From positions 62,001 to 126,000 of the forward strand of contig NZ_JASAOI010000004.1 in NCBI RefSeq assembly GCF_029953285.1: a stretch of 64,000 nt of DNA, written 5' to 3'. The position numbers and the translations under genes were made by a program. Below, piece after piece: positions 1-64,000 of this stretch. A model generated the notes under the pieces. It did not search any database. It saw only the letters and a list, made by a program, of their open reading frames with translations, and was not told the DNA's origin. The first letter of the stretch is position 1; each line of letters begins with the position of its first letter. This stretch comes from Yinghuangia seranimata (GTDB lineage: Bacteria; Actinomycetota; Actinomycetes; Streptomycetales; Streptomycetaceae).

Positions 1-20
1 AACTGCGCAACTGACCGGCT

Positions 21-63
21 ACCGGGCCGTCCCGCAGCCCCGGCCTCGACGGGACGGCCCGGT
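21..63. terminator. Hairpin terminator at the left edge
   Basis: Bases 21-34 and 50-63 form a perfect 14-bp GC-rich stem around a 15-base loop. There is no T-tract, as is usual for actinomycete terminators. It probably ends a gene lying left of the window and insulates the permease gene at 132. Confidence 0.7.
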
Positions 64-131
64 GTTCGCGCGAGCCCCCGCACAGTTCGCGTTGAACACC
101 TCCACCGCCCCACGCCCCCCGAGGAGTTCCC

Positions 132-1670
132 GTGTCCACCATCTCCGCACCGGACGGCCAGGTATCCGCCCACAGATCCGACTCGGTGCCGAACCTGCAC
201 CGCAGCCTCGGCCGCTTCGACATCATGGCTCTCGGCGTCGCCGCGGTGATCTCCGCCGACGTGATCGGGCAGATCGCCACCGGCGGCGGAGAGGCCGTCA
301 CCTGGACGGCGCTGCTGGCCGTGTTCTTCCTCGTGCCCTACGCGCTGCTCTTCGCCGAGACCGGCGCCGCGTTCCCGCAGGAGGGCGGACCCTACGTGTG
401 GGTCAACCTCGCCTACGGCCGCACCGCCGCCGCGCTGACCACGCTGCTGTACTGGGTCACCAACCCGGTCTGGCTGGGCGGTTCCCTCGTCTTCGCGGCC
501 GCCGGCGCCTGGGACGGCCACATCACCTACCTCGGCAGCGGGACCTTCGCGGACTACGCCTTCAAGCTGGTCTTCATCTGGGTCTCGATCCTCACCGCGG
601 TCGTGTCGCTGCGCAGAGGAAAGTGGATCACCACGGTCGGGGCCGTCGCCAAGGTCGCCGTGATGCTGAGCGTCACAGCCACCGCGCTCGTCTACGGCCT
701 CCAGCACGGCTTCAAGGGCCTCTCAGGCACCGGCTTCGCGCCCACCACCGGTGGCTTCCTCGCCCTCGTGCCGGTCCTTCTCTTCGCCTACGTCGGATTC
801 GAGGCCCCGAACGCCGCCGGCGAGGAGATGCGCAACCCCAAGCGGGACGTGCCGGTCTCCATCGGCGTCTCCGGCGCGGTGGCCACCTGCTGCTACCTGC
901 TGCCCGTGTTCGCGATCCTCGCGGTGGTGCCCGCCGAACAGATCACCGGCGTGGCCGGCTTCCTCGACGCCGCCGCCCTCGTCTTCGACAGCTACGGCAG
1001 TGCCGGCCATGCGCTGCTGACCACGACCAGCGTCGTGTTCGTCTTCGTCCTGATGACCCAGGGCAGCGCCTGGATGATCGTCAGCGACCGGATGCAGGCC
1101 ATGGCCGCCGCGGACGGGGGCTTCTTCAGCCGGGCGCTCGGTACGTTCCACCCGCGTCTGGGCACGCCTGTGCGGATGAACCTCGTCTCCGGCGTCACCG
1201 CGACGGCGTTCATGCTCGCCGCCACCCTCCTGGTCGACGGCAGCGCCGCGGCGGACTTCAAGGTCGTCCTGACGGTGGCCGTCACCACTCTGCTGCTCTC
1301 GTACCTCGCGGTGATCCCGGCGCTGGGCACCCTGCGCAAGCGCCACCCGCACGTTCAGCGGCCGTACCGAGTGCCGTTCGGCGCCTGGGGGTTCCGGATC
1401 AGCCTCGGTCTCGTCTACGCCTGGATCGTCCTGGGCTCGTTCGTCGCGCTCTTCCCCGGCCTCCTGGAGCGCCTGCTCGGCGTGGACTACGACTTCACGG
1501 GCACCTGGGGCGTCTCCCGCACGGTCTTCGAGACCTTCACCCTCGGCACCGTGGCGATCCTGCTCGCCGTCGGGGTCCTCGGCTGCGTCATCGGCGCCCG
1601 ACTCGACCGCCGCGCCGCGCCGACCGCGGCCGCCTCAGCCGCCGACACCCTTCCGGAGTTCCAGGCGTGA
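132..1670 (+). CDS. APC superfamily amino-acid permease
   Basis: This 512-residue polytopic inner-membrane protein has about 12 hydrophobic segments and reads as an amino acid-polyamine-organocation (APC) permease. The start is the GTG at 132, preceded by GAGGAG at 121-126. Its first membrane segment begins near residue 30, after the LGRFDIMALGVAAVIS stretch typical of the first helix of this family. The last four bases overlap the aspartate ammonia-lyase gene (GTGA), so the two are translationally coupled. That coupling suggests import of aspartate, asparagine or a related amino acid, which the lyase then deaminates. The substrate is inferred from context only; the family also includes GABA and polyamine carriers. 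Confidence 0.85.
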   Translation: MSTISAPDGQVSAHRSDSVPNLHRSLGRFDIMALGVAAVISADVIGQIATGGGEAVTWTALLAVFFLVPYALLFAETGAAFPQEGGPYVWVNLAYGRTAAALTTLLYWVTNPVWLGGSLVFAAAGAWDGHITYLGSGTFADYAFKLVFIWVSILTAVVSLRRGKWITTVGAVAKVAVMLSVTATALVYGLQHGFKGLSGTGFAPTTGGFLALVPVLLFAYVGFEAPNAAGEEMRNPKRDVPVSIGVSGAVATCCYLLPVFAILAVVPAEQITGVAGFLDAAALVFDSYGSAGHALLTTTSVVFVFVLMTQGSAWMIVSDRMQAMAAADGGFFSRALGTFHPRLGTPVRMNLVSGVTATAFMLAATLLVDGSAAADFKVVLTVAVTTLLLSYLAVIPALGTLRKRHPHVQRPYRVPFGAWGFRISLGLVYAWIVLGSFVALFPGLLERLLGVDYDFTGTWGVSRTVFETFTLGTVAILLAVGVLGCVIGARLDRRAAPTAAASAADTLPEFQA

Positions 1671-3094
1671 CCACTCCCAGCGCCGTGCCGCACCGCACCG
1701 AACACGACCTGCTCGGCGACCGCGACGTTCCCGCCGACGCGTACTACGGCGTGCACACATTGCGCGCGGTGGAGAACTTCCCGATCACCGGCATCCCTGT
1801 CAGCACCCACACCGAACTGGTCGTCGCCCTCGCCTGCGTCAAGCAGGCGGCGGCGCAGGCCAACCAGGAACTCGGCCTGCTGGACCGCCGCCGCGCCGAC
1901 GCCATCGTCCGTGCCTGCCAGGAGATCCGCGCCGGCCGCCTCCACGGCGACTTCGTGGTCGACGTCCTCCAGGGCGGAGCGGGCACCTCCACGAACATGA
2001 ACGCCAACGAAGTGATCGCCAACCGGGCTCTCGAACTCCTCGGACACCCCCGCGGCCACTACGACGAACTCCACCCGCTGGAGCACGTCAACCTCAGTCA
2101 AAGCACCAACGACGCCTATCCGACCGCCGTCCGCATCGCCCTCCAGACCGGCGCGCTGCACCTGCGCACCGCCTTGACCGGTCTCGCCGACGCCTTCTCG
2201 GCGAAAGCCGCCGAGTTCGCGCCGGTGGTGAAGATGGGACGCACCCAGCTTCAGGACGCCGTTCCCATGACGCTGGGGCAGGAGTTCGGCGCCTTCGGGG
2301 TCACGATCCGCGAGGACGCCGAGCGCCTTGCCGAAGCCGCCGCGCTGCTGCTGGAGATCAACCTTGGCGGCACCGCGATCGGCACCGGCCTCAACGCCCC
2401 CGACCACTACGCCGAAACCGTGTGCGCGCGGCTGCGCGACCTGACCGACCTGCCGCTCAGCACCGCGGCGGACCTGGTCGAGGCCACCTGGGACGCGGGT
2501 GCGTTCGTCCAGCTCTCCGGGGTGCTCAAGCGGATCGCGGTCAAACTCTCCAAGATCTGCAACGACCTGCGGCTGCTCTCCTCCGGCCCGCGCACCGGAC
2601 TCGGCGAGATCAACCTCCCGCCGGTCCAGGCCGGATCGAGCATCATGCCCGGCAAGGTCAACCCGGTCATCCCGGAGGCGGTCAACCAGGTCGCCTTCCG
2701 CGTCGTCGGCCACGACACCACCGTCACCCTTGCCGCGGAAGCCGGCCAGCTCCAACTCAACGCCTTCGAACCGGTCATCGCTCACAGCCTGCTGGACTCC
2801 CTCGCCCTGCTCACCAGTGCCGGCCGGACCCTGACCGAACGCTGCGTCACCGGCATCACCGCCAACCCCGACCGTCTGCGCCGCAACGTCGACCGGTCGA
2901 TCGGCACCGTCACCGCACTGAATCCCTTCATCGGCTACACCGCCGCCACCAGGGTGGCGGCCGAGGCCCTGGCGACCGGGCGCAGCGTCCGCGAACTTGT
3001 CCTGGAACACGGTCTCCTGACGGAAGATCAGCTCGACCGGCTGCTCAGCCCGGAGAACCTCGCTTTCGCGCCGAAGGCGCCACAAGAGGCCTGA
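1667..3094 (+). CDS. aspA: Aspartate ammonia-lyase
   Basis: Aspartase converts L-aspartate to fumarate and ammonia in the cytosol. The 475-residue length matches the family. The three conserved regions of the aspartase/fumarase superfamily are visible: GTSTNMNANEV near residue 107, SQSTNDAYPT near 144, and the catalytic-loop signature GSSIMPGKVNP at about 323-333. The GTG start at 1667 overlaps the permease stop by four bases. Class II fumarase shares the same fold and signature. Length and the aspartase-like N-terminus (RTEHDLLGDRDVPADAYYG) favour aspartase, and the upstream amino-acid permease agrees. Confidence 0.9.
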   Translation: MTTPSAVPHRTEHDLLGDRDVPADAYYGVHTLRAVENFPITGIPVSTHTELVVALACVKQAAAQANQELGLLDRRRADAIVRACQEIRAGRLHGDFVVDVLQGGAGTSTNMNANEVIANRALELLGHPRGHYDELHPLEHVNLSQSTNDAYPTAVRIALQTGALHLRTALTGLADAFSAKAAEFAPVVKMGRTQLQDAVPMTLGQEFGAFGVTIREDAERLAEAAALLLEINLGGTAIGTGLNAPDHYAETVCARLRDLTDLPLSTAADLVEATWDAGAFVQLSGVLKRIAVKLSKICNDLRLLSSGPRTGLGEINLPPVQAGSSIMPGKVNPVIPEAVNQVAFRVVGHDTTVTLAAEAGQLQLNAFEPVIAHSLLDSLALLTSAGRTLTERCVTGITANPDRLRRNVDRSIGTVTALNPFIGYTAATRVAAEALATGRSVRELVLEHGLLTEDQLDRLLSPENLAFAPKAPQEA

Positions 3095-3108
3095 CGTCGC
3101 ACGCCCGG

Positions 3109-3140
3109 CCCGGCTGGTCGGCCACATCCCACCAGCCGGG
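3109..3140 (+). terminator. Hairpin after aspA
   Basis: A perfect 10-bp stem (3109-3118 with 3131-3140) and a 12-base loop begin 14 bases after the aspA stop codon. It is a likely terminator of the permease-aspA operon. Confidence 0.6.
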
Positions 3141-3187
3141 CGACCGCGAGCCGGTAGTCATAGGCGTCCGGACTCAGATCAACACGA

Positions 3188-3219
3188 CGAAGCCGCAGAG
3201 GGGTACCTCTGCGGCTTCG
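3188..3219. terminator. Bidirectional hairpin between convergent genes
   Basis: A perfect 14-bp stem (3188-3201 with 3206-3219) closes a four-base loop. It lies between aspA on the plus strand and the monooxygenase gene ending at 3226 on the minus strand, so it can terminate both. Confidence 0.75.
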
Positions 3220-3225
3220 CTGTGC

Positions 3226-4527
3226 TCAGTTGCGACGTGGCGCCGACGCCGGCTCCGCCGACGCGGCGCCCGGCCGGTCGGTGGTGCGGTACGCGAGGTA
3301 GCCCCGCTGGATGGCGATGTGGTCGGCGACGTACGCGGCGTCGTGCCAGACACCCCAGATGAAGCTCGACCCGCGGCGGGACAGCCAGGGCAGGCCGAGG
3401 AAGTAGACGCCGGGCTCAGAGGACACGCCTCGTCGCTGCTGCGGACGGCCGTTCTCGTCGAACGCGTCGACCTCGAGCCAGCTGTAGTCGGCGGCGAAGC
3501 CGGTCGCCCAGACGATCGAGGTGACGCCGGCCTCGGCCAGGTCGAGCTCCAGGCGGGGGTTGGCCGCGCATTCCGGCTCCGGCCCGAGGACGTGGGCCTC
3601 CCGCTCCTCGGGGAGGTCGAGTCCGTTGCGCTCGACGTACTCGTCGGCCGCACGGAGGAGCGCGAGGTAATTGGCGTCACCGAGCGCGATGTTCGCGGCG
3701 AGGTCCGGCGCGAAGCGCAGTACGCCGTCGTCGTAGGACGCGGTCAGGCCGACGAGCTCGATGCCGTCGGCGGCCAGGCTGCGGAAGTCCACGGTGTGGC
3801 CGCCGTGGGCACCGCTGACCGCGATGGTGACGTGCTCGGCGCCCTGGGGAGGCGTCTCCGCGTCCCAGAGCGCGAGCACGCCGAGCCACCAGCAGAAGTC
3901 ACGTCCGCGGTATGCGCGGGGAGGCCGGTCGTGGGGACCGACGGAGAGAAAGACCCGTCGGCCGGACCGCCGCAGCTCGTCGGCGATCTGGACCCCCGAG
4001 GAGCCGGCTCCGACGACGAGGACGGCTCCCTCGGGCAGTTGCTCCGGATTGCGGTACCCGCTGGAGTGGATCTGCACGGGGACGGCGCCATCCGGGACAA
4101 CGGGCGGGATCAAGGGCCGCTGGAACGGTCCGGTCGCGGCGACGACGAAGCGCGCGTCGATGGCGCCCTCCGACGTCTCGACCCGGAAACCGGGCCGACC
4201 GGCGTGCTTCCGCACCGAGGTCACCTCGACACCGCACCGGATCGGAGCACCGATCTTCTCGGCGTACGCGACGAAGTAGTCCGCGACCCTCTCCTTCGAG
4301 GCGAAGGCATCGGGGGCGACATCGGAGAACTCCAGCCCTGGAAACCGGTCGTGCCACGCGGGCCCGTTCGCGACCAGGGAATCCCACCGCTCCGAGCGCC
4401 AACGCTCGGCGATGCGGTGCCGCTCCAGGACGATGTGCGGTATGCCGTGCGCTCCCAGGTGTTCGCTCATCGCCACGCCTGCCTGGCCCGCCCCAACGAC
4501 GACCACTTCGGTCTCTTCACTCGGCAT
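3226..4527 (-). CDS. Flavin-containing monooxygenase (FAD/NAD(P)H oxidoreductase)
   Basis: This 433-residue two-dinucleotide-binding-domain flavoprotein should oxygenate a small organic substrate using FAD and NADPH. The N-terminal FAD site GAGQAG lies at residues 12-17. The second (NADPH) Rossmann motif GAGSSG is at 173-178. ATG motifs at about 131 and in WATGF near the C-terminus are typical of the family, and the stretch QIHSSGYRNP between the two domains resembles the FMO fingerprint. The ATG at 4527 has CGGAGG five bases upstream. The gene stands alone between two terminators or operators, so the substrate cannot be read from context. Confidence 0.82.
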   Translation of the reverse strand: MPSEETEVVVVGAGQAGVAMSEHLGAHGIPHIVLERHRIAERWRSERWDSLVANGPAWHDRFPGLEFSDVAPDAFASKERVADYFVAYAEKIGAPIRCGVEVTSVRKHAGRPGFRVETSEGAIDARFVVAATGPFQRPLIPPVVPDGAVPVQIHSSGYRNPEQLPEGAVLVVGAGSSGVQIADELRRSGRRVFLSVGPHDRPPRAYRGRDFCWWLGVLALWDAETPPQGAEHVTIAVSGAHGGHTVDFRSLAADGIELVGLTASYDDGVLRFAPDLAANIALGDANYLALLRAADEYVERNGLDLPEEREAHVLGPEPECAANPRLELDLAEAGVTSIVWATGFAADYSWLEVDAFDENGRPQQRRGVSSEPGVYFLGLPWLSRRGSSFIWGVWHDAAYVADHIAIQRGYLAYRTTDRPGAASAEPASAPRRN

Positions 4528-4613
4528 TTCAACCTCCGCTCAGGCGGTAGTCCATCCGGTGTCGCATCGACCGTGCTACCGCACGAGAAATCCTCGGGGG
4601 CGCCATGAGTTCT

Positions 4614-4624
4614 GTCTAATAGAC
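4614..4624. promoter_or_regulatory. Candidate operator upstream of the monooxygenase
   Basis: The palindrome GTCTA-A-TAGAC sits in an unusually AT-rich patch (about 4600-4660), 87 bases upstream of the monooxygenase start. A second small inverted repeat, CATCTA-N5-TAGATG, is at 4640-4656 and overlaps the stop codon of the Hsp70-like gene. No regulator gene adjoins it. Confidence 0.35.
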
Positions 4625-4642
4625 GTTTTTGTTATTGGTCAT

Positions 4643-6430
4643 CTAATTGATAGATGATGGATCGGCGGGATCTTTCCAGAGGACCGGGCGATCGTTGCTC
4701 AGCGGTCGCCAGTTGCGCGAGCGCACGAGCAGCCGGGCCTGCTCGATGACGGAGCGCGAGACGTGGATGCCCACTTCGCGGCCGGTGAAGATGTGGGGTG
4801 CGAGCGGGTGCGTGCGGTCCGGGCCGTTGTTGTTGGGCTCGACGTATGTGCGCAGCCGGCCGGAGAACTCGCGCTGGTCGGCGACGTCGAAGCGCAGTTC
4901 ACGGATGGACACCCACAGAGCCCCGTTGATGTCGACGTCGACGACCACCTGGGCACGGGGCCGTCCGCCCGGCGTCGGGGCGAGGCCGGTCAACTCCAGG
5001 ACGGCCAGCGTCTCGCCGACCTCCGCGCCGCCGGTACCGCGTTCGACGAAATGCGCGACGATCCGGTCCTGTCGGTCCCGGGTGGTGCAGACGAACTCGT
5101 GGCGCCCCGTGGGGATCGTGGTGTCGCGCTCGATCAGGAAGACGGCGGTGCCGTCGGCCGTCGCGAACCCGGCCGAGAACGCGCTGACGTCGAGGAGCAG
5201 CACGTCCTTCACCCGCCCGCTGATGACCCCGCCCTGGAGCGCGGCGCCGACGACCACGCCCTCCGGGATGATCCCGCGGTGCACCGGCTTGCCGCCGGTG
5301 GCGCGGTGGACCAGGTCGCCGATCATCGGCATCCGTGTCGCGCCACCGGTGAGGACGACCTGGTCGATCTCGTCCGCGGTGACACCGGCCTCCGCGAGGA
5401 CGCGTTCGACCAACGCGGTGCACCGCTGCTGGAGATGACGCGTGATGTGCTCGAACTCGGCCCGGCCGACGGTGTGTTCGAAGTGCAGCGGGCCGCGCGT
5501 GGTCACGGTCAGGTAGGGGAGCCGGATGTCGGCCGCGCTCGCGGACGACAGACCGGTCTTCGCGGTCTCGGCGGCTTCGCGCAGGCGCCGCATGGCCGCC
5601 ACGTCCTGGGTGAGGTCCACGCCGTGGCGGGCGCGAACGCGCGCGACCAGATGTTCTACGAGTGCGCGGTCCCAGTCGTCGCCGCCGAGGCGGCTGTTGC
5701 CCGAGGTGGTCCGCGTGTCCACGATGCCGTCTCCGAGCGTCAGCAGCGACACGTCCAAAGTGCCGCCGCCGAGGTCGAACACGAGGACGTTGCGGTCGTC
5801 GGTGTCGGAGTTCAGTGCCATCGCGGCGGCCGTCGGCTCGCTGAGCATCCGCATCACGCGGACACCCGCCGCCTCCGCAGCGACAGCGAGGGCGTCGCGC
5901 TGGATCCGGTCGAAGTTCGCCGGGACGGTCACGATCGCGCGGCGCACCGGCACGCCCAGGTACACCTCCGCGTCCTCGCGCAACTTCCGCAGGATCAACG
6001 TGGCGACCTGCTGCGCGGTCAGCGTGACCGCGCCGCGCGTCATCGTCCAGCCGGTGCCGAGCCGCAGCTTGACAGACCGCGCGGTGTACGCCGGGTTCGT
6101 GAGGTCCTGCCGCTGCGCGGCGGTGCCGACCAGGATCGACCCGTCCTCGGCGATGGCCACCACGCTCGGCGTGGTCCGCGCGCCCTCGGCGTTGGGGATG
6201 ATGCGGGCCTCGTCGCCGTCGTAGAACGCGATGGCCGAGTTGGTGGTGCCGAAGTCGATGCCGACGATCGGGTCCGCGGCGTCGATCCGGCGTCCCGGGC
6301 GGTCGGCGGGGCGGCGCGGCGGCCGGGCCGTGCCGATCTCGCCGAGCCCGCGGGCGTGCCACAGCGCCCGGGCCCGCCCGGCGACCTCGCGGTCACCGTC
6401 CTCGATGAGGCCGAGCAGGGCGGCACGCGC
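4643..6430 (-). pseudogene. 5'-truncated Hsp70 (DnaK-like) gene
   Basis: The frame encodes an Hsp70-family ATPase. The phosphate-1 loop IVGIDFGTTNSAIAFYDG is present, followed by VLVFDLGGGTLDVSLL (phosphate 2) and VVLTGGATRMP (adenosine loop). It then carries a degenerate substrate-binding region of about 170 residues, shorter than in DnaK. The frame is open up to about 6558, but no ATG, GTG or TTG lies in it between that stop and the GTG pair at 6163-6168, which falls after the phosphate-1 loop. Starting there (4643-6163, 506 codons) would give a protein without the first nucleotide-binding loop. Coding-like sequence (ALLGLIEDGD) runs up to about 6421, where the sequence switches to a different truncated gene. 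I infer loss of the 5' end. Initiation at a CTG near 6418 cannot be excluded. Confidence 0.7.
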
Positions 6431-6432
6431 CG

Positions 6433-6861
6433 GCCGCGTTCGTACCCGATCAGGGTGAGACGCTGCTGGGGCTGCAGACGAAGTACCCGGGAAGCAGGCT
6501 CGACGAGGCGGCGCTGGACTTCCGTCCCTACGGAGAGGGCCTCGTCGACGGATACATCAAGAAGGAGCTCTTCCACGACGTGTTCGCCGGGGACCTGCCG
6601 AGGGCGACCGCGGAGCTTATGTGGGCCGGCCAGCGGCCGGCCGATGTGCGCACTCTCGGGGAGCCGTCCGGGGCCCCGGCCTGGAAGACCATTCCGTCCT
6701 GGTACCTCGTGGGCCGCGACGACAAGGTGCTGCCGCCGGCGGCCCAGCGGTTCATGGCGCGCCGGGCCGGCGCGCGCACCTTCGAGGCCGACACCTCGCA
6801 TGTCGCGATGATCGCGCAGCCCGGCGCGACGGCCGCTCTCATCAAGCGCGCCGCGGGCTGA
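6433..6861 (+). pseudogene. 3' fragment of an alpha/beta-hydrolase gene
   Basis: The plus-strand frame reads AAFVPDQGETLLGL, then a cap-like region. It ends with SWYLVGRDDKVLPPAAQRFM and ASHVAMI-like TSHVAMIAQP, the strand-loop-helix pattern carrying the catalytic Asp and His of small alpha/beta-hydrolases. The nucleophile elbow (GxSxG) and N-terminal half are missing. An ATG at 6580 could give only a 93-residue C-terminal piece. Its 5' end abuts the broken 5' end of the Hsp70 gene. The natural family seems to be the cofactor-free esterase/haloperoxidase-like hydrolases, inferred from the C-terminal half only. Confidence 0.65.
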
Positions 6862-6951
6862 CACCACCGAGCCGACGAAGCGCGCGAACCGGTGGGCGCC
6901 GGCGCCTCTGCGGCGCCGCTGCGCCCGCCACGGCCCCGGGAAGGCGAAACG

Positions 6952-8193
6952 ATGCATCAGCACGCGTACGACAGCCAGTGCACCGCCGAGGAGAACCGCC
7001 ACACCTTGGCGAAGTCCCACATCAGGAATCCGAAACTCACGTTGTTCGCACTGGCGTTGGGTACCTTCGCGATCGGCGCCGGCGAGTTCGGCAGCAACGG
7101 CATCATCCAGCTGTTCGCGTCCGACCTGGGGGTGTCCGTCCCGGCCGCGACGTATGCGATCACCGCATACGCGTTCGGCGTGATGATCGGCTCTCCGGCG
7201 ATCACCCTGCTCGCCGCCCGGGTCAACCGGCGCACTCTGCTGCTCGGACTGATCGGGCTGTTCCTGGTCGGCAACGGGCTCTCCGCCCTGGCACCGAACA
7301 TCGTGCTGTTCGTCGTCTTCAGGTTCGTCGCGGGCAGCGTGCAGGGTGCGTTCTTCGGCGCCGGGGCCGTCGTCGCCGCGTACGTGTACGGACCGGGCAA
7401 GGGTGGCAAGGCGTTCGCCACCGTGATGGGAGGACTCACCCTGGCCACGATCGCCGGGTCGCCGCTAGGCACCTTCATCGGCCAGCACGCCGGCTGGCGC
7501 GTCATGTACGGGACGGTGGTCGCGGTCGGCCTGCTCGCCGGAGCCGCCCTGATGGCCTGGCTGCCGCGCACCGAAGACCTGCGCGGCAGCTCCCTCGCGC
7601 GCGAACTGGGCGCCATCCGGAGGCGCGACGTCTGGCTGATGGTTGCTGTCGCGGCGCTCGGCATCTCCAGCATCTTCGCCGTCTACACGTTCATCGGTCC
7701 GTTCGTCACCGACGCGGCGCTGCGGGACGCCTCGCTGATCCCGATCGCGCTCGCCGTCTTCGGCGTCGGCATGGCGGTCGGCAACCATGTCGGCGGACGC
7801 GTCGCCGACCGGCACGAGAACCGCGGTCTGATCTGGGGGTACGGCGGTGCGCTGGCGTTCCTGGTGCTGATCGGTTTGGCAGGCACGAACCTGATGATCC
7901 TGCTGCCCTGCCTGTTCGGCGTCGGCGCGACCATGATGTTCGCCATCCCGACCATCCAGGTCCGGTTGACGAGTCTCGCACCGGACGCCCCGACCTTGAT
8001 GGGAACGCTCAACCTGGCCGCCCTCAACCTGGCCAACTGCCTCGGCGCGATCGGCGGCGCCGTCGCCCTCGACGCCGGCTGGGGCACCCTGTCCACCGTC
8101 TGGGCCGGCTTCGTCCTCACCACCGCCGGCTTGCTCCTGTACCTCACGACCGTCGCACGGGTGAAGCCGGCACCCGTCCCGGTTCGCGCATGA
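6952..8193 (+). CDS. MFS transporter, DHA1-like drug/sugar efflux
   Basis: This is a 413-residue major facilitator superfamily protein with 12 predicted membrane segments. It has the family hallmarks GEFGSNGIIQLFASDLGV (segment 1 and loop), NRRTLLLG (loop 2-3 basic motif) and a segment-5 motif of the PLGTFIGQ type. I chose the ATG at 6952 because GGGAAGG lies seven bases upstream. An upstream GTG at 6892 would add 20 low-complexity residues. The pattern is closest to AraJ/CmlR-type drug:H+ antiporters. Substrate is not determinable. It begins 90 bases after the hydrolase remnant and has no coupled partner. Confidence 0.85.
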   Translation: MHQHAYDSQCTAEENRHTLAKSHIRNPKLTLFALALGTFAIGAGEFGSNGIIQLFASDLGVSVPAATYAITAYAFGVMIGSPAITLLAARVNRRTLLLGLIGLFLVGNGLSALAPNIVLFVVFRFVAGSVQGAFFGAGAVVAAYVYGPGKGGKAFATVMGGLTLATIAGSPLGTFIGQHAGWRVMYGTVVAVGLLAGAALMAWLPRTEDLRGSSLARELGAIRRRDVWLMVAVAALGISSIFAVYTFIGPFVTDAALRDASLIPIALAVFGVGMAVGNHVGGRVADRHENRGLIWGYGGALAFLVLIGLAGTNLMILLPCLFGVGATMMFAIPTIQVRLTSLAPDAPTLMGTLNLAALNLANCLGAIGGAVALDAGWGTLSTVWAGFVLTTAGLLLYLTTVARVKPAPVPVRA

Positions 8194-8221
8194 GGGCCTC
8201 ATCGACCCGTCGGCCGTCCGG

Positions 8222-8599
8222 ATGAGCATCGCGCAGTGCGGCCGGTGGGGCAGCGCGAACGTCCTCATGGACGGGCAGGTCTGCAATCCCGCACCGAGTT
8301 GGGCGCGCAACGGCTATACGAACCCGCAGATCTACTACCACGACATGTCGAGTTCGGCGTGGCCGGTGGGCACCGCGATCAGCGTCTGGAACGGATCACC
8401 CAACGTCCACCTCACGTGGAGTCCGAACGGCTGCCCTGGCTACACCGGAACGCACTGCGTCAACGTCTACAGCGGCAACTACGGGTGGATCTATGCGGGA
8501 AAGTTCACCGCGGACTACGACTCTCAGACCCACTACCTGCGTGACGGAACGAACTCGGTAATGCTGAACGACAACTTCGTGTCCGCGTACCCCTACTGA
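8222..8599 (+). CDS. Small Cys-rich protein, possible fragment of a secreted metalloprotease
   Basis: This is a 125-residue frame rich in Tyr, Trp, Ser and Asn, with four Cys residues (QCG, QVC, GCPG, HCV), a composition typical of exported proteins. There is no signal peptide; the first 25 codons are hydrophilic. The stretch DMSSSAWPVGTAISVWNGSPNV followed by CP...HCVNVY resembles the region upstream of the zinc site in secreted matrixin-like proteases. However, the frame stops at TGA 8597-8599, before any HExxH motif. It may therefore be a remnant lacking both the export signal and the catalytic site. The identity is an impression from sequence pattern, not a proven match. Confidence 0.45.
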   Translation: MSIAQCGRWGSANVLMDGQVCNPAPSWARNGYTNPQIYYHDMSSSAWPVGTAISVWNGSPNVHLTWSPNGCPGYTGTHCVNVYSGNYGWIYAGKFTADYDSQTHYLRDGTNSVMLNDNFVSAYPY

Positions 8600-8669
8600 C
8601 CCGCGGACTGCTTGGTTCGAGGTGAACTCCCCGGCTCGCGGGCTGCTGGACGGCCGCGTTTGGTGACCG

Positions 8670-9989
8670 TCAGGCGGTGGCGCCCGATGCGGGGGTGGTC
8701 CTGGCGATCTGCGCGAGGAACTCCGCGTTGCTCGCGGACTGCTGGGTCTTGTCGAGGAGCAGTTCGATCGCCTGCTGGGTGTCGAGTGCGTGCAGTGCCC
8801 GGCGCAACTTGCGGACGACGTAGCCTTCTTGGGCGCTGAGCAGGATTTCCTCCTTGCGGGTGGAGGACCCCTCGATGTCCACGGCGGGGTAGAGGCGCTT
8901 GTCGGCGAGCTTGCGGTCGAGTCGCAGTTCCATGTTGCCGGTGCCTTTGAACTCCTCGAAGATCACGTCGTCCATGCGGGACCCGGTCTCGACGAGCGCC
9001 GTGGCCAGGATGGTCAGCGAGCCGCCGTCCTCGATGTTGCGCGCGGCGCCGAAGAATTTCTTGGGCGGGTAGAGCGCCGTGGCGTCGACACCGCCGGTCA
9101 GGATGCGGCCGGAAGGCGGGGCGGCGAGGTTGTGCGCGCGGCCGAGACGGGTGATCGAGTCGAGCAGGACGACGACGTCGTGTCCGAACTCGACGAGGCG
9201 CTTGGCGCGTTCGATGGCGAGCGCGGCGAGGGCCGTGTGGTCTTCGGCGGGACGGTCGAACGTCGAGGCGATGACCTCGCCCTTGACGGTGCTCTGCATG
9301 TCGGTGACCTCTTCGGGCCGTTCGCCGACGAGGACGACCATCAGGTGGCACTCGGGGTTGTTCCGGGCGATCGCCTCGGCGATGGCCTGGACGACCATGG
9401 TCTTGCCGGCCTTCGGCGGCGCGACGATGAGGCCGCGCTGGCCTTTGCCGATCGGCGCGACGAGGTCGATGATCCGCGTGCTGAGGACGCCCGGGTCGGT
9501 TTCCAGGCGCAGGCGTTCTTGCGGGTACAGGGGGGTCAGCTTTGCGAACTCCGGCCGTCCGAACGCCACTTCCGGGTCCACGCCGTTCACGGTGTCCAGG
9601 CGGACGAGGGCGTTCGTCTTGGCACGGCGTTCCTCCTGGGGCCGACGCACCGCACCGGTGACGTAATCGCCTTTGCGCAGCTTGTTCCGGCGGACCTGGG
9701 CGAGGGTGACGTACACGTCGTTCGGGCCCGGCAGATAGCCGGACGTCCGCACGAACGCGCAGTTGTCCAGGATGTCGAGCACGCCGGCCACAGGCACGAG
9801 CACATCGCCGCCGCCTCCCTGCGGATTCTGGACGTCGTCCGGCCCCGGGAGGTCGGTCGCGACCTGACGAAGTTCCGTCGGCAGTATGGTCGCCAGGCCG
9901 CCGTCGGGCCGGCGATCCGAGTCCGCCACGGCGCTGCCGGCCGCCGAGGTGGGGGGTGTCGTGTTCATGGGTTCGGTGAAGTCGCTCAC
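8670..9989 (-). CDS. rho: Transcription termination factor Rho, short paralogue
   Basis: Rho is a hexameric RNA-dependent ATPase that terminates transcription. In this 439-residue form the cold-shock-like RNA-binding domain spans about 62-140, with Walker A APPKAGKT at about 190-197. Walker [17 protein letters not shown] and the R-loop region [19 protein letters not shown] follow. The long charged N-terminal insertion of the main actinobacterial Rho is absent: only about 60 residues precede the RNA-binding domain. I chose the GTG at 9989, with AGGAAGG ten bases upstream. An in-frame start at 10124 would add 45 residues without homology. Its compact form suggests a second Rho beside the housekeeping one. 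Confidence 0.88.
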
Positions 9990-10313
9990 GAGAGAGGGAC
10001 CTTCCTGCGGGGGAGGCACCGGCACATCGGGCACGGTGCTCGGGTGAGAGGGCAGGGGCGTTGCGCGGACCTGCCAGAGGGAAGCGCCGCCCAAGCGGCA
10101 GCTGCGGCGACCGGGCCGGGCCACGCGCGGTACGTGGCGCTTGGGCCGACACTGGTCACGCCGTATGCCGGAACCCGCTCAAGACCACCTCGTGCGAGGC
10201 GTCGAGCTGACGTGGTTCCAGAAGAAGGGCCGAACCGAAGAATATCGGGGGCCGGGCACCGTGCGTTCCGCAACAGGTGCTGGGGTCAGGGTAACACCGT
10301 GTGGGTGCCAAAG

Positions 10314-10343
10314 GCGAGATGCGGCATGCGAGATGCGGCATGC
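10314..10343. repeat. 14-bp tandem duplication
   Basis: The unit GCGAGATGCGGCAT occurs twice back to back (10314-10327 and 10328-10341), and two bases of a third copy follow. Each copy contains GATGC/GCAT elements that can also pair with each other. Confidence 0.8.
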
Positions 10344-10416
10344 CGGATCTGCTGCGCGTCAGAGGGGCTGCCTGGGCCGAGCGAACGGCGTGCCTTCGCA
10401 CAACGCTTCCGGCGGG

Positions 10417-10445
10417 CCGTCGCCCGCCTTGAGGGCAGGCGACGG
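10417..10445 (-). terminator. Hairpin after the PEP mutase family gene
   Basis: An 8-bp outer stem (10417-10424 with 10438-10445) and a 3-bp inner stem, interrupted by one mismatched pair, form a strong hairpin. It begins 43 bases past the stop of the minus-strand gene at 10489. Confidence 0.6.
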
Positions 10446-10488
10446 GACCCGGCCGGAGCGTGGGGCGTCGCGGTGTTGTGTCAGCGCG

Positions 10489-11250
10489 TCAGGGAGCCCA
10501 CGGCCCGAGCATCTCCTTGATCGCGTCGGTCGCGGCGAGTTGCAGCAGCGGCCCGTAGGTGATCCGGCCGACGCCGAGGCGGCGGAAGCGTTCGAGGTCG
10601 TGTTTGACAGGGTGGGCCGTGGAGTTCACCGGGACGGTGACGGCGCCGACCACGGCTGCGAGCAGTTCGTCGTCGTCCTGGATACGCACCGGGTAGACGC
10701 TGTCCGCGCCGGCCTGCTCCATGGCGCGCAGCCGCTCGATCGCCTCGTCGAGGACGCCGGCGGCGTCCTGGGCGTGGACGAAGAGGTCGGTCCGCCCGTT
10801 GACCCAGACCGGGATCCCCGCCTTGTCGGCGGCCGCACGCAGGCCGGCGATGTAGTCGGCGTGTTCTTGCGTGCTGCGTACGCGTCCGCCTTCCGAGTGG
10901 ACGGTGTCCTCGACGTTGAGGCCGACGCCGCCGACCTCGGTGAGTCCGGCGATGAGATCCGCGGGCTGCTGTCCGTACCCGGACTCCAGGTCCACGGACA
11001 CCGGGATGTCCACTGCCGCGATGATCGGCCTGACGGCGGCGAGCACTTCCTCGAAAGTCTGCCCTTCCTGGTCCTTGGCGCCTCGGGAGTCGGCGAGTGG
11101 GTGACTGCCGATGGTCAGCGCGGGGAAGCCGGCCGCGGCCGCTGTCCGCGCGGACCACACGTCCCAGACGGTCGGCAGCACGAGAGGCCGGTACTCGGCG
11201 TGCAACTGCTTGAGGCGTCGAGCGCGCTCAACGGTGATGCGAATGTCCAT
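10489..11250 (-). CDS. Isocitrate lyase/PEP mutase family protein
   Basis: This 253-residue TIM-barrel protein belongs to the isocitrate lyase/phosphoenolpyruvate mutase superfamily, which makes or breaks C-C or P-C bonds next to a carboxylate using Mg2+. Visible pieces are LPTVWDVWSARTAAAAGFPALTIGS at the N-terminus, the metal-binding VDLESGYG near residue 88, and GLNVEDT. WVNGRTDLF and a C-terminal YGPLLQ-type end follow. The lyase signature KKCGH is absent, which argues against isocitrate or methylisocitrate lyase. A mutase, hydrolase or oxaloacetate decarboxylase-like activity is more likely. I chose the ATG at 11250; upstream in-frame codons are low-complexity. Confidence 0.8.
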   Translation of the reverse strand: MDIRITVERARRLKQLHAEYRPLVLPTVWDVWSARTAAAAGFPALTIGSHPLADSRGAKDQEGQTFEEVLAAVRPIIAAVDIPVSVDLESGYGQQPADLIAGLTEVGGVGLNVEDTVHSEGGRVRSTQEHADYIAGLRAAADKAGIPVWVNGRTDLFVHAQDAAGVLDEAIERLRAMEQAGADSVYPVRIQDDDELLAAVVGAVTVPVNSTAHPVKHDLERFRRLGVGRITYGPLLQLAATDAIKEMLGPWAP

Positions 11251-11456
11251 ACCAGGGACGCTACCTCGGACCGGCGGCAACGCCTCGATCCGCGCCATCG
11301 CGCATCACTCGACGGACGGGTGGTGGTCAACCCGTTGGCGGTGTGCTGCCGTTCGGCGGCCAACAGGGCGATCTTTGAGGTAGCGCGCACCCGCCATGTG
11401 GGGTCGTGCTTCTCGGACCGGGCCATGTGAAGGTCCCTCCCCGGGATTTCGGGGTC

Positions 11457-11490
11457 GCCCCGCCCCGCGGCGAAAGCCGCGGGGCGGGGC
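11457..11490 (-). terminator. Very strong GC hairpin after the MMPL gene
   Basis: A perfect 15-bp stem (11457-11471 with 11476-11490) is closed by a GAAA tetraloop. It lies 27 bases beyond the stop of the MMPL gene on the minus strand. Confidence 0.8.
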
Positions 11491-11517
11491 CGGGTACGTG
11501 TGGTGTCGCTGGCTCTG

Positions 11518-13638
11518 TCAAGGGTGGGCGGGCGGGGCGGGGGGTTCCGCGAGGGGTGGGCGGTTGGGCCACCAGATGCGGGGGCCCGCGTCGAGGGCTA
11601 GGGCCGGGACGAGGACGGAGCGGACGAGGAAGGTGTCGATCAGGACGCCGACGGCGACCACCAGGCCGATCTCGATCAGTGCCACCTGCGGGGCGCTGGT
11701 CAGGGCCGCGAAGGTGGCGGCGAGCACGGCGCCGGCGCTGGTGATCACGCCGCCGGTGCCGGTCAGGCCGAGCAGGACGCCGCGGTGGTGTCCGTGTCGG
11801 TCGGCCTCCTCGCGGATCCGGTGGACCAGGAAGATGTTGTAGTCGACGCCCAGGGCGACCAGGAACAGGAAGCCCATGAGGCCGACCTGCGCGTCCATCG
11901 CGGGGAAGCCCAGGACGTGTTGGAAGAGCTGCCAGGAGACGCCGAGCGCCGCGAAGTAGGACAGCAGCACCGTGAGCATGAGCAGCACGGGCGCGACCAG
12001 GGAGCGGAGGAGCAGGACGAGGATCACCAGGATCACCACGAGTACGAGCGGGATGACCAGCCGTCGGTCGTGGTCCTGGGCCGCGTCCTTCGCCTGGGCG
12101 GCGGCGGTGGGCCCGCCGACCATCGCGTGTGCGTCGGGGACGGCGTGCACTGCGGCGCGGACGCGGTCCACCGTGTCCTTGGCGGCGTCGCTGTCCGGCC
12201 GGTCGGCGAGTACGACGCGGATCTTGACCAGGGTGCCGTCGGTGGAGGCCTGCGGTGCGGTGACGTCGGCGACGCCGTGGACGGCGCGTAGGGCGGATGC
12301 CACGGCGGGGCCCTGTGCGGCGTTCGCGACCACCTCGGCGGGCCGGGCCTGGCCGGCGGGGAAGTGGGCGGCGAGCAGGTTCTGGCCGGCGATCGAACCG
12401 GGGTTGCCGACCACCGCGTCGCGGTCGTCGAGCCCGGTCTGGACGCCCAGGCCGCCGAGCGCGAGCGCGGCCAGGACGAGGGCCGAGGCGACCCACACCG
12501 TGCGCGGCCGGCGTGCGATGCGCCGGCCCAGCGCGTCCCACCGGCGGGTGGCGCGCCGGCTCGGGGAGGCGCCTGCACGCGGGATGTTCGGCCAGAACAC
12601 CCAGCGGCCGAGCAGTACCAGGACGGCGGGGAAGAGCGTGGTCATGACGAGGAAGCCGCAGCCGACGGCGATCGCGCCGCCGACGCCGAGGGTGTGGTTG
12701 AAGCCCATGTCGGCGGTGGTCAGGCAGAGCAGTCCGACGCTGACGGTGGCGGCCGACGCGGCGATGGCCGGCACGGCGCGGCGCAGAGCGGTCCGCATCG
12801 CCTGGTGCCGGTCCGCGTGGACGTACAACTCCTCGCGGTAGCGGGCGAGGAGCAGCATGGCGTAGTCGGTTCCGATGCCGAACAGGAGTGCGGTGACCAC
12901 CATTTCGTTGCCGCCGCCGACGGTCATGCCGATGGTCTTGGCGAGGATGTAGGACACCGCACGGGTGGTCAGGAACGCGACGCCGACGCCGAGCAGCGGC
13001 AGCAGCCACAGCAGGGCGCTGCGGTAGGTGAACAGCAGCAGGCCCGCGACGACGACGATGGTGATCAGCGTCAGGGCGTGGCCGGTGGACTCGCGTGCGT
13101 CGGCGGCGTCCAGTGAGTTGCCCGCCGGGCCGGTCAGGCGGGCCTGCAGTCCGGGTGGCAGGTGGTCGTTCGCGTGGTCGCGCACTTGCTCGGCACGGTC
13201 GGCGAGGGTGGAGGTGTCTTTGTTGAGCGGCACCACGACGGCGAGGGCACGACCGTCGTCGGAAGCCTTGGGCGCGGGCAACGGGCGTGCGGCGACGGTG
13301 GCGAAGAACAGGATGTCGGCGTCCACCTTGGCGCGGTCGGCGGCGGTGAGCCCGGTGTCGCGGACGTAGACCACCACGCCGTCGCGGATGTCGCCGTCGG
13401 GGAACCTGCCTGCCAGTGCGGTCACTTCGGTGGACTCGGCGCCGCGCGGCAACTCCACGGTGTCGTCGTTGCGTTCGACGGAGGAGAGCTTACCGGCCAG
13501 CGGGACCGCGACAGCTGTCAGGACGATCCAGGCGAGTAGTACGAGCCATCCGACCGCGCGTGCGCCGGCAGATCGGGTGGGCCGCTGTGTCCGGTCGGTC
13601 GGGTTCGGCCGGACGGCCGGTGGGGTCGGTGTGGGCAT
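11518..13638 (-). CDS. MMPL family RND exporter
   Basis: This 706-residue inner-membrane transporter of the MMPL/RND type exports lipids or drugs by proton antiport. Two halves each carry a membrane helix, a large extracytoplasmic loop and a five-helix bundle. The helix following the first loop begins near residue 185 (LTLITIVVVAGLLLF). The family motif GIGTDYAMLLLARYREE is present near residue 255, and its second-half counterpart is ALGVDYNIFLVHRIREE. The ATG at 13638 has AAGGAGA upstream. It lies 115 bases after the response regulator on the same strand, so it is a probable target or operon partner of that two-component system. Confidence 0.9.
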   Translation of the reverse strand: MPTPTPPAVRPNPTDRTQRPTRSAGARAVGWLVLLAWIVLTAVAVPLAGKLSSVERNDDTVELPRGAESTEVTALAGRFPDGDIRDGVVVYVRDTGLTAADRAKVDADILFFATVAARPLPAPKASDDGRALAVVVPLNKDTSTLADRAEQVRDHANDHLPPGLQARLTGPAGNSLDAADARESTGHALTLITIVVVAGLLLFTYRSALLWLLPLLGVGVAFLTTRAVSYILAKTIGMTVGGGNEMVVTALLFGIGTDYAMLLLARYREELYVHADRHQAMRTALRRAVPAIAASAATVSVGLLCLTTADMGFNHTLGVGGAIAVGCGFLVMTTLFPAVLVLLGRWVFWPNIPRAGASPSRRATRRWDALGRRIARRPRTVWVASALVLAALALGGLGVQTGLDDRDAVVGNPGSIAGQNLLAAHFPAGQARPAEVVANAAQGPAVASALRAVHGVADVTAPQASTDGTLVKIRVVLADRPDSDAAKDTVDRVRAAVHAVPDAHAMVGGPTAAAQAKDAAQDHDRRLVIPLVLVVILVILVLLLRSLVAPVLLMLTVLLSYFAALGVSWQLFQHVLGFPAMDAQVGLMGFLFLVALGVDYNIFLVHRIREEADRHGHHRGVLLGLTGTGGVITSAGAVLAATFAALTSAPQVALIEIGLVVAVGVLIDTFLVRSVLVPALALDAGPRIWWPNRPPLAEPPAPPAHP

Positions 13639-13753
13639 GGTGGGTCTCCTTGCTCGGGTCGGGGGTGCATCAGGCCGTGCGGGATCGCGCGGGCGCCTGG
13701 AACGGCGTCGCGAAGTGAAAGGAGTGCGAGAGGAGTTGGATGGAGGGGGAAGC

Positions 13754-14398
13754 TCAGGAGCCGAGGTAGGCGAGCACGGCCAGGACGCGGCGGTTGTCGT
13801 CGTCCGACTGCGCGAGTTCGAGCTTTCCGAACACGTTCGAGGTGTGCTTGGTGACGACCTTTTCGCTCATCGACAGCCGGGCCGCGATCGCCGCGTTGGA
13901 ACGGCCTTCCGCGACCAGGGCCAGCACCTCGCGTTCGCGGGGCGTGAGCCGGGCCAGGAGGGCGTCCCGGGTGTTGCCGACGAGCAGCTTGCGGACCACT
14001 TCCGGGTCCACCGCGTTGCCGCCGCGGGCGACGTGGCGCAGCGACTCGGCGAAGCGTCCGCCGTCCGCGACCCGGTTCTTGAGCAGGTAGCCGACCGCGC
14101 CGCCGCCGTCGGCGAGCAGTTCGCGGGCGTAGATCTGCTCGACGTACTGGGACAGCACCACGACGGGCAGTCCGGGGATCCGGCGACGTGCCTCCAGGAC
14201 CGCGCGCAGGCCGTCGTCGGTGAACGTGGGCGGCAGGCGCACGTCCACCAGCGCGACGTCCGGGCGGTGTTCGAGGAGGGCAGCGAGCAGGGCGGGGCCG
14301 TCCTCGACCGCCGCGACGACCTCGAAGCCGCGCGCCTCCAGCATCCGCACGAGTCCGTCCCTCAGCAGGAAGAGGTCTTCGGCGAGGACAACGCGCAC
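13754..14398 (-). CDS. NarL/LuxR-family response regulator
   Basis: This 214-residue two-component response regulator has an N-terminal receiver domain (acidic pair ED at 7-8, phosphoacceptor Asp about 52 in LVDVRLPP, conserved Lys in LLKNRV). A C-terminal LuxR-type helix-turn-helix follows (LTPREREVLALVAEG and SEKVVTKHTSNVFGKLEL). The GTG at 14398 lies inside the 3' end of the kinase gene, a 37-base overlap that implies co-translation. It probably controls its own operon and the MMPL exporter just downstream. Confidence 0.9.
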   Translation of the reverse strand: MRVVLAEDLFLLRDGLVRMLEARGFEVVAAVEDGPALLAALLEHRPDVALVDVRLPPTFTDDGLRAVLEARRRIPGLPVVVLSQYVEQIYARELLADGGGAVGYLLKNRVADGGRFAESLRHVARGGNAVDPEVVRKLLVGNTRDALLARLTPREREVLALVAEGRSNAAIAARLSMSEKVVTKHTSNVFGKLELAQSDDDNRRVLAVLAYLGS

Positions 14399-15729
14399 GG
14401 AAGCTCCAAGGTCACCAGCGTGGGGCCACCCACGGGACTGTTCAGGGCGAGGACTCCGTCGAACGCGGCGATGCGGCTCTCGACGCCGTGCAGGCCGGTT
14501 CCGGCGCGCGGGTCCGCGCCGCCGCGTCCGTCGTCGGAGACGGTGATCCGCAACGCGTCGCGGTCGTACCGGATGTCGATCCAGGCGCGGTCGGCGCGGG
14601 CGTGCTTGACGACGTTGGTCAGCAGCTCGGACACCGCGAAATAGGCCGCGGACTCCACCGGTGGGGCGAGGCGCCCGGGCAGGTCGACCTCGACCTCCAC
14701 CGGCATCGGGCTGTCCATGCCGAGCGCCCGGACGGCGTCGCCGAGCCCCCGGTCGGCCAGCACCGGCGGATGGATGCCGCGGACCAGGTCGCGCAGTTCG
14801 TCCAGGATCTTCGACGAGGACTGCCGTGCCTCGGCGAGCAGCGCGCGGGCGGCCGCGGGATCGGTCTCCACGACGTGCTCGGCGGCGTCGAGGCTCATGC
14901 CCATGGCGACCAGCCGGGCCTGGGCGCCGTCGTGCAAGTCCCGTTCGATGCGCCGGAGTTCGGCGGCCTGGGCGTCGACGGCGACGGCGCGGGTCTCGGT
15001 CAGATGCCGGACCCGGGAGGTCAGTGCGGCACCCGGCGTCGGAGCGAGCAGCACGCGGGTGAACAGCGCGTGCAGCCGCAGCAGCCGCGGACCGGACACC
15101 AGCCCGAGGACGATGCAGGCCAGACCGAGCGGCGGCATCAGCCAGGCCGCCGCGCCGCGTTCTCCCTCGACCCGGACCAGGCCCAGGTAGTGGTCGTGGT
15201 AGCCGGCGGACGTCAGGTCGTCCCAGAGCAGCGGGACGACGAACCCTTCGGCGCCGTAGATCAGGAGCGCCGCCGGCAGCAGCGCGAGCACGCCGCCCAC
15301 GACCGGATCCGCGATGGTCCACAGCGCGTCGCGCCAGGTGGCCGGGTCGGTCAGGATCCACGCGCACGTGCGCAGCCTGCCGACAAGCCCGGGGCGCGGC
15401 TGCGGCCGCGGCCGGTACGGCTCCGCGATCCGCACGCCGGACCACGCGTGCGCCAGCCGCCGCGAGCGGTTCGCCGTCGACCGGACGACGCCCACGACCA
15501 GCGGCAGCAGCAGCACGCCGAGCCCGAGACCGAGGTAGACCACCGAGACGACGGTCAGCACGAAGAGGACGGCCTCGGGGATCTTCTGCGCGAACAGCAC
15601 CAGTCCGCGAACCGGGGCGAGCAGCGTCTCGCGCGGGTCGAGCCGCGCGAGGCGGGTCGGCCGCGCCACCCGGGCGAGCCGGGCGAACCGCGCGGCGGCA
15701 CGGCCTGGGCGGTCCGGCGGGTACGTCAC
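14362..15729 (-). CDS. Membrane histidine kinase of the NarX/LiaS type
   Basis: This 455-residue sensor kinase has four or so hydrophobic stretches between residues 40 and 215, forming a membrane sensor domain. Next is a HisKA_3 dimerisation region with the phosphoacceptor His at about 266 in ERDLHDGAQARLVAMGM. It ends with a HATPase_c domain (ELLTNVVKHA N-box, SDDGRGGAD G1 box, GTGLHGVESR G2 box). The GTG at 15729 is preceded by GAGGAGG. Its 3' end overlaps the response regulator start. Such kinases with a DUF1206-like or PspC-like membrane sensor often report envelope stress, which would fit the exporter downstream, but the signal is unknown. Confidence 0.9.
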   Translation of the reverse strand: MTYPPDRPGRAAARFARLARVARPTRLARLDPRETLLAPVRGLVLFAQKIPEAVLFVLTVVSVVYLGLGLGVLLLPLVVGVVRSTANRSRRLAHAWSGVRIAEPYRPRPQPRPGLVGRLRTCAWILTDPATWRDALWTIADPVVGGVLALLPAALLIYGAEGFVVPLLWDDLTSAGYHDHYLGLVRVEGERGAAAWLMPPLGLACIVLGLVSGPRLLRLHALFTRVLLAPTPGAALTSRVRHLTETRAVAVDAQAAELRRIERDLHDGAQARLVAMGMSLDAAEHVVETDPAAARALLAEARQSSSKILDELRDLVRGIHPPVLADRGLGDAVRALGMDSPMPVEVEVDLPGRLAPPVESAAYFAVSELLTNVVKHARADRAWIDIRYDRDALRITVSDDGRGGADPRAGTGLHGVESRIAAFDGVLALNSPVGGPTLVTLELPCALSSPKTSSC

Positions 15730-15968
15730 GATGGCCTCCTCGACAGTGCGGCGCCGTCCAGCGCCGCACTGCCGAGTCTGGTGCCGGGCCCTGGGGGCGC
15801 ACATTGGCGCTGGACCCCGGTCTTGGGGGTGACCTAGGTCCCCTGTGAGGCGGCGCCCGGGTCGCGGTGGGAGTGGTTTGGGCGTCCGCGGGGTTGCTGC
15901 CCCCCATGCCTCGCGGCGTGAGCGGGTGTCGAGCATCTCGATGACCGTCTCCGGTTCGGTGAGTCGAG

Positions 15969-17021
15969 TCAGGATTCCCGGGGCGCGGTCGGGAGAGGCA
16001 CGTAGGGGAACTCGGCACGGGGCACGGCCGCCGAGGAGGCGGTGAGGCCGAGCGGCAAACGGGTGCCCAGGACGATCTCGAACATGGCCTCGGGGGTGCA
16101 GCAGGCGAAGGTGCGACCGTTGCGGCGCTCGGGCGTGAACGACGCCTCGGTCCCGATCTCGTACCGCAGCACGTCGGGCAACAACAGGTCCCGGACCCGC
16201 TCTGCGTGTGCGGACGCGTCGACGGTGCTGCCCATGGCCGCCAGTGCGGCCGCGGTGTCGCGCATGATGGAGGGGCCGTACAGCACCCGATCCTCAGTGG
16301 GCCGGGTCGCGTTGAAGTCGATCCCGCGCTCGGCGTCTTCCAGAACGAAGAGCGTGTTGATCAGGGGCGTGGCGCAGCGGTTGATCTGGCGCCAGCCACC
16401 CGCGTCGGTGGCCAGAACGGATACGCCCCAGAAGCCGATCGTGTCCGCCGCGAGCACGTCGTCGGCGACTTCGAGCACGATGGCGCCGACGTCCGTCCCT
16501 TGGAACAGGTTCTCGGCCCGGTCGGGATCGAACCCGGCCAGGTCGGGTGACGTGCCCTCGGCCAAGGCGGTGCTGACGGCGGTCACCACCGTGCCCTCGA
16601 TCCAGAACGCGTCGCCGGCCGGGCCCGCCCACGCGCGGATGCCGCCATCGGCGGAAACGCTCACCGCGTCGGTGACGCCTCGCAGGAGCTCGGCTCCCGC
16701 CGCGTCGCGATCGGTGGCCTCAGGCCCGCGCAGGACCCGCAGTGACCACCGTTGGGGGTGGTCGTGACCGGCGGGCGCGTCGGTGTCGTCCGCGGCCTCG
16801 ACGGCATCGAAGGTGAAGCGGAACGTGATGTCCTCGACGGCGTCGCCGTCGAGGTCGACCTTGAACTCGTACATGCCCTCGGGATGGAAGCCGTGCCGTC
16901 CGGACAACGGGTCGACGTTCATGACGAAGACCGTGCCGGTGGCCCCTCGGAACAGGTAGACGTCGCTGATGTCCAAACGGGGGTCCTGACGGGCGAGTTC
17001 GGAGTCGAGATGATGGGACAT
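15969..17021 (-). CDS. DUF4331 family protein
   Basis: This 350-residue protein of the DUF4331 family is recognisable by SHHLDSELARQDPRLDISDVYLFRG at the N-terminus and by NRCATPLINTLFV in the middle. There is no signal peptide in the chosen frame; the ATG at 17021 has AGAGGAG seven bases upstream. No catalytic role is established for the family. It follows the GlxA-type regulator on the same strand by 160 bases, so it may be controlled by it or co-transcribed. The C-terminus ends in a short proline-rich tail. Confidence 0.85.
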   Translation of the reverse strand: MSHHLDSELARQDPRLDISDVYLFRGATGTVFVMNVDPLSGRHGFHPEGMYEFKVDLDGDAVEDITFRFTFDAVEAADDTDAPAGHDHPQRWSLRVLRGPEATDRDAAGAELLRGVTDAVSVSADGGIRAWAGPAGDAFWIEGTVVTAVSTALAEGTSPDLAGFDPDRAENLFQGTDVGAIVLEVADDVLAADTIGFWGVSVLATDAGGWRQINRCATPLINTLFVLEDAERGIDFNATRPTEDRVLYGPSIMRDTAAALAAMGSTVDASAHAERVRDLLLPDVLRYEIGTEASFTPERRNGRTFACCTPEAMFEIVLGTRLPLGLTASSAAVPRAEFPYVPLPTAPRES

Positions 17022-17181
17022 GAGATTGCTCCTCTGGCGGTCTTCGGTGTCGTGTCCGCCGATCACACGTCCCTGACCACGTCATCGAGCCCTACGCGTG
17101 GGGAGGCAGACCTGCCCCGCCCCGCGCCGTATCACGCGCGCGTCGGATCGCGCGCGTGAGCTGGATCAGCGCACGGCAGGT

Positions 17182-18150
17182 TCAGAGTGCGGGCCGCTGT
17201 GCGGCGGTGGATCGGAATCGCTGCCGGTATTCCCCCGGCGGGATGGACAGTTGGCGCAGGAAGGCGCGCCGCATGGCTTCCGCCGAGCCGTAGCCGGTGG
17301 CCTGGGCGACCTCGTCCAAGCCGTCGACGGACCTCTCGAGTCGGCGCCGGGCCGCGTCGAGGCGTACCCGGTCGACGTACCGGCCCGGCGTCATGCCGAC
17401 CTCGTCCCGGAAGACCCGGGCGAACTGCCGAGGGGACAACATCGCGCGGCGGGCGAGGTTGTCGACCGACAGGTCGCCGGACGGATTGTCGGCGATCCAC
17501 TGCTGGACCTGGCGCAGCGGGTGGCGTTCCGCCCGCCGCCCGCGCTCGCCGGCGTTGAACTGCTCCTGGTCACCGGACCGGTGCCGGGGCACGACCAGCG
17601 CACGGGCCACCACCAGCGCCGCCTCGGTGCCCAGGTCCTCCTCGACCAGGGCGATCGAGAGGTCGATGCCGGCGGTGACGCCGGCGGAGGTGGCGACGCG
17701 GCCGTCGCGGACGTAGAGCGGTTCCGGTTCGACGACGGTGCCGGGGAACCGGTCGGCGAGCAGGTCGCAGAAGGCCCAGTGGGTGGTCGCCTGCCGCCCG
17801 TCCAAGAGTCCGGTCGCGCCGAGCAGGAAGCTGCCTGTGCAGATACCGACGACACGCTCGGCGCCGTCCGCGAGCTCGCGAAGGCGTGCGGTCAGCCGCG
17901 GATCCGGCGGGCTGTCGACGGGGCCGCCGGGCACCAGCAGGGTGTGCGGGGGCTCGCAGGCGTTCAGGTCCGCGTCCGGCACGAGCCGGAGGTGCACGCC
18001 GGGCGCGGTGGCGACCGCGCGTCCGTCGAGCGAAGCCGTGGTGATCCGATACGCCTGCGCCCCCGCGGCGGCGAAGACCTCCAGCGGGCCGGTCACGTTC
18101 AACGCCATCACCGGGTCCGGGAGAACGGCGAGCACAGTACGCGCGTTCAC
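17182..18150 (-). CDS. GlxA family transcriptional regulator (DJ-1/PfpI + AraC)
   Basis: This 322-residue regulator has an N-terminal DJ-1/PfpI (class I amidotransferase-like) domain over about residues 1-185, including the elbow-like VGICTGSFLLGATGLLDGR and the following ATTHWAF. A C-terminal AraC/XylS DNA-binding domain follows (LARRAMLSPRQFARVFRDEVGMTPGRYVDRVRL; then AQATGYGSAEAMRRAFLRQL). Family members sense amino-acid-derived or quaternary-amine metabolites. The GTG at 18150 is chosen; another in-frame GTG at 18174 is possible. An inverted repeat 66-102 bases upstream could be its operator. Confidence 0.88.
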   Translation of the reverse strand: MNARTVLAVLPDPVMALNVTGPLEVFAAAGAQAYRITTASLDGRAVATAPGVHLRLVPDADLNACEPPHTLLVPGGPVDSPPDPRLTARLRELADGAERVVGICTGSFLLGATGLLDGRQATTHWAFCDLLADRFPGTVVEPEPLYVRDGRVATSAGVTAGIDLSIALVEEDLGTEAALVVARALVVPRHRSGDQEQFNAGERGRRAERHPLRQVQQWIADNPSGDLSVDNLARRAMLSPRQFARVFRDEVGMTPGRYVDRVRLDAARRRLERSVDGLDEVAQATGYGSAEAMRRAFLRQLSIPPGEYRQRFRSTAAQRPAL

Positions 18151-18215
18151 TGGTCCACCGTCCTTTCCTCGCACCCTTCGAGGTCGTCAGGCGCCCAGCA
18201 TCGCAGCGCGTCGTG

Positions 18216-18252
18216 ATGGCAGCAATGACAAGAAAACCAACTTTCCTGCCAT
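18216..18252. promoter_or_regulatory. Inverted repeat upstream of the GlxA-type regulator
   Basis: ATGGCAG (18216-18222) and CTGCCAT (18246-18252) are exact inverted 7-bp arms with a 23-base AT-richer centre. Wide spacing of this kind suits an AraC-type dimer. The 18151-18469 gap holds no gene that I can support. Confidence 0.4.
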
Positions 18253-18469
18253 GGCCGCCGGACGACGCGACGCATCGCACGGCTGACGAGGCCGGGTGCC
18301 CGGGGTCATGCGGCAATTGCGTGCCCGTCGTCCGACGGCAGCAGGTCAAGGAGTGCGCGCAGCGGAGCCGGCAGGTACGAACTGCTCTGCCACATCAGCG
18401 CCTTGGCACAGGGGATGCGCGGTGCGATCAGCCGTCCCTGGTCCAGGGAGCAGCTCCCGCGGGAATACT

Positions 18470-19024
18470 GTGAGCACGCGGGTCCATACGAGGGGATGTG
18501 GGCAGGCATTGAATGCTACGGACGGCGCCCGGGATGCCGACGGGACTCGGGTCCGGCAGTTACTCGACGTTGTTCGCGACGTCGCGGCGGAGGTCGCGCC
18601 GCACGAACTGCCGCTGCTCAGCGGCCTGCAGGGTTTCGGTCACGCGGAGATCGGCCGCAGACTCACCCACCGCGGGCGGCGTGACGACCCGCTCGGCTTC
18701 GGACTGGGCGAAGCCGTGGTCCTGGTGAGTCCCATCGTCTGGCTGGTGGTGCAGCAGGTCGCCGACCGCATCGCCGAGTCGGCGGTGGACGGCGTCCGGT
18801 CGCGCGGTTCCGCGGTGTGGCGCCGGTGGCGACGCCGCCCCGAGCCTGCGCCGGGGCTGCCCGAGTTCAGCGCCGAGGCGCTGCGGGAGGTGCGGGCCGG
18901 TGTTGTCGAGAAGGCCACTCAGGCCGGCATGGCGGAGGCACCCGCGCAGCAACTCGCGGACAGCGTCGTCGACCATCTCGTCAGGGGCACTGCGGATGAG
19001 GCCGAGGACGAGAGCGAGGCGTGA
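18470..19024 (+). CDS. Conserved small protein coupled to the M48 peptidase
   Basis: This 184-residue protein of unknown function has a basic Arg/Trp-rich middle (SRGSAVWRRWRRRP) and one moderately hydrophobic stretch (GLGEAVVLVSPIVWLVVQQV) at about residues 82-101. A C-terminal helical segment rich in Ala/Glu (EALREVRAGVVEKATQAGM) follows. The GTG at 18470 is chosen because upstream codons are low-complexity. The stop overlaps the next start (GTGA), so it is translated together with the M48 metallopeptidase and is probably its partner or regulator. I do not recognise a family. Confidence 0.65.
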   Translation: MSTRVHTRGCGQALNATDGARDADGTRVRQLLDVVRDVAAEVAPHELPLLSGLQGFGHAEIGRRLTHRGRRDDPLGFGLGEAVVLVSPIVWLVVQQVADRIAESAVDGVRSRGSAVWRRWRRRPEPAPGLPEFSAEALREVRAGVVEKATQAGMAEAPAQQLADSVVDHLVRGTADEAEDESEA

Positions 19025-22000
19025 CCCCGGCTGACCAGCCGTTGGCGGCCACACCGTCGAACGCCGCTTCGGCCGCGCCGAAGAAGCCGGCGCTCGACGA
19101 GCTGATCCTTTTCCCCGGCACCATGCAGCGCTTCATCTTGCTGCTGGTGCTCTTCCTCGCGGTGAGCAGCGGCGCGGCCCACGACGTCATCGAACACCTC
19201 CCGGTGGCCTGGGGCGGGCGCTACGGCGCGGTGCTGCTGCCGTACCTTGCCACGTGCGCGCTGGCGGTTGCGGCTCTCAAGCTCTACCGGGAACTCCCGG
19301 GCTGGAAGGTCCGGCGTGCGCGCCTGGTCCCGGTATCGGACATCGCCGACGGCGGCCGACTGCGCGCGGAGCTCGACCGCCTGTCGGATCGGGCCCGGCT
19401 CGAGACGGAGCCGACATGGGTCTACGCCCCCGGGGCGCCGTCCGCAAGCGCCGTCGTGTTCGGTACGCACCGGCATCCGATCGTGTGCCTGAACGCGGGC
19501 CTCATCGCGTACGCGACACTGCGGCCCGCCCGGTTCCGGGCGGTGGTCCTGCACGAGTTGGCGCACATCCACAACCAGGACGTCGGCGTGACCTACGCGA
19601 CCGTGGCCATGTGGCGGGTCCTGGTCGCCGCCGTCCTCATACCCAAGGCCGCTTTCGTCCTCATCCGCGGGCTCACCGGCGTGGCGGGCGTCCTGGACCC
19701 CCGCGGGTTTGTCCAGGACGTGCTGATCGTGGCGCTGGTCTATCTGACCCGTGCGGACATCCTCCGCACGCGTGAGATCTACGCCGACCGCACGGCCGTC
19801 CATCTCTGGCACGTCGACCCCACCGACCTGATCCCCGCCGCCCGGCAACCGCGTCCGGACGGGTCCTCGTTCACGCGGCTCCGCGCCTCGGCGGTGGAAG
19901 CCTGGCGCACGCATCCGTCCTGGGGGCTGCGCGGCCGGGCGCTGGCCGGCTCCGACATGCTGTTCGTCCAGCGGGCGTTCCCGCTCTTCCTCACCGGGGT
20001 GGCCGCCGATGTCGCAGCGAGTCGGCTGACGTCTCCGTTCAGCTCGGTGGGAGAGTGGCCGGCGTCCGCGCGGGATGCGGAGTTCTGGCAGTTCGGCTCA
20101 CCCTGGGCGTGGCTCGGCATGGGCCAGTACCTGCTGGTCGCGGGCCTGGCCGCGGGGATCGGCGGGGTCGTGCTGTGGCGTGCCGTACTGCGCGCGGTGC
20201 TCACAGGCCGCCGTACACCCACAGGCTGGTCGGCGGGCTTGTGGCTGGGCGCCGGACTGGCCCTGGGCGAGCTTTCGAACAGCAGCCGCAGCGAGGGGCA
20301 GTCGGTGCCCGCCCACCCCGAAGTCCTCTTGGTCCTCGTCGCGGTGGTCGCACTGCTGATGAGCTGGACCGCGCAGTATGCGGACTTGCGCATCAGAACC
20401 TATCGCGGGACGCACCTCAGAACCGCCATGACGGTCGGAGTGCTCGTCCCCGGAGTCGTGCTGGCGTTCGTGATGCTGTGGTGGGTCAAGGAAGGGTGGA
20501 TCACCGGCTGGCACTCCTCCGTCAGCGAGGCACTGACCGCAGCCGAACTTCCCGTGTCCGACGCTTCCTTGCCGCTCCGAACCGCGGCGACCCTGACCGC
20601 GTTGCCCGGCAGCGACATGAGCTTCTCGGGGCTGTGGTGGACTGTTCCGCTGCTCTGGCTCGTCCCTCTCCAACTGTGGCTCGCACGGCTGCCGCGCGCA
20701 CCGTCGAAGCGAGGCGGGCTCCGCCGAGGCCGCCGCACCGGGCGGCGGGTGCGCCGCAACGCCCGCCGCGAGGCCCGCAGCCCGGGGTGGAGCGACCACC
20801 CGCCGAGAATTCCCTCGGGCAAGGCTTCCACCATGCACAAGGCGGCCACGGCGACGCTGCGTGCCCTCCGGGAGCTCTGGACGTGCCTGACAGCCCTGCT
20901 GGGCTTCGGCGCGCTCCTCCTCGGGGCGATGTTCTTCGGCTTCTTCCTCATATACGGCGGCCTTCTGGGCAATTACGCGCTAGGCCTGTCGCTGTGGCTC
21001 GCCTTCATGATCGTGCGTCGGCGGCTCGACGAGGGCGACAAGGGCTACTGGCTGGAGCGGGCCCGGCCAGGCGCGGCGCCACCACCTGCTCCAAGCATCC
21101 AGGAGCTGCGCCGTTTCGTCCGCGTCGGCGTTGTCGGCGGACTGGTCGGCTGCGCCGGGCTTCTCGCCGAGCCGCTCGTGACGCGTTCCGCGCACGGGGA
21201 GACCACCTGGCAGGTTCAGAGCATCGAGAGTCTCGTCTGGACCATCGTGGTCACCGTCGCCGTCATGCTCGCCGTGGCGGTCGTGGCCGGCTGCGCCGCT
21301 CAAGGCGGCTATCCCGTCCTCACCGCTCTGATCGCATCTGGTGTCGCCTGCGTGATCAGTCTGACCGGACAAGGCGTCAGGGGATCCCTGGACGGGTGTT
21401 TGGGGCCGCTGAACAACCTGGCTCCGACGTGTGACTGGCAGCCGGAACGCTACGCCCCCCTGGTCGAGCACGCGCTCGGCTACGCGATGACCTTGGGGCT
21501 CCTCGCCGCAGCCGCGGCAGCGGCACTGTCGCACGCCGCGGCAACCGTGTTCCGACCACGCAGACGGGCGGTCGTGTCGGCGGGCGCCACCGCAGCGGCA
21601 GGACAACTGGCCGGGCCCCGCCCGGCCATGGGCTTCGTCAACACGATCGCTGTGGCTCTCATCGTCGGCTCCACCAGCTTCCAGACACTGGTCCAGGAAT
21701 CACCGCTGCCCAGGAACGACCTGCTCATCGCCTACCAGATCCCCCCGACCGGTCCGCTCCCGAACGGGGTCTCACCGCTTGCCGACTGGATGCGCCATGT
21801 CGGCGACACGATGGCCCGGTACGCCGCGGCCATCCGGATGGCCGCGGATGCCTTCGACGCCTACCGCGCGGCCCCGCAGGACGCGGACGTCGCCACCCTC
21901 GCCAAAGGGTTCGAGCCCGCTTGCGCCGAACTCACCGACATCGTGGAGAACGCCGATCAGGACGGCAGGGTGATCAGCCCGTCCCTTCCCAAGGACCTCA

Positions 22001-22173
22001 GGCAGGCGTGGACTCGCTATTTGGCCGAGGTCAAGAACGTCCGGGAACGCTGCCTGGCGGCCCGGGACGCAACCACCGGGACCGAACTCGTCAGCGCGGT
22101 CGAGGGACTTGTCGCCGCCGGCAAGAACCAGATGCCGGCCGCCAAGGAACTTGCCGCCCTCATCGGGTCGTGA
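19021..22173 (+). CDS. Large M48 family membrane metallopeptidase
   Basis: This 1050-residue membrane protein has a zinc metallopeptidase domain with HELAH at about 178-182 and a candidate third ligand Glu in TREIYADR near 253. Membrane helices flank it at about 36-53, 68-86 and 198-240. Unlike HtpX/Ste24 (about 300-400 residues), a long multi-helix region follows (roughly 360-900) with a Pro/Arg-rich linker near 560-600. The soluble C-terminal domain of about 150 residues (DWMRHVGDTMARYAAAIRMAADAF onward) is mostly helical. The GTG at 19021 overlaps the upstream small gene by four bases. Cleavage of membrane or envelope proteins is the family role; what the C-terminal domain does is unknown. 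Confidence 0.8.
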   Translation: MTPADQPLAATPSNAASAAPKKPALDELILFPGTMQRFILLLVLFLAVSSGAAHDVIEHLPVAWGGRYGAVLLPYLATCALAVAALKLYRELPGWKVRRARLVPVSDIADGGRLRAELDRLSDRARLETEPTWVYAPGAPSASAVVFGTHRHPIVCLNAGLIAYATLRPARFRAVVLHELAHIHNQDVGVTYATVAMWRVLVAAVLIPKAAFVLIRGLTGVAGVLDPRGFVQDVLIVALVYLTRADILRTREIYADRTAVHLWHVDPTDLIPAARQPRPDGSSFTRLRASAVEAWRTHPSWGLRGRALAGSDMLFVQRAFPLFLTGVAADVAASRLTSPFSSVGEWPASARDAEFWQFGSPWAWLGMGQYLLVAGLAAGIGGVVLWRAVLRAVLTGRRTPTGWSAGLWLGAGLALGELSNSSRSEGQSVPAHPEVLLVLVAVVALLMSWTAQYADLRIRTYRGTHLRTAMTVGVLVPGVVLAFVMLWWVKEGWITGWHSSVSEALTAAELPVSDASLPLRTAATLTALPGSDMSFSGLWWTVPLLWLVPLQLWLARLPRAPSKRGGLRRGRRTGRRVRRNARREARSPGWSDHPPRIPSGKASTMHKAATATLRALRELWTCLTALLGFGALLLGAMFFGFFLIYGGLLGNYALGLSLWLAFMIVRRRLDEGDKGYWLERARPGAAPPPAPSIQELRRFVRVGVVGGLVGCAGLLAEPLVTRSAHGETTWQVQSIESLVWTIVVTVAVMLAVAVVAGCAAQGGYPVLTALIASGVACVISLTGQGVRGSLDGCLGPLNNLAPTCDWQPERYAPLVEHALGYAMTLGLLAAAAAAALSHAAATVFRPRRRAVVSAGATAAAGQLAGPRPAMGFVNTIAVALIVGSTSFQTLVQESPLPRNDLLIAYQIPPTGPLPNGVSPLADWMRHVGDTMARYAAAIRMAADAFDAYRAAPQDADVATLAKGFEPACAELTDIVENADQDGRVISPSLPKDLRQAWTRYLAEVKNVRERCLAARDATTGTELVSAVEGLVAAGKNQMPAAKELAALIGS

Positions 22174-22407
22174 ACCCGTGAATGAGCAGACCCGGGGAGA
22201 ACGCGATCGCGCTTTCGCGGGTTTGAAGCAGCCGGCCACGTTCTTTGCGGCCTCCTTCGCCGCGTACGCCCGAAAGCCCACGACGGACGGCTGAGCGCCC
22301 CCGCGCACGCGTCACGACGACTGGCCGGTGGCTATCGGCTGCGTGAGCCTGGAAGTGGGGCGGGATCCGTGGGCATCAGACACATCCGAATTTGGGCGGT
22401 GAACTCC

Positions 22408-22704
22408 ATGCCCGTGTACATCACACTCCTGAACTGGACCGAACAAGGCATCCGCGCCTACAAGGACTCCCCGGCCAGAGCCCAGGCGTTTGCCGGCGCC
22501 CTGACCAAGGCCGGCGGGTCGCTGGTCGACGTGTACTGGACGGTAGGCCCGTACGACCTCGTCTGCATCGTCGAGGCGTCCGACGACGAGTCACTCGTCG
22601 CCGCGCTCCTCGAGGTCGGCGCACTGGGCAACGTGCGGTCCACGACCATGAGGGCCTTCGCCACCGACGACATGGAGCGCATCATCGCGAAGAACGCCGG
22701 CTGA
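22408..22704 (+). CDS. GYD domain protein
   Basis: This 98-residue protein belongs to the GYD family, with MPVYITLLNWTEQGIRAYKDSPARA at the start and the central VYWTVGPYDLVCIVEASDD that gives the family its name. The fold is a small ferredoxin-like (dimeric alpha-beta barrel) domain, and no enzymatic activity is established. The ATG at 22408 fits the family N-terminus. An in-frame GTG at 22369 would add 13 residues. It lies 45 bases before the CobW-type GTPase gene and could share a transcript with it. Confidence 0.85.
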   Translation: MPVYITLLNWTEQGIRAYKDSPARAQAFAGALTKAGGSLVDVYWTVGPYDLVCIVEASDDESLVAALLEVGALGNVRSTTMRAFATDDMERIIAKNAG

Positions 22705-22749
22705 CCGACGGGTAGCGTGGGTGGCCGTTCGTCGACCCGAGAGGCAGCC

Positions 22750-23859
22750 GTGGCCAAGCGCATCCCCGTCGTTCTTGTGGCAGGCTTCCTCGGCGCCGGG
22801 AAGACGACGCTGCTCAACCACCTGCTCCGGTCCGCCGAAGGCATCAAGATCGCCGTTGTCGTCAACGACTTCGGCAGCGTCAACATCGACGCGATGCTCG
22901 TGTCCGCACAGGTCGACTCGATGGTGTCGCTCGGTAACGGCTGCCTGTGCTGTGTCCTGGACACGTCCGATCTCGACGGCATGTTCACCCGCCTGGCCCG
23001 TACACGTCCCGATGTGATCGTCGTCGAGGCGAGCGGGGTCGCCGAGCCGGGGGAGCTGGTGCAGATGGTGCTGGCCAGCCGCAATCAGCGCATCCGGTAC
23101 GCGGGGCTGCTCATGGTCGTCGACGGCGCGCACTTCGCCGAGACCCGGGACAAACACCCCGAGGTGGCCAGGCACCTCCGCTATGCCGACCTGATCGTCG
23201 CCAACAAGGACGACCTGCTCGACGCCCCCTCCCGCGAGGCGCTCGCCGCCGCGCTCACCGAGGCCGCCCCCGGTGTTCCGGTCCTCGCGACCCGCCGCGG
23301 CCGCATCGACCCGTCCTTGCTGTTCGACCCGCCGGCCACCGGTCCTGCCGTGCCGCGAGCCCGACAGCTGTCCTTCGACGACCTCCTGCACCACCACGAC
23401 GACCACGACGCGCACCTGCACGCCGCTTACGACACCGTTCACCTCGAATGCGCCGACCCCGTCGACCCTCGCCTGTTCGCGGACTTCGTCGGTCAGCGTG
23501 TGGACTCCCTCTTCCGCATGAAGGGCTTCGTCCACTTCGCGCTCCCGGGCCGCCCCGACCGCTACACCCTGCAACTCGTCGGCCGGCACGTCGCCTACAC
23601 CCGCTCCGGCTGGCCTCGCGGCCGGCCCCCCGCCACCTCCCTCGTCGCCATCGGCACCCGCCTCGACGCCGGAGCCCTCCACACGGCCCTCGCCGCCTGC
23701 ATCCGCCCGGCCGCGCACGGCCCCGTCGCCGACCCCGACATCGCCATGGCCCCCATCCACCGCCACCTCGAAAACCGCCTCCGGGAGGCCCGCCCGGACC
23801 CGGCCCCCGAGCCGACGGCCGAGCCCGACGCCGAGTGGGCGGACCTCCCCGACCGCTGA
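22750..23859 (+). CDS. CobW/COG0523 family metallochaperone GTPase
   Basis: This 369-residue G3E GTPase has Walker A GFLGAGKT at about 12-19 and the metal-binding GNGCLCC motif (CxCC) near 61-67. Walker B/switch elements (VIVVEASGVAEP) and the base-specificity motif NKDD follow. A His/Asp-rich stretch (LLHHHDDHDAHLHAAYD) near 210-228 suggests extra metal binding. It ends with a CobW C-terminal domain (MKGFVHFAL ... LVGRHVAYTR). These proteins deliver zinc, cobalt or iron to client enzymes. The GTG at 22750 is preceded by GAGAGG. No zinc-uptake gene is adjacent, so the metal is not assigned. Confidence 0.88.
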   Translation: MAKRIPVVLVAGFLGAGKTTLLNHLLRSAEGIKIAVVVNDFGSVNIDAMLVSAQVDSMVSLGNGCLCCVLDTSDLDGMFTRLARTRPDVIVVEASGVAEPGELVQMVLASRNQRIRYAGLLMVVDGAHFAETRDKHPEVARHLRYADLIVANKDDLLDAPSREALAAALTEAAPGVPVLATRRGRIDPSLLFDPPATGPAVPRARQLSFDDLLHHHDDHDAHLHAAYDTVHLECADPVDPRLFADFVGQRVDSLFRMKGFVHFALPGRPDRYTLQLVGRHVAYTRSGWPRGRPPATSLVAIGTRLDAGALHTALAACIRPAAHGPVADPDIAMAPIHRHLENRLREARPDPAPEPTAEPDAEWADLPDR

Positions 23860-24211
23860 CACGAGACGGCCTGCGGCGAATCGCACGTGCATCGACAGCA
23901 CGCGATGGCCGGCCGAACGGCAGGTGGCAACCGGGCGGTTTTCTCGCCGCTGAGAGGTTCTGGAGCGGCTACTGGGTCACGGGGCCTGTGACGGTCTGAC
24001 GGCTGCGGTTGGTGGTGGGGGGCGCCTACCCGTCGTGTCCTGCGCCGTCCTCCACAGGGCCGCCGGCGTCCCCTCGATCGAAACTGGTCCGCCCCCGGCC
24101 GCCACACGGCGTGCCTGGCCAATTAGTCTTCGTGCGTCATCTTGATGCCTGAGCAGGCTCCGCATCTGTCGAACGGTCGCGGAGCCCAGTTGTGCCTGTG
24201 AGGAACCTGTC
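23860..24211. other. Intergenic region with a leader hairpin
   Basis: I see no gene here. Near the right end GCTCCGC (24157-24163) and GCGGAGC (24179-24185) form a 7-bp stem with a 15-base loop, 27 bases ahead of the next start codon. It could be a 5'-leader element of the membrane protein gene. Confidence 0.4.
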
Positions 24212-26044
24212 ATGAGCGAGCCGCACGGGGGCGTCGGCCGGAATTACTTCGCTCGACTGCGCCGCCTGCCATGGGGTCCAGGCCCGGGTTGGTCGGCGTT
24301 CGGGCGCGAGGGCGGCCGCGTCGTGCCGGCGGTCGCCGGCGCGGTCTCCGGCGAACGGCGCGGTGGTCGCCTGAGCTGGGCGGCCGGCGCGCGTCACGGC
24401 GGGGACTCCGAGCCCGCGAAGTCGTCCGGCGGCTCCCCGCCGCGGTGGCGGATATGTCATATAGCGGTGGCGCTCGCACTACCGCTGTACGTGGGATGGG
24501 GCCTCCTGCTGGCCACCGGTGGCGGTGATCTCGCGGCTCAGTACTCCTGGGCGGAGTTCGCCGTGCGGCATCCGGGGACGCCGTACGGCCTGTTCTGGTA
24601 CGGCGGGGTCGACGTCGGCAGCTACAGCGTCCTCTCGCCGCCGCTGATGGCGTTGGCCGGGGTCCGCACGCTCGCCGCCCTCAGTGGGTTGACCTCGACC
24701 TGGCTGTTGGCCGCGCTGCTGGTGCGCACCACCCGGAAGGTGCCGACGTGGCCGGCGCTGATAGGGGCGCTGGCGCTGTGGGCCAACGTCGTCTCGGGCC
24801 GCGCCACGTTCGCTCTCGGTGTCGCGAGCGCGCTGGGCACCTTGCTGGTCCTCGTGGGGCGGCACACACCTGTGTGGCGGCTCGTCGTGGGGGGCGTGGG
24901 GACGGGGCTGACCGTGCTGTTCAGCCCCGTGGCCGGTTTGTTCCTTCTCGTGGCGGGCGCGGGGTACCTGCTCGACCGGCAGTGGGCGAGAGGCCTGGCC
25001 CTGACCGTGCCGACGGGTGTGGTCGGTGGGCTGGTGGCCGCGCTGTTCCCGTCCCACGGCCAACAGCCCATGGGCGCCGAGCGGATCATCTTGCCGGTCC
25101 TGACCGGCCTCGTGGTGGCGTTGACGGCACCGCGCGACTGGCGCGTGCTGCGGGCCGGCGGCGCGGTCTACGCCGTCGGTGTGGTGCTGACCTGGCTGAT
25201 TCCTTCGCCGGTGGGCACCAATGTCGAGCGCCTGGGCGCGCTGCTCGGCGCGCCCGTGCTGCTGGCGATCTGGTACGAGCGGAGACGGCGAGCCCCGCAG
25301 CCCGCGACGAGGTCTTTGCTCCGATTCGCTGGTGACCCGTCCTTCGGCACGCGCTTCTGTGCCGCGGGGCTGGCGATGTGCGTGATCTGGACGACGGTGG
25401 TGACCGCCCGAGATGCACTGAATCACACGGAGGTGCCTGGCTGGTCGCGGCACACCGCCGGGGTCATCGCCGAGTTGGACCGGCTGGGCGCGTATCGCGG
25501 CCGTGTCGAAGTGGTCCCCACCGGCTCGCACCGCGAGGCCCCGGTGTTCGCCCAGTACTTCCAGGCGGTGCGCGGCTGGAACCGCCAACTCGACATGGAG
25601 CGCGGCCGGTTGTTCTACTCCGACGAGCTCGACGAGGCGAGCTATCGGGCGTGGCTGAACGATTGGGCGGTCGGCTACGTCGTCCTGCCGCACGCCCCAC
25701 CGGACGGCTACGCCGAGACCGAGGCCGCGTTGATACGGTCCGGCCGCCTGAGCTCCTGGCTGAACCCGGTCTGGAGCGACACCTATTGGACCGTCTTCCG
25801 CGTCCAGGACGCCGTGCCGCTGGCCACCGCCCCCGCCGAGGTGCTCCGTGCCGGCGACGCCGACATCGTGCTTGAGATGCCCAGCCCGGGAACCGTCACC
25901 GTGCGTGCCGCCTACTCGCACTGGCTGTACGCCGACGGCGCCTGCCTGCGCGCGAGCGGCCCCTGGATACAACTGACCGCCTCGCGCCCCGGGACGTACC
26001 GCATCACCTCCAGCTACTTCCCCCCGGACGGCTGCCGAACATGA
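24212..26044 (+). CDS. Polytopic membrane protein of unknown function
   Basis: This is a 610-residue protein. About 80 hydrophilic residues precede some 10 hydrophobic segments (from about residue 87 to 400), followed by a soluble extracytoplasmic C-terminal part of about 200 residues ending in SSYFPPDGCRT. The loop after the first helix reads SWAEFAVRHPGTPYGLFWYGGVDVGSYSVLSPPLMALAGVR, resembling GT-C-type or PMT-like membrane proteins of streptomycetes, but I do not see a clear catalytic Asp pair. The ATG at 24212 has GAGGAA upstream. The next short frame starts at its stop codon. It lies just outside the lanthipeptide locus and is transcribed toward it. Confidence 0.7.
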   Translation: MSEPHGGVGRNYFARLRRLPWGPGPGWSAFGREGGRVVPAVAGAVSGERRGGRLSWAAGARHGGDSEPAKSSGGSPPRWRICHIAVALALPLYVGWGLLLATGGGDLAAQYSWAEFAVRHPGTPYGLFWYGGVDVGSYSVLSPPLMALAGVRTLAALSGLTSTWLLAALLVRTTRKVPTWPALIGALALWANVVSGRATFALGVASALGTLLVLVGRHTPVWRLVVGGVGTGLTVLFSPVAGLFLLVAGAGYLLDRQWARGLALTVPTGVVGGLVAALFPSHGQQPMGAERIILPVLTGLVVALTAPRDWRVLRAGGAVYAVGVVLTWLIPSPVGTNVERLGALLGAPVLLAIWYERRRRAPQPATRSLLRFAGDPSFGTRFCAAGLAMCVIWTTVVTARDALNHTEVPGWSRHTAGVIAELDRLGAYRGRVEVVPTGSHREAPVFAQYFQAVRGWNRQLDMERGRLFYSDELDEASYRAWLNDWAVGYVVLPHAPPDGYAETEAALIRSGRLSSWLNPVWSDTYWTVFRVQDAVPLATAPAEVLRAGDADIVLEMPSPGTVTVRAAYSHWLYADGACLRASGPWIQLTASRPGTYRITSSYFPPDGCRT

Positions 26045-26078
26045 GGTCCGCGGCCGGGAGGCACCAGGCCGTGGCCGC

Positions 26079-26396
26079 GTGGACGGTGGCCACGAGCTCG
26101 TCGACCCCGGGCTGACGAGTTATGCGGGCACCGCGCCGACCGCCAAGCCGAAGCCGGGTGCCGGTGGGGGCACCACGGCACCCGGATTCACGACGGTCCA
26201 CGGGGTGTGCGTCAGGTCTGCGGCCAGCCCCGCCCTCGTCGTGAGCAAGGAGCTGTCGGCCGATCCCGCGGGGGTCAAGAACTACGCGGCGGATCTCAAG
26301 CTGGCGCCGGCCACGGCCGCCGCGCCGCAGCAACTCCGGGTGCAGACCAGCCTGGCGGTCAAGCTGATCCAGCCGTGGGGGCTGCCGCAGAGGTGA
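26079..26396 (+). CDS. Possible short hypothetical protein
   Basis: This 105-residue frame is rich in Ala, Pro and Lys (APTAKPKPGAGGG near residue 19). It ends in a hydrophilic segment (KNYAADLKLAPATAAAPQQLRVQ). No domain is recognised and there is no good ribosome binding site before the GTG at 26079. An ATG at 26041 overlapping the upstream stop begins a different frame that closes after 24 codons. The piece may be a genuine small gene or the decayed tail of a lost one. Confidence 0.3.
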   Translation: MDGGHELVDPGLTSYAGTAPTAKPKPGAGGGTTAPGFTTVHGVCVRSAASPALVVSKELSADPAGVKNYAADLKLAPATAAAPQQLRVQTSLAVKLIQPWGLPQR

Positions 26397-26423
26397 ACCG
26401 CGGCTGCGCGATGACGACTGAAG

Positions 26424-26451
26424 GCCGTTCTCTCCGTCGGGAGAGGGCGGC
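26424..26451. terminator. Terminator at the 3' end of the lanthipeptide locus
   Basis: A 12-bp stem (26424-26435 with 26440-26451, two G-T pairs) and a GTCG loop are followed by TTTCC on the plus strand. It separates the plus-strand unit from the minus-strand ABC exporter ending at 26471. Confidence 0.7.
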
Positions 26452-26470
26452 TTTCCGGCGCTTCCGGGCG

Positions 26471-28231
26471 TCAGTGCGGCACCGTCGCCTGGCCGGCGAC
26501 GAGTTCGCGGTACGGCGTGCAGCGGGCGACGAGCGCGGGGTGGTTTCCCGCGTCGACGACCGTGCCGGCGCTCATCACGATCACGTGGTCGGCGTGCCGG
26601 ACCGTGGAGAGGCGGTGGGCGACCACGACCACCGCGCGGGTCGGTGCGAGGTCGTCCAGGATGGCGCGGAAGCGCTGCTCGTTGATCCCGTCCAGCTGGC
26701 TGGTGGGCTCGTCCAGCAGCACGATCTCGGCGTCCGACAGCAGCGCCCGGGCGAGGGCCATGCGCTGGCGTTGGCCGCCGGACAGGTCGGACTCGCGCCC
26801 GAGCAGGGTGTCGAGGCCTTGCGGCAGGCGGGCGACGTCGCCGGCGAGGCCCACGGCGTCCAGGGCGGCCTCGAGTTCCGCGTCCCGCGCGGGGTGGGCG
26901 CGGCCGAGCTGGAGGTTTTCGCGGGCGGTCGCCTCCAGCAGTGTGAACGCCTGGTCGACGTACGCGATGCGGGCGCGCAGCGCGTCCAGGGGCCAGTCGA
27001 GCACATCGTGCCCGAGGACGTCGACGGATCCGGACGCGGGCCGGAGGAACCGGTCGACGAGCGCCAGCGTGGTGGTCTTTCCGGCGCCGGACGGCCCGAC
27101 GATCGCGGTCAGGCCGGTGCGTTCGACCGTGAAGGAGACGTCACGGAGGGCGGCTTCGCTCGCGCCCGCGTGCGTGTACGAGACCGAGCGGAACACCACC
27201 GCGGGCGCGTCGGGAAGCGGGGACGGGGCCGGCCGGTCGGCGTCCTCGGGGTCGGCCTCGGGGTCCATGAGCAGCACTTCGTTGCAGCGGTCGCGGGCCG
27301 CGAACCCCGCCTGGAGGCGGCCGAAGCCGGTGGCCAGGGCGTTGACCGAAGGGACGGTCTGCAGCAGGTAGAGGAGGAACGCGGCGAAGGCGGCGGCTCG
27401 GAGGTCGCCGCTCGCCAACCGCGTGCCGCCGGTGAGGATCACGGCGATCATCGCGAGCTGGTTGCCGAGGGTCAGCACCGCGGGGATGAGCGCGCCCAGC
27501 CGGGTGCCTTCCAGGGAGACCGCGCGCAGGCGTTCCGCGTCGGCGGCCAGGGCGCGCGCGGCCACCGGTTCGGCGCGGTAGGCCTTGATCGTGGTGAGCG
27601 CGTCCAGGTTGGCGGTGAAGCGCTGGGCGAGTTGCCCGACCGCGGTCTGCTGTCCGGCCGTGCTGACCCGCATCCGACGCAGGACCAGCAGCACCAGGAT
27701 GGTGAGGACCGCCAGGGAGACGACCGTGACGAGCGTCAGCAGCCAGTCGATCCACACCATGATGCCCAGGGTCGCCGCGATCGTCAGTGCGGCGAGCGGC
27801 AGTTGCGTGGCCACGTCGACGACCTGCCGCAGCAGCATCGCGTCGGACGTGACGCGGGCGGCGAGGTCGCCGGTGCCTTCCGCGCGTACGACGGCCAGCG
27901 GCAGTCTCAGCGTGTGTTCCATGATGCGCGTCCGCAACCGGTAGGCCATGCGTTCGCCGATGCGCGCGAGTTGGAAGCCGGACAGGGCCTGCGCCAGGGC
28001 GCTGCCGACGGCCGCGGCGCACATCAGCGCGACGTCGGCGGCCAGGGGCCGGTGCGCGGAGAAGTCGGTGATGATCTCGCGGACGAGCAGCGGCAGCGCG
28101 AGCGTGGCACCGGTGGCCACGACGGCGAGCGCGAGCGCCCAGGTCAGCCGGCCGGACTCGGCGGTCAGTTCCCGGCGGAGCCGGACCGGGCCCGGGGCGC
28201 GGCGGGCGGTGGTGGGGTGCGGTTCGGCCAC
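26471..28231 (-). CDS. ABC exporter of the lanthipeptide locus
   Basis: This 586-residue type-I ABC half-exporter has a six-helix membrane domain (about 30-315) fused to a nucleotide-binding domain. The latter carries Walker A GPSGAGKTTTL, Q-loop YVDQAFTLLEAT, signature LSGGQRQRMALARAL and Walker B EIVLLDEPTSQLD, with the H-loop in VVVVAHRLSTVRHADHV. The GTG at 28231 has GAGAGG six bases upstream. It is the last gene of the minus-strand unit LanKC - precursor - exporter. SapB/AmfS-type loci usually have two such half-transporters; here there is one, so it probably acts as a homodimer. No C39 leader-peptidase domain is present, so it does not itself cut the leader. Confidence 0.88.
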   Translation of the reverse strand: MAEPHPTTARRAPGPVRLRRELTAESGRLTWALALAVVATGATLALPLLVREIITDFSAHRPLAADVALMCAAAVGSALAQALSGFQLARIGERMAYRLRTRIMEHTLRLPLAVVRAEGTGDLAARVTSDAMLLRQVVDVATQLPLAALTIAATLGIMVWIDWLLTLVTVVSLAVLTILVLLVLRRMRVSTAGQQTAVGQLAQRFTANLDALTTIKAYRAEPVAARALAADAERLRAVSLEGTRLGALIPAVLTLGNQLAMIAVILTGGTRLASGDLRAAAFAAFLLYLLQTVPSVNALATGFGRLQAGFAARDRCNEVLLMDPEADPEDADRPAPSPLPDAPAVVFRSVSYTHAGASEAALRDVSFTVERTGLTAIVGPSGAGKTTTLALVDRFLRPASGSVDVLGHDVLDWPLDALRARIAYVDQAFTLLEATARENLQLGRAHPARDAELEAALDAVGLAGDVARLPQGLDTLLGRESDLSGGQRQRMALARALLSDAEIVLLDEPTSQLDGINEQRFRAILDDLAPTRAVVVVAHRLSTVRHADHVIVMSAGTVVDAGNHPALVARCTPYRELVAGQATVPH

Positions 28232-28330
28232 GGGAAACCTCTCTGGTGCTGCGGCGGCGCGACGAGGGCGTACGCCGGGCGGGTGTGAGCGGTCGGGCGG
28301 CGGGAAGACGCGGGAATCGGGAACACGGAA

Positions 28331-28361
28331 CGGGCCGGGGCAGCGGTGCTGCCCCGGCCCG
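28331..28361 (-). terminator. Intra-operon hairpin between precursor and exporter
   Basis: A perfect 14-bp GC-rich stem (28331-28344 with 28348-28361) and a three-base loop lie 69 bases after the precursor stop and 99 bases before the exporter start. It is placed to end most transcripts after the precursor gene or to protect its 3' end, giving more peptide than exporter. Confidence 0.7.
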
Positions 28362-28429
28362 GAGCCCGACCGGACCTCACGGCCCGGTCGGTCCCGCGGT
28401 GCGGTCCGCCTGTGCAGGCGGCGGCACGG

Positions 28430-28567
28430 TCAGAGGCAGATCAGCGTGCTGAGCGTGCTGGTGCCGCAGTTGAGCACGCTCAGCGAGCTGGTGCTCGCGA
28501 GGGTGTCGTCGATCGGCGTCGCCTGGGTCTCGGGAACTTCCATCGTCTGGAGGTCGAGGATGGCCAT
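28430..28567 (-). CDS. lanA: Class III lanthipeptide precursor (SapB/AmfS-like)
   Basis: The 45-residue peptide starts at the ATG at 28567, with AAGGAGAA five bases upstream. The leader opens MAILDLQTMEVPE, containing the ILDLQ-type recognition helix seen in class III leaders. The core carries two copies of the S-x2-S-x3-C pattern: SSLSVLNC at residues 27-34 and STLSTLIC at 37-44, followed by Leu45. In this family each SxxSxxxC unit becomes a labionin or a lanthionine ring through Ser dehydration and Cys addition. It sits 100 bases after lanKC and before the exporter. The layout matches SapB/AmfS, morphogenetic surfactant peptides; whether this product aids aerial growth is inference. Confidence 0.92.
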   Translation of the reverse strand: MAILDLQTMEVPETQATPIDDTLASTSSLSVLNCGTSTLSTLICL

Positions 28568-28667
28568 GACAGTTCTCCTTCACTACGGGCGGTGAACCAC
28601 CCGGCCGGGCGGCCGGGAGTCTGGGGGCGCGGGACGCGCCGGTGGAAACGTGCGAGTGGTTCCGTGG

Positions 28668-31244
28668 TCAGCCGCGACGGGCGGACACGGGTGCCACCGC
28701 GGCGGGGCTGCCGGTCCACGGCAGGAACGGAGTTCCGGCCAATGCCGTGCCCAGCGCGAGCAGCACCCCGGCGGAGCCGGATGCGAGGTCTGCGGACAGG
28801 CGCAGCAACTGGTCGCCGGGGAAGGCGAGATGGCCGCGGTAGGTGATCTGGTGGAGGGTCAGGAGCCGGCGGTGCCGGTCGAGGACGGCGTCGGCGTCCC
28901 CGGTGAGGGCCAGGTAGCCGAGGAGCCCCGCGCGTCCGTTGAACAGTCCGGGCTGGATGATGAATTCGGGCTCGGCCGCGCGCCGGATGGGCGCGTTGTA
29001 GGAGGCCGCCGCGATGTCGGGCCGGTGCGCGGTGAGGGCGGCCAGCGCGAGGCCGATCCCGGCGCTGCCCGTCTCGATGTACGGGAGCACCCGCCGTCCG
29101 TCGACGACCTGCACGGTGCCGTCCGCGACGGTCGCGCACCGGTCGAGGTCCAGTTCCAGCAGGGCTTCCGCACGGTGGAGAAGGGCGTCGTCGCCGGTGT
29201 GTTCGTACAGGCGGACGAGTGCGAGGGCGGGCCCGGCGGCGCCGGCCAGCAGACCGGCTCTCCGGCCGCTGTCCGAACTACCGGCCTTCTCCAGGGGGTC
29301 GGCGGCGTTCTCGGCGAGGGCGCGGGCTTCGTCGAGGAACCGGTGCTCGCCGGTGGCGTCGGCGAAGTGCAGCAGGGCCAGGGCGATGCCGGCGTTTCCC
29401 GTGCCCAGCGACGGGCCCGCGTCGGTCTCTGACGCCTCGGCGACGCGCGCCAGGACCGTGAGCGCCGCGTCGCGTTCCCCGAGCAGGTCGAGCGCGTAGG
29501 CCACACCGTGACCGCCGAAGTACAGGCCGGGGCGGATGGGTTGGCGGTACGCCGCGCGGACGAGCCACCGCACGTGCGCGGGGTCGATCGCGGCCCCGGT
29601 CGCGTGCAAGGCGTACAGGACGCCGGCCGCGCCGTGGGCGAGTCCGAGCCCGCCGTGGGTGAACTGGGCGACGTCGCCCGGGAAGAGCCGGTCGGCGCGC
29701 TCGGGTGTGGCCATCGCCGCGATGCCTTCGGCCAACGAGTCGCGGATCCGCGGCCAGTCGGCGTCCGGCGCGGACAGCAGGGCGGCGGCCTCGGCGCGGC
29801 GCTGCCCGAGATCCGGGCGCGCCATGCGGCCGTCCGTCGGCACGGCGCCCAGCAGCGCGCGGATGTCGTCCGTGTACCCGGGCGGCACGGGGAAGCGCCG
29901 TTCCAGGGCGTCGGCGAGCTCCGCGGCCTTCCCCGGGTCGAGGGCCGGAAGCTGGGCGAGCGGGAAGAACAGCCACAGCCGCAGGGCCGCGAGGCCGTAC
30001 CGGTCGACCTGTCTCCCCGTGTATCCCGGGGGTGCGGTGAATCCGGCCGCGCCCAGCGCCGGCCGCAGGAAGTCCTCGACGGGGCTGGCGAGTTCGAAGT
30101 CGATGAAGCAGATGTCGCCGTCCGGGCGGACGATCAGATTGCGCGGGTGCAGGTCCCCGAAGACGACCCCGCGGGCGTGGATGGCGTCCAAGGTCCGCTC
30201 GACGCGCTCCACGATGCCGAGGGCCTCGCGGGTGTACTCGGCGACCGCGGACCCGTCGGCGTCCGGGTGGATCAGCGGGTAGCGCGAGGTGAGCCACTCG
30301 GTGAGCGCGCCCCCTTCGACGAACTCCTGCACCAGGAAACGATGTTCCCAGGCGTTCAGCAGGCCGTGCACGGCCGGGACGCCGGGCAGGCCCGCCAGGC
30401 GGGAGAGCATGTCGTACTCCTGCCGCAAGCGTGCGACGGCGTCGACACCCCGCTGGTCCAGGCCCGCGTGCGGGCGTGCCTCCTTCAGGACCACCTGGGG
30501 CCCGCCGTCGCGGCCGCGCGCCAGGTAGACCCCGCCCGCGTTCGAGAAGTGCAGGACCCGCTCGACCGTGTACGGCAGTCCCGAGTCGCTCTGCGTCGCG
30601 CGTTCGGCGACCGCGGGGGCGATGACCGCGGGGACCGGGGCCCAGGACGGGACGGAGAATCCCGCGCCGCGGACGTCCGGGACAAGGCGGCCGTCCGGCC
30701 CTTCGAGGGCGAGCACCCGGTCGCCGGCCTCGTTGCGGCAGTACCGCTCGGCGAAGCTCCCGTACCGCAGGTACAACGGGCCTTCACCCCAGCGCAGGTC
30801 GCTGAGGATGTACGGGCCGCGCCGCCCGGCGAGGCGGCGCCCGAGCACGTCGAGGCACTTCTCCAATTCCGCGTCGTCCACCGGATACAGCGTGCAGAAC
30901 TTGCCGCTGGATCCGCGGGGCGCGTACTTGGAATTCTGCACCTGGAGGATCGGAAGGCCGCGCAGGAATTTGAACGTCATGCGCTCGCGCAGGCAGTAGT
31001 CGAACACGTCGGCGAGCACCGCCTCGGCGTCCTCCGCGCACGACGAGACGTGGATCTTCCAGCCCTGCGAGGGCAGTTCGACGCCCTCGGGGCGGACCAC
31101 CGCCCATATCTCCAGGTCACCGCGCTCCCAGCCGGCCGGCAGCGGCGCGCCTACGGCGGCGAACTCCTCGGGCGCGCCCCAGCGCCGCGGGGAGTCGTAG
31201 AAGAGCGGATCGGCGTAGGCGTAGGCCTCATAGCGGTTGTCCAC
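28668..31244 (-). CDS. lanKC: Class III lanthipeptide synthetase LanKC
   Basis: This 858-residue three-domain enzyme dehydrates Ser in the precursor and cyclises the peptide. An N-terminal lyase-like domain spans about 1-215 and a Ser/Thr kinase-like domain about 225-480, with catalytic Lys 254 (VVLKEARPH), loop GDLHPRN at 363-369 and a DFE variant of DFG at 382-384. The C-terminal LanC-like cyclase occupies about 500-850 (GGLGLAHGAAGVLYAL, YFGGHGVAYAL, TGNAGIALAL, TGSAGIGLAL). Cys and His zinc ligands of LanC/class IV are not seen, which makes it class III. The GTG at 31244 has GAGGAGG seven bases upstream. It is first in the unit; no LuxR-type ramR/amfR regulator adjoins. Confidence 0.93.
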   Translation of the reverse strand: MDNRYEAYAYADPLFYDSPRRWGAPEEFAAVGAPLPAGWERGDLEIWAVVRPEGVELPSQGWKIHVSSCAEDAEAVLADVFDYCLRERMTFKFLRGLPILQVQNSKYAPRGSSGKFCTLYPVDDAELEKCLDVLGRRLAGRRGPYILSDLRWGEGPLYLRYGSFAERYCRNEAGDRVLALEGPDGRLVPDVRGAGFSVPSWAPVPAVIAPAVAERATQSDSGLPYTVERVLHFSNAGGVYLARGRDGGPQVVLKEARPHAGLDQRGVDAVARLRQEYDMLSRLAGLPGVPAVHGLLNAWEHRFLVQEFVEGGALTEWLTSRYPLIHPDADGSAVAEYTREALGIVERVERTLDAIHARGVVFGDLHPRNLIVRPDGDICFIDFELASPVEDFLRPALGAAGFTAPPGYTGRQVDRYGLAALRLWLFFPLAQLPALDPGKAAELADALERRFPVPPGYTDDIRALLGAVPTDGRMARPDLGQRRAEAAALLSAPDADWPRIRDSLAEGIAAMATPERADRLFPGDVAQFTHGGLGLAHGAAGVLYALHATGAAIDPAHVRWLVRAAYRQPIRPGLYFGGHGVAYALDLLGERDAALTVLARVAEASETDAGPSLGTGNAGIALALLHFADATGEHRFLDEARALAENAADPLEKAGSSDSGRRAGLLAGAAGPALALVRLYEHTGDDALLHRAEALLELDLDRCATVADGTVQVVDGRRVLPYIETGSAGIGLALAALTAHRPDIAAASYNAPIRRAAEPEFIIQPGLFNGRAGLLGYLALTGDADAVLDRHRRLLTLHQITYRGHLAFPGDQLLRLSADLASGSAGVLLALGTALAGTPFLPWTGSPAAVAPVSARRG

Positions 31245-31772
31245 CGGAACCCTCCTCGGGGGCGAGGTGCGCGTTCAGCAGATGGTGTGACGATATGAAT
31301 TCTTGGCGGCGGCCGGATCGGACGACAACGGCGCACGGCGGCATTTCCCGTCGCATTTGCACGACAACTATGCGCCGAACCGGTTGGTGTGCGCTATTGC
31401 CAAGGCCTGATGCGGCGTGATATTTCCGTCGAACGCATAAGCGATGCCGCGCGGATATTCACGTGCCCGGGCCGGCGAAATGAAGAATTGGAAGCACTGT
31501 CGGATCAAAACCGGGCACCCGTCAGGGCCGCCGACGGCGGGCGGACCACCTTCCCGCCCGCCCGTCACCCCCCGGCCACACCGTGGCGGTTGTCCGTCGG
31601 GCGGGCGTCGGGTGGATAGCCGGGGGGTTTGTTGGCGGGATGTCCGGCCGCTGGGCGCGTAGTTGCATCCATGGCGCGAGACGGCCTTCTGCGGGATCGT
31701 CTCATCCTCTGGACTGTGTGGCGCCTCTCCCGACTCGGGCGGGGCCTGTGCTCGTTCGGAAGGAACACGCTT
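31245..31772. other. Divergent promoter region of the lanthipeptide locus and protease gene
   Basis: These 528 bases separate lanKC (minus) from the S1 protease gene (plus) and should hold both promoters. The part 31290-31500 is less GC-rich than its surroundings. GAGACG (31678-31683) and CGTCTC (31698-31703) form an inverted repeat 70 bases before the protease start. I could not support a gene; the open frames here have poor start context. Confidence 0.45.
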
Positions 31773-32999
31773 GTGAGGATGAATCGTTCGCGCGCACGCA
31801 CCGCGATGTGGGGGGCGGTGTGCTTGGGTCTGCTGGCCGCGTTCCCGGGCGCGGCGCAGGCCGCGGGGTCGGGAGCGGGGGCGGCGCGGCCGACGACCCC
31901 CGAGGAGATCGGCGCGTTGCCGCCGGCCGAGCAGAACAAGATCCTGGACCCGCTGCGAGCGGCGGCCGGTGCCTTGGACGAGCAGGGCCGCGAGGCGTAC
32001 GCGGCCGTCTACGCGGGTGTGCGGTTGAACGCGGTCGCGGGCACCGTCGAGGTGTTCACGAAGGGGGACGCGAAGGCGCTGGTCGCGGCGGCGCACAAGG
32101 CCTCGCCCGGCGTGAACCTGTCGATGGTGCGGACCAAGGCGGCGAAGTACACCAAGGCCGAACTGTACGCCGCGCGTGAGCGGGTGCAGCAGTAGGCCGC
32201 GGCGGCCGGTGTGGTGGTCAACTCGGTGGCGGTGCCCGCCGACGGGTCGGCGCTGAAGGTCGGGGTCGGCGCGACGCCGGGCGCGCGGTTGGACGTGGCG
32301 GCGGCCAAGCCCTCGATCGCCGCGGCGGCCGGGGTGGACGTGGTGGTCGCGCCGAGGGAGCCGCTGAAGGCGGCGAGCCGATACGCGGACAGCGCGCCGT
32401 ACTACTCCGGTTCGTTCCTGAACTCCGAGGTGGCCTGGTGCACCACGGGTATCCCGGTGATGGACTCGGCCGGCAAGAACTACATGGTCACGGCGTACCA
32501 CTGCGGCAAGACGGGTGTCCGGTTCCGCAACGGCGACGACGCGTCGGTGGGCTGGTCGGTGAACCACAACAGTTACTGGGACGCGAGCCTGATCGACACG
32601 CCGAGCGCGCGGTGGGAGTACGACGGGCCGAAGGGCGGCAGCTATCAGCGGTTCAAGCTGACGAGCACGGCGTACTCGTACAACGGGGACTACGTGCACC
32701 AGAACGGCTACACCTCGGGTGTCGTCGGCGGGATCGTGGTGGACGACCAGGACGTGGAGTACCACGTCGTCGGTAGTAGCTACGGGACGTACACCGTGCG
32801 CGGGGTGTCCGGGCACCAGGTCAACGGGGGTTGCTCGGTCCAGGGGGGCGACAGCGGCGGTCTGGTGTTCCGGTACGTGAACGAGGAGGCGCGTGAGGTG
32901 CGCGGCGTGGTGAGCGCGGGCGACTGCTCGGAGATCCTCTGGACCGAGGCCAGGGACATCTACAAGGCGTTCGGGGTGCAGTTGACCACGCGTGAGTAG
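31773..32999 (+). pseudogene. Secreted S1 (chymotrypsin-like) protease broken by an in-frame TAG
   Basis: One frame runs from the GTG at 31773 (GGAAGGA eight bases upstream) to 32999, interrupted only by TAG at 32193-32195. The first part gives a signal peptide (MNRSRARTAMWGAVCLGLLAAF then AQAAG) and an S1-type propeptide (residues about 40-140). The second part (from a GTG at 32211) carries the intact protease domain: catalytic His in VTAYHCG, Asp in SLIDTP and Ser in GGDSGG, plus two disulfide pairs (CTTG/HC and GGC/GDC). This resembles streptogrisin-type zymogens. As read, the domain would be made without an export signal, so I call it a pseudogene. Readthrough or a sequencing error at one base would restore it. 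Confidence 0.8.
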
Positions 33000-33012
33000 A
33001 AGCAAGCCGGTG

Positions 33013-33044
33013 CGCCCCCTCCGCCGTGTCGGGCGGCGGGGGCG
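33013..33044 (+). terminator. Hairpin after the S1 protease
   Basis: A 7-bp outer stem (33013-33019 with 33038-33044) and a 5-bp inner stem (33021-33025 with 33032-33036), separated by one mismatch, begin 14 bases after the stop codon. Confidence 0.65.
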
Positions 33045-33220
33045 TTCGGCTGTCCGGAGCGCGGACGGGCTCTCGTCGGCTGGTCGACTTAAGGGGCGCT
33101 GAGTCGTTGGTTAACGTCCGCCTAAGGATCGCCGCAAGCCTCTGACCTGGCATGTTGCCACCTCCGAGCTGCCTAGGATCCGTGCGACGGCAAGCGCCGA
33201 CGGACACGCGGACGGATGAG

Positions 33221-34600
33221 ATGAGCCCCACGACAACCCCAGGCGAGCCACCCCACGCGTCGCACGCCGGCGTAGGCGGCGGGACAGGGACGAGCGCGCC
33301 GCCGCGGGTGACGCCCGCGGCCCTGTACGTCGGCGTGGCCACCGGCGGCGGGACCGTCGTCGGCCTGTGGGCGGCGCAGGCGCGGTGGTCGATCCGAGCC
33401 GACGCGCTCTTGGCCACGGCAGCGCACCTGGCCGGCCTGCTGGCGGGCTACGGGTTCCTGGTGATGCTGCTGCTGATGGCGCGCGTACCCGCGATCGAGC
33501 GGGGCGTCGGCGCGGACGTCCTCACCCGCCGCCACACCCAGGCCGCGCGCTACGTGTTGTCCGCGCTGGGCGCGCATCTGGTGCTGGCACTGGCGGGCTA
33601 CGCCGTGCACACCGGCAAGGATCCCGTGTCGGCGTTCGTGAGCCTGCTGCGCTACCCGGCGCTCGCCGCCGCCACCGTCGGGACCGTGCTGGTGCTGGCG
33701 GCCGGGTACACGTCGGCGACCCGCGTGCGCCGGAGGCTGCAGCACGAAGCGTGGCGCGGCGTCCATCTGATGACCTATGTCGGGGCGGCGCTGGGGTTCT
33801 TCCACCAGCCGGCCGGCCCGGACCTGGCGGGCGTGCCGGTCCTGGCGTGGCTGTGGTCCCTGCTGCACGCACAGCTGGCGATGCTGCTGGTGTGGTACCG
33901 CGGCGCCGTGCCGGCGCGCCAGGCTCTGCGGCATCGCCTACGCGTGGCAGAGGTCCGTGTCGAGTCGCCTGATGTGGTGTCAATAACCATGCGAGGCCGG
34001 GACCTTGCCCTCCTCCAGGCGGAACCGGGGCAGTTCCTGCGCTGGAGGTTCCTGACCCGGCGCCTGTGGCGTACGGCCCTGCCGTTCTCGCTGTCCGCCC
34101 CCGTGGCGGGCGACGAGCTGCGGATCACGGTGAAGGCGGTCGGCGGCCACACCCGCCGCATTCGACGCCTGCGGCCTGGCGTCCGGGTCGTCGCGACCGG
34201 GCCGTTCGGCGCTCTGACCGCCCATCGGCGCATGAACCGCAAGGTCCTGCTCCTCGCGGGCGGCATCGGCGTCACGCCGATGCGGGCGCTGTTCGAGACG
34301 CTGCCGGCCCGCCCGGGGGAACTGACCCTGCTGTACCGGGCGTCCACGCGCGAACAGGTGGTCCTGGCCGACGAATTGCGGACGATCGCCCTGCGCCGCC
34401 AGGCCCGCGTCTACTTCCTGCTCGGGCCGTCACGCGGGCCCGGGGACCCGCTGCACCCCGCCGCGCTGCTCCGTCTCGTGCCGGACCTGCCCGACCACGA
34501 CGTCTACCTGTGCGGGTCGCCGGGGATGGCCGGTGCCGCAGAGCGATCGCTGCTGCGCGCGGGGGTGCCGCACGACCGCATCCATGCCGAGATGTTCTGA
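33221..34600 (+). CDS. Ferric reductase-like transmembrane flavo-oxidoreductase
   Basis: This 459-residue protein has six hydrophobic segments between about residues 30 and 235, with histidines suited to haem ligation (AAHLAG, LGAHLVLALAGY, WRGVHLMTYVG, GFFHQP). It continues with a ferredoxin-reductase-type FAD domain (EPGQFLRWRFL, RTALPFSLSAP) and an NAD(P)-binding domain (LLLAGGIGVTPMRALFE, DVYLCGSPGM). Electrons would pass from NAD(P)H through FAD and haem across the membrane, as in ferric reductases and NOX enzymes. The ATG at 33221 begins a hydrophilic 30-residue tail. It is followed after 14 bases by a 50-residue membrane peptide with a strong ribosome binding site. Confidence 0.85.
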   Translation: MSPTTTPGEPPHASHAGVGGGTGTSAPPRVTPAALYVGVATGGGTVVGLWAAQARWSIRADALLATAAHLAGLLAGYGFLVMLLLMARVPAIERGVGADVLTRRHTQAARYVLSALGAHLVLALAGYAVHTGKDPVSAFVSLLRYPALAAATVGTVLVLAAGYTSATRVRRRLQHEAWRGVHLMTYVGAALGFFHQPAGPDLAGVPVLAWLWSLLHAQLAMLLVWYRGAVPARQALRHRLRVAEVRVESPDVVSITMRGRDLALLQAEPGQFLRWRFLTRRLWRTALPFSLSAPVAGDELRITVKAVGGHTRRIRRLRPGVRVVATGPFGALTAHRRMNRKVLLLAGGIGVTPMRALFETLPARPGELTLLYRASTREQVVLADELRTIALRRQARVYFLLGPSRGPGDPLHPAALLRLVPDLPDHDVYLCGSPGMAGAAERSLLRAGVPHDRIHAEMF

Positions 34601-34614
34601 ACCGGAGGAACCCC

Positions 34615-34767
34615 ATGGCCCAGCCGCCGACGCGACGCGACCGCATCCGCACCGCCGTACTGCTCACCCTCGCCGGCGCGGTCGTCGCGACCGCCGCGGT
34701 GATGAACACCCCGACCGCCCCCGAGCCCCCCGACCGCCCGGGCACGGCGGCCGGGGCGGCCCGGTGA
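34615..34767 (+). CDS. 50-residue single-pass membrane peptide
   Basis: The ATG at 34615 is preceded by GGAGGAA. The product has a basic N-terminus (TRRDRIRT), one hydrophobic helix (AVLLTLAGAVVATAAV at about residues 14-29) and a Pro/Ala-rich tail outside. It follows the ferric-reductase-like gene by 14 bases and is surely co-transcribed. In related operons a small membrane-anchored FMN-binding protein occupies this place. Here only the anchor and a short tail remain, so it may be a subunit or the stub of such a protein. Confidence 0.6.
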   Translation: MAQPPTRRDRIRTAVLLTLAGAVVATAAVMNTPTAPEPPDRPGTAAGAAR

Positions 34768-34785
34768 GGCCTGCGCCGGCGCGAT

Positions 34786-36015
34786 TCAGTGTGCCGGTGT
34801 GTGGACGATCCGCCCGGACGTCACGTGTTCGACGAACGTCGTGACCGACTTCCCGGTGAGCGCGCGCGGCTGGTAGCCGTCGAAGTAGGCCAACGGCACG
34901 TGCACGGTGAGCAGCAGCGCGGCCATCGGCAGCCCGTACGGGAACCGCCGCATCGGGACCGGGTGTTCGCCGAGCCAGAACCAGAGCACGATGCAGAAGT
35001 TGGCGACGAGCAGGAACGCCCAGCGCTCCATGTCCCATCCGGCCAGGGCCAGCATGCTCGGGGAGAGGGCCGCGCCGGCGGAGAGCACGGTCAGCCGCAG
35101 TCCGCCGCTCCCGGCCTGGTGGCAGACCCGCAGGACGACGGCACCGACCACCAGGACCAGCGGCAGCAGGAACAGGAAGGCCTGCCACGGCGAGTACATG
35201 TGCCAGCTGGCGGACTGGGTGCGGCCGAACAGGGCGAGCGCGTCCGACCGTACGGGGAAGCCGTGTGCGGACAGCACGGTCCCGAGGGCCCGGGGAGCGC
35301 CGCCCGACGACGCGGGCACGAGCAGGACGACGGCCCCGACGACCGCGGCGGGCAGCACCGACGCGACCGCCCGCCGCGTCGGCAGGCTGCGTACGGCCGC
35401 GAGCACGAACAGCGGCAGCACGGTCAGCACGGTGATCTCGTGGACGGTCGCCGCCGCCGCGATCAGCAGCGAGGCGGCCAGGACCCGGCCCCGCGCCAGC
35501 AGCCACAGCGAGGCGAACAGAAACAGGTAGAGCACCTGGTCGAAGTAGCCGACCTCGTGGAACAGGTAGCCGCCGCTGGGCAGCAGGAGGAAGCCGAGCA
35601 CCAGGTAGCGGCGCGCGGGGTTCCGGGCGGTCACCGCGGCGCGGACGAGCACGGTGACGATCCCCGCGAGGACCGCGAACGACACCGCGGCGAACAGCGG
35701 GTACGGATACCCGGTGCGCGACGCGATCGGGTGCAGCAGGCTGCCGACCAGGAAGCGCCGGTGGAAGCCGCCCTGCAGCGACACCGCCTGCAACGTGGCG
35801 GTCCAGCCGCTCGGCATCCGCAGCCCTGTGTACGCGGCCACCGCGACACACCCCAGCGTCGCGGCGAGCACACGCCTCCGGACAGCCTGCGGGCCGGGCG
35901 GTCCGCCGCCCCCCTCGGTCGACGGAGGACGCGCTTTCGCCGCACGGTCGTCCGCGGGGCGGTCCGTGACGCCGGTCCGCGGGTCCTGCCGAAGTCGGGA
36001 CAGCGTCAGGGACAT
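34786..36015 (-). CDS. Polytopic membrane protein, unknown
   Basis: This 409-residue protein has about ten hydrophobic helices, starting near residue 50 after a Pro/Gly/Arg-rich tail (STEGGGGPPGPQ). Motifs such as FHRRFLVGSLLHPI and YLFHEVGYFDQVLYLFLFA suggest a membrane enzyme of the GT-C/polymerase-like type, but no catalytic signature is certain. The ATG at 36015 has GAGGTGAGG eight bases upstream; a GTG at 36024 is an alternative. It converges on the ferric-reductase operon with only 18 bases between the stop codons. Confidence 0.65.
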   Translation of the reverse strand: MSLTLSRLRQDPRTGVTDRPADDRAAKARPPSTEGGGGPPGPQAVRRRVLAATLGCVAVAAYTGLRMPSGWTATLQAVSLQGGFHRRFLVGSLLHPIASRTGYPYPLFAAVSFAVLAGIVTVLVRAAVTARNPARRYLVLGFLLLPSGGYLFHEVGYFDQVLYLFLFASLWLLARGRVLAASLLIAAAATVHEITVLTVLPLFVLAAVRSLPTRRAVASVLPAAVVGAVVLLVPASSGGAPRALGTVLSAHGFPVRSDALALFGRTQSASWHMYSPWQAFLFLLPLVLVVGAVVLRVCHQAGSGGLRLTVLSAGAALSPSMLALAGWDMERWAFLLVANFCIVLWFWLGEHPVPMRRFPYGLPMAALLLTVHVPLAYFDGYQPRALTGKSVTTFVEHVTSGRIVHTPAH

Positions 36016-36604
36016 CCAGGGCACCTCACCTCAGTCGCGTCGGATGGGTCGCAGGACCAGCGAACGCCCGCACCATGAGAGCCGACTGAGAGGAGCGTGA
36101 AATCCTCGGGCGAAGGCCGGTCCCACCGCGAGCGAGGCGGTGACGCGCGAGAAGCCGTCGCGCGAACACGCCCGCCGCGCCGAACGGACGACCGTCCGGA
36201 TCCGGTGGTCACCCGCGGCATCGGCGCCGAGGCGCGAAGGCGACAGGGCAACGAGGCACGCGGGGCCGGCACGAACGGACACACGGGGCCGGCGGGGGCG
36301 AGGGCGACACAGACGCAAGCATCGCCCGTGGCACGCCGTCGTCGCGTGCGGCCACGCGGTGCGGCACCTTCCATCCCTCCATCGGCCGTATCCGGCGTCC
36401 CGCGACCGGTCCTTGACGGCTCCCGACGCGTGGTGCCTGCTGTTCGGCCTCCGGCGCGGGTGCCGGGATCCAGGCCGTGTTCGGCGCACCTCGCGGCGTG
36501 GCGCGCGGGCGGTATCCGCGCACGGGCGCCGCCTTCGTCCGCGGCGGCAGGAACCGTGTGCACCCGTGTCCACGCCTGACCGGTTTGGCCGCCGCCCGGG
36601 TGGG
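36016..36604. other. Gene-poor stretch
   Basis: I see no supported gene in these 589 bases. Open frames on both strands are Arg/Pro/Ala-rich with no start context, as expected from GC-rich non-coding DNA. The promoter of the minus-strand membrane protein must lie at its left end. Confidence 0.5.
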
Positions 36605-39106
36605 TCAGGTGACGCGGATGCCGACGATGCAGGTGTCGTCGTCGGTGTCGGCCTTGCTGTGCGTCAGCAGGCGGTCGAGGCGCAGTCCGAGGGAGGCCGC
36701 GGGTCGGCGTGCGCTGTCGAGGAGTTGGGCCTGGGTTTCGGCCAGGGGGCGGTCGCGGCGTTCGATGAGGCCGTCGGTGTACATGAGCAGGACGTCGTCG
36801 GGTTCGAGCTGGACGTGGTGTTCTGCGTACTCGGTGTCGGAGAGCGCACCCAGCAGGATGCCGTCGGGCATCGGCAGGGCGGTGGCGGCGCCTTCGCGCA
36901 GGAGCAGCGGCGGGAGGTGGCCGGCGCGGGCCCAGCGCAGGCTCCGGGTGCACGGGTCGTACAGGCCGCACACGACGGTGGCGGTGACGTGTTTGGGCAG
37001 GGAGTGGGTGACGGCGTTGAGCCAACCGAGGAGCCGGCCGGGGCCGTGGCCGGTGACGGCCAGGCCGCGCAGGGCGTTGCGCAGGACGACCATGCTGGTG
37101 GCGGCGTCGATGCCGTGGCCGGCGACGTCACCGACGCACAGGAGGACCTGCTTGGTGGGCAGGACGACGGCGTCGTACCAGTCGCCGCCGACCGCGGCGT
37201 CGGACTCGGCGGGACGGTAGCGGACGGCGACGTCGAGGCCGGGGGTGTCCAGCGGCGTGGTCTCCGGCGGCATGATGGCGTGCTGGAGCTGCAGGGTGAG
37301 GCGGTTGCGTTCGGCGGCCTGCCGTTCGGTGTGCAGGAGTTGGTCGCGGGTCGCGGCGAGCGCGACTTCGGTCCAGTGCTGGGCGGAGACGTCCTGCTGG
37401 ACGCCGCGCACCCCCACGAGTCGGCCGTCCGGCCCGAGGAGCGGTTCCGCGACCACCCGCAGCTGCCGGGCCGTGCCGGTGTCGTCGGACCCGCGGAGCC
37501 GGAAGGCGGCGGAGGCCGGTCTGCGCTGGTGGACGACGGCGCGCACGAAGCGTGAGACGGCGACGGCGTCGTCCGGATGGACGTGCGTGGCGAGTTCCTC
37601 CAGCGCGGTGGGTGTGGCGGTGGGCGGAAGGCCGTGGAGCTGGAACATCTGCGTGTTCCAGGTGGTCCTGCCGGTGACGGTGTCGTCCTCGAAGACGCCG
37701 ATGCGGCCCAGGCGTTCGGCGTGGTGCAACAGGTCGGCGAGGCGGGCCGCCTCGTCCTTCAGACGCCACGTCACCAGGAGCGCGTCGCCCCAGCGGCTTA
37801 TGCCGACGTCCGCCAGGGTGGACGTCGGGCGGCGGTCGACCATGACGGCCAGCGGGACCTGGGGGTGCGTGAACGCCGTTCCGGTGGCGTGGACGCGTAC
37901 GGCGTGCCCGAACAGGCCTCCCGGTTCGGCGGCCAGCGGGTAGACCTCCAGGAGCGGCCGGCCCACGAGGTGCCGCCGGGCCCGACCGGCGGGATCGGTG
38001 AAGTGCGCGTTGGCGTACGAGATCCGGAAGTCGGCGAGCGTTCCGTCGGGTGCCCGGTGCGGCCGCAGGATCAGGGCCGGGTCGCGCAGGCCGTCCGCGA
38101 ACCGCATCAACCAGGCGCTGCCGGGGGCCGGGTCGCCGTCGTCCGCGTCGCCGCCGCCCGGGGACCGGTCGGCCGGGTCCCGCAGGGTGTAGGCGCAGAG
38201 TTCGGCCAGCGCCTCGAACTGTCCCCGGCTCCGGGGCGGTTGTCCGGGCAGAGCCACGGGCCAGCAGATCTCCAGGACGCCGTGGATGCGTCCGCCGAGC
38301 GCGGCCGGCAGCGCGGCGCGGGCGCCGGGGTGCTCGGCAGTGCCCGGTGCGGCCAGGTCCTGGTCGGCGGCTGAGGCGACCCATACGGCCGCGGACTCCT
38401 CCAGGGCGCGCCCCGCGACGGTGGGGACGCCGTGCGGGACATGACGCCAGCGGGCCGCCTCGTGCGGGGCGAGGCCGGCGTGACCGCGCAGTGCGAGCGA
38501 ACCGTCCTCGGCGACCGCCCACAGGAGCGCGGCGGTGGCGCCCAGCGGTGCGAGGGCGTGGTCGAGGAACGAGCGGGCCGCGGCGTCGGCGTCGTCGGCG
38601 GTGCCGGTCTCGGCGCGGCGCAGCCGCAGCGCTTCGGACGGCGTGTCCGCCCGGGGGGAGGGAACCCCGGCGTGGGCACGGGGTTCTTCGGGGTGCCTCG
38701 CGGTCGCGGGGTCCGTGGGCCGGGAGTGCGGCGCGGCGTCCGCGATGCGGTCGAGGGCGGCCTTGCCGATGATGTCGGCGGCCAGTTCGAGGGGCGGTAG
38801 GCCGACGCGGGCGGCGAGGTCGGCCAGTTGCCGGCGGGCGTCGACGGGGGCACAGCCCAGGCGTTCGACGAGGACGCCCGCGGCGGTGTCGAGTACGGCG
38901 CGGTCCTCGGCGGCGGCGAGGGCGGCGTGCAGTTCCCGCCCGAGGCGGTCGACGACGGCGGCGAGCCGCCGCACTGCTGTCCCGGGGTCGGATCCGGGGT
39001 CCGATTCCGGGTCGGATTCGGGGTCGGATTCGGCGTCCGTTTCCGGGTCGTCGGTGGGACCGGTGCCGTGGTGCGGCGGGTGAACGGGGGTGCGGGGGTC
39101 GGTCAC
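36605..39106 (-). CDS. Multi-sensor SpoIIE/PP2C phosphatase (ANTAR-GAF-PAS-PAS-PP2C)
   Basis: This 833-residue soluble signalling phosphatase has a Glu/Asp/Ser/Pro repeat tail at residues 20-43 and an ANTAR-like three-helix segment at about 60-115 (AVLDTAAGVLVERLGCAPVDARRQL). GAF-like (about 165-300) and two PAS-like domains (about 330-440 and 470-590) follow. The C-terminal SpoIIE-type PP2C domain has the metal-binding GGDWYD and VGDVAGHGIDAATSM, then YTDGLIERR. Such enzymes dephosphorylate anti-sigma-factor antagonists. The GTG at 39106 has AGGAG about 11 bases upstream. It is 74 bases downstream of the hybrid kinase on the same strand, probably one operon. ANTAR joined to PP2C would link RNA binding to phosphatase output; that is inference. 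Confidence 0.88.
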   Translation of the reverse strand: MTDPRTPVHPPHHGTGPTDDPETDAESDPESDPESDPGSDPGTAVRRLAAVVDRLGRELHAALAAAEDRAVLDTAAGVLVERLGCAPVDARRQLADLAARVGLPPLELAADIIGKAALDRIADAAPHSRPTDPATARHPEEPRAHAGVPSPRADTPSEALRLRRAETGTADDADAAARSFLDHALAPLGATAALLWAVAEDGSLALRGHAGLAPHEAARWRHVPHGVPTVAGRALEESAAVWVASAADQDLAAPGTAEHPGARAALPAALGGRIHGVLEICWPVALPGQPPRSRGQFEALAELCAYTLRDPADRSPGGGDADDGDPAPGSAWLMRFADGLRDPALILRPHRAPDGTLADFRISYANAHFTDPAGRARRHLVGRPLLEVYPLAAEPGGLFGHAVRVHATGTAFTHPQVPLAVMVDRRPTSTLADVGISRWGDALLVTWRLKDEAARLADLLHHAERLGRIGVFEDDTVTGRTTWNTQMFQLHGLPPTATPTALEELATHVHPDDAVAVSRFVRAVVHQRRPASAAFRLRGSDDTGTARQLRVVAEPLLGPDGRLVGVRGVQQDVSAQHWTEVALAATRDQLLHTERQAAERNRLTLQLQHAIMPPETTPLDTPGLDVAVRYRPAESDAAVGGDWYDAVVLPTKQVLLCVGDVAGHGIDAATSMVVLRNALRGLAVTGHGPGRLLGWLNAVTHSLPKHVTATVVCGLYDPCTRSLRWARAGHLPPLLLREGAATALPMPDGILLGALSDTEYAEHHVQLEPDDVLLMYTDGLIERRDRPLAETQAQLLDSARRPAASLGLRLDRLLTHSKADTDDDTCIVGIRVT
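38981..39052. repeat. 12-bp tandem repeat inside the SpoIIE gene
   Basis: Six imperfect 12-bp units of the type TTCGGGGTCGGA run end to end. They encode a four-residue repeat (ESDP/GSDP) in the acidic N-terminal tail. Such a repeat can change in number by slippage in three-base-safe steps. Confidence 0.75.
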
Positions 39107-39180
39107 GGTGCTGCCGGCTCCTGGAGTACGGCCCGTCGAGGCCTCGGGCGGTGGGGCGGTGGGGCGGTGTGCCCGGGCGG

Positions 39181-42345
<3,165 letters not shown>

Positions 42346-42440
42346 GGCTGCCACGTCCCGTCCGGATGCGGGCCCGCGCGCCGGCTGGCGCGAAGTGCTC
42401 GCCGGAGGTCGGCCCCGGGAGGCCCCCTCGAACGCCATCA

Positions 42441-42454
42441 TTGCCCAACGGCAA
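42441..42454. promoter_or_regulatory. Operator candidate 1 (TTGCC-N4-GGCAA)
   Basis: This perfect 5-bp-arm palindrome with a four-base centre lies 96 bases upstream of the chosen kinase start. It matches the second site 105 bases further upstream in arms and spacing. The adjacent MarR-family gene is the likely source of its binding protein. Confidence 0.55.
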
Positions 42455-42545
42455 CGGTGCGTGCGACCGAACCGTGAGACGGGCGCCGGATTCCGGGCGT
42501 ACGCCCGCCCCTGTGGTGACGGTCGGGCGCACCATACGCTTAACT

Positions 42546-42561
42546 GTTGCCCTATGGCAAC
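42546..42561. promoter_or_regulatory. Operator candidate 2 (GTTGCC-N4-GGCAAC)
   Basis: This palindrome has perfect 6-bp arms and a four-base centre, placed between the MarR stop codon (42583) and the kinase gene. It shares the TTGCC/GGCAA arms and spacing with the site at 42441-42454. Confidence 0.55.
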
Positions 42562-42582
42562 GATAAGGTCGGGGTGTGGTCC

Positions 42583-43113
42583 TCAGGCGAAGCGGCGGGA
42601 CGGCGCGTCCCGCACGCCCTCCCCGGTGTCGGAATCCGCGTGCGCCGGGTGGCCCGCGGCGCGCCGGAACGCCTCCATGCCCGCAACCAGCGCCGCACGG
42701 TCCGCGGCGGGCATCCTGCCCAGCGTGTCGACCAGGTCCTCGGCCCGCCGCGCCCGGATGGCGTCCATCAGCGACTCGCCGTCCGAGGTCAGCGCGACGA
42801 CCACCTTGCGGCGGTTGTGCGCGTCCAGGTCCCGGGTCACCAGACCCGCCGAGTCCAGCCGGTCGCACAGCCGGCTCGCCACCGAGGAGACCGTGCCCAT
42901 CTCCTGGGCGAGTCCGTGCAGCGAGATACCGCGGGCCCGATGGATGATCGTCAGAGCCCGCAGTTGGGTCGGGGAGACCGTCGTGCCGAACGCCTCCTGA
43001 GCCCGCCCCCACACCGTGATCAGCGACTCCAGCGTCCCGGCGAGCACCCCGGCCGCCTCCTCGGCGCCGACGCCGGGAGCACGACGGTTTCGCTGCGCTT
43101 GTCTTTCGTCCAT
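42583..43113 (-). CDS. MarR family transcriptional regulator
   Basis: This 176-residue winged-helix regulator of the MarR type has helices before and after the DNA-binding core [46 protein letters not shown]. The wing carries [16 protein letters not shown]. The ATG at 43113 has GAGAAG nearby. The gene is divergent from a SpoIIE-type phosphatase (start 43176, 62-base gap) and lies upstream of the hybrid kinase on the same strand, with two palindromes in between. It probably represses the kinase-phosphatase unit in response to a small ligand or oxidant. Confidence 0.88.
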
Positions 43114-43175
43114 GGTTCTTCTCACTCTGTCATGCCGCGTCGCGGGCCGGAACCGCGCCGCCGGAAGGGACCCCG

Positions 43176-44367
43176 GTGACCGCCGCCGACCGCCTCCTCG
43201 TCCTCCAGCGCGCTCTGCGTGCCGCGTCCCCGCAGGACCTCGTCCTTGTCCTTGCCCGGGTTCTGGTGGATGAATTCGGGGTGATCTCGTGCACCCTGCT
43301 GCTCGCCGACTACGGGGTCAGCGCCCTGCAGCCGTTCGGACGCGAGGCGACCCCCGGGTCCGCCGTCCCGGTCGCGGGCACCGCGGCGGGGCGCGCGTTC
43401 ATGGCCCAGGAGCGGGTCCGCGACGCGTCGGCGCAGGCTGCGGCGCGCGAGACGCTCTACCTGCCGGTCTCCGTGCGGGGCGACCGGCTGGGCGTCCTCG
43501 AGGTCGTCCGGTCGACCGGCGGCGACGGCGCCCTGGCCGACGAACTGGCCGAGGCCGCCGAGGTCCTCGCCCACGAACTCCTCGCGGCCGAACCGGCCAC
43601 CGACGTCTTCCAGCAGGCCCGCCGGCTGCGCAGACTCACACTCGCCGCCGAGATGCAGTGGGACCTGCTGCCCGGCCGCTCGTGCGAGCGGCCCGAGTTC
43701 ACCATGGGCGCGCAACTCGAACCCGCCTACGCGGTACGGGGCGACAACTTCGACTGGGCGGTCAACACCGGAACGCTGGCCGTCAGCGTCACCAACGGCA
43801 TGGGCCACGGCGTCCAGGCCGCCTCGCTCACCGCGCTCGCGGTGGGAGCGCTGCGCAACGCCCGGCGTTCCGGCGCCGACCTGGCGGCCCAGGCCGACCT
43901 GGCGAACCAGGCCGTGTGGTCCGCGCACACCGGCGGCGCCTACCTCGCCAGCGTCCTGTTCGAGGTCGACCTGGCGACCGGCGAGGTCGACGCCATCGAC
44001 GCCGGGTCCCCGCTGGTGCTGCGCATGCGCCACGGCCAGGTCGACCGGCTCGAGCTCGAGGCGCAGTTCGCGCTCGGCACCCTGGAGGACACCCGCTACG
44101 TCCCCGAACGCTTCACCCTGGAGCCCGGCGACCGCCTCGTCGTCGTCAGCGACGGCGTCCACGACTACCCGCTCCACCGCCGACGAGATGTTCGGCACCC
44201 GGCGGCTGGCCGCCAGCGTCCGCGACCACCGCCTCCTCCCCGCGCCCGAGGCCGCCCGCGCCCTGCTCCGGGACCTCGACCGGTTCCGCGGCGACCGGGA
44301 AGCCGACGACGACGCCGTCGCCCTGTGCCTCGACTGGCGCGGCCGCGGCACCGCCGCGGACCGCTGA
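43176..44367 (+). pseudogene. SpoIIE-type phosphatase with a late frameshift
   Basis: From the GTG at 43176 (GGAAGGGA upstream) the frame codes a GAF-like domain (residues 1-140) and a SpoIIE/PP2C domain (about 150-330: ALVVSDG-type VVVSDGVHD at its end). After VHD near 44165 this frame turns Arg/Pro-rich. The +1 frame meanwhile continues as real protein (TADEMFGTRRLAASVRDHRLL ... DDDAVALCLDW) to a TGA at 44365-44367. Removing one base (for example the T at 44166) joins them into a normal phosphatase C-terminus. As written, the product would run on to 44459. The metal motif is also altered: NGMGHG instead of DGMGHG, and RGDNFDW instead of GGDWYD. Either a pseudogene or a sequence error. Confidence 0.72.
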
Positions 44368-44455
44368 CGGCGGCCCGGGTGGCCAGAAAGACACGGTGTT
44401 CGGCGGTGCCGTGGACCTCGGGTTTGGTGGATTCTCCAGGGACCGGGCCGACCTC

Positions 44456-44485
44456 TTGACCCCGGTGGGGACGGCGGATTAATTT
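44456..44485 (+). promoter_or_regulatory. Candidate sigma70-type promoter of the xdh leader
   Basis: TTGACC (44456-44461) and TAATTT (44480-44485) are 18 bases apart, fitting an actinomycete -35/-10 pair. Transcription would start near 44492, about 40 bases before the small ORF and 305 before xdhA. Confidence 0.5.
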
Positions 44486-44530
44486 CCGGGGAACGTGACC
44501 CGTGACAGCCCGGAAGGAGGCGACCGGCGG

Positions 44531-44608
44531 ATGTACACCAGCTCCGACCTGAGCCGCCTCGCCCGGTGCACCGTCTGGGTGTCGGGTCGTATCGCGCACG
44601 GCTGCTGA
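44531..44608 (+). CDS. 25-residue leader peptide candidate upstream of xdhA
   Basis: The ATG at 44531 is preceded ten bases upstream by GGAAGGAGG, the strongest ribosome binding site in this part of the window. The peptide begins MYTSSDLSRLARC and ends in RIAHGC. It has two Cys, one Trp and three Arg, and no membrane segment. It lies just after a plausible promoter and before a hairpin with a T-run, in the 430-base gap ahead of the xanthine dehydrogenase operon. That arrangement suits attenuation or translational coupling. A role is inferred from position only, and a chance ORF remains possible. Confidence 0.5.
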   Translation: MYTSSDLSRLARCTVWVSGRIAHGC

Positions 44609-44623
44609 GCACGCCGTTCTGAC

Positions 44624-44654
44624 GTGCCCGTCTGGGGCACATTCCGGGATTTTT
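44624..44654 (+). terminator. Possible attenuator in the xdh leader
   Basis: GTGCCC (44624-44629) pairs with GGGCAC (44635-44640), and a run ATTTTT follows at 44649-44654. A T-run is rare in this GC-rich DNA. The hairpin begins 15 bases after the stop of the small ORF, a position from which ribosome movement could affect its folding. Confidence 0.4.
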
Positions 44655-44797
44655 CGCCCATACCCTCCTGGCGCGTCGCTGCTGTCGCGTGCCGTTTTGC
44701 GTCCGGTCCTCTCCTGTGGCGCGTCTGAGCACAGAAGGCTGCCTGAATTGGCGAACATGATGAATCGATCGATCGCGCACCGCATTGAAGGCCCGTC

Positions 44798-49480
<4,683 letters not shown>

Positions 49481-49544
49481 CCCACCCGCCACCGAAAGCC
49501 GACTTCGGAGCTCCAGCGACGGCGTGACGAGGCCGGGGTGTCGG

Positions 49545-50561
49545 TCAGCTTCGGTGGGGTGGGGGGCCTGAGGCGTTGAGGAGTTTCAGGCCTACGGTGG
49601 TGGGGGTGTGGAGGGCGGTGTTGCGGTGGCGGTTGGTGTGGATCAGGCCGGCGGCGCGGAGGACTGTGGCGTGTTCGCTGGCGCTGGGTGGGGAGATGCC
49701 GATGAGGGCGGCGAGTTCCTTGGTGGAGCAGCCGGGGTGTTCGGCGATCGAGTTGAGGACGGCGGCTCGGGTGTGGCCGAGGAGGGCCGAGACGGGTGCC
49801 GTGTGCCTGGGCGGGGTGGGCCTGGGGGTGAGGGCGGTCAGGCGCAGCAGGCGGTCGTCGTCGGCTACCGGGTAGGAGACGGTGGGTTGCGCCTGGGCGT
49901 GGGCGTCGTCGCCGACGAAGGAGCGGGTGCCGAAGACCGAGGGGACGAGGAGGACACCCTGTCCCCGTAAGTGCAGGTCGTAGTCGACCGGGTTGCGGAT
50001 CTCGAGAACCGGTGGGTTCCAGCGCAGCCATTGCGGGTTGGCTCGGGCGAGCAGGTGGTCGACGCCGCCGTTGAGGAACTGGCGTAGGCGGAGGGTTCGG
50101 TCGGCGGTGAAGCAGTCGACGGCTTGCGTCCAGTAGGGGGCGACGAGCTCGGCGTGGAGGTCGGACAGGCCGTCGAAGAGGTCGTCGCGGAGTGTCGCGT
50201 CGTGCGGCAGGTTCGACGTCCAGGCCGGTAGGGGCTGGCGTTCGGCTATTGCGGCGAGTTCGGTGTCGATCATGGTGGTGGGGGTCGCGCGGACCTGGTC
50301 GAGGAGATCGTCGAGTTCCCCAGGGTGCGCGGGTGTGAGGAAGGTCGGGGACCAGCCGACGGGTGGGATGAGGGAGAGGGCCATCCACGCGCGGGAGGTC
50401 AGGCGGGGGAGGGCGCGTCTCCGCCAGGCTCCCAGGCGTACGGGTTGGCTGCGGTCCCGCAGGGCGCGTGCCGCGAGGTGCAACTCCGACAGCGGCATCG
50501 GTGCTTCGGCGATCCGGGTCCGGGCCAAGTCCTCGGCCGTGAAGTGGATGCGGTAGGTCAC
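49545..50561 (-). CDS. ArsR-like winged-helix regulator, DUF5937 type
   Basis: This 338-residue protein has an N-terminal DUF5937-like region starting TYRIHFTAEDLARTRI, typical of streptomycete regulators. The C-terminal winged helix spans about 260-325 (LLGHTRAAVLNSIAEHPGCSTKELAALIGISPPSASEHATVLRAAGLIH). The GTG at 50561 has GGGGGAGG immediately upstream, the best start in the frame. It is convergent with xdhC and divergent from the secreted-protein gene at 50762, which it may regulate. Its ligand is unknown. Confidence 0.82.
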   Translation of the reverse strand: MTYRIHFTAEDLARTRIAEAPMPLSELHLAARALRDRSQPVRLGAWRRRALPRLTSRAWMALSLIPPVGWSPTFLTPAHPGELDDLLDQVRATPTTMIDTELAAIAERQPLPAWTSNLPHDATLRDDLFDGLSDLHAELVAPYWTQAVDCFTADRTLRLRQFLNGGVDHLLARANPQWLRWNPPVLEIRNPVDYDLHLRGQGVLLVPSVFGTRSFVGDDAHAQAQPTVSYPVADDDRLLRLTALTPRPTPPRHTAPVSALLGHTRAAVLNSIAEHPGCSTKELAALIGISPPSASEHATVLRAAGLIHTNRHRNTALHTPTTVGLKLLNASGPPPHRS

Positions 50562-50761
50562 GATCCTCCCCCGTGGTGGCTCGCGAGTCCGGGATTGTCT
50601 CGAATCTCCTGATTCGGCCTGGGTCGAATCAGGTCGAAGGCCCGGTTGTGCGCCCAACAAGCTTGTCACGGACGGCTTGTGGCGCGGCGCTGCCCCACCT
50701 GCGCCGAGGACCACTGTGTCGTCGCAACTCCCAAGAGGCGAATCCGAGTTGAGGAGACGAG

Positions 50762-51187
50762 ATGCGCAAGAACTCCGCGAGGACCCTGGGCCTGGTCGCC
50801 GCCGGTGCGTTCCTTCTGGTCGGCGCGGCGTCCGGAGCCGCCGTCGCGGCCCCGGCCGACCCGTCCGGCACCGTGCACATCGACGGGTTCGAACCCACCT
50901 CGGTGGTGACCGACGGCAGTTGCAAGGGGTGGATGAACACCGAGAAGCAGCACGGCAAGTGGTACGCGCAGGGGTTGGTGCAGTCCTGGCGCGGTCAGAC
51001 CTGCGACATGATCCTGGAGCGGTACCACAAGGGGGACGGGGGGTGGACGATCGTCTCCGGTCGGCACACCGTCACCAACACCTCCGACTACACGACCTGG
51101 TACTACGACGACGCCGGTTACAAGTCCCGCGTCTGCATCTGGAACGACAGCGTGTCGCAGACGTGGAAGTGCGGTGGTGCCGTGTGA
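50762..51187 (+). CDS. Small secreted protein with four cysteines
   Basis: This 141-residue protein has a Sec signal peptide (MRKNSARTLGLVAAGAFLL then AASGAAVAAPA; cleavage expected near residue 30). The mature part is about 110 residues, rich in Trp, Tyr, Gly and Thr, with four Cys (SCKGW, QTCDM, RVCIW, WKCGG) that can form two disulfides. This suggests an extracellular beta-sheet protein. GAGGAG lies before the ATG at 50762. I recognise no family. A strong bidirectional terminator follows. Confidence 0.75.
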   Translation: MRKNSARTLGLVAAGAFLLVGAASGAAVAAPADPSGTVHIDGFEPTSVVTDGSCKGWMNTEKQHGKWYAQGLVQSWRGQTCDMILERYHKGDGGWTIVSGRHTVTNTSDYTTWYYDDAGYKSRVCIWNDSVSQTWKCGGAV

Positions 51188-51210
51188 CGTCCGCCGGTCG
51201 GCGCGCATGA

Positions 51211-51250
51211 GGACGAGGCCCGGCGTTCAGGGAGACGCCGGGCCTCGTCC
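51211..51250. terminator. Strong bidirectional terminator
   Basis: A perfect 16-bp stem (51211-51226 with 51235-51250) and an eight-base loop separate the secreted-protein gene from the convergent SRPBCC gene. Confidence 0.85.
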
Positions 51251-51266
51251 GACCTTCGACGCGCCG

Positions 51267-51707
51267 CTACTCCGCGGCCTTCTTCAGCGCGTTGAGCCAC
51301 GCGGTGAGCGAGTCGTCCAGGGCGACGGCGAGGTAGTCGCGGTCGGCGTCGATCGGGGCACCCGCCCAGGACTCCCGGGTGTGGACCACGACCTCGTCGC
51401 CGTCCTGGGTGAACGTCCACTCGTGCACGCCGGTGATGCCGTGCGCGGGGCCGCCCCACAGGATGCGGTGCGGGGCCTCGACCGCGTAGACGGTGGAGTC
51501 GATGGACAGGCCCGCGGTCTCCCAGTGGAAGGTCGAGCCGGGGGCGACGGGGCCGTCGAGCCGGGCCACGTCCACGCCGTCCTGCCAGGTGGGCCACGCG
51601 TCGATCGCGGTGTGGATCTCCCAGACCCGCTCGACGGAGGCGGTGATCCGGATGGTGTGGTCGGCGACGACGGGGGCGTTCTCGTCGATGTTCGTGGGGT
51701 AGGTCAT
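51267..51707 (-). CDS. SRPBCC family protein
   Basis: This 146-residue START/polyketide-cyclase-like protein shows APVVADHTIRITASVERVWEIHTAIDAWPTWQDGV at the N-terminus and the strand pattern WTFTQDGDEVVVHTRESWAG. A long C-terminal helix (LDDSLTAWLNALKKAAE) follows. The fold binds a hydrophobic ligand in a deep cavity. The ATG at 51707 lies 50 bases after the carotenoid oxygenase stop on the same strand. In this operon it may carry or process an apocarotenoid or another lipophilic molecule; that is inferred from context. Confidence 0.85.
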   Translation of the reverse strand: MTYPTNIDENAPVVADHTIRITASVERVWEIHTAIDAWPTWQDGVDVARLDGPVAPGSTFHWETAGLSIDSTVYAVEAPHRILWGGPAHGITGVHEWTFTQDGDEVVVHTRESWAGAPIDADRDYLAVALDDSLTAWLNALKKAAE

Positions 51708-51757
51708 GGCGGGTCCTCGGAATCGGGGAGTCGGCGGTCGAGGTGGTTCGGGGCGGG

Positions 51758-53095
51758 TCAGGCCTGCGGCTCGGGGTCCGCGATCCAGTGCCCGTGGATG
51801 CCGGCCGGCACTCGGCGGGGGAGTTCGACGGCGGCCACGGTGGTCAGGTCGCGCGCGTCCAGCACGAGCAGTTCCGAGGCGTCGGCCTTGAGGTCGCTGA
51901 CGATGGTGAGCAGGTAGCCGTCGTCCTCGGCGGATCCGCCCGCGGCGGGCGCGAAGACGGCCTCGCCGGGCATCCGGCCCTCGCCGTGGGAGAGCAGCGT
52001 CTCCCGGCCGCTGAGCGTGTCGAACTTGACGGTGTGGTACCCCGACAGGCCGGCGCCGGGAAAGCCGATGGCGTAGCTGTATCGGTTGGCGGAACCGGTG
52101 TGCGCGTCGTTGATCGACGGGAACTCGGTGACCAGGTCGTTGAGGGCCTCGTCGGTCACCTTCCCCGTGGCCGGGTCCATGGTCCACCGGTGGAACGTCG
52201 AGCCGGCGTCGGGGCTGTCGCCGTAACCGGGGGCGCCGACCCACCACTTCCACGAGGTCTCCCACGCGGAACGGTCGAAGCGCGGCGCCTCGAGGACGAT
52301 CCGGCCCTGCGCGTCGGTGTAGGCGTTGGCGACGTGCAGCAGCGCCGCCTGGTCGGCCACCTCGAACCAGGTGGTCGCGCCACCGGCGCGCGGCATCACA
52401 CCGATGCGCAGCGGGACGTCGTCGTGCCAGCGGTAGGGGATGCCGGACTGCTCGGCGTGGTCGAAGACGACCGGCGCGTTGACGAAGACGACGTGCTCGC
52501 GGGTGATGGCGAAGTCGTGCATGAGCGAAGGGCCGGAGCCCTCGACGACCTCGGACCTGACGATCGCGCCGGAGGCGTCGGCCACGTAGTAGGTCAGGTA
52601 CGGCGGGAAGGGGCTGTAGCCGAAGAAGTGCAGCTCGCCGGTCTCCGGGTCCTCCTTCGGGTGCGCGGTCATCGCGCTCGTGAGCTTGCCGCCGAAGTCG
52701 TAGACGCCGATGGTGTCGAGCTCGGCGCTGACCTCCCAGGGCAGGTTGGCCTCCTGCAGGGCCAGGTAACGGCCGCCGTGGAAGATGATGTTGGTGGCGG
52801 CGGCGCTGACGTCGAGCTCGGTCCCGGTGAACGGCACGCCGTCCAGGAACGGGGTGCGCACCCAGCGGTTGCGGTACCACTCGGCCCGGCCGCCGGCCAG
52901 GCGTACGCCGTGGATCATGCCGTCGCCGCGGAACCAGTGCGTGGGGGTGACGCCCGGCTTGGGGTTGTGGCCGTTGCGGAAGTAGCGGCCGTCCAGCTCG
53001 GGCGGCAGCGTGCCGCGGACCTTCAGCTCGTGGCCGGTGACCTCGTCGGTGACGGGGGTGAAGTGGCCGCTGATGTACGGCTTTTCGAGTGCCAT
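51758..53095 (-). CDS. Carotenoid cleavage oxygenase family protein
   Basis: This 445-residue protein of the carotenoid/stilbene oxygenase (RPE65) family is a seven-bladed propeller with a four-histidine iron site. It opens with ISGHFTPVTDEV and GTLPPELDGRYFRNGHNPKPG. Candidate ligands occur in MTAHPKEDP, SLMHDFAI, STFHRWTMDP and the terminal GIHGHWI. FVNAPVVFDH and GYHTVKFD are also typical. The start at 53095 follows the MFS stop by two bases (TGACCATG), so the two are coupled. It would cleave a conjugated double bond of a carotenoid or stilbenoid with O2. No carotenoid biosynthesis gene is in the window. Confidence 0.9.
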   Translation of the reverse strand: MALEKPYISGHFTPVTDEVTGHELKVRGTLPPELDGRYFRNGHNPKPGVTPTHWFRGDGMIHGVRLAGGRAEWYRNRWVRTPFLDGVPFTGTELDVSAAATNIIFHGGRYLALQEANLPWEVSAELDTIGVYDFGGKLTSAMTAHPKEDPETGELHFFGYSPFPPYLTYYVADASGAIVRSEVVEGSGPSLMHDFAITREHVVFVNAPVVFDHAEQSGIPYRWHDDVPLRIGVMPRAGGATTWFEVADQAALLHVANAYTDAQGRIVLEAPRFDRSAWETSWKWWVGAPGYGDSPDAGSTFHRWTMDPATGKVTDEALNDLVTEFPSINDAHTGSANRYSYAIGFPGAGLSGYHTVKFDTLSGRETLLSHGEGRMPGEAVFAPAAGGSAEDDGYLLTIVSDLKADASELLVLDARDLTTVAAVELPRRVPAGIHGHWIADPEPQA

Positions 53096-53097
53096 GG

Positions 53098-54378
53098 TCA
53101 GGCCTTTCGCATCGAGAGGGCGGAGATGGTCAGGGTCACGGCGGCGCAGGCGAGGAACGCCGCGCCGTAGGAGGGGAGCCGGGTCAGGAAGGACAGGCCG
53201 ACGGCGCCGCCGATCTGCCGGGTGGCGTTGACCAGCCCGCCGGCCAGGCCGTTGTCCGCGGGCGGGACGCCGGTGGAGGACATCGCGGTCAGCCGGACGA
53301 AGGCCACCCCCAGCCCCACGCCGATGAGGAGCGTCGGACCCAGCAGGTCCACCGCGAACGTGCCGTCGGACGGGGTCCGGGCCAGCCAGGCCAGTCCGGC
53401 CGCGAGGACCAGCAGGCCCACGGGGAGCACACGGCGCCACGCGACCTTGCCGGTGACCCACGACGAGAGCGTGATCATGACGGCGAGGGGGAGTTGGGTC
53501 AGCCCCGCCTCCAACGGCGAGTAGCCGAGGACTCGTTGCTGGTAGAGCGGCAGGAAGTAGAACAGGCCGAGCCAGACCGCTCCCAGCAGTGCCATCAGCA
53601 CGTTGGGCACGGCCACCACGCTCATCCGGGCCGGCAGCAGCGGTTCGGCGGCGCGGCGCTGGAGCACCACGAACACGCCGAGCAGCACCGCACCGATCAC
53701 CGCGAACGGCCACGGGCCCGACAGTCCGTAGGTGAGCGCGACCAGCCCCGCGGTCACCGTCACCGCGCCCGGCGCGTCGAGGCTTCCGCCGCGCGGCGTG
53801 TCGGCCGCGACCAGCCGCCAGGTCGCCACCAGGACGCCCACGGCGAGGGGCACCATCACGACGAACACCGCGCGCCAGCCGTACCAGCTGGTGAGCAGCC
53901 CGCTCAGCAGCACGCCCGCCGCGCCGCCGGCACCGGAGACCGCGCCCCACACGCCGAGCGCGGTGCCGCGCCGCTCCTTGTCGGGATACAGCGTCAGGAC
54001 GAGGGCCAGCGCCGTGGGCGCCAGCATCGCCGCGCCGACGCCCTGGACCGCCCTGCACGCGATGAGCACGGCCGCCGTGGGCGCCAGTGCCGCGCCCAGC
54101 GAGGCGAGGGCGAACAAGCCGATGCCGAGCAGGAACACGCGCCGCAGGCCGTACACGTCACCCGCGCGCCCGCCCGGCAGCAGCAGCGCGCCGAAGACCA
54201 GGACGTAGGCGTTGACCGTCCATGTCTGGCCCGTGCCCGACAGGTCGAGCCCGGCCCGGATCTGCGGGAGGGCGACGTTCACGATCGACGTGCTCAGCAC
54301 GACCAGGAACTGGGCCGTGGCCAGAACCGTCAGCGGTATCCAGCCTGTCGTGGTCCGGTGCGGTGCGGTGCGGGTCAT
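53098..54378 (-). CDS. MFS transporter, DHA2-like
   Basis: This 426-residue major facilitator protein has motif C-like and DHA2 features: QFLVVLSTSIVNVALPQIR in helix 1, GRAGDVYGLRR in loop 2-3 and CRAVQGVGAAMLAPTALALV in helix 4. GVLLSGLLTSWYGWRAVF lies in helices 5-6. The ATG at 54378 is chosen; upstream in-frame codons enter the regulatory region. It heads the operon MFS - carotenoid oxygenase - SRPBCC and probably exports the product or a related toxin. A 21-bp element is 31 bases upstream of its start. Confidence 0.87.
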   Translation of the reverse strand: MTRTAPHRTTTGWIPLTVLATAQFLVVLSTSIVNVALPQIRAGLDLSGTGQTWTVNAYVLVFGALLLPGGRAGDVYGLRRVFLLGIGLFALASLGAALAPTAAVLIACRAVQGVGAAMLAPTALALVLTLYPDKERRGTALGVWGAVSGAGGAAGVLLSGLLTSWYGWRAVFVVMVPLAVGVLVATWRLVAADTPRGGSLDAPGAVTVTAGLVALTYGLSGPWPFAVIGAVLLGVFVVLQRRAAEPLLPARMSVVAVPNVLMALLGAVWLGLFYFLPLYQQRVLGYSPLEAGLTQLPLAVMITLSSWVTGKVAWRRVLPVGLLVLAAGLAWLARTPSDGTFAVDLLGPTLLIGVGLGVAFVRLTAMSSTGVPPADNGLAGGLVNATRQIGGAVGLSFLTRLPSYGAAFLACAAVTLTISALSMRKA

Positions 54379-54409
54379 GGCTCGACACTCGCAGCGGCCG
54401 TCCACCGCT

Positions 54410-54430
54410 CGCGTCGGTAGTCATTACCTA
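54410..54430 (-). promoter_or_regulatory. Shared 21-bp promoter element, copy 1
   Basis: Read on the minus strand, the first 19 bases are TAGGTAATGACTACCGACG, ending 31 bases before the MFS start codon. The copy at 57583-57603 differs at two positions. Immediately upstream an imperfect inverted repeat (54428-54455, arms CTAGGT...ACTCCC and GGGAGTACCTAG) overlaps it. A binding site of the neighbouring LAL regulator is the simplest explanation. Confidence 0.65.
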
Positions 54431-54551
54431 GGTGACTCCCCGTGGGAGTACCTAGCCGACCGGAAGCACCCCGATATCCCACCGAAGACCATCGTGTTGG
54501 TTGATCAAGTCCCCGTTTCCCCGCGGCTCGTGACCGCGTAGGTTCCCGGAC

Positions 54552-57212
54552 ATGCCCGAGAACAACACTGATGCGCTGATCGGCCGTCGGGACGAGATAC
54601 GCCGGCTCGACGCCCTGCTGCAAGCGGCACGTCAGGGGCGGGGCGGCGCCCTGGTCCTGCGCGGTGAACCGGGCATCGGCAAGAGCGCGCTGCTGCGGCG
54701 TCTGGACGAGGCCGCCACCGGATTCCTCGTCATGCAGGCGTCCGGTGCGGAGTTCGAGATGGAGCTGCCGTTCGCCGCGCTGCACCAGTTGCTCGCGCCC
54801 GTGACCGGCCTGATGCCGGCGCTGTCGGCGCCGCACCGCAAGGCGCTGGAGGTCGCCTTCGGCCTCGACACCGGAACACCCGACCCGTTCCTGGTCGGCG
54901 TCGCCGCGCTGAGCCTGCTGGTGGAGACCGTCCAGGAACGCCCGCTCCTGTGCGTCGTGGACGACGCGCACTGGCTGGACCAGGCGTCGGCCAAGGCGCT
55001 GACCTTCCTGGCCCGCCGGGTCTCGGCCGAGCGGATCGCCCTCGTGTTCGCCGCGCGTGAGCCCAGCCGGCTGCCCGGGCTGGACGAACTGCCCGGCCTC
55101 CCGCTCCAGGGCCTCGGCGAGGCCGACGCCCGCGCGCTGCTGGCCGCGGCCGTCCGCGCCCCGCTGGACGAGCGGGTACGCGACCGCATCCTGGCGGAGG
55201 CGCGCGGCAACCCCCTCGCGCTGGTGGAGCTCCCCAGGACCGCCGGACTCGCCGGGATGGCGGGCGGGTTCGCCCAGCCCGACTCCGTCCCCAGCGTGAT
55301 CGAGCAGAGCTTCAGGTCCCGCCTCGACCTCCTGCCGCCGCCGGCCCGGCTGCTCGTGACCGTCGCCGCCGCCGATCAGATCGGCGACCCCGACCTGCTG
55401 TGGCGTGCGGCCGGAGTCCTCGGTATCTGCAAGTCCGCCGTCGCGGAGTCCCTCCCGCTCGTCGAGTTCGGCACCCGGATCCGGTTCAGCCACCCCCTCG
55501 CGCGCTCGGCCGCCTACCACGCGGCGACCCCGGAGGACCGGCGCAGGGCGCACGAGGCGTTGGCCGCCGTGACCGACCCGGTCGCCGACCCCGACCGGCG
55601 GGCCTGGCACCGCGCCCAGGCCGGCGCGGGCCCGGACGAGCAGGTCGCCGCCGAGCTCGAAGCCTCCGCCACCCGCGCCCAGGAACGCGGCGGCGTCGCG
55701 GCGGCGGCGGCCTTCCTCGAACGCTCGGCCGCGCTCACGATCAACCCGGTCCGCCGCACCGAGCGGGTCCTCGCCGCCGTCCAGGCCAAGCTCTCGGTGG
55801 GCGACTTCGACACGGCGGCCGACCTGCTCGGCACCGTCCGGACCGACGATCCGGGCCAGGCCGCCAGGGCCGACCTGCTCCGCGGCAGGCTGTCGTTCGT
55901 CCGACGCCGCGGCGACGAAGGCCCCACCGAGCACGTCCTGCGCGCCGCCGCCCGGCTCGCGGCCACCGACCCCGCCCGGTCGCGGGAGTGCTATCTGGAC
56001 GCCGTCGAGATGGGCCTCCTGCTCGGCGACCTCGACGAGGTGGTGCAGGCCGCCGTGAAGGCCTCGCTGCCGGACGAGCCGACCTCCGGCGTCGCGGCGG
56101 TCCTGGCCGGCCTGATCAGCCTGGTCGGCGACGGGCACGCGGCGGCGGGGGAGATCCTCAAGCCCGTCGTCGCCGACGCCGAAGCGGAGGTGTGGGCCAG
56201 GCGGCCGTCTCTCGGCTTCATGCTGGCCTCCGAGCTGTGGGACTTCGCCGCCCTGCGCGGCTTCGCCACCCGCGCCGTCGCGGCCGGCCGCGAGACGGGC
56301 TCCTTCCACGCGCTGCCCATCGGACTGGCCATGCAGGCCACCGCGTCCGTGCACGCGGGCGACTTCGGCACCGCGATGGAGCTGATCTCCGAGGAGGAGG
56401 CGATCGCCGGCGCCACCGGCGCGGCACCGCTGGTCTACCCGCGCCTCCACCTGGCCGCGATGCGCGGGCGGCGCGAAGAGGTCGCCGAACTCGCGTCCGT
56501 GGACCACAAGATGAGCCTGAGCGAGCAGTGGGCCGCGGCCGTGGTCGGCAACGGCCTGGCCGACTACCCGGCCGCGCTCGAAGCCGCGACACGGGCGGTC
56601 GAGTACGGCGCCAGCGTCACCGCGGGGCTCGCCCTGCCCGAACTGGTCGAGGCGGCCGTACGCTGCGGTGAGACCGAGGTCGCCGCGGCGGCCCTGGCGT
56701 CCCTCCAGGAGCGCACGCGGGCGGGCCGGCACGCGTGGGGTCTCGGCGTCGAGGCCTACGCACGGGCCCTGGTGACCGAGGACGAGTCCGCCTATCAGGA
56801 GGCGGTCGACCTGCTCGACGACGGCGCGATGGTCGTCTACCGCGCCCGGGCGCATCTGCTGTACGGGGAGTGGCTGCGCCGCCAGGGCCGACGGCGTGAC
56901 GCCCGGACCGCGCTGCGGGCCGCGCACGAGGCGATGTCGGACCTCGGCCTCGAGGCGTTCGCCGAACGCGCCGCGGGCGAGCTGCGCGCCACGGGCGAGC
57001 AGGCCCGCAGCCGCACGTCGAAGGCGTCCGACCAACTGACCATGCAGGAAGTGCACATCGCCCGCCTGGTCGCCGACGGCGCCACCTCCAAGGAGGTCGC
57101 GGCGAAGCTGTTCCTCAGCCCGCGGACGGTCGACGCGCACCTGCGCAACATCTTCCGCAAGCTCGGCCTCACCTCACGCCGGCAGCTGCGGGACCTGCCC
57201 GACATCCGTTAG
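54552..57212 (+). CDS. LAL-family LuxR transcriptional regulator
   Basis: This 886-residue large ATP-binding LuxR regulator has Walker A GEPGIGKS at residues 38-45 and Walker B LLCVVDDAHWLD near 133-144. A long helical repeat region (about 400-800) ends in a LuxR helix-turn-helix at about 828-880 (LTMQEVHIARLVADG, SKEVAAKLFLSPRTVDAHLRNIFRKLGL). The ATG at 54552 has no clear ribosome binding site, so a leaderless transcript is possible. It is divergent from the MFS-carotenoid oxygenase-SRPBCC operon, and its 3' end overlaps the convergent DUF2255-like gene by 39 bases. It is the probable pathway activator. Confidence 0.9.
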   Translation: MPENNTDALIGRRDEIRRLDALLQAARQGRGGALVLRGEPGIGKSALLRRLDEAATGFLVMQASGAEFEMELPFAALHQLLAPVTGLMPALSAPHRKALEVAFGLDTGTPDPFLVGVAALSLLVETVQERPLLCVVDDAHWLDQASAKALTFLARRVSAERIALVFAAREPSRLPGLDELPGLPLQGLGEADARALLAAAVRAPLDERVRDRILAEARGNPLALVELPRTAGLAGMAGGFAQPDSVPSVIEQSFRSRLDLLPPPARLLVTVAAADQIGDPDLLWRAAGVLGICKSAVAESLPLVEFGTRIRFSHPLARSAAYHAATPEDRRRAHEALAAVTDPVADPDRRAWHRAQAGAGPDEQVAAELEASATRAQERGGVAAAAAFLERSAALTINPVRRTERVLAAVQAKLSVGDFDTAADLLGTVRTDDPGQAARADLLRGRLSFVRRRGDEGPTEHVLRAAARLAATDPARSRECYLDAVEMGLLLGDLDEVVQAAVKASLPDEPTSGVAAVLAGLISLVGDGHAAAGEILKPVVADAEAEVWARRPSLGFMLASELWDFAALRGFATRAVAAGRETGSFHALPIGLAMQATASVHAGDFGTAMELISEEEAIAGATGAAPLVYPRLHLAAMRGRREEVAELASVDHKMSLSEQWAAAVVGNGLADYPAALEAATRAVEYGASVTAGLALPELVEAAVRCGETEVAAAALASLQERTRAGRHAWGLGVEAYARALVTEDESAYQEAVDLLDDGAMVVYRARAHLLYGEWLRRQGRRRDARTALRAAHEAMSDLGLEAFAERAAGELRATGEQARSRTSKASDQLTMQEVHIARLVADGATSKEVAAKLFLSPRTVDAHLRNIFRKLGLTSRRQLRDLPDIR

Positions 57213-57551
57213 CAGCCGCATGGTGGTGGCCGCGGCCTCGTGCCCGTTCATCGACTCCACCGGTCCGGGCCAACCCAACCCGTACTTGGCCCGATACGCG
57301 CCGGACACGCGCTGGACGAGCTCGGGGTCGTCCACCGGCTGGACGGTCGCGGTCAGCCGTACCCCGGCCACCTCCACCTCCGCCTCCGCGTGCCGCAGGA
57401 GCCGGCGGTACCAGGCGCTGCGCCGCCCGAACGCCGAGCGGACGTAGGCCTCTTCGTCGACCACCACCACCCAGACCGTCCGGGCCGACCACCGGCCGTC
57501 CGCGTGCCGTACCCGAATGACGATCTCCGCGCGATCCATCGCCGTGTTCAT
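57174..57551 (-). CDS. DUF2255-like small protein
   Basis: This 125-residue protein resembles the DUF2255/flavin-split-barrel group: TVWVVVVDEEAYVRSAFG near residue 25 and RRSAWYRRLLRHAEAEVEVAG, then RVSGAYRAKYG near 80. Such proteins may bind flavin or deazaflavin, but no activity is proven here. The ATG at 57551 is used. Its 3' end runs 39 bases into the regulator gene. Its promoter region carries the same 21-bp element, at the same distance from the start codon, as the MFS operon, so the two are probably co-regulated. Confidence 0.7.
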   Translation of the reverse strand: MNTAMDRAEIVIRVRHADGRWSARTVWVVVVDEEAYVRSAFGRRSAWYRRLLRHAEAEVEVAGVRLTATVQPVDDPELVQRVSGAYRAKYGLGWPGPVESMNGHEAAATTMRLLTDVGQVPQLPA

Positions 57552-57582
57552 GGAACGACCTTCGCCGCACGGGCACTACCTA

Positions 57583-57603
57583 CGCGTCGGTGGTCATCAC
57601 CTA
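57583..57603 (-). promoter_or_regulatory. Shared 21-bp promoter element, copy 2
   Basis: Read on the minus strand, the first 19 bases are TAGGTGATGACCACCGACG, ending 31 bases before the start of the DUF2255-like gene, exactly as in copy 1. A related half, TAGGTAGTGCCC, follows directly at 57582-57571, 21 bases downstream, i.e. two helical turns away. Confidence 0.65.
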
Positions 57604-57657
57604 CATAGGCGGACATCGCCGACGCGAGCGGAGTGCCCCCGCGACGACGCTGAAGCC

Positions 57658-57870
57658 ATGACGAACATCGACATGAACCTCGAAGCGGCGAACGACACCG
57701 ACGCCAAGAAGAGCAAGAGCACGAAGAAGAACAAGAACAAGACCCGGCGCCGCGTCGCCAAGGCACTCGCGTACTTCGCCCTGGTCTTCACCGGCCTCCT
57801 GGTCCTGGCCGAGCCGTGGCTGCTGGTCGCGGTGGCCGCCCTGCTCCTGGCGATCTCCCTCTGGGACTGA
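57658..57870 (+). CDS. Small Lys-rich membrane protein
   Basis: This 70-residue protein has a strongly basic segment (KKSKSTKKNKNKTRRR at about 19-34) followed by one or two hydrophobic helices (ALAYFALVFTGLLVLAEPWLLVAVAALLLAISLWD) at the C-terminus. The ATG at 57658 lies 54 bases from the 21-bp element on the opposite side of the DUF2255-like gene. No family is recognised. The basic patch could bind nucleic acid or phospholipid at the membrane. Confidence 0.6.
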   Translation: MTNIDMNLEAANDTDAKKSKSTKKNKNKTRRRVAKALAYFALVFTGLLVLAEPWLLVAVAALLLAISLWD

Positions 57871-57896
57871 CCCGCGCCGCGGTGCGTGTCGCGTGC

Positions 57897-60800
57897 TCAG
57901 TACACGTCACGGACGTAGCGCTTGTCGGCGGCGAGGCGCTTGACGTACGCGCTCGCCGCCTCGTCGGTCAGGCCGCCGTGGGTGGCGACCAGTGTGCGGA
58001 GGGCGGCGTCCACGTCTTTGGCCATGCGGGAGGCATCGCCGCAGACGTAGAAGTGGGCGCCGTCCTCCAGCCATTCCCACAGCCGGCGGCCGTGTTCGTG
58101 CATGCGGTCCTGGACGTAGACCTTGCTGCGCTGGTCGCGGGAGAACGCGGTGTCGAGGCGGGCGAGGACGCCGTCGGAGCGCAGCTCGGCGAGCTCGTCC
58201 TGGTAGTAGAAGTCGGTCGCCCGGTGCTGTTCGCCGAAGAAGAGCCAGTTGGGGGCGGTGTGGCCCTGGGCGCGGCGGTCGTCGAGGAAGCCGAGGAACG
58301 GGGCGACGCCGGTGCCGGGCCCGACCATGATCATCGGGGTGCGGGGGTCGGCGGGCGGCCGGAAGTGCGGTGCGGGCTGGATGCGGACCGGTATCGGCGT
58401 GCCCGGCGCGGTGTCCGCGAGGAACGCGGAGCAGACCCCGTGCCGGGCGTGTCCCGCCGCGTTGTCGTAGCGGACGACGGAGACGGTGACGGAGACCTTG
58501 GCGGGGTCGGTGCGGGGGCTCGACGAGATGGAGTAGAGGCGGTTCCGGAGGGGCTTGAGGACGTCGGCCCATTCCTGGGCCGTCGCGCGCACGGGGTGTT
58601 CGGCGAGGGCGTCGGCGGCCTGGCGCCCCCAGGACCACTGGGCGAGTTCGCCGTGGTTGTCGGGGCGGAGCAGTTTGCGCAGGTGGCGGTCGCCGGTCCG
58701 GTCGGCGAGGAACCGCAGCAAATCGGGGGTGACCTTCGCGATGTCGAGGTGCCGGTGGAGCGCCTCGCCCAGGGCGACCCCTCCGGGGCCTTCGAGTTCG
58801 ACCGGCGTGTGGGGGTCCAGGCCGGTGAGCGCGAGCCATTCGGCGACCAGCTCAGGGCTGTTGGTCGGGCGGACGCTGAGCGCGTCGCCCGCCTGGTAGG
58901 TCAGGCCGGCGCCGGCGAGGTCGAACGTGAACTGCCGGACCTCCTTGGCGGCTCCGGGCAGGCTGAGGAGCCGGTTGCCGACCAGCGGCGCCGGAACCGC
59001 CGTGGATGTACGGGAGTTCGGGGCGGGCGCCGGTGGGACGGTCGGACGCGGGCTTGCCGCGGGCGCCGCCGTAGCGGTGTCGCCGGCAAGCGACACGATG
59101 ACCTGGTCGAGCCAGCTGTCGGCGGCGGTGGCGAAGTCCGGTTCGCAGTCGATGCGTTCGGCGAGGCGTGTGGCGCCGAGTTCCGCCAGGCGCCGGTCGA
59201 GGCGGCGGCCGTGTCCGCAGAAGTCGTCGTAGGAGGAGTCGCCGAGCGCGAGGACGGAGTAGCGCAGGTTCTCGAACGTCGCCGTGGTGGCGTTGAGGGT
59301 GTCCCAGAAGCCGCTGCCGTTGTCGGGGGCGTCGCCGTCGCCGAAGGTGCTGGTGATGAGCAGCGCGTCCGTGGCGGGGAGGGCCGCGGGGTCGGCGTCG
59401 TCCATGCCGAGCAGGGTGACGTCGTGCCCGGCGGCGGTGAGCCGCGCGGCGACGGTGGCGGCGAAGTCCTCGGCGTTGCCGGTCTGCGAGGCCCACAGCA
59501 CCGCGACCGGGCGCCCGGCCGACGCGACCGGCGCGGGCTCGGCCGCGAGGCCGGTGCCCACGGCCACGCCGGGCAGCGGGGCGCGGGAGAAGGCGCCCGC
59601 GAGCATGCCGTCGACCCACAGCGCGTGGTCGGGGCGCAGCGGGGCGGTCGCCGGCAGGACGGGGATCCCCGGTGCTCCGGTGTGGACACCGGCGAGGAAG
59701 CCCGCGAGGTAGAGCTGTTCGCGTTCGTCGAAGGAGGGCCTGACCAGGTCGCGGATGCCCAGCAGGTCGGCGAGGGCCGCGACGGCGGCGTCCTGCGCCG
59801 CCGGGGCGTCCGCTGTCTCGGCGGCGGACGTCGGGCTGTCGGCAGAGCTGTCGGCAGAGCTGTCGGCAGTGCGGGTCGGCGCGACCACAACCGGCGCCGT
59901 GCTCTTCGCGAGGGCGACCGCGCAGACCTTCAACTCCGGTTGGAAGGACAGCGGGTCGACGGCGTCGTTCGTGACGGCGTTGACGCTCAGATACTCGCCG
60001 AACAGGTCGTTCCAGTGGAACGGGGCGAAGCAGCAGCCGGGCAGGACCCGGTCGGTGACGACAGCGGGCAGGACGGCCTTGCCCCGGCGGGAGGCGACCT
60101 CGACGGAGTCGCCGTCCGTCAGACCGAGGGTGCGGGCGTCGTCGGGGTGGATCTCGACGAACGGGCCCGGGTTGAGCTTGTTCAGCTTGTCGACCCGGCC
60201 GGTCTTGGTGAGGGTGTGCCACTGGTGTTGCAGGCGCCCGGTGTTGAGGACGAACGGGTAGTCGTCGTCCGGCATTTCCTTGGCGGGCATGTGCGGGCGG
60301 GGGAAGAACACCGCCCGCCCGGTGGCCGTGGGGAAGGTCGGCCCTGTGCCCGCTCCCAGCGCTTCGAGGTAGCGGATCGGGTTGCGGTCGGGGCCGCCCG
60401 GGGCGGCGGGCCACTGGACCGGCGTGGCGCGCAGCCGGTCGTAGGTGACGCCGCGCAGGTCGTACCCGGTCTTCGGATTGTGGGCGCGCTTGATCTCCTC
60501 GAAGACGTCCTCGGCCGTCTCGTACGCGAACGCCTCGGCGTAGCCCATGGCCTGGGCGACGCGGGCGATGATCTTCCAGTCCGCCGCGGCCTCGCCGGGC
60601 GGGTCGGCGGCGGGCCGGGCGAGCGTGAGGTTCCGCTCGCTGTTGATCAGGACGCCCTCGGTCTCGGTCCACAGCGCGCCGGGCAGCACGACGTCGGCGT
60701 AGCCGTTGGTCTCGGTGTCGGCGAACACGTCCTGCGTGACCACGAATTCGGCGGCTTCGAGGCCTTTGATGACCGTCTTGCGGTTGGCGACCGAGGCGAC

Positions 60801-62054
60801 GGGGTTGGTGCAGATGATCCAGCAGGCCTTGATGCGGCCGTCCGCCATCTGCTCGAACATCTCGACGGTGCCCTTGCCGACGCCGTCCTCGCGGAGCGTC
60901 CCGGGCGGCAGGCCCCACAGGTCCTCGGTGAACGCGCGGTCCTCGGCGACCAGGACCGAGCGCTGGCCGGGCAGACCCGGGCCCATGTAGCCCATCTCGC
61001 GGCCGCCCATGGCGTTGGGCTGACCGGTGAGCGAGAACGGGCCGCTGCCGGGGCGGCAGATCGCGCCGGTGGCCAGGTGCAGGTTCACCAGCGCGTTGGT
61101 GTTCCACGTGCCGTGGGTGCTCTGGTTGAGTCCCATCGTCCAGCACGACATCCACTCCCCGGCCTCGCCGATCCAGCGTGCGGCGGTGCGGATGTCGGCC
61201 TCGGGTATGCCGGTCAGCGCTGCCACCGCGGCGGGCGGGTAGTCGGCGAGGAACTCCGGTATCGCCTCCCATCCTTCGGTGTGCGCGGCGATGAACTCCG
61301 GGTCGGTGTCGCCGTTCTCGACGAGCAGGTGCAGCAGGCCGTTGAGCAGCGCCAGGTCGGCACCGGGGCTGATCTGCAGGAACAGGTCGGCCTTCTCCGC
61401 CGTCGCGGTGCGCCGCGGGTCGACGACGATCAGCTTCGCCCCGGCCTTCACCCGCTCCATCATGCGCAGGAACAGGATCGGATGGCAGTCGGCCATGTTC
61501 GAGCCGATCACCAGGAAGACGTCGGCCTTCTCGAAGTCCTCGTACGAGCCGGGCGGGCCGTCCGCGCCGAGGGACAGCTTGTAGCCGGTGCCCGCGCCGG
61601 CCATGCACAGCCGCGAGTTGGACTCGATCCGGTTCGTGCGGACGAAGCCCTTGGCGAGCTTGTTGGCCAGGTACTGGGCCTCCAGGCTCATCTGGCCGGA
61701 GACGTAGAGCGCGAACGCGTCGGGCCCGTGCTCGTCGACGACGGCGCGGAAGCGGCGCGCGGTCTCGGCGATCGCGTCGTCCAGCGTGGTGGCGACCGGC
61801 TCGCTGCCCCGCTCGGCGCGCGTCAGCGCGGTCGCGAGGCGACCCGGGGCCGCGAGCATGTCCGCGGTCGTGGCGCCCTTGGTGCACAGCCGTCCGAAGT
61901 TCGCCGGGTGCGCCTTGTCGCCGGACGCCTTGCGGACGGTCCGCCGCCCGTCCGGTCCGACCGTGATGTCGAGGACCATGCCGCAGCCGACACCGCAGTA
62001 CGAGCACACGGTACGGACCTTGGACTGTCCTGCCTGCCCCTCCTCGTCCGGCAC
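57897..62054 (-). CDS. Fused assimilatory nitrate reductase - sulfite-reductase-type flavoprotein
   Basis: This single 1385-residue protein appears to carry a complete nitrate-reducing chain. An N-terminal [4Fe-4S] motif uses Cys 17, 20, 24 and 57 ([16 protein letters not shown]). A Mo-bis-MGD reductase body runs to about 700 ([31 protein letters not shown]). After a Ser/Ala/Asp-rich linker come a flavodoxin domain ([40 protein letters not shown]) and a CysJ-like FAD/NADPH unit ([37 protein letters not shown]). NADPH electrons would flow to nitrate in one polypeptide. The GTG at 62054 has GGAGGGAG upstream. A GlnR-like half-site pair lies about 47 bases upstream. Confidence 0.9.
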
Positions 62055-62208
62055 GGCGCGCTCCCTCCCAGTGGCTCCCCGCCGAACGTACGAAACCGCG
62101 ATGACGCGCAGGTCACGCCCGGCGGCGCGCGATGTTTCGTCTCGCCGCACGGGCGACGGGCGGCGCTGTGAGCACCGGTCCGCGTGGCGCGGCTCGCGCG
62201 GCCGCGCG

Positions 62209-63162
62209 CTAGTGACCGGCCGCGGCGCTCGCCCGGCGGGTCATGTAGCCCCAGATGCGCCGCTGCCCCCGCAGGGCGAGGAAGCCGACGACCACCAACA
62301 CGACCACGTTGAGCAGGAGTTGCAGCAGGGATCCCCACGCCTCGTCCCACTGGCCGAAGGCGATGGAGACGGCGATGTCCGACGCCGCGGGGATCGTGGT
62401 CACCGAGATGAAGACGCCGAGGAGGGCGCTGCCGCGCGCCTCGGTGAGCGACACGATGCCGACGACACCGGCGAGGGTGGCGACGACGACGGAGAAGAAG
62501 TCGGGTGTGTCGATGAGGTTGGAGACGGGCCGCAGCCCGAGCTCGAAGGCCCGGGACTCCAGGTCCGCGGCGCGGGCGATCGCCGCGAAGGCCAGTGTGA
62601 CGGCGATGGCGAGCAGGAAGCCGAACGTCAGCGCGGCCGCGCCCGCGCGGATCCGGCGGCGGTCGCGTCGGTCAAGGCCCAGGGCGATGCTGCTGATCGC
62701 GCCGTACTCGGGTCCGACCACCATGGCGGCGACGATGAGGATCTGGGAGTTGGTCATGATGCCGACCGAGCCGATCACGCCGGCGATGGCCAGAAGCAGG
62801 TAGAAACTCGGCAGGTAGGTGCCCGAGGCGCGGATGCCGGCCTCGACCGCGGCCCACAGCGGTACGTGGACGAGCGCCGGCGGCTGGGCGGCCTCGATCT
62901 CGGCGGCGCGCCGGGAGAACAGCACCTCGACGTCGTCGACCGCGATCGACCCCGCGTCGTCGACGCCCAGCGCGCGCAGCCCGTGCAGCAGATTGTTCGC
63001 GGCACCCTTGAGCACGTCGCACTCGAGCGCGTCGTCGCCCGGGCCGAGCGCCGACGCGCTCGTGACCACGAGGTTGAGGACCTGCGGGTCGCCGGTCAGC
63101 AGCTCCAGCGTCCGCTCGGTGAGCGCGGGCGGCAGCACGATCCGGATGTGGACCACGTCCAT
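62209..63162 (-). CDS. DUF389 family membrane protein
   Basis: This 317-residue protein has an N-terminal soluble region (about 1-105) starting [22 protein letters not shown]. Six or so hydrophobic helices follow, with [26 protein letters not shown] as the family-typical core. The ATG at 63162 is followed by the usual DUF389 N-terminus. Function is not established; members occur beside varied metabolic genes. It lies 154 bases upstream of the nitrate reductase and 133 downstream of zwf, all on the minus strand. Confidence 0.85.
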
Positions 63163-63295
63163 CCGAGTCTCCCGTCGTGCCCGCCCGGCGGTTCCGCGTC
63201 GACCAGGCTAACGAGCGGACGGGCAGAGGCGGTGCCGTCGGCGCCGCGGCGGCCGCGGCGTTCATCCGATCGGCGGCGCGGGGTCCGGGGAGCGC

Positions 63296-64000
63296 TCAGG
63301 CGACCGGGTCGTACCAGGTGTCGCCGTTCGACAGCAGCGCGTCGGCCTCCTTGGGGCCCCAGGTGGCCCGGGCGTAGGGGTGCACCGGGACGACGTTCCC
63401 GAGGATCGGATCGACGACGCGCCAGGCCGCCTCGACGGTGTCCTCGCGGGCGAAGAGCCAGTGGTCGCCGTCGAGCGCGGCGCCGATGAGCCGGTCGTAC
63501 GGCCGCATGTCGGAGCCCGGGGGCTCGCTGAAGGACAGGTCCTGCTGCTGGGCCCGCCAGCCGCCGCCGGGCGCCTTGCCGGCGAGGGTGAGGCCCACCT
63601 GCGCCTCGGGCCAGATGCGGAAGCGCAGCGCGTTGGTCGCGGGCGTCGGGCGCAGCCCGAACACGTCGTGCGGGGCCGCGCGGAAGCGCAGCGTGATCTC
63701 GGTGGCGGTCACGGGGAGGCACTTCCCCGCGCGGATGAGGATCGGTACGTCGGCCCAGCGCCACGAGTCCGACGCGAGGCGGACCGCGGCGAACGTCTCG
63801 ACGGTGGAGCCGGGGGCCACGCCGTCCACGTCGAGATAGCCCTCGTACTGGCCGCGCACGATGTGGTCGGGGGTGAGCGGGCGCAGCGAGGAGATGGCGG
63901 TGGACTTCGAGGACCGCCAGCTCTGCAACCCCTGTCCGGAGGGCGGGTCGGCGAGCACGGTGGCCAGGACCTGCAGCATGTGGTTCTGGACGACGTCGCG
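63296..64000 (-). CDS. zwf: Glucose-6-phosphate dehydrogenase, C-terminal part
   Basis: The frame enters at the right edge of the window with RDVVQNHMLQVLATVLADPP and runs to 63296. It contains YLDVDGVAPGSTVETFAAVRL, DVPILIRAGKCLPVTATEITLRFR and FSEPPGSDMRPYDRLI, the C-terminal beta-sheet domain of G6PD. The N-terminal NADP-binding domain lies beyond the window. The enzyme makes 6-phosphogluconolactone and NADPH. The C-terminus (KEADALLSNGDTWYDPVA) is of normal length. Confidence 0.9.
   Translation of the reverse strand, partial: RDVVQNHMLQVLATVLADPPSGQGLQSWRSSKSTAISSLRPLTPDHIVRGQYEGYLDVDGVAPGSTVETFAAVRLASDSWRWADVPILIRAGKCLPVTATEITLRFRAAPHDVFGLRPTPATNALRFRIWPEAQVGLTLAGKAPGGGWRAQQQDLSFSEPPGSDMRPYDRLIGAALDGDHWLFAREDTVEAAWRVVDPILGNVVPVHPYARATWGPKEADALLSNGDTWYDPVA

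Follow-up and report, generated by a model that had tools for sequence, protein, structure and literature searches.

A three-gene class III lanthipeptide locus with a single ABC exporter in Yinghuangia seranimata

Introduction

Filamentous soil bacteria raise aerial threads with small two-ring peptides of the SapB kind. The closest described systems are SapB (ramCSAB/ramR, Streptomyces coelicolor), AmfS (S. griseus) and durhapeptin (durKC-durA-durT with ORF3 and ORF4, S. durhamensis). SapB and AmfS loci carry two exporters and a cluster regulator (PMC4255298), and both peptides hold lanthionines (PMC13380574). Durhapeptin has the same motif pair and holds two labionins, and six dehydrations were inferred for it (PMC13380574). 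A durhapeptin variant induces aerial hyphae, with species-selective activity, and durhapeptin is inactive on its own producer (PMC13380574).

Comparison of the locus with described systems

We analyzed a window of 64,000 nucleotides from Yinghuangia seranimata (contig NZ_JASAOI010000004.1, positions 62,001 to 126,000 of the forward strand). The window contains a real and intact trio of genes, with the following features, numbered from the first base of the window:

28668..31244, minus strand: LanKC, class III lanthionine synthetase (lyase-kinase-cyclase), 858 aa; PF25816, PF00069, PF05147 and NF038151
28568..28583, minus strand: LanA ribosome binding region (AAGGAGAA), with a conserved AAGGAG before the start codon
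28430..28567, minus strand: LanA precursor, 45 aa; PF19402, NF033212 and NF038159; kept in 15 other loci
28300..28429, minus strand: three tandem GC-rich hairpins between LanA and LanT, identified by fold energy and compensatory changes
26471..28231, minus strand: LanT, single type I ABC half-exporter, 586 aa; PF00664 and PF00005, no peptidase domain

A first-pass annotation had placed LanKC, a precursor and an ABC half-exporter here, all on the minus strand, and we obtained the same coordinates and strand. Its assignment of the locus to the class III lanthipeptides is borne out by the family models for both LanKC and LanA.

The same annotation described the locus as having the SapB/AmfS layout, which is correct in part. 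As in the SapB and AmfS loci, LanKC is followed by a small precursor and then by an exporter, the leader carries a DLQ motif, and two tandem SxxSxxxC units end with one residue after the last Cys. Curated models also place the precursor in the SapB/AmfS family. In contrast to those loci, which pair two adjacent ABC exporters with an adjacent RamR or AmfR, the locus here has a single exporter, which belongs to another lineage, and lacks a neighboring regulator; SapB-type LanKC is about 45% identical to the LanKC of the window. The annotation further held that each unit in SapB and AmfS forms a lanthionine or a labionin; this stands for lanthionines and not for labionins (PMC13380574). Durhapeptin shares the hydrophobic core, the two SxxSxxxC units, the C-terminal Cys-Leu and the DLQ leader. 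However, its core sequence differs from that of the window, and genes for a second ABC-domain protein and for a response regulator adjoin the dur locus (PMC13380574).

LanKC and the proposed pathway

The GTG start codon of LanKC is preceded by GAGGAGGGTTCC. LanKC matched the RamC_N model PF25816 at 1.3e-75 and the class III LanKC model NF038151 with 1016 bits (cut-off 575), whereas its score against the class IV LanL model was 406 bits, below the cut-off of 650. Catalytic residues were mapped by aligning LanKC to solved LanKC structures, using the ThurKC numbering of PMC10604976, which lists K65, H67, K94, K108, K117, D152, R163, R191, K257, E279 and a DFE motif. The equivalent residues are kept in the lyase part (K63, H65, K92, K106, K115, D149, R160 and R192) and in the kinase part (K254, E276 and D382-F383-E384). 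The cyclase retains F768 and, with E724/F768/N769 at the zinc-ligand positions, has no zinc ligands; in the class III relatives to which it was compared, the outer two of these positions are variable and Phe or Tyr occupies the middle one. A three-domain lyase-kinase-cyclase whose cyclase lacks zinc ligands is what defines class III. Judged by these residues, LanKC looks catalytically competent, and its chemistry is expected to be ordinary for class III.

The precursor has a leader with ILDLQ and a core with SSLSVLNC and STLSTLIC. In the pathway that we propose, the ILDLQ leader would dock on LanKC, whose kinase would phosphorylate, and whose lyase would eliminate, Ser27/Ser30 and Ser37/Ser40. 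The zinc-free cyclase would join Cys34 and Cys44 to the eliminated serines, as labionins or lanthionines. A LanT homodimer would export the product, and the leader would be removed by proteases encoded elsewhere in the genome, for which five M1 matches and one S9 oligopeptidase match are candidates (protease roles: PMC10885120). The hairpins between lanA and lanT probably hold precursor mRNA in excess over exporter mRNA.

Predicted role of the peptide

From the sequence evidence, we consider it probable that the three genes form a self-contained cassette for producing and exporting a SapB/AmfS-family class III lanthipeptide, hydrophobic and with two rings, which is likely an aerial-growth surfactant. 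As the first-pass annotation did, we reasonably infer a two-ring surfactant-like peptide, and a role as aerial-growth surfactant is plausible. Activation of such a surface-active peptide would likely come from a regulator outside the locus. Four RamR-like regulators (38-45%), none of them linked to the locus, are present in the genome (9.8 Mb, 113 contigs). The genome also has seven chaplin-type matches and thus contains aerial-hypha coat machinery. No second class III LanKC was found in the genome; the other synthetase is a class IV LanL at L126:6473-10648 on contig C8 (1011 bits). The LanL frame continues into a long, repetitive Ala/Thr-rich C-terminal part.

Alternatively, the secreted lanthipeptide could have another role (antimicrobial, antiviral or signaling) rather than act as a developmental surfactant. 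The distribution of the cassette is in keeping with such a role. Two genomes of the same genus (G001 and G002) lack the cassette and have no comparable LanKC, which indicates that the peptide is not essential for the genus. One flank of the locus matches G002 at 86%, where the G002 contig ends, and the matches to the other flank lie on other contigs, a pattern compatible with insertion as well as with loss. Moreover, of the 16 related genomes with the cassette, five (G085, G093, G098, G099 and G100) contain at least one additional LanKC gene at 43-48%, which may mark a SapB-type locus; therefore, the cassette does not simply replace SapB in every host. The missing adjacent ramR and the failure of durhapeptin to act on its own producer (PMC13380574) point the same way. 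Against this, the precursor, whose core is strongly hydrophobic, falls within the SapB/AmfS family models, chaplins are present in the host, and durhapeptin, which shares the motif pair, acts as a morphogen in some species (PMC13380574). We regard a role other than in development as possible, though unlikely.

A bolder form of the surfactant reading, which we hold to be doubtful, is that the locus is a regulator-free morphogen cassette in which RamA/RamB have been swapped for a distant homodimeric exporter. Such a cassette would move as a unit from one chromosomal site to another, make species-specific peptides for aerial growth, set the ratio of precursor to exporter through its hairpins and depend on a regulator at the host site. 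As a natural minimal set of synthetase, precursor and one exporter, the locus allows one to ask whether the second exporter and cluster regulator of SapB-type loci are needed, and whether aerial-growth peptides have evolved as modules specific to each species. Being small, it is easy to express in a laboratory Streptomyces.

The one-exporter branch

Scanning genome contigs yielded 80 LanKC loci, apart from the window. Sixteen of these, from Kitasatospora, Streptomyces and Streptacidiphilus (L036-L047, L049, L052, L053 and L110), encode a LanKC 63-79% identical to that of the window and on the same branch. In the LanKC tree, the 17 loci including the window are monophyletic (SH-aLRT 100), and the nearest outgroups have RamA-type exporters and, where called, RamB-type exporters. 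LanA and the orthologous single exporter are present in 15 of the 16 relatives, and in the remaining one, L041, the contig stops where LanA begins. Counting the window, 16 of 17 branch loci thus consist of LanKC, LanA and one orthologous ABC exporter, with the 17th ending at a contig edge. A synteny search for this arrangement, which the first-pass annotation had proposed, is answered by the 15 other loci, and its remark that there is one exporter rather than two holds for all 15. These loci also have similar hairpins; they differ from the window by residue changes in the leader and in the ring interior.

The annotation had likewise pointed to the missing ramR/amfR-type regulator. Gene calling over 10 kb on each side, together with BLAST searches with RamR and RamA, found neither RamR nor a second exporter beside the window locus. 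A RamR-like gene occurs in none of the 17 branch loci, a few of which are shortened by contig ends, compared to 30 of the 64 others (Fisher P = 0.00014, a value that ignores shared ancestry). In an all-versus-all comparison of flanks, sharing of genes other than LanKC and the exporter was confined to a few related loci (the pairs L047/L049 and L039/L041, and three loci with two genes in common). Since flank genes otherwise do not recur, the cassette proper comprises three genes.

LanT consists of ABC_membrane and ABC_tran domains, and a C39 peptidase domain was not found. Its identity to RamA is about 28-30%, which places it in a different ABC lineage; on this measure LanT is neither RamA nor RamB. 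Orthologues of LanT that are 65-78% identical adjoin LanKC in the 15 other loci. A family-wide search found four orthologues outside the window (66-75%), of which three adjoin LanKC and the fourth is at the edge of a contig. Because LanT is not RamA or RamB and the arrangement is common to one supported branch, the single exporter and the missing regulator are an inherited lineage trait and not a truncation.

Canonical relatives have RamA, RamB and RamR, and the locus might accordingly be a degraded ramCSAB-ramR cluster that lost an exporter and its regulator, or one whose missing genes were overlooked. We judge this very improbable and already contradicted: the remaining exporter is from the wrong lineage, 15 other species have its orthologue in this position, purifying selection acts on LanA, and the genes adjoining the trio on either side match no ram gene.

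We could not name a donor cluster for LanT because its homologues at 37-56% sit in mixed surroundings; the two surroundings that we checked showed polyketide-synthase and MMPL genes, and a halogenase-like gene nearby. A partner ABC protein encoded elsewhere may also take part in export. At L161:6937-8837 (G003, contig C86), a LanT-related exporter (49-56%) is split over two overlapping frames, and no LanKC was seen in the surrounding 15 kb; it is possibly a broken orphan. In a non-exhaustive literature search, with most subscription journals outside its scope, we found no published description of the one-exporter branch, and the core string SSLSVLNC did not occur in the literature text searched.

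The LanA precursor

LanA is a 45-residue peptide (MAILDLQTMEVPETQATPIDDTLASTSSLSVLNCGTSTLSTLICL) with the ribosome binding site GAAGGAGAACTGTCATG. It matched PF19402 (RamS) at 7e-16 with 58.8 bits (cut-off 24.3) and NF033212 (SapB/AmfS) at an E value of 6e-16 with 58.3 bits (cut-off 25). Wherever the precursor is complete (16 loci), AAGGAG is kept before the start codon. In 15 other species, LanKC and the exporter flank a near-identical peptide, which is one residue longer in the Streptacidiphilus pair. With the window as reference, comparison to 12 relatives gave dN of 0.04-0.21 and dS of 0.21-0.63, indicating purifying selection. Across 13 sequences of equal length, S27, S28, S30, C34, S37, T38, S40, T41, C44 and L45 are invariant, and both ring triads (S27/S30/C34 and S37/S40/C44) are among these. 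The two SxxSxxxC units and DLQ leader that the first-pass annotation had recognized are invariant across the LanKC branch.

Taken together, the near-identical peptide at the same place in 15 other species and the purifying selection argue that the open reading frame at 28430-28567 is genuine and did not arise by chance. Chance short frames are frequent in very GC-rich DNA, yet there is next to no likelihood that this frame is spurious and the true precursor lies elsewhere, given the family-model match, the conserved ribosome binding site, the conservation in 15 other loci and the invariant ring residues.

The core is strongly hydrophobic. Its single Leu after the last Cys had been called unusual, which is wrong because cores across the family normally end this way, with a single residue following the final Cys (...TTCN in the SapB type, ...CL or ...CH in others). 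The four dehydrations forecast for the core stand as a minimum: S28, T36, T38 and T41 might also be dehydrated, and six dehydrations were reported for durhapeptin. For core peptides that begin at residues 24-27, the masses predicted after four dehydrations are 2098.04, 2027.01, 1939.98 and 1838.93 Da. In Kitasatospora sp. MBT63, two precursor copies that are identical at the DNA level lie at L036:12701-13050, which suggests a recent duplication (or an assembly repeat).

Hairpins and upstream signals

The 130 bases 3' of LanA fold at -88.8 kcal/mol (z = -5.7 against dinucleotide shuffles), and two of the three hairpins lie within a longer closing stem. In an automatic alignment of 12 loci, 14 of 26 consensus pairs showed double compensatory changes, most clearly in the third hairpin. 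On average, the LanA-LanT spacer is more structured than in other loci (z of -2.8 to -10.4 versus -0.5 to -5.8). The simplest reading is that the hairpins are probably a partial terminator that leaves less exporter mRNA than precursor mRNA. The block is thus a possible attenuator, or else an mRNA stabilizer.

We considered bldA control and rejected it: LanKC and LanT of the window are free of TTA, and there is no bldA/TTA signal in the branch because TTA codons occur in only two of 17 LanKC frames. In ten cassette loci, a TTCGGATAGTCGCAT-like motif lies upstream of LanKC (for example, at -103 in L036 and at -156 in L037), with a GCGCCGTTGC-like motif about 35 bases further upstream; the pair is a possible shared promoter or operator. 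The TTCGGATAGTCGCAT-like motif is absent in this form from the window, and we do not claim it there. Elsewhere in the window, an unusually large open frame of 2135 residues (36605-43012, minus strand) ends in a SpoIIE phosphatase domain and has ANTAR and GAF matches.
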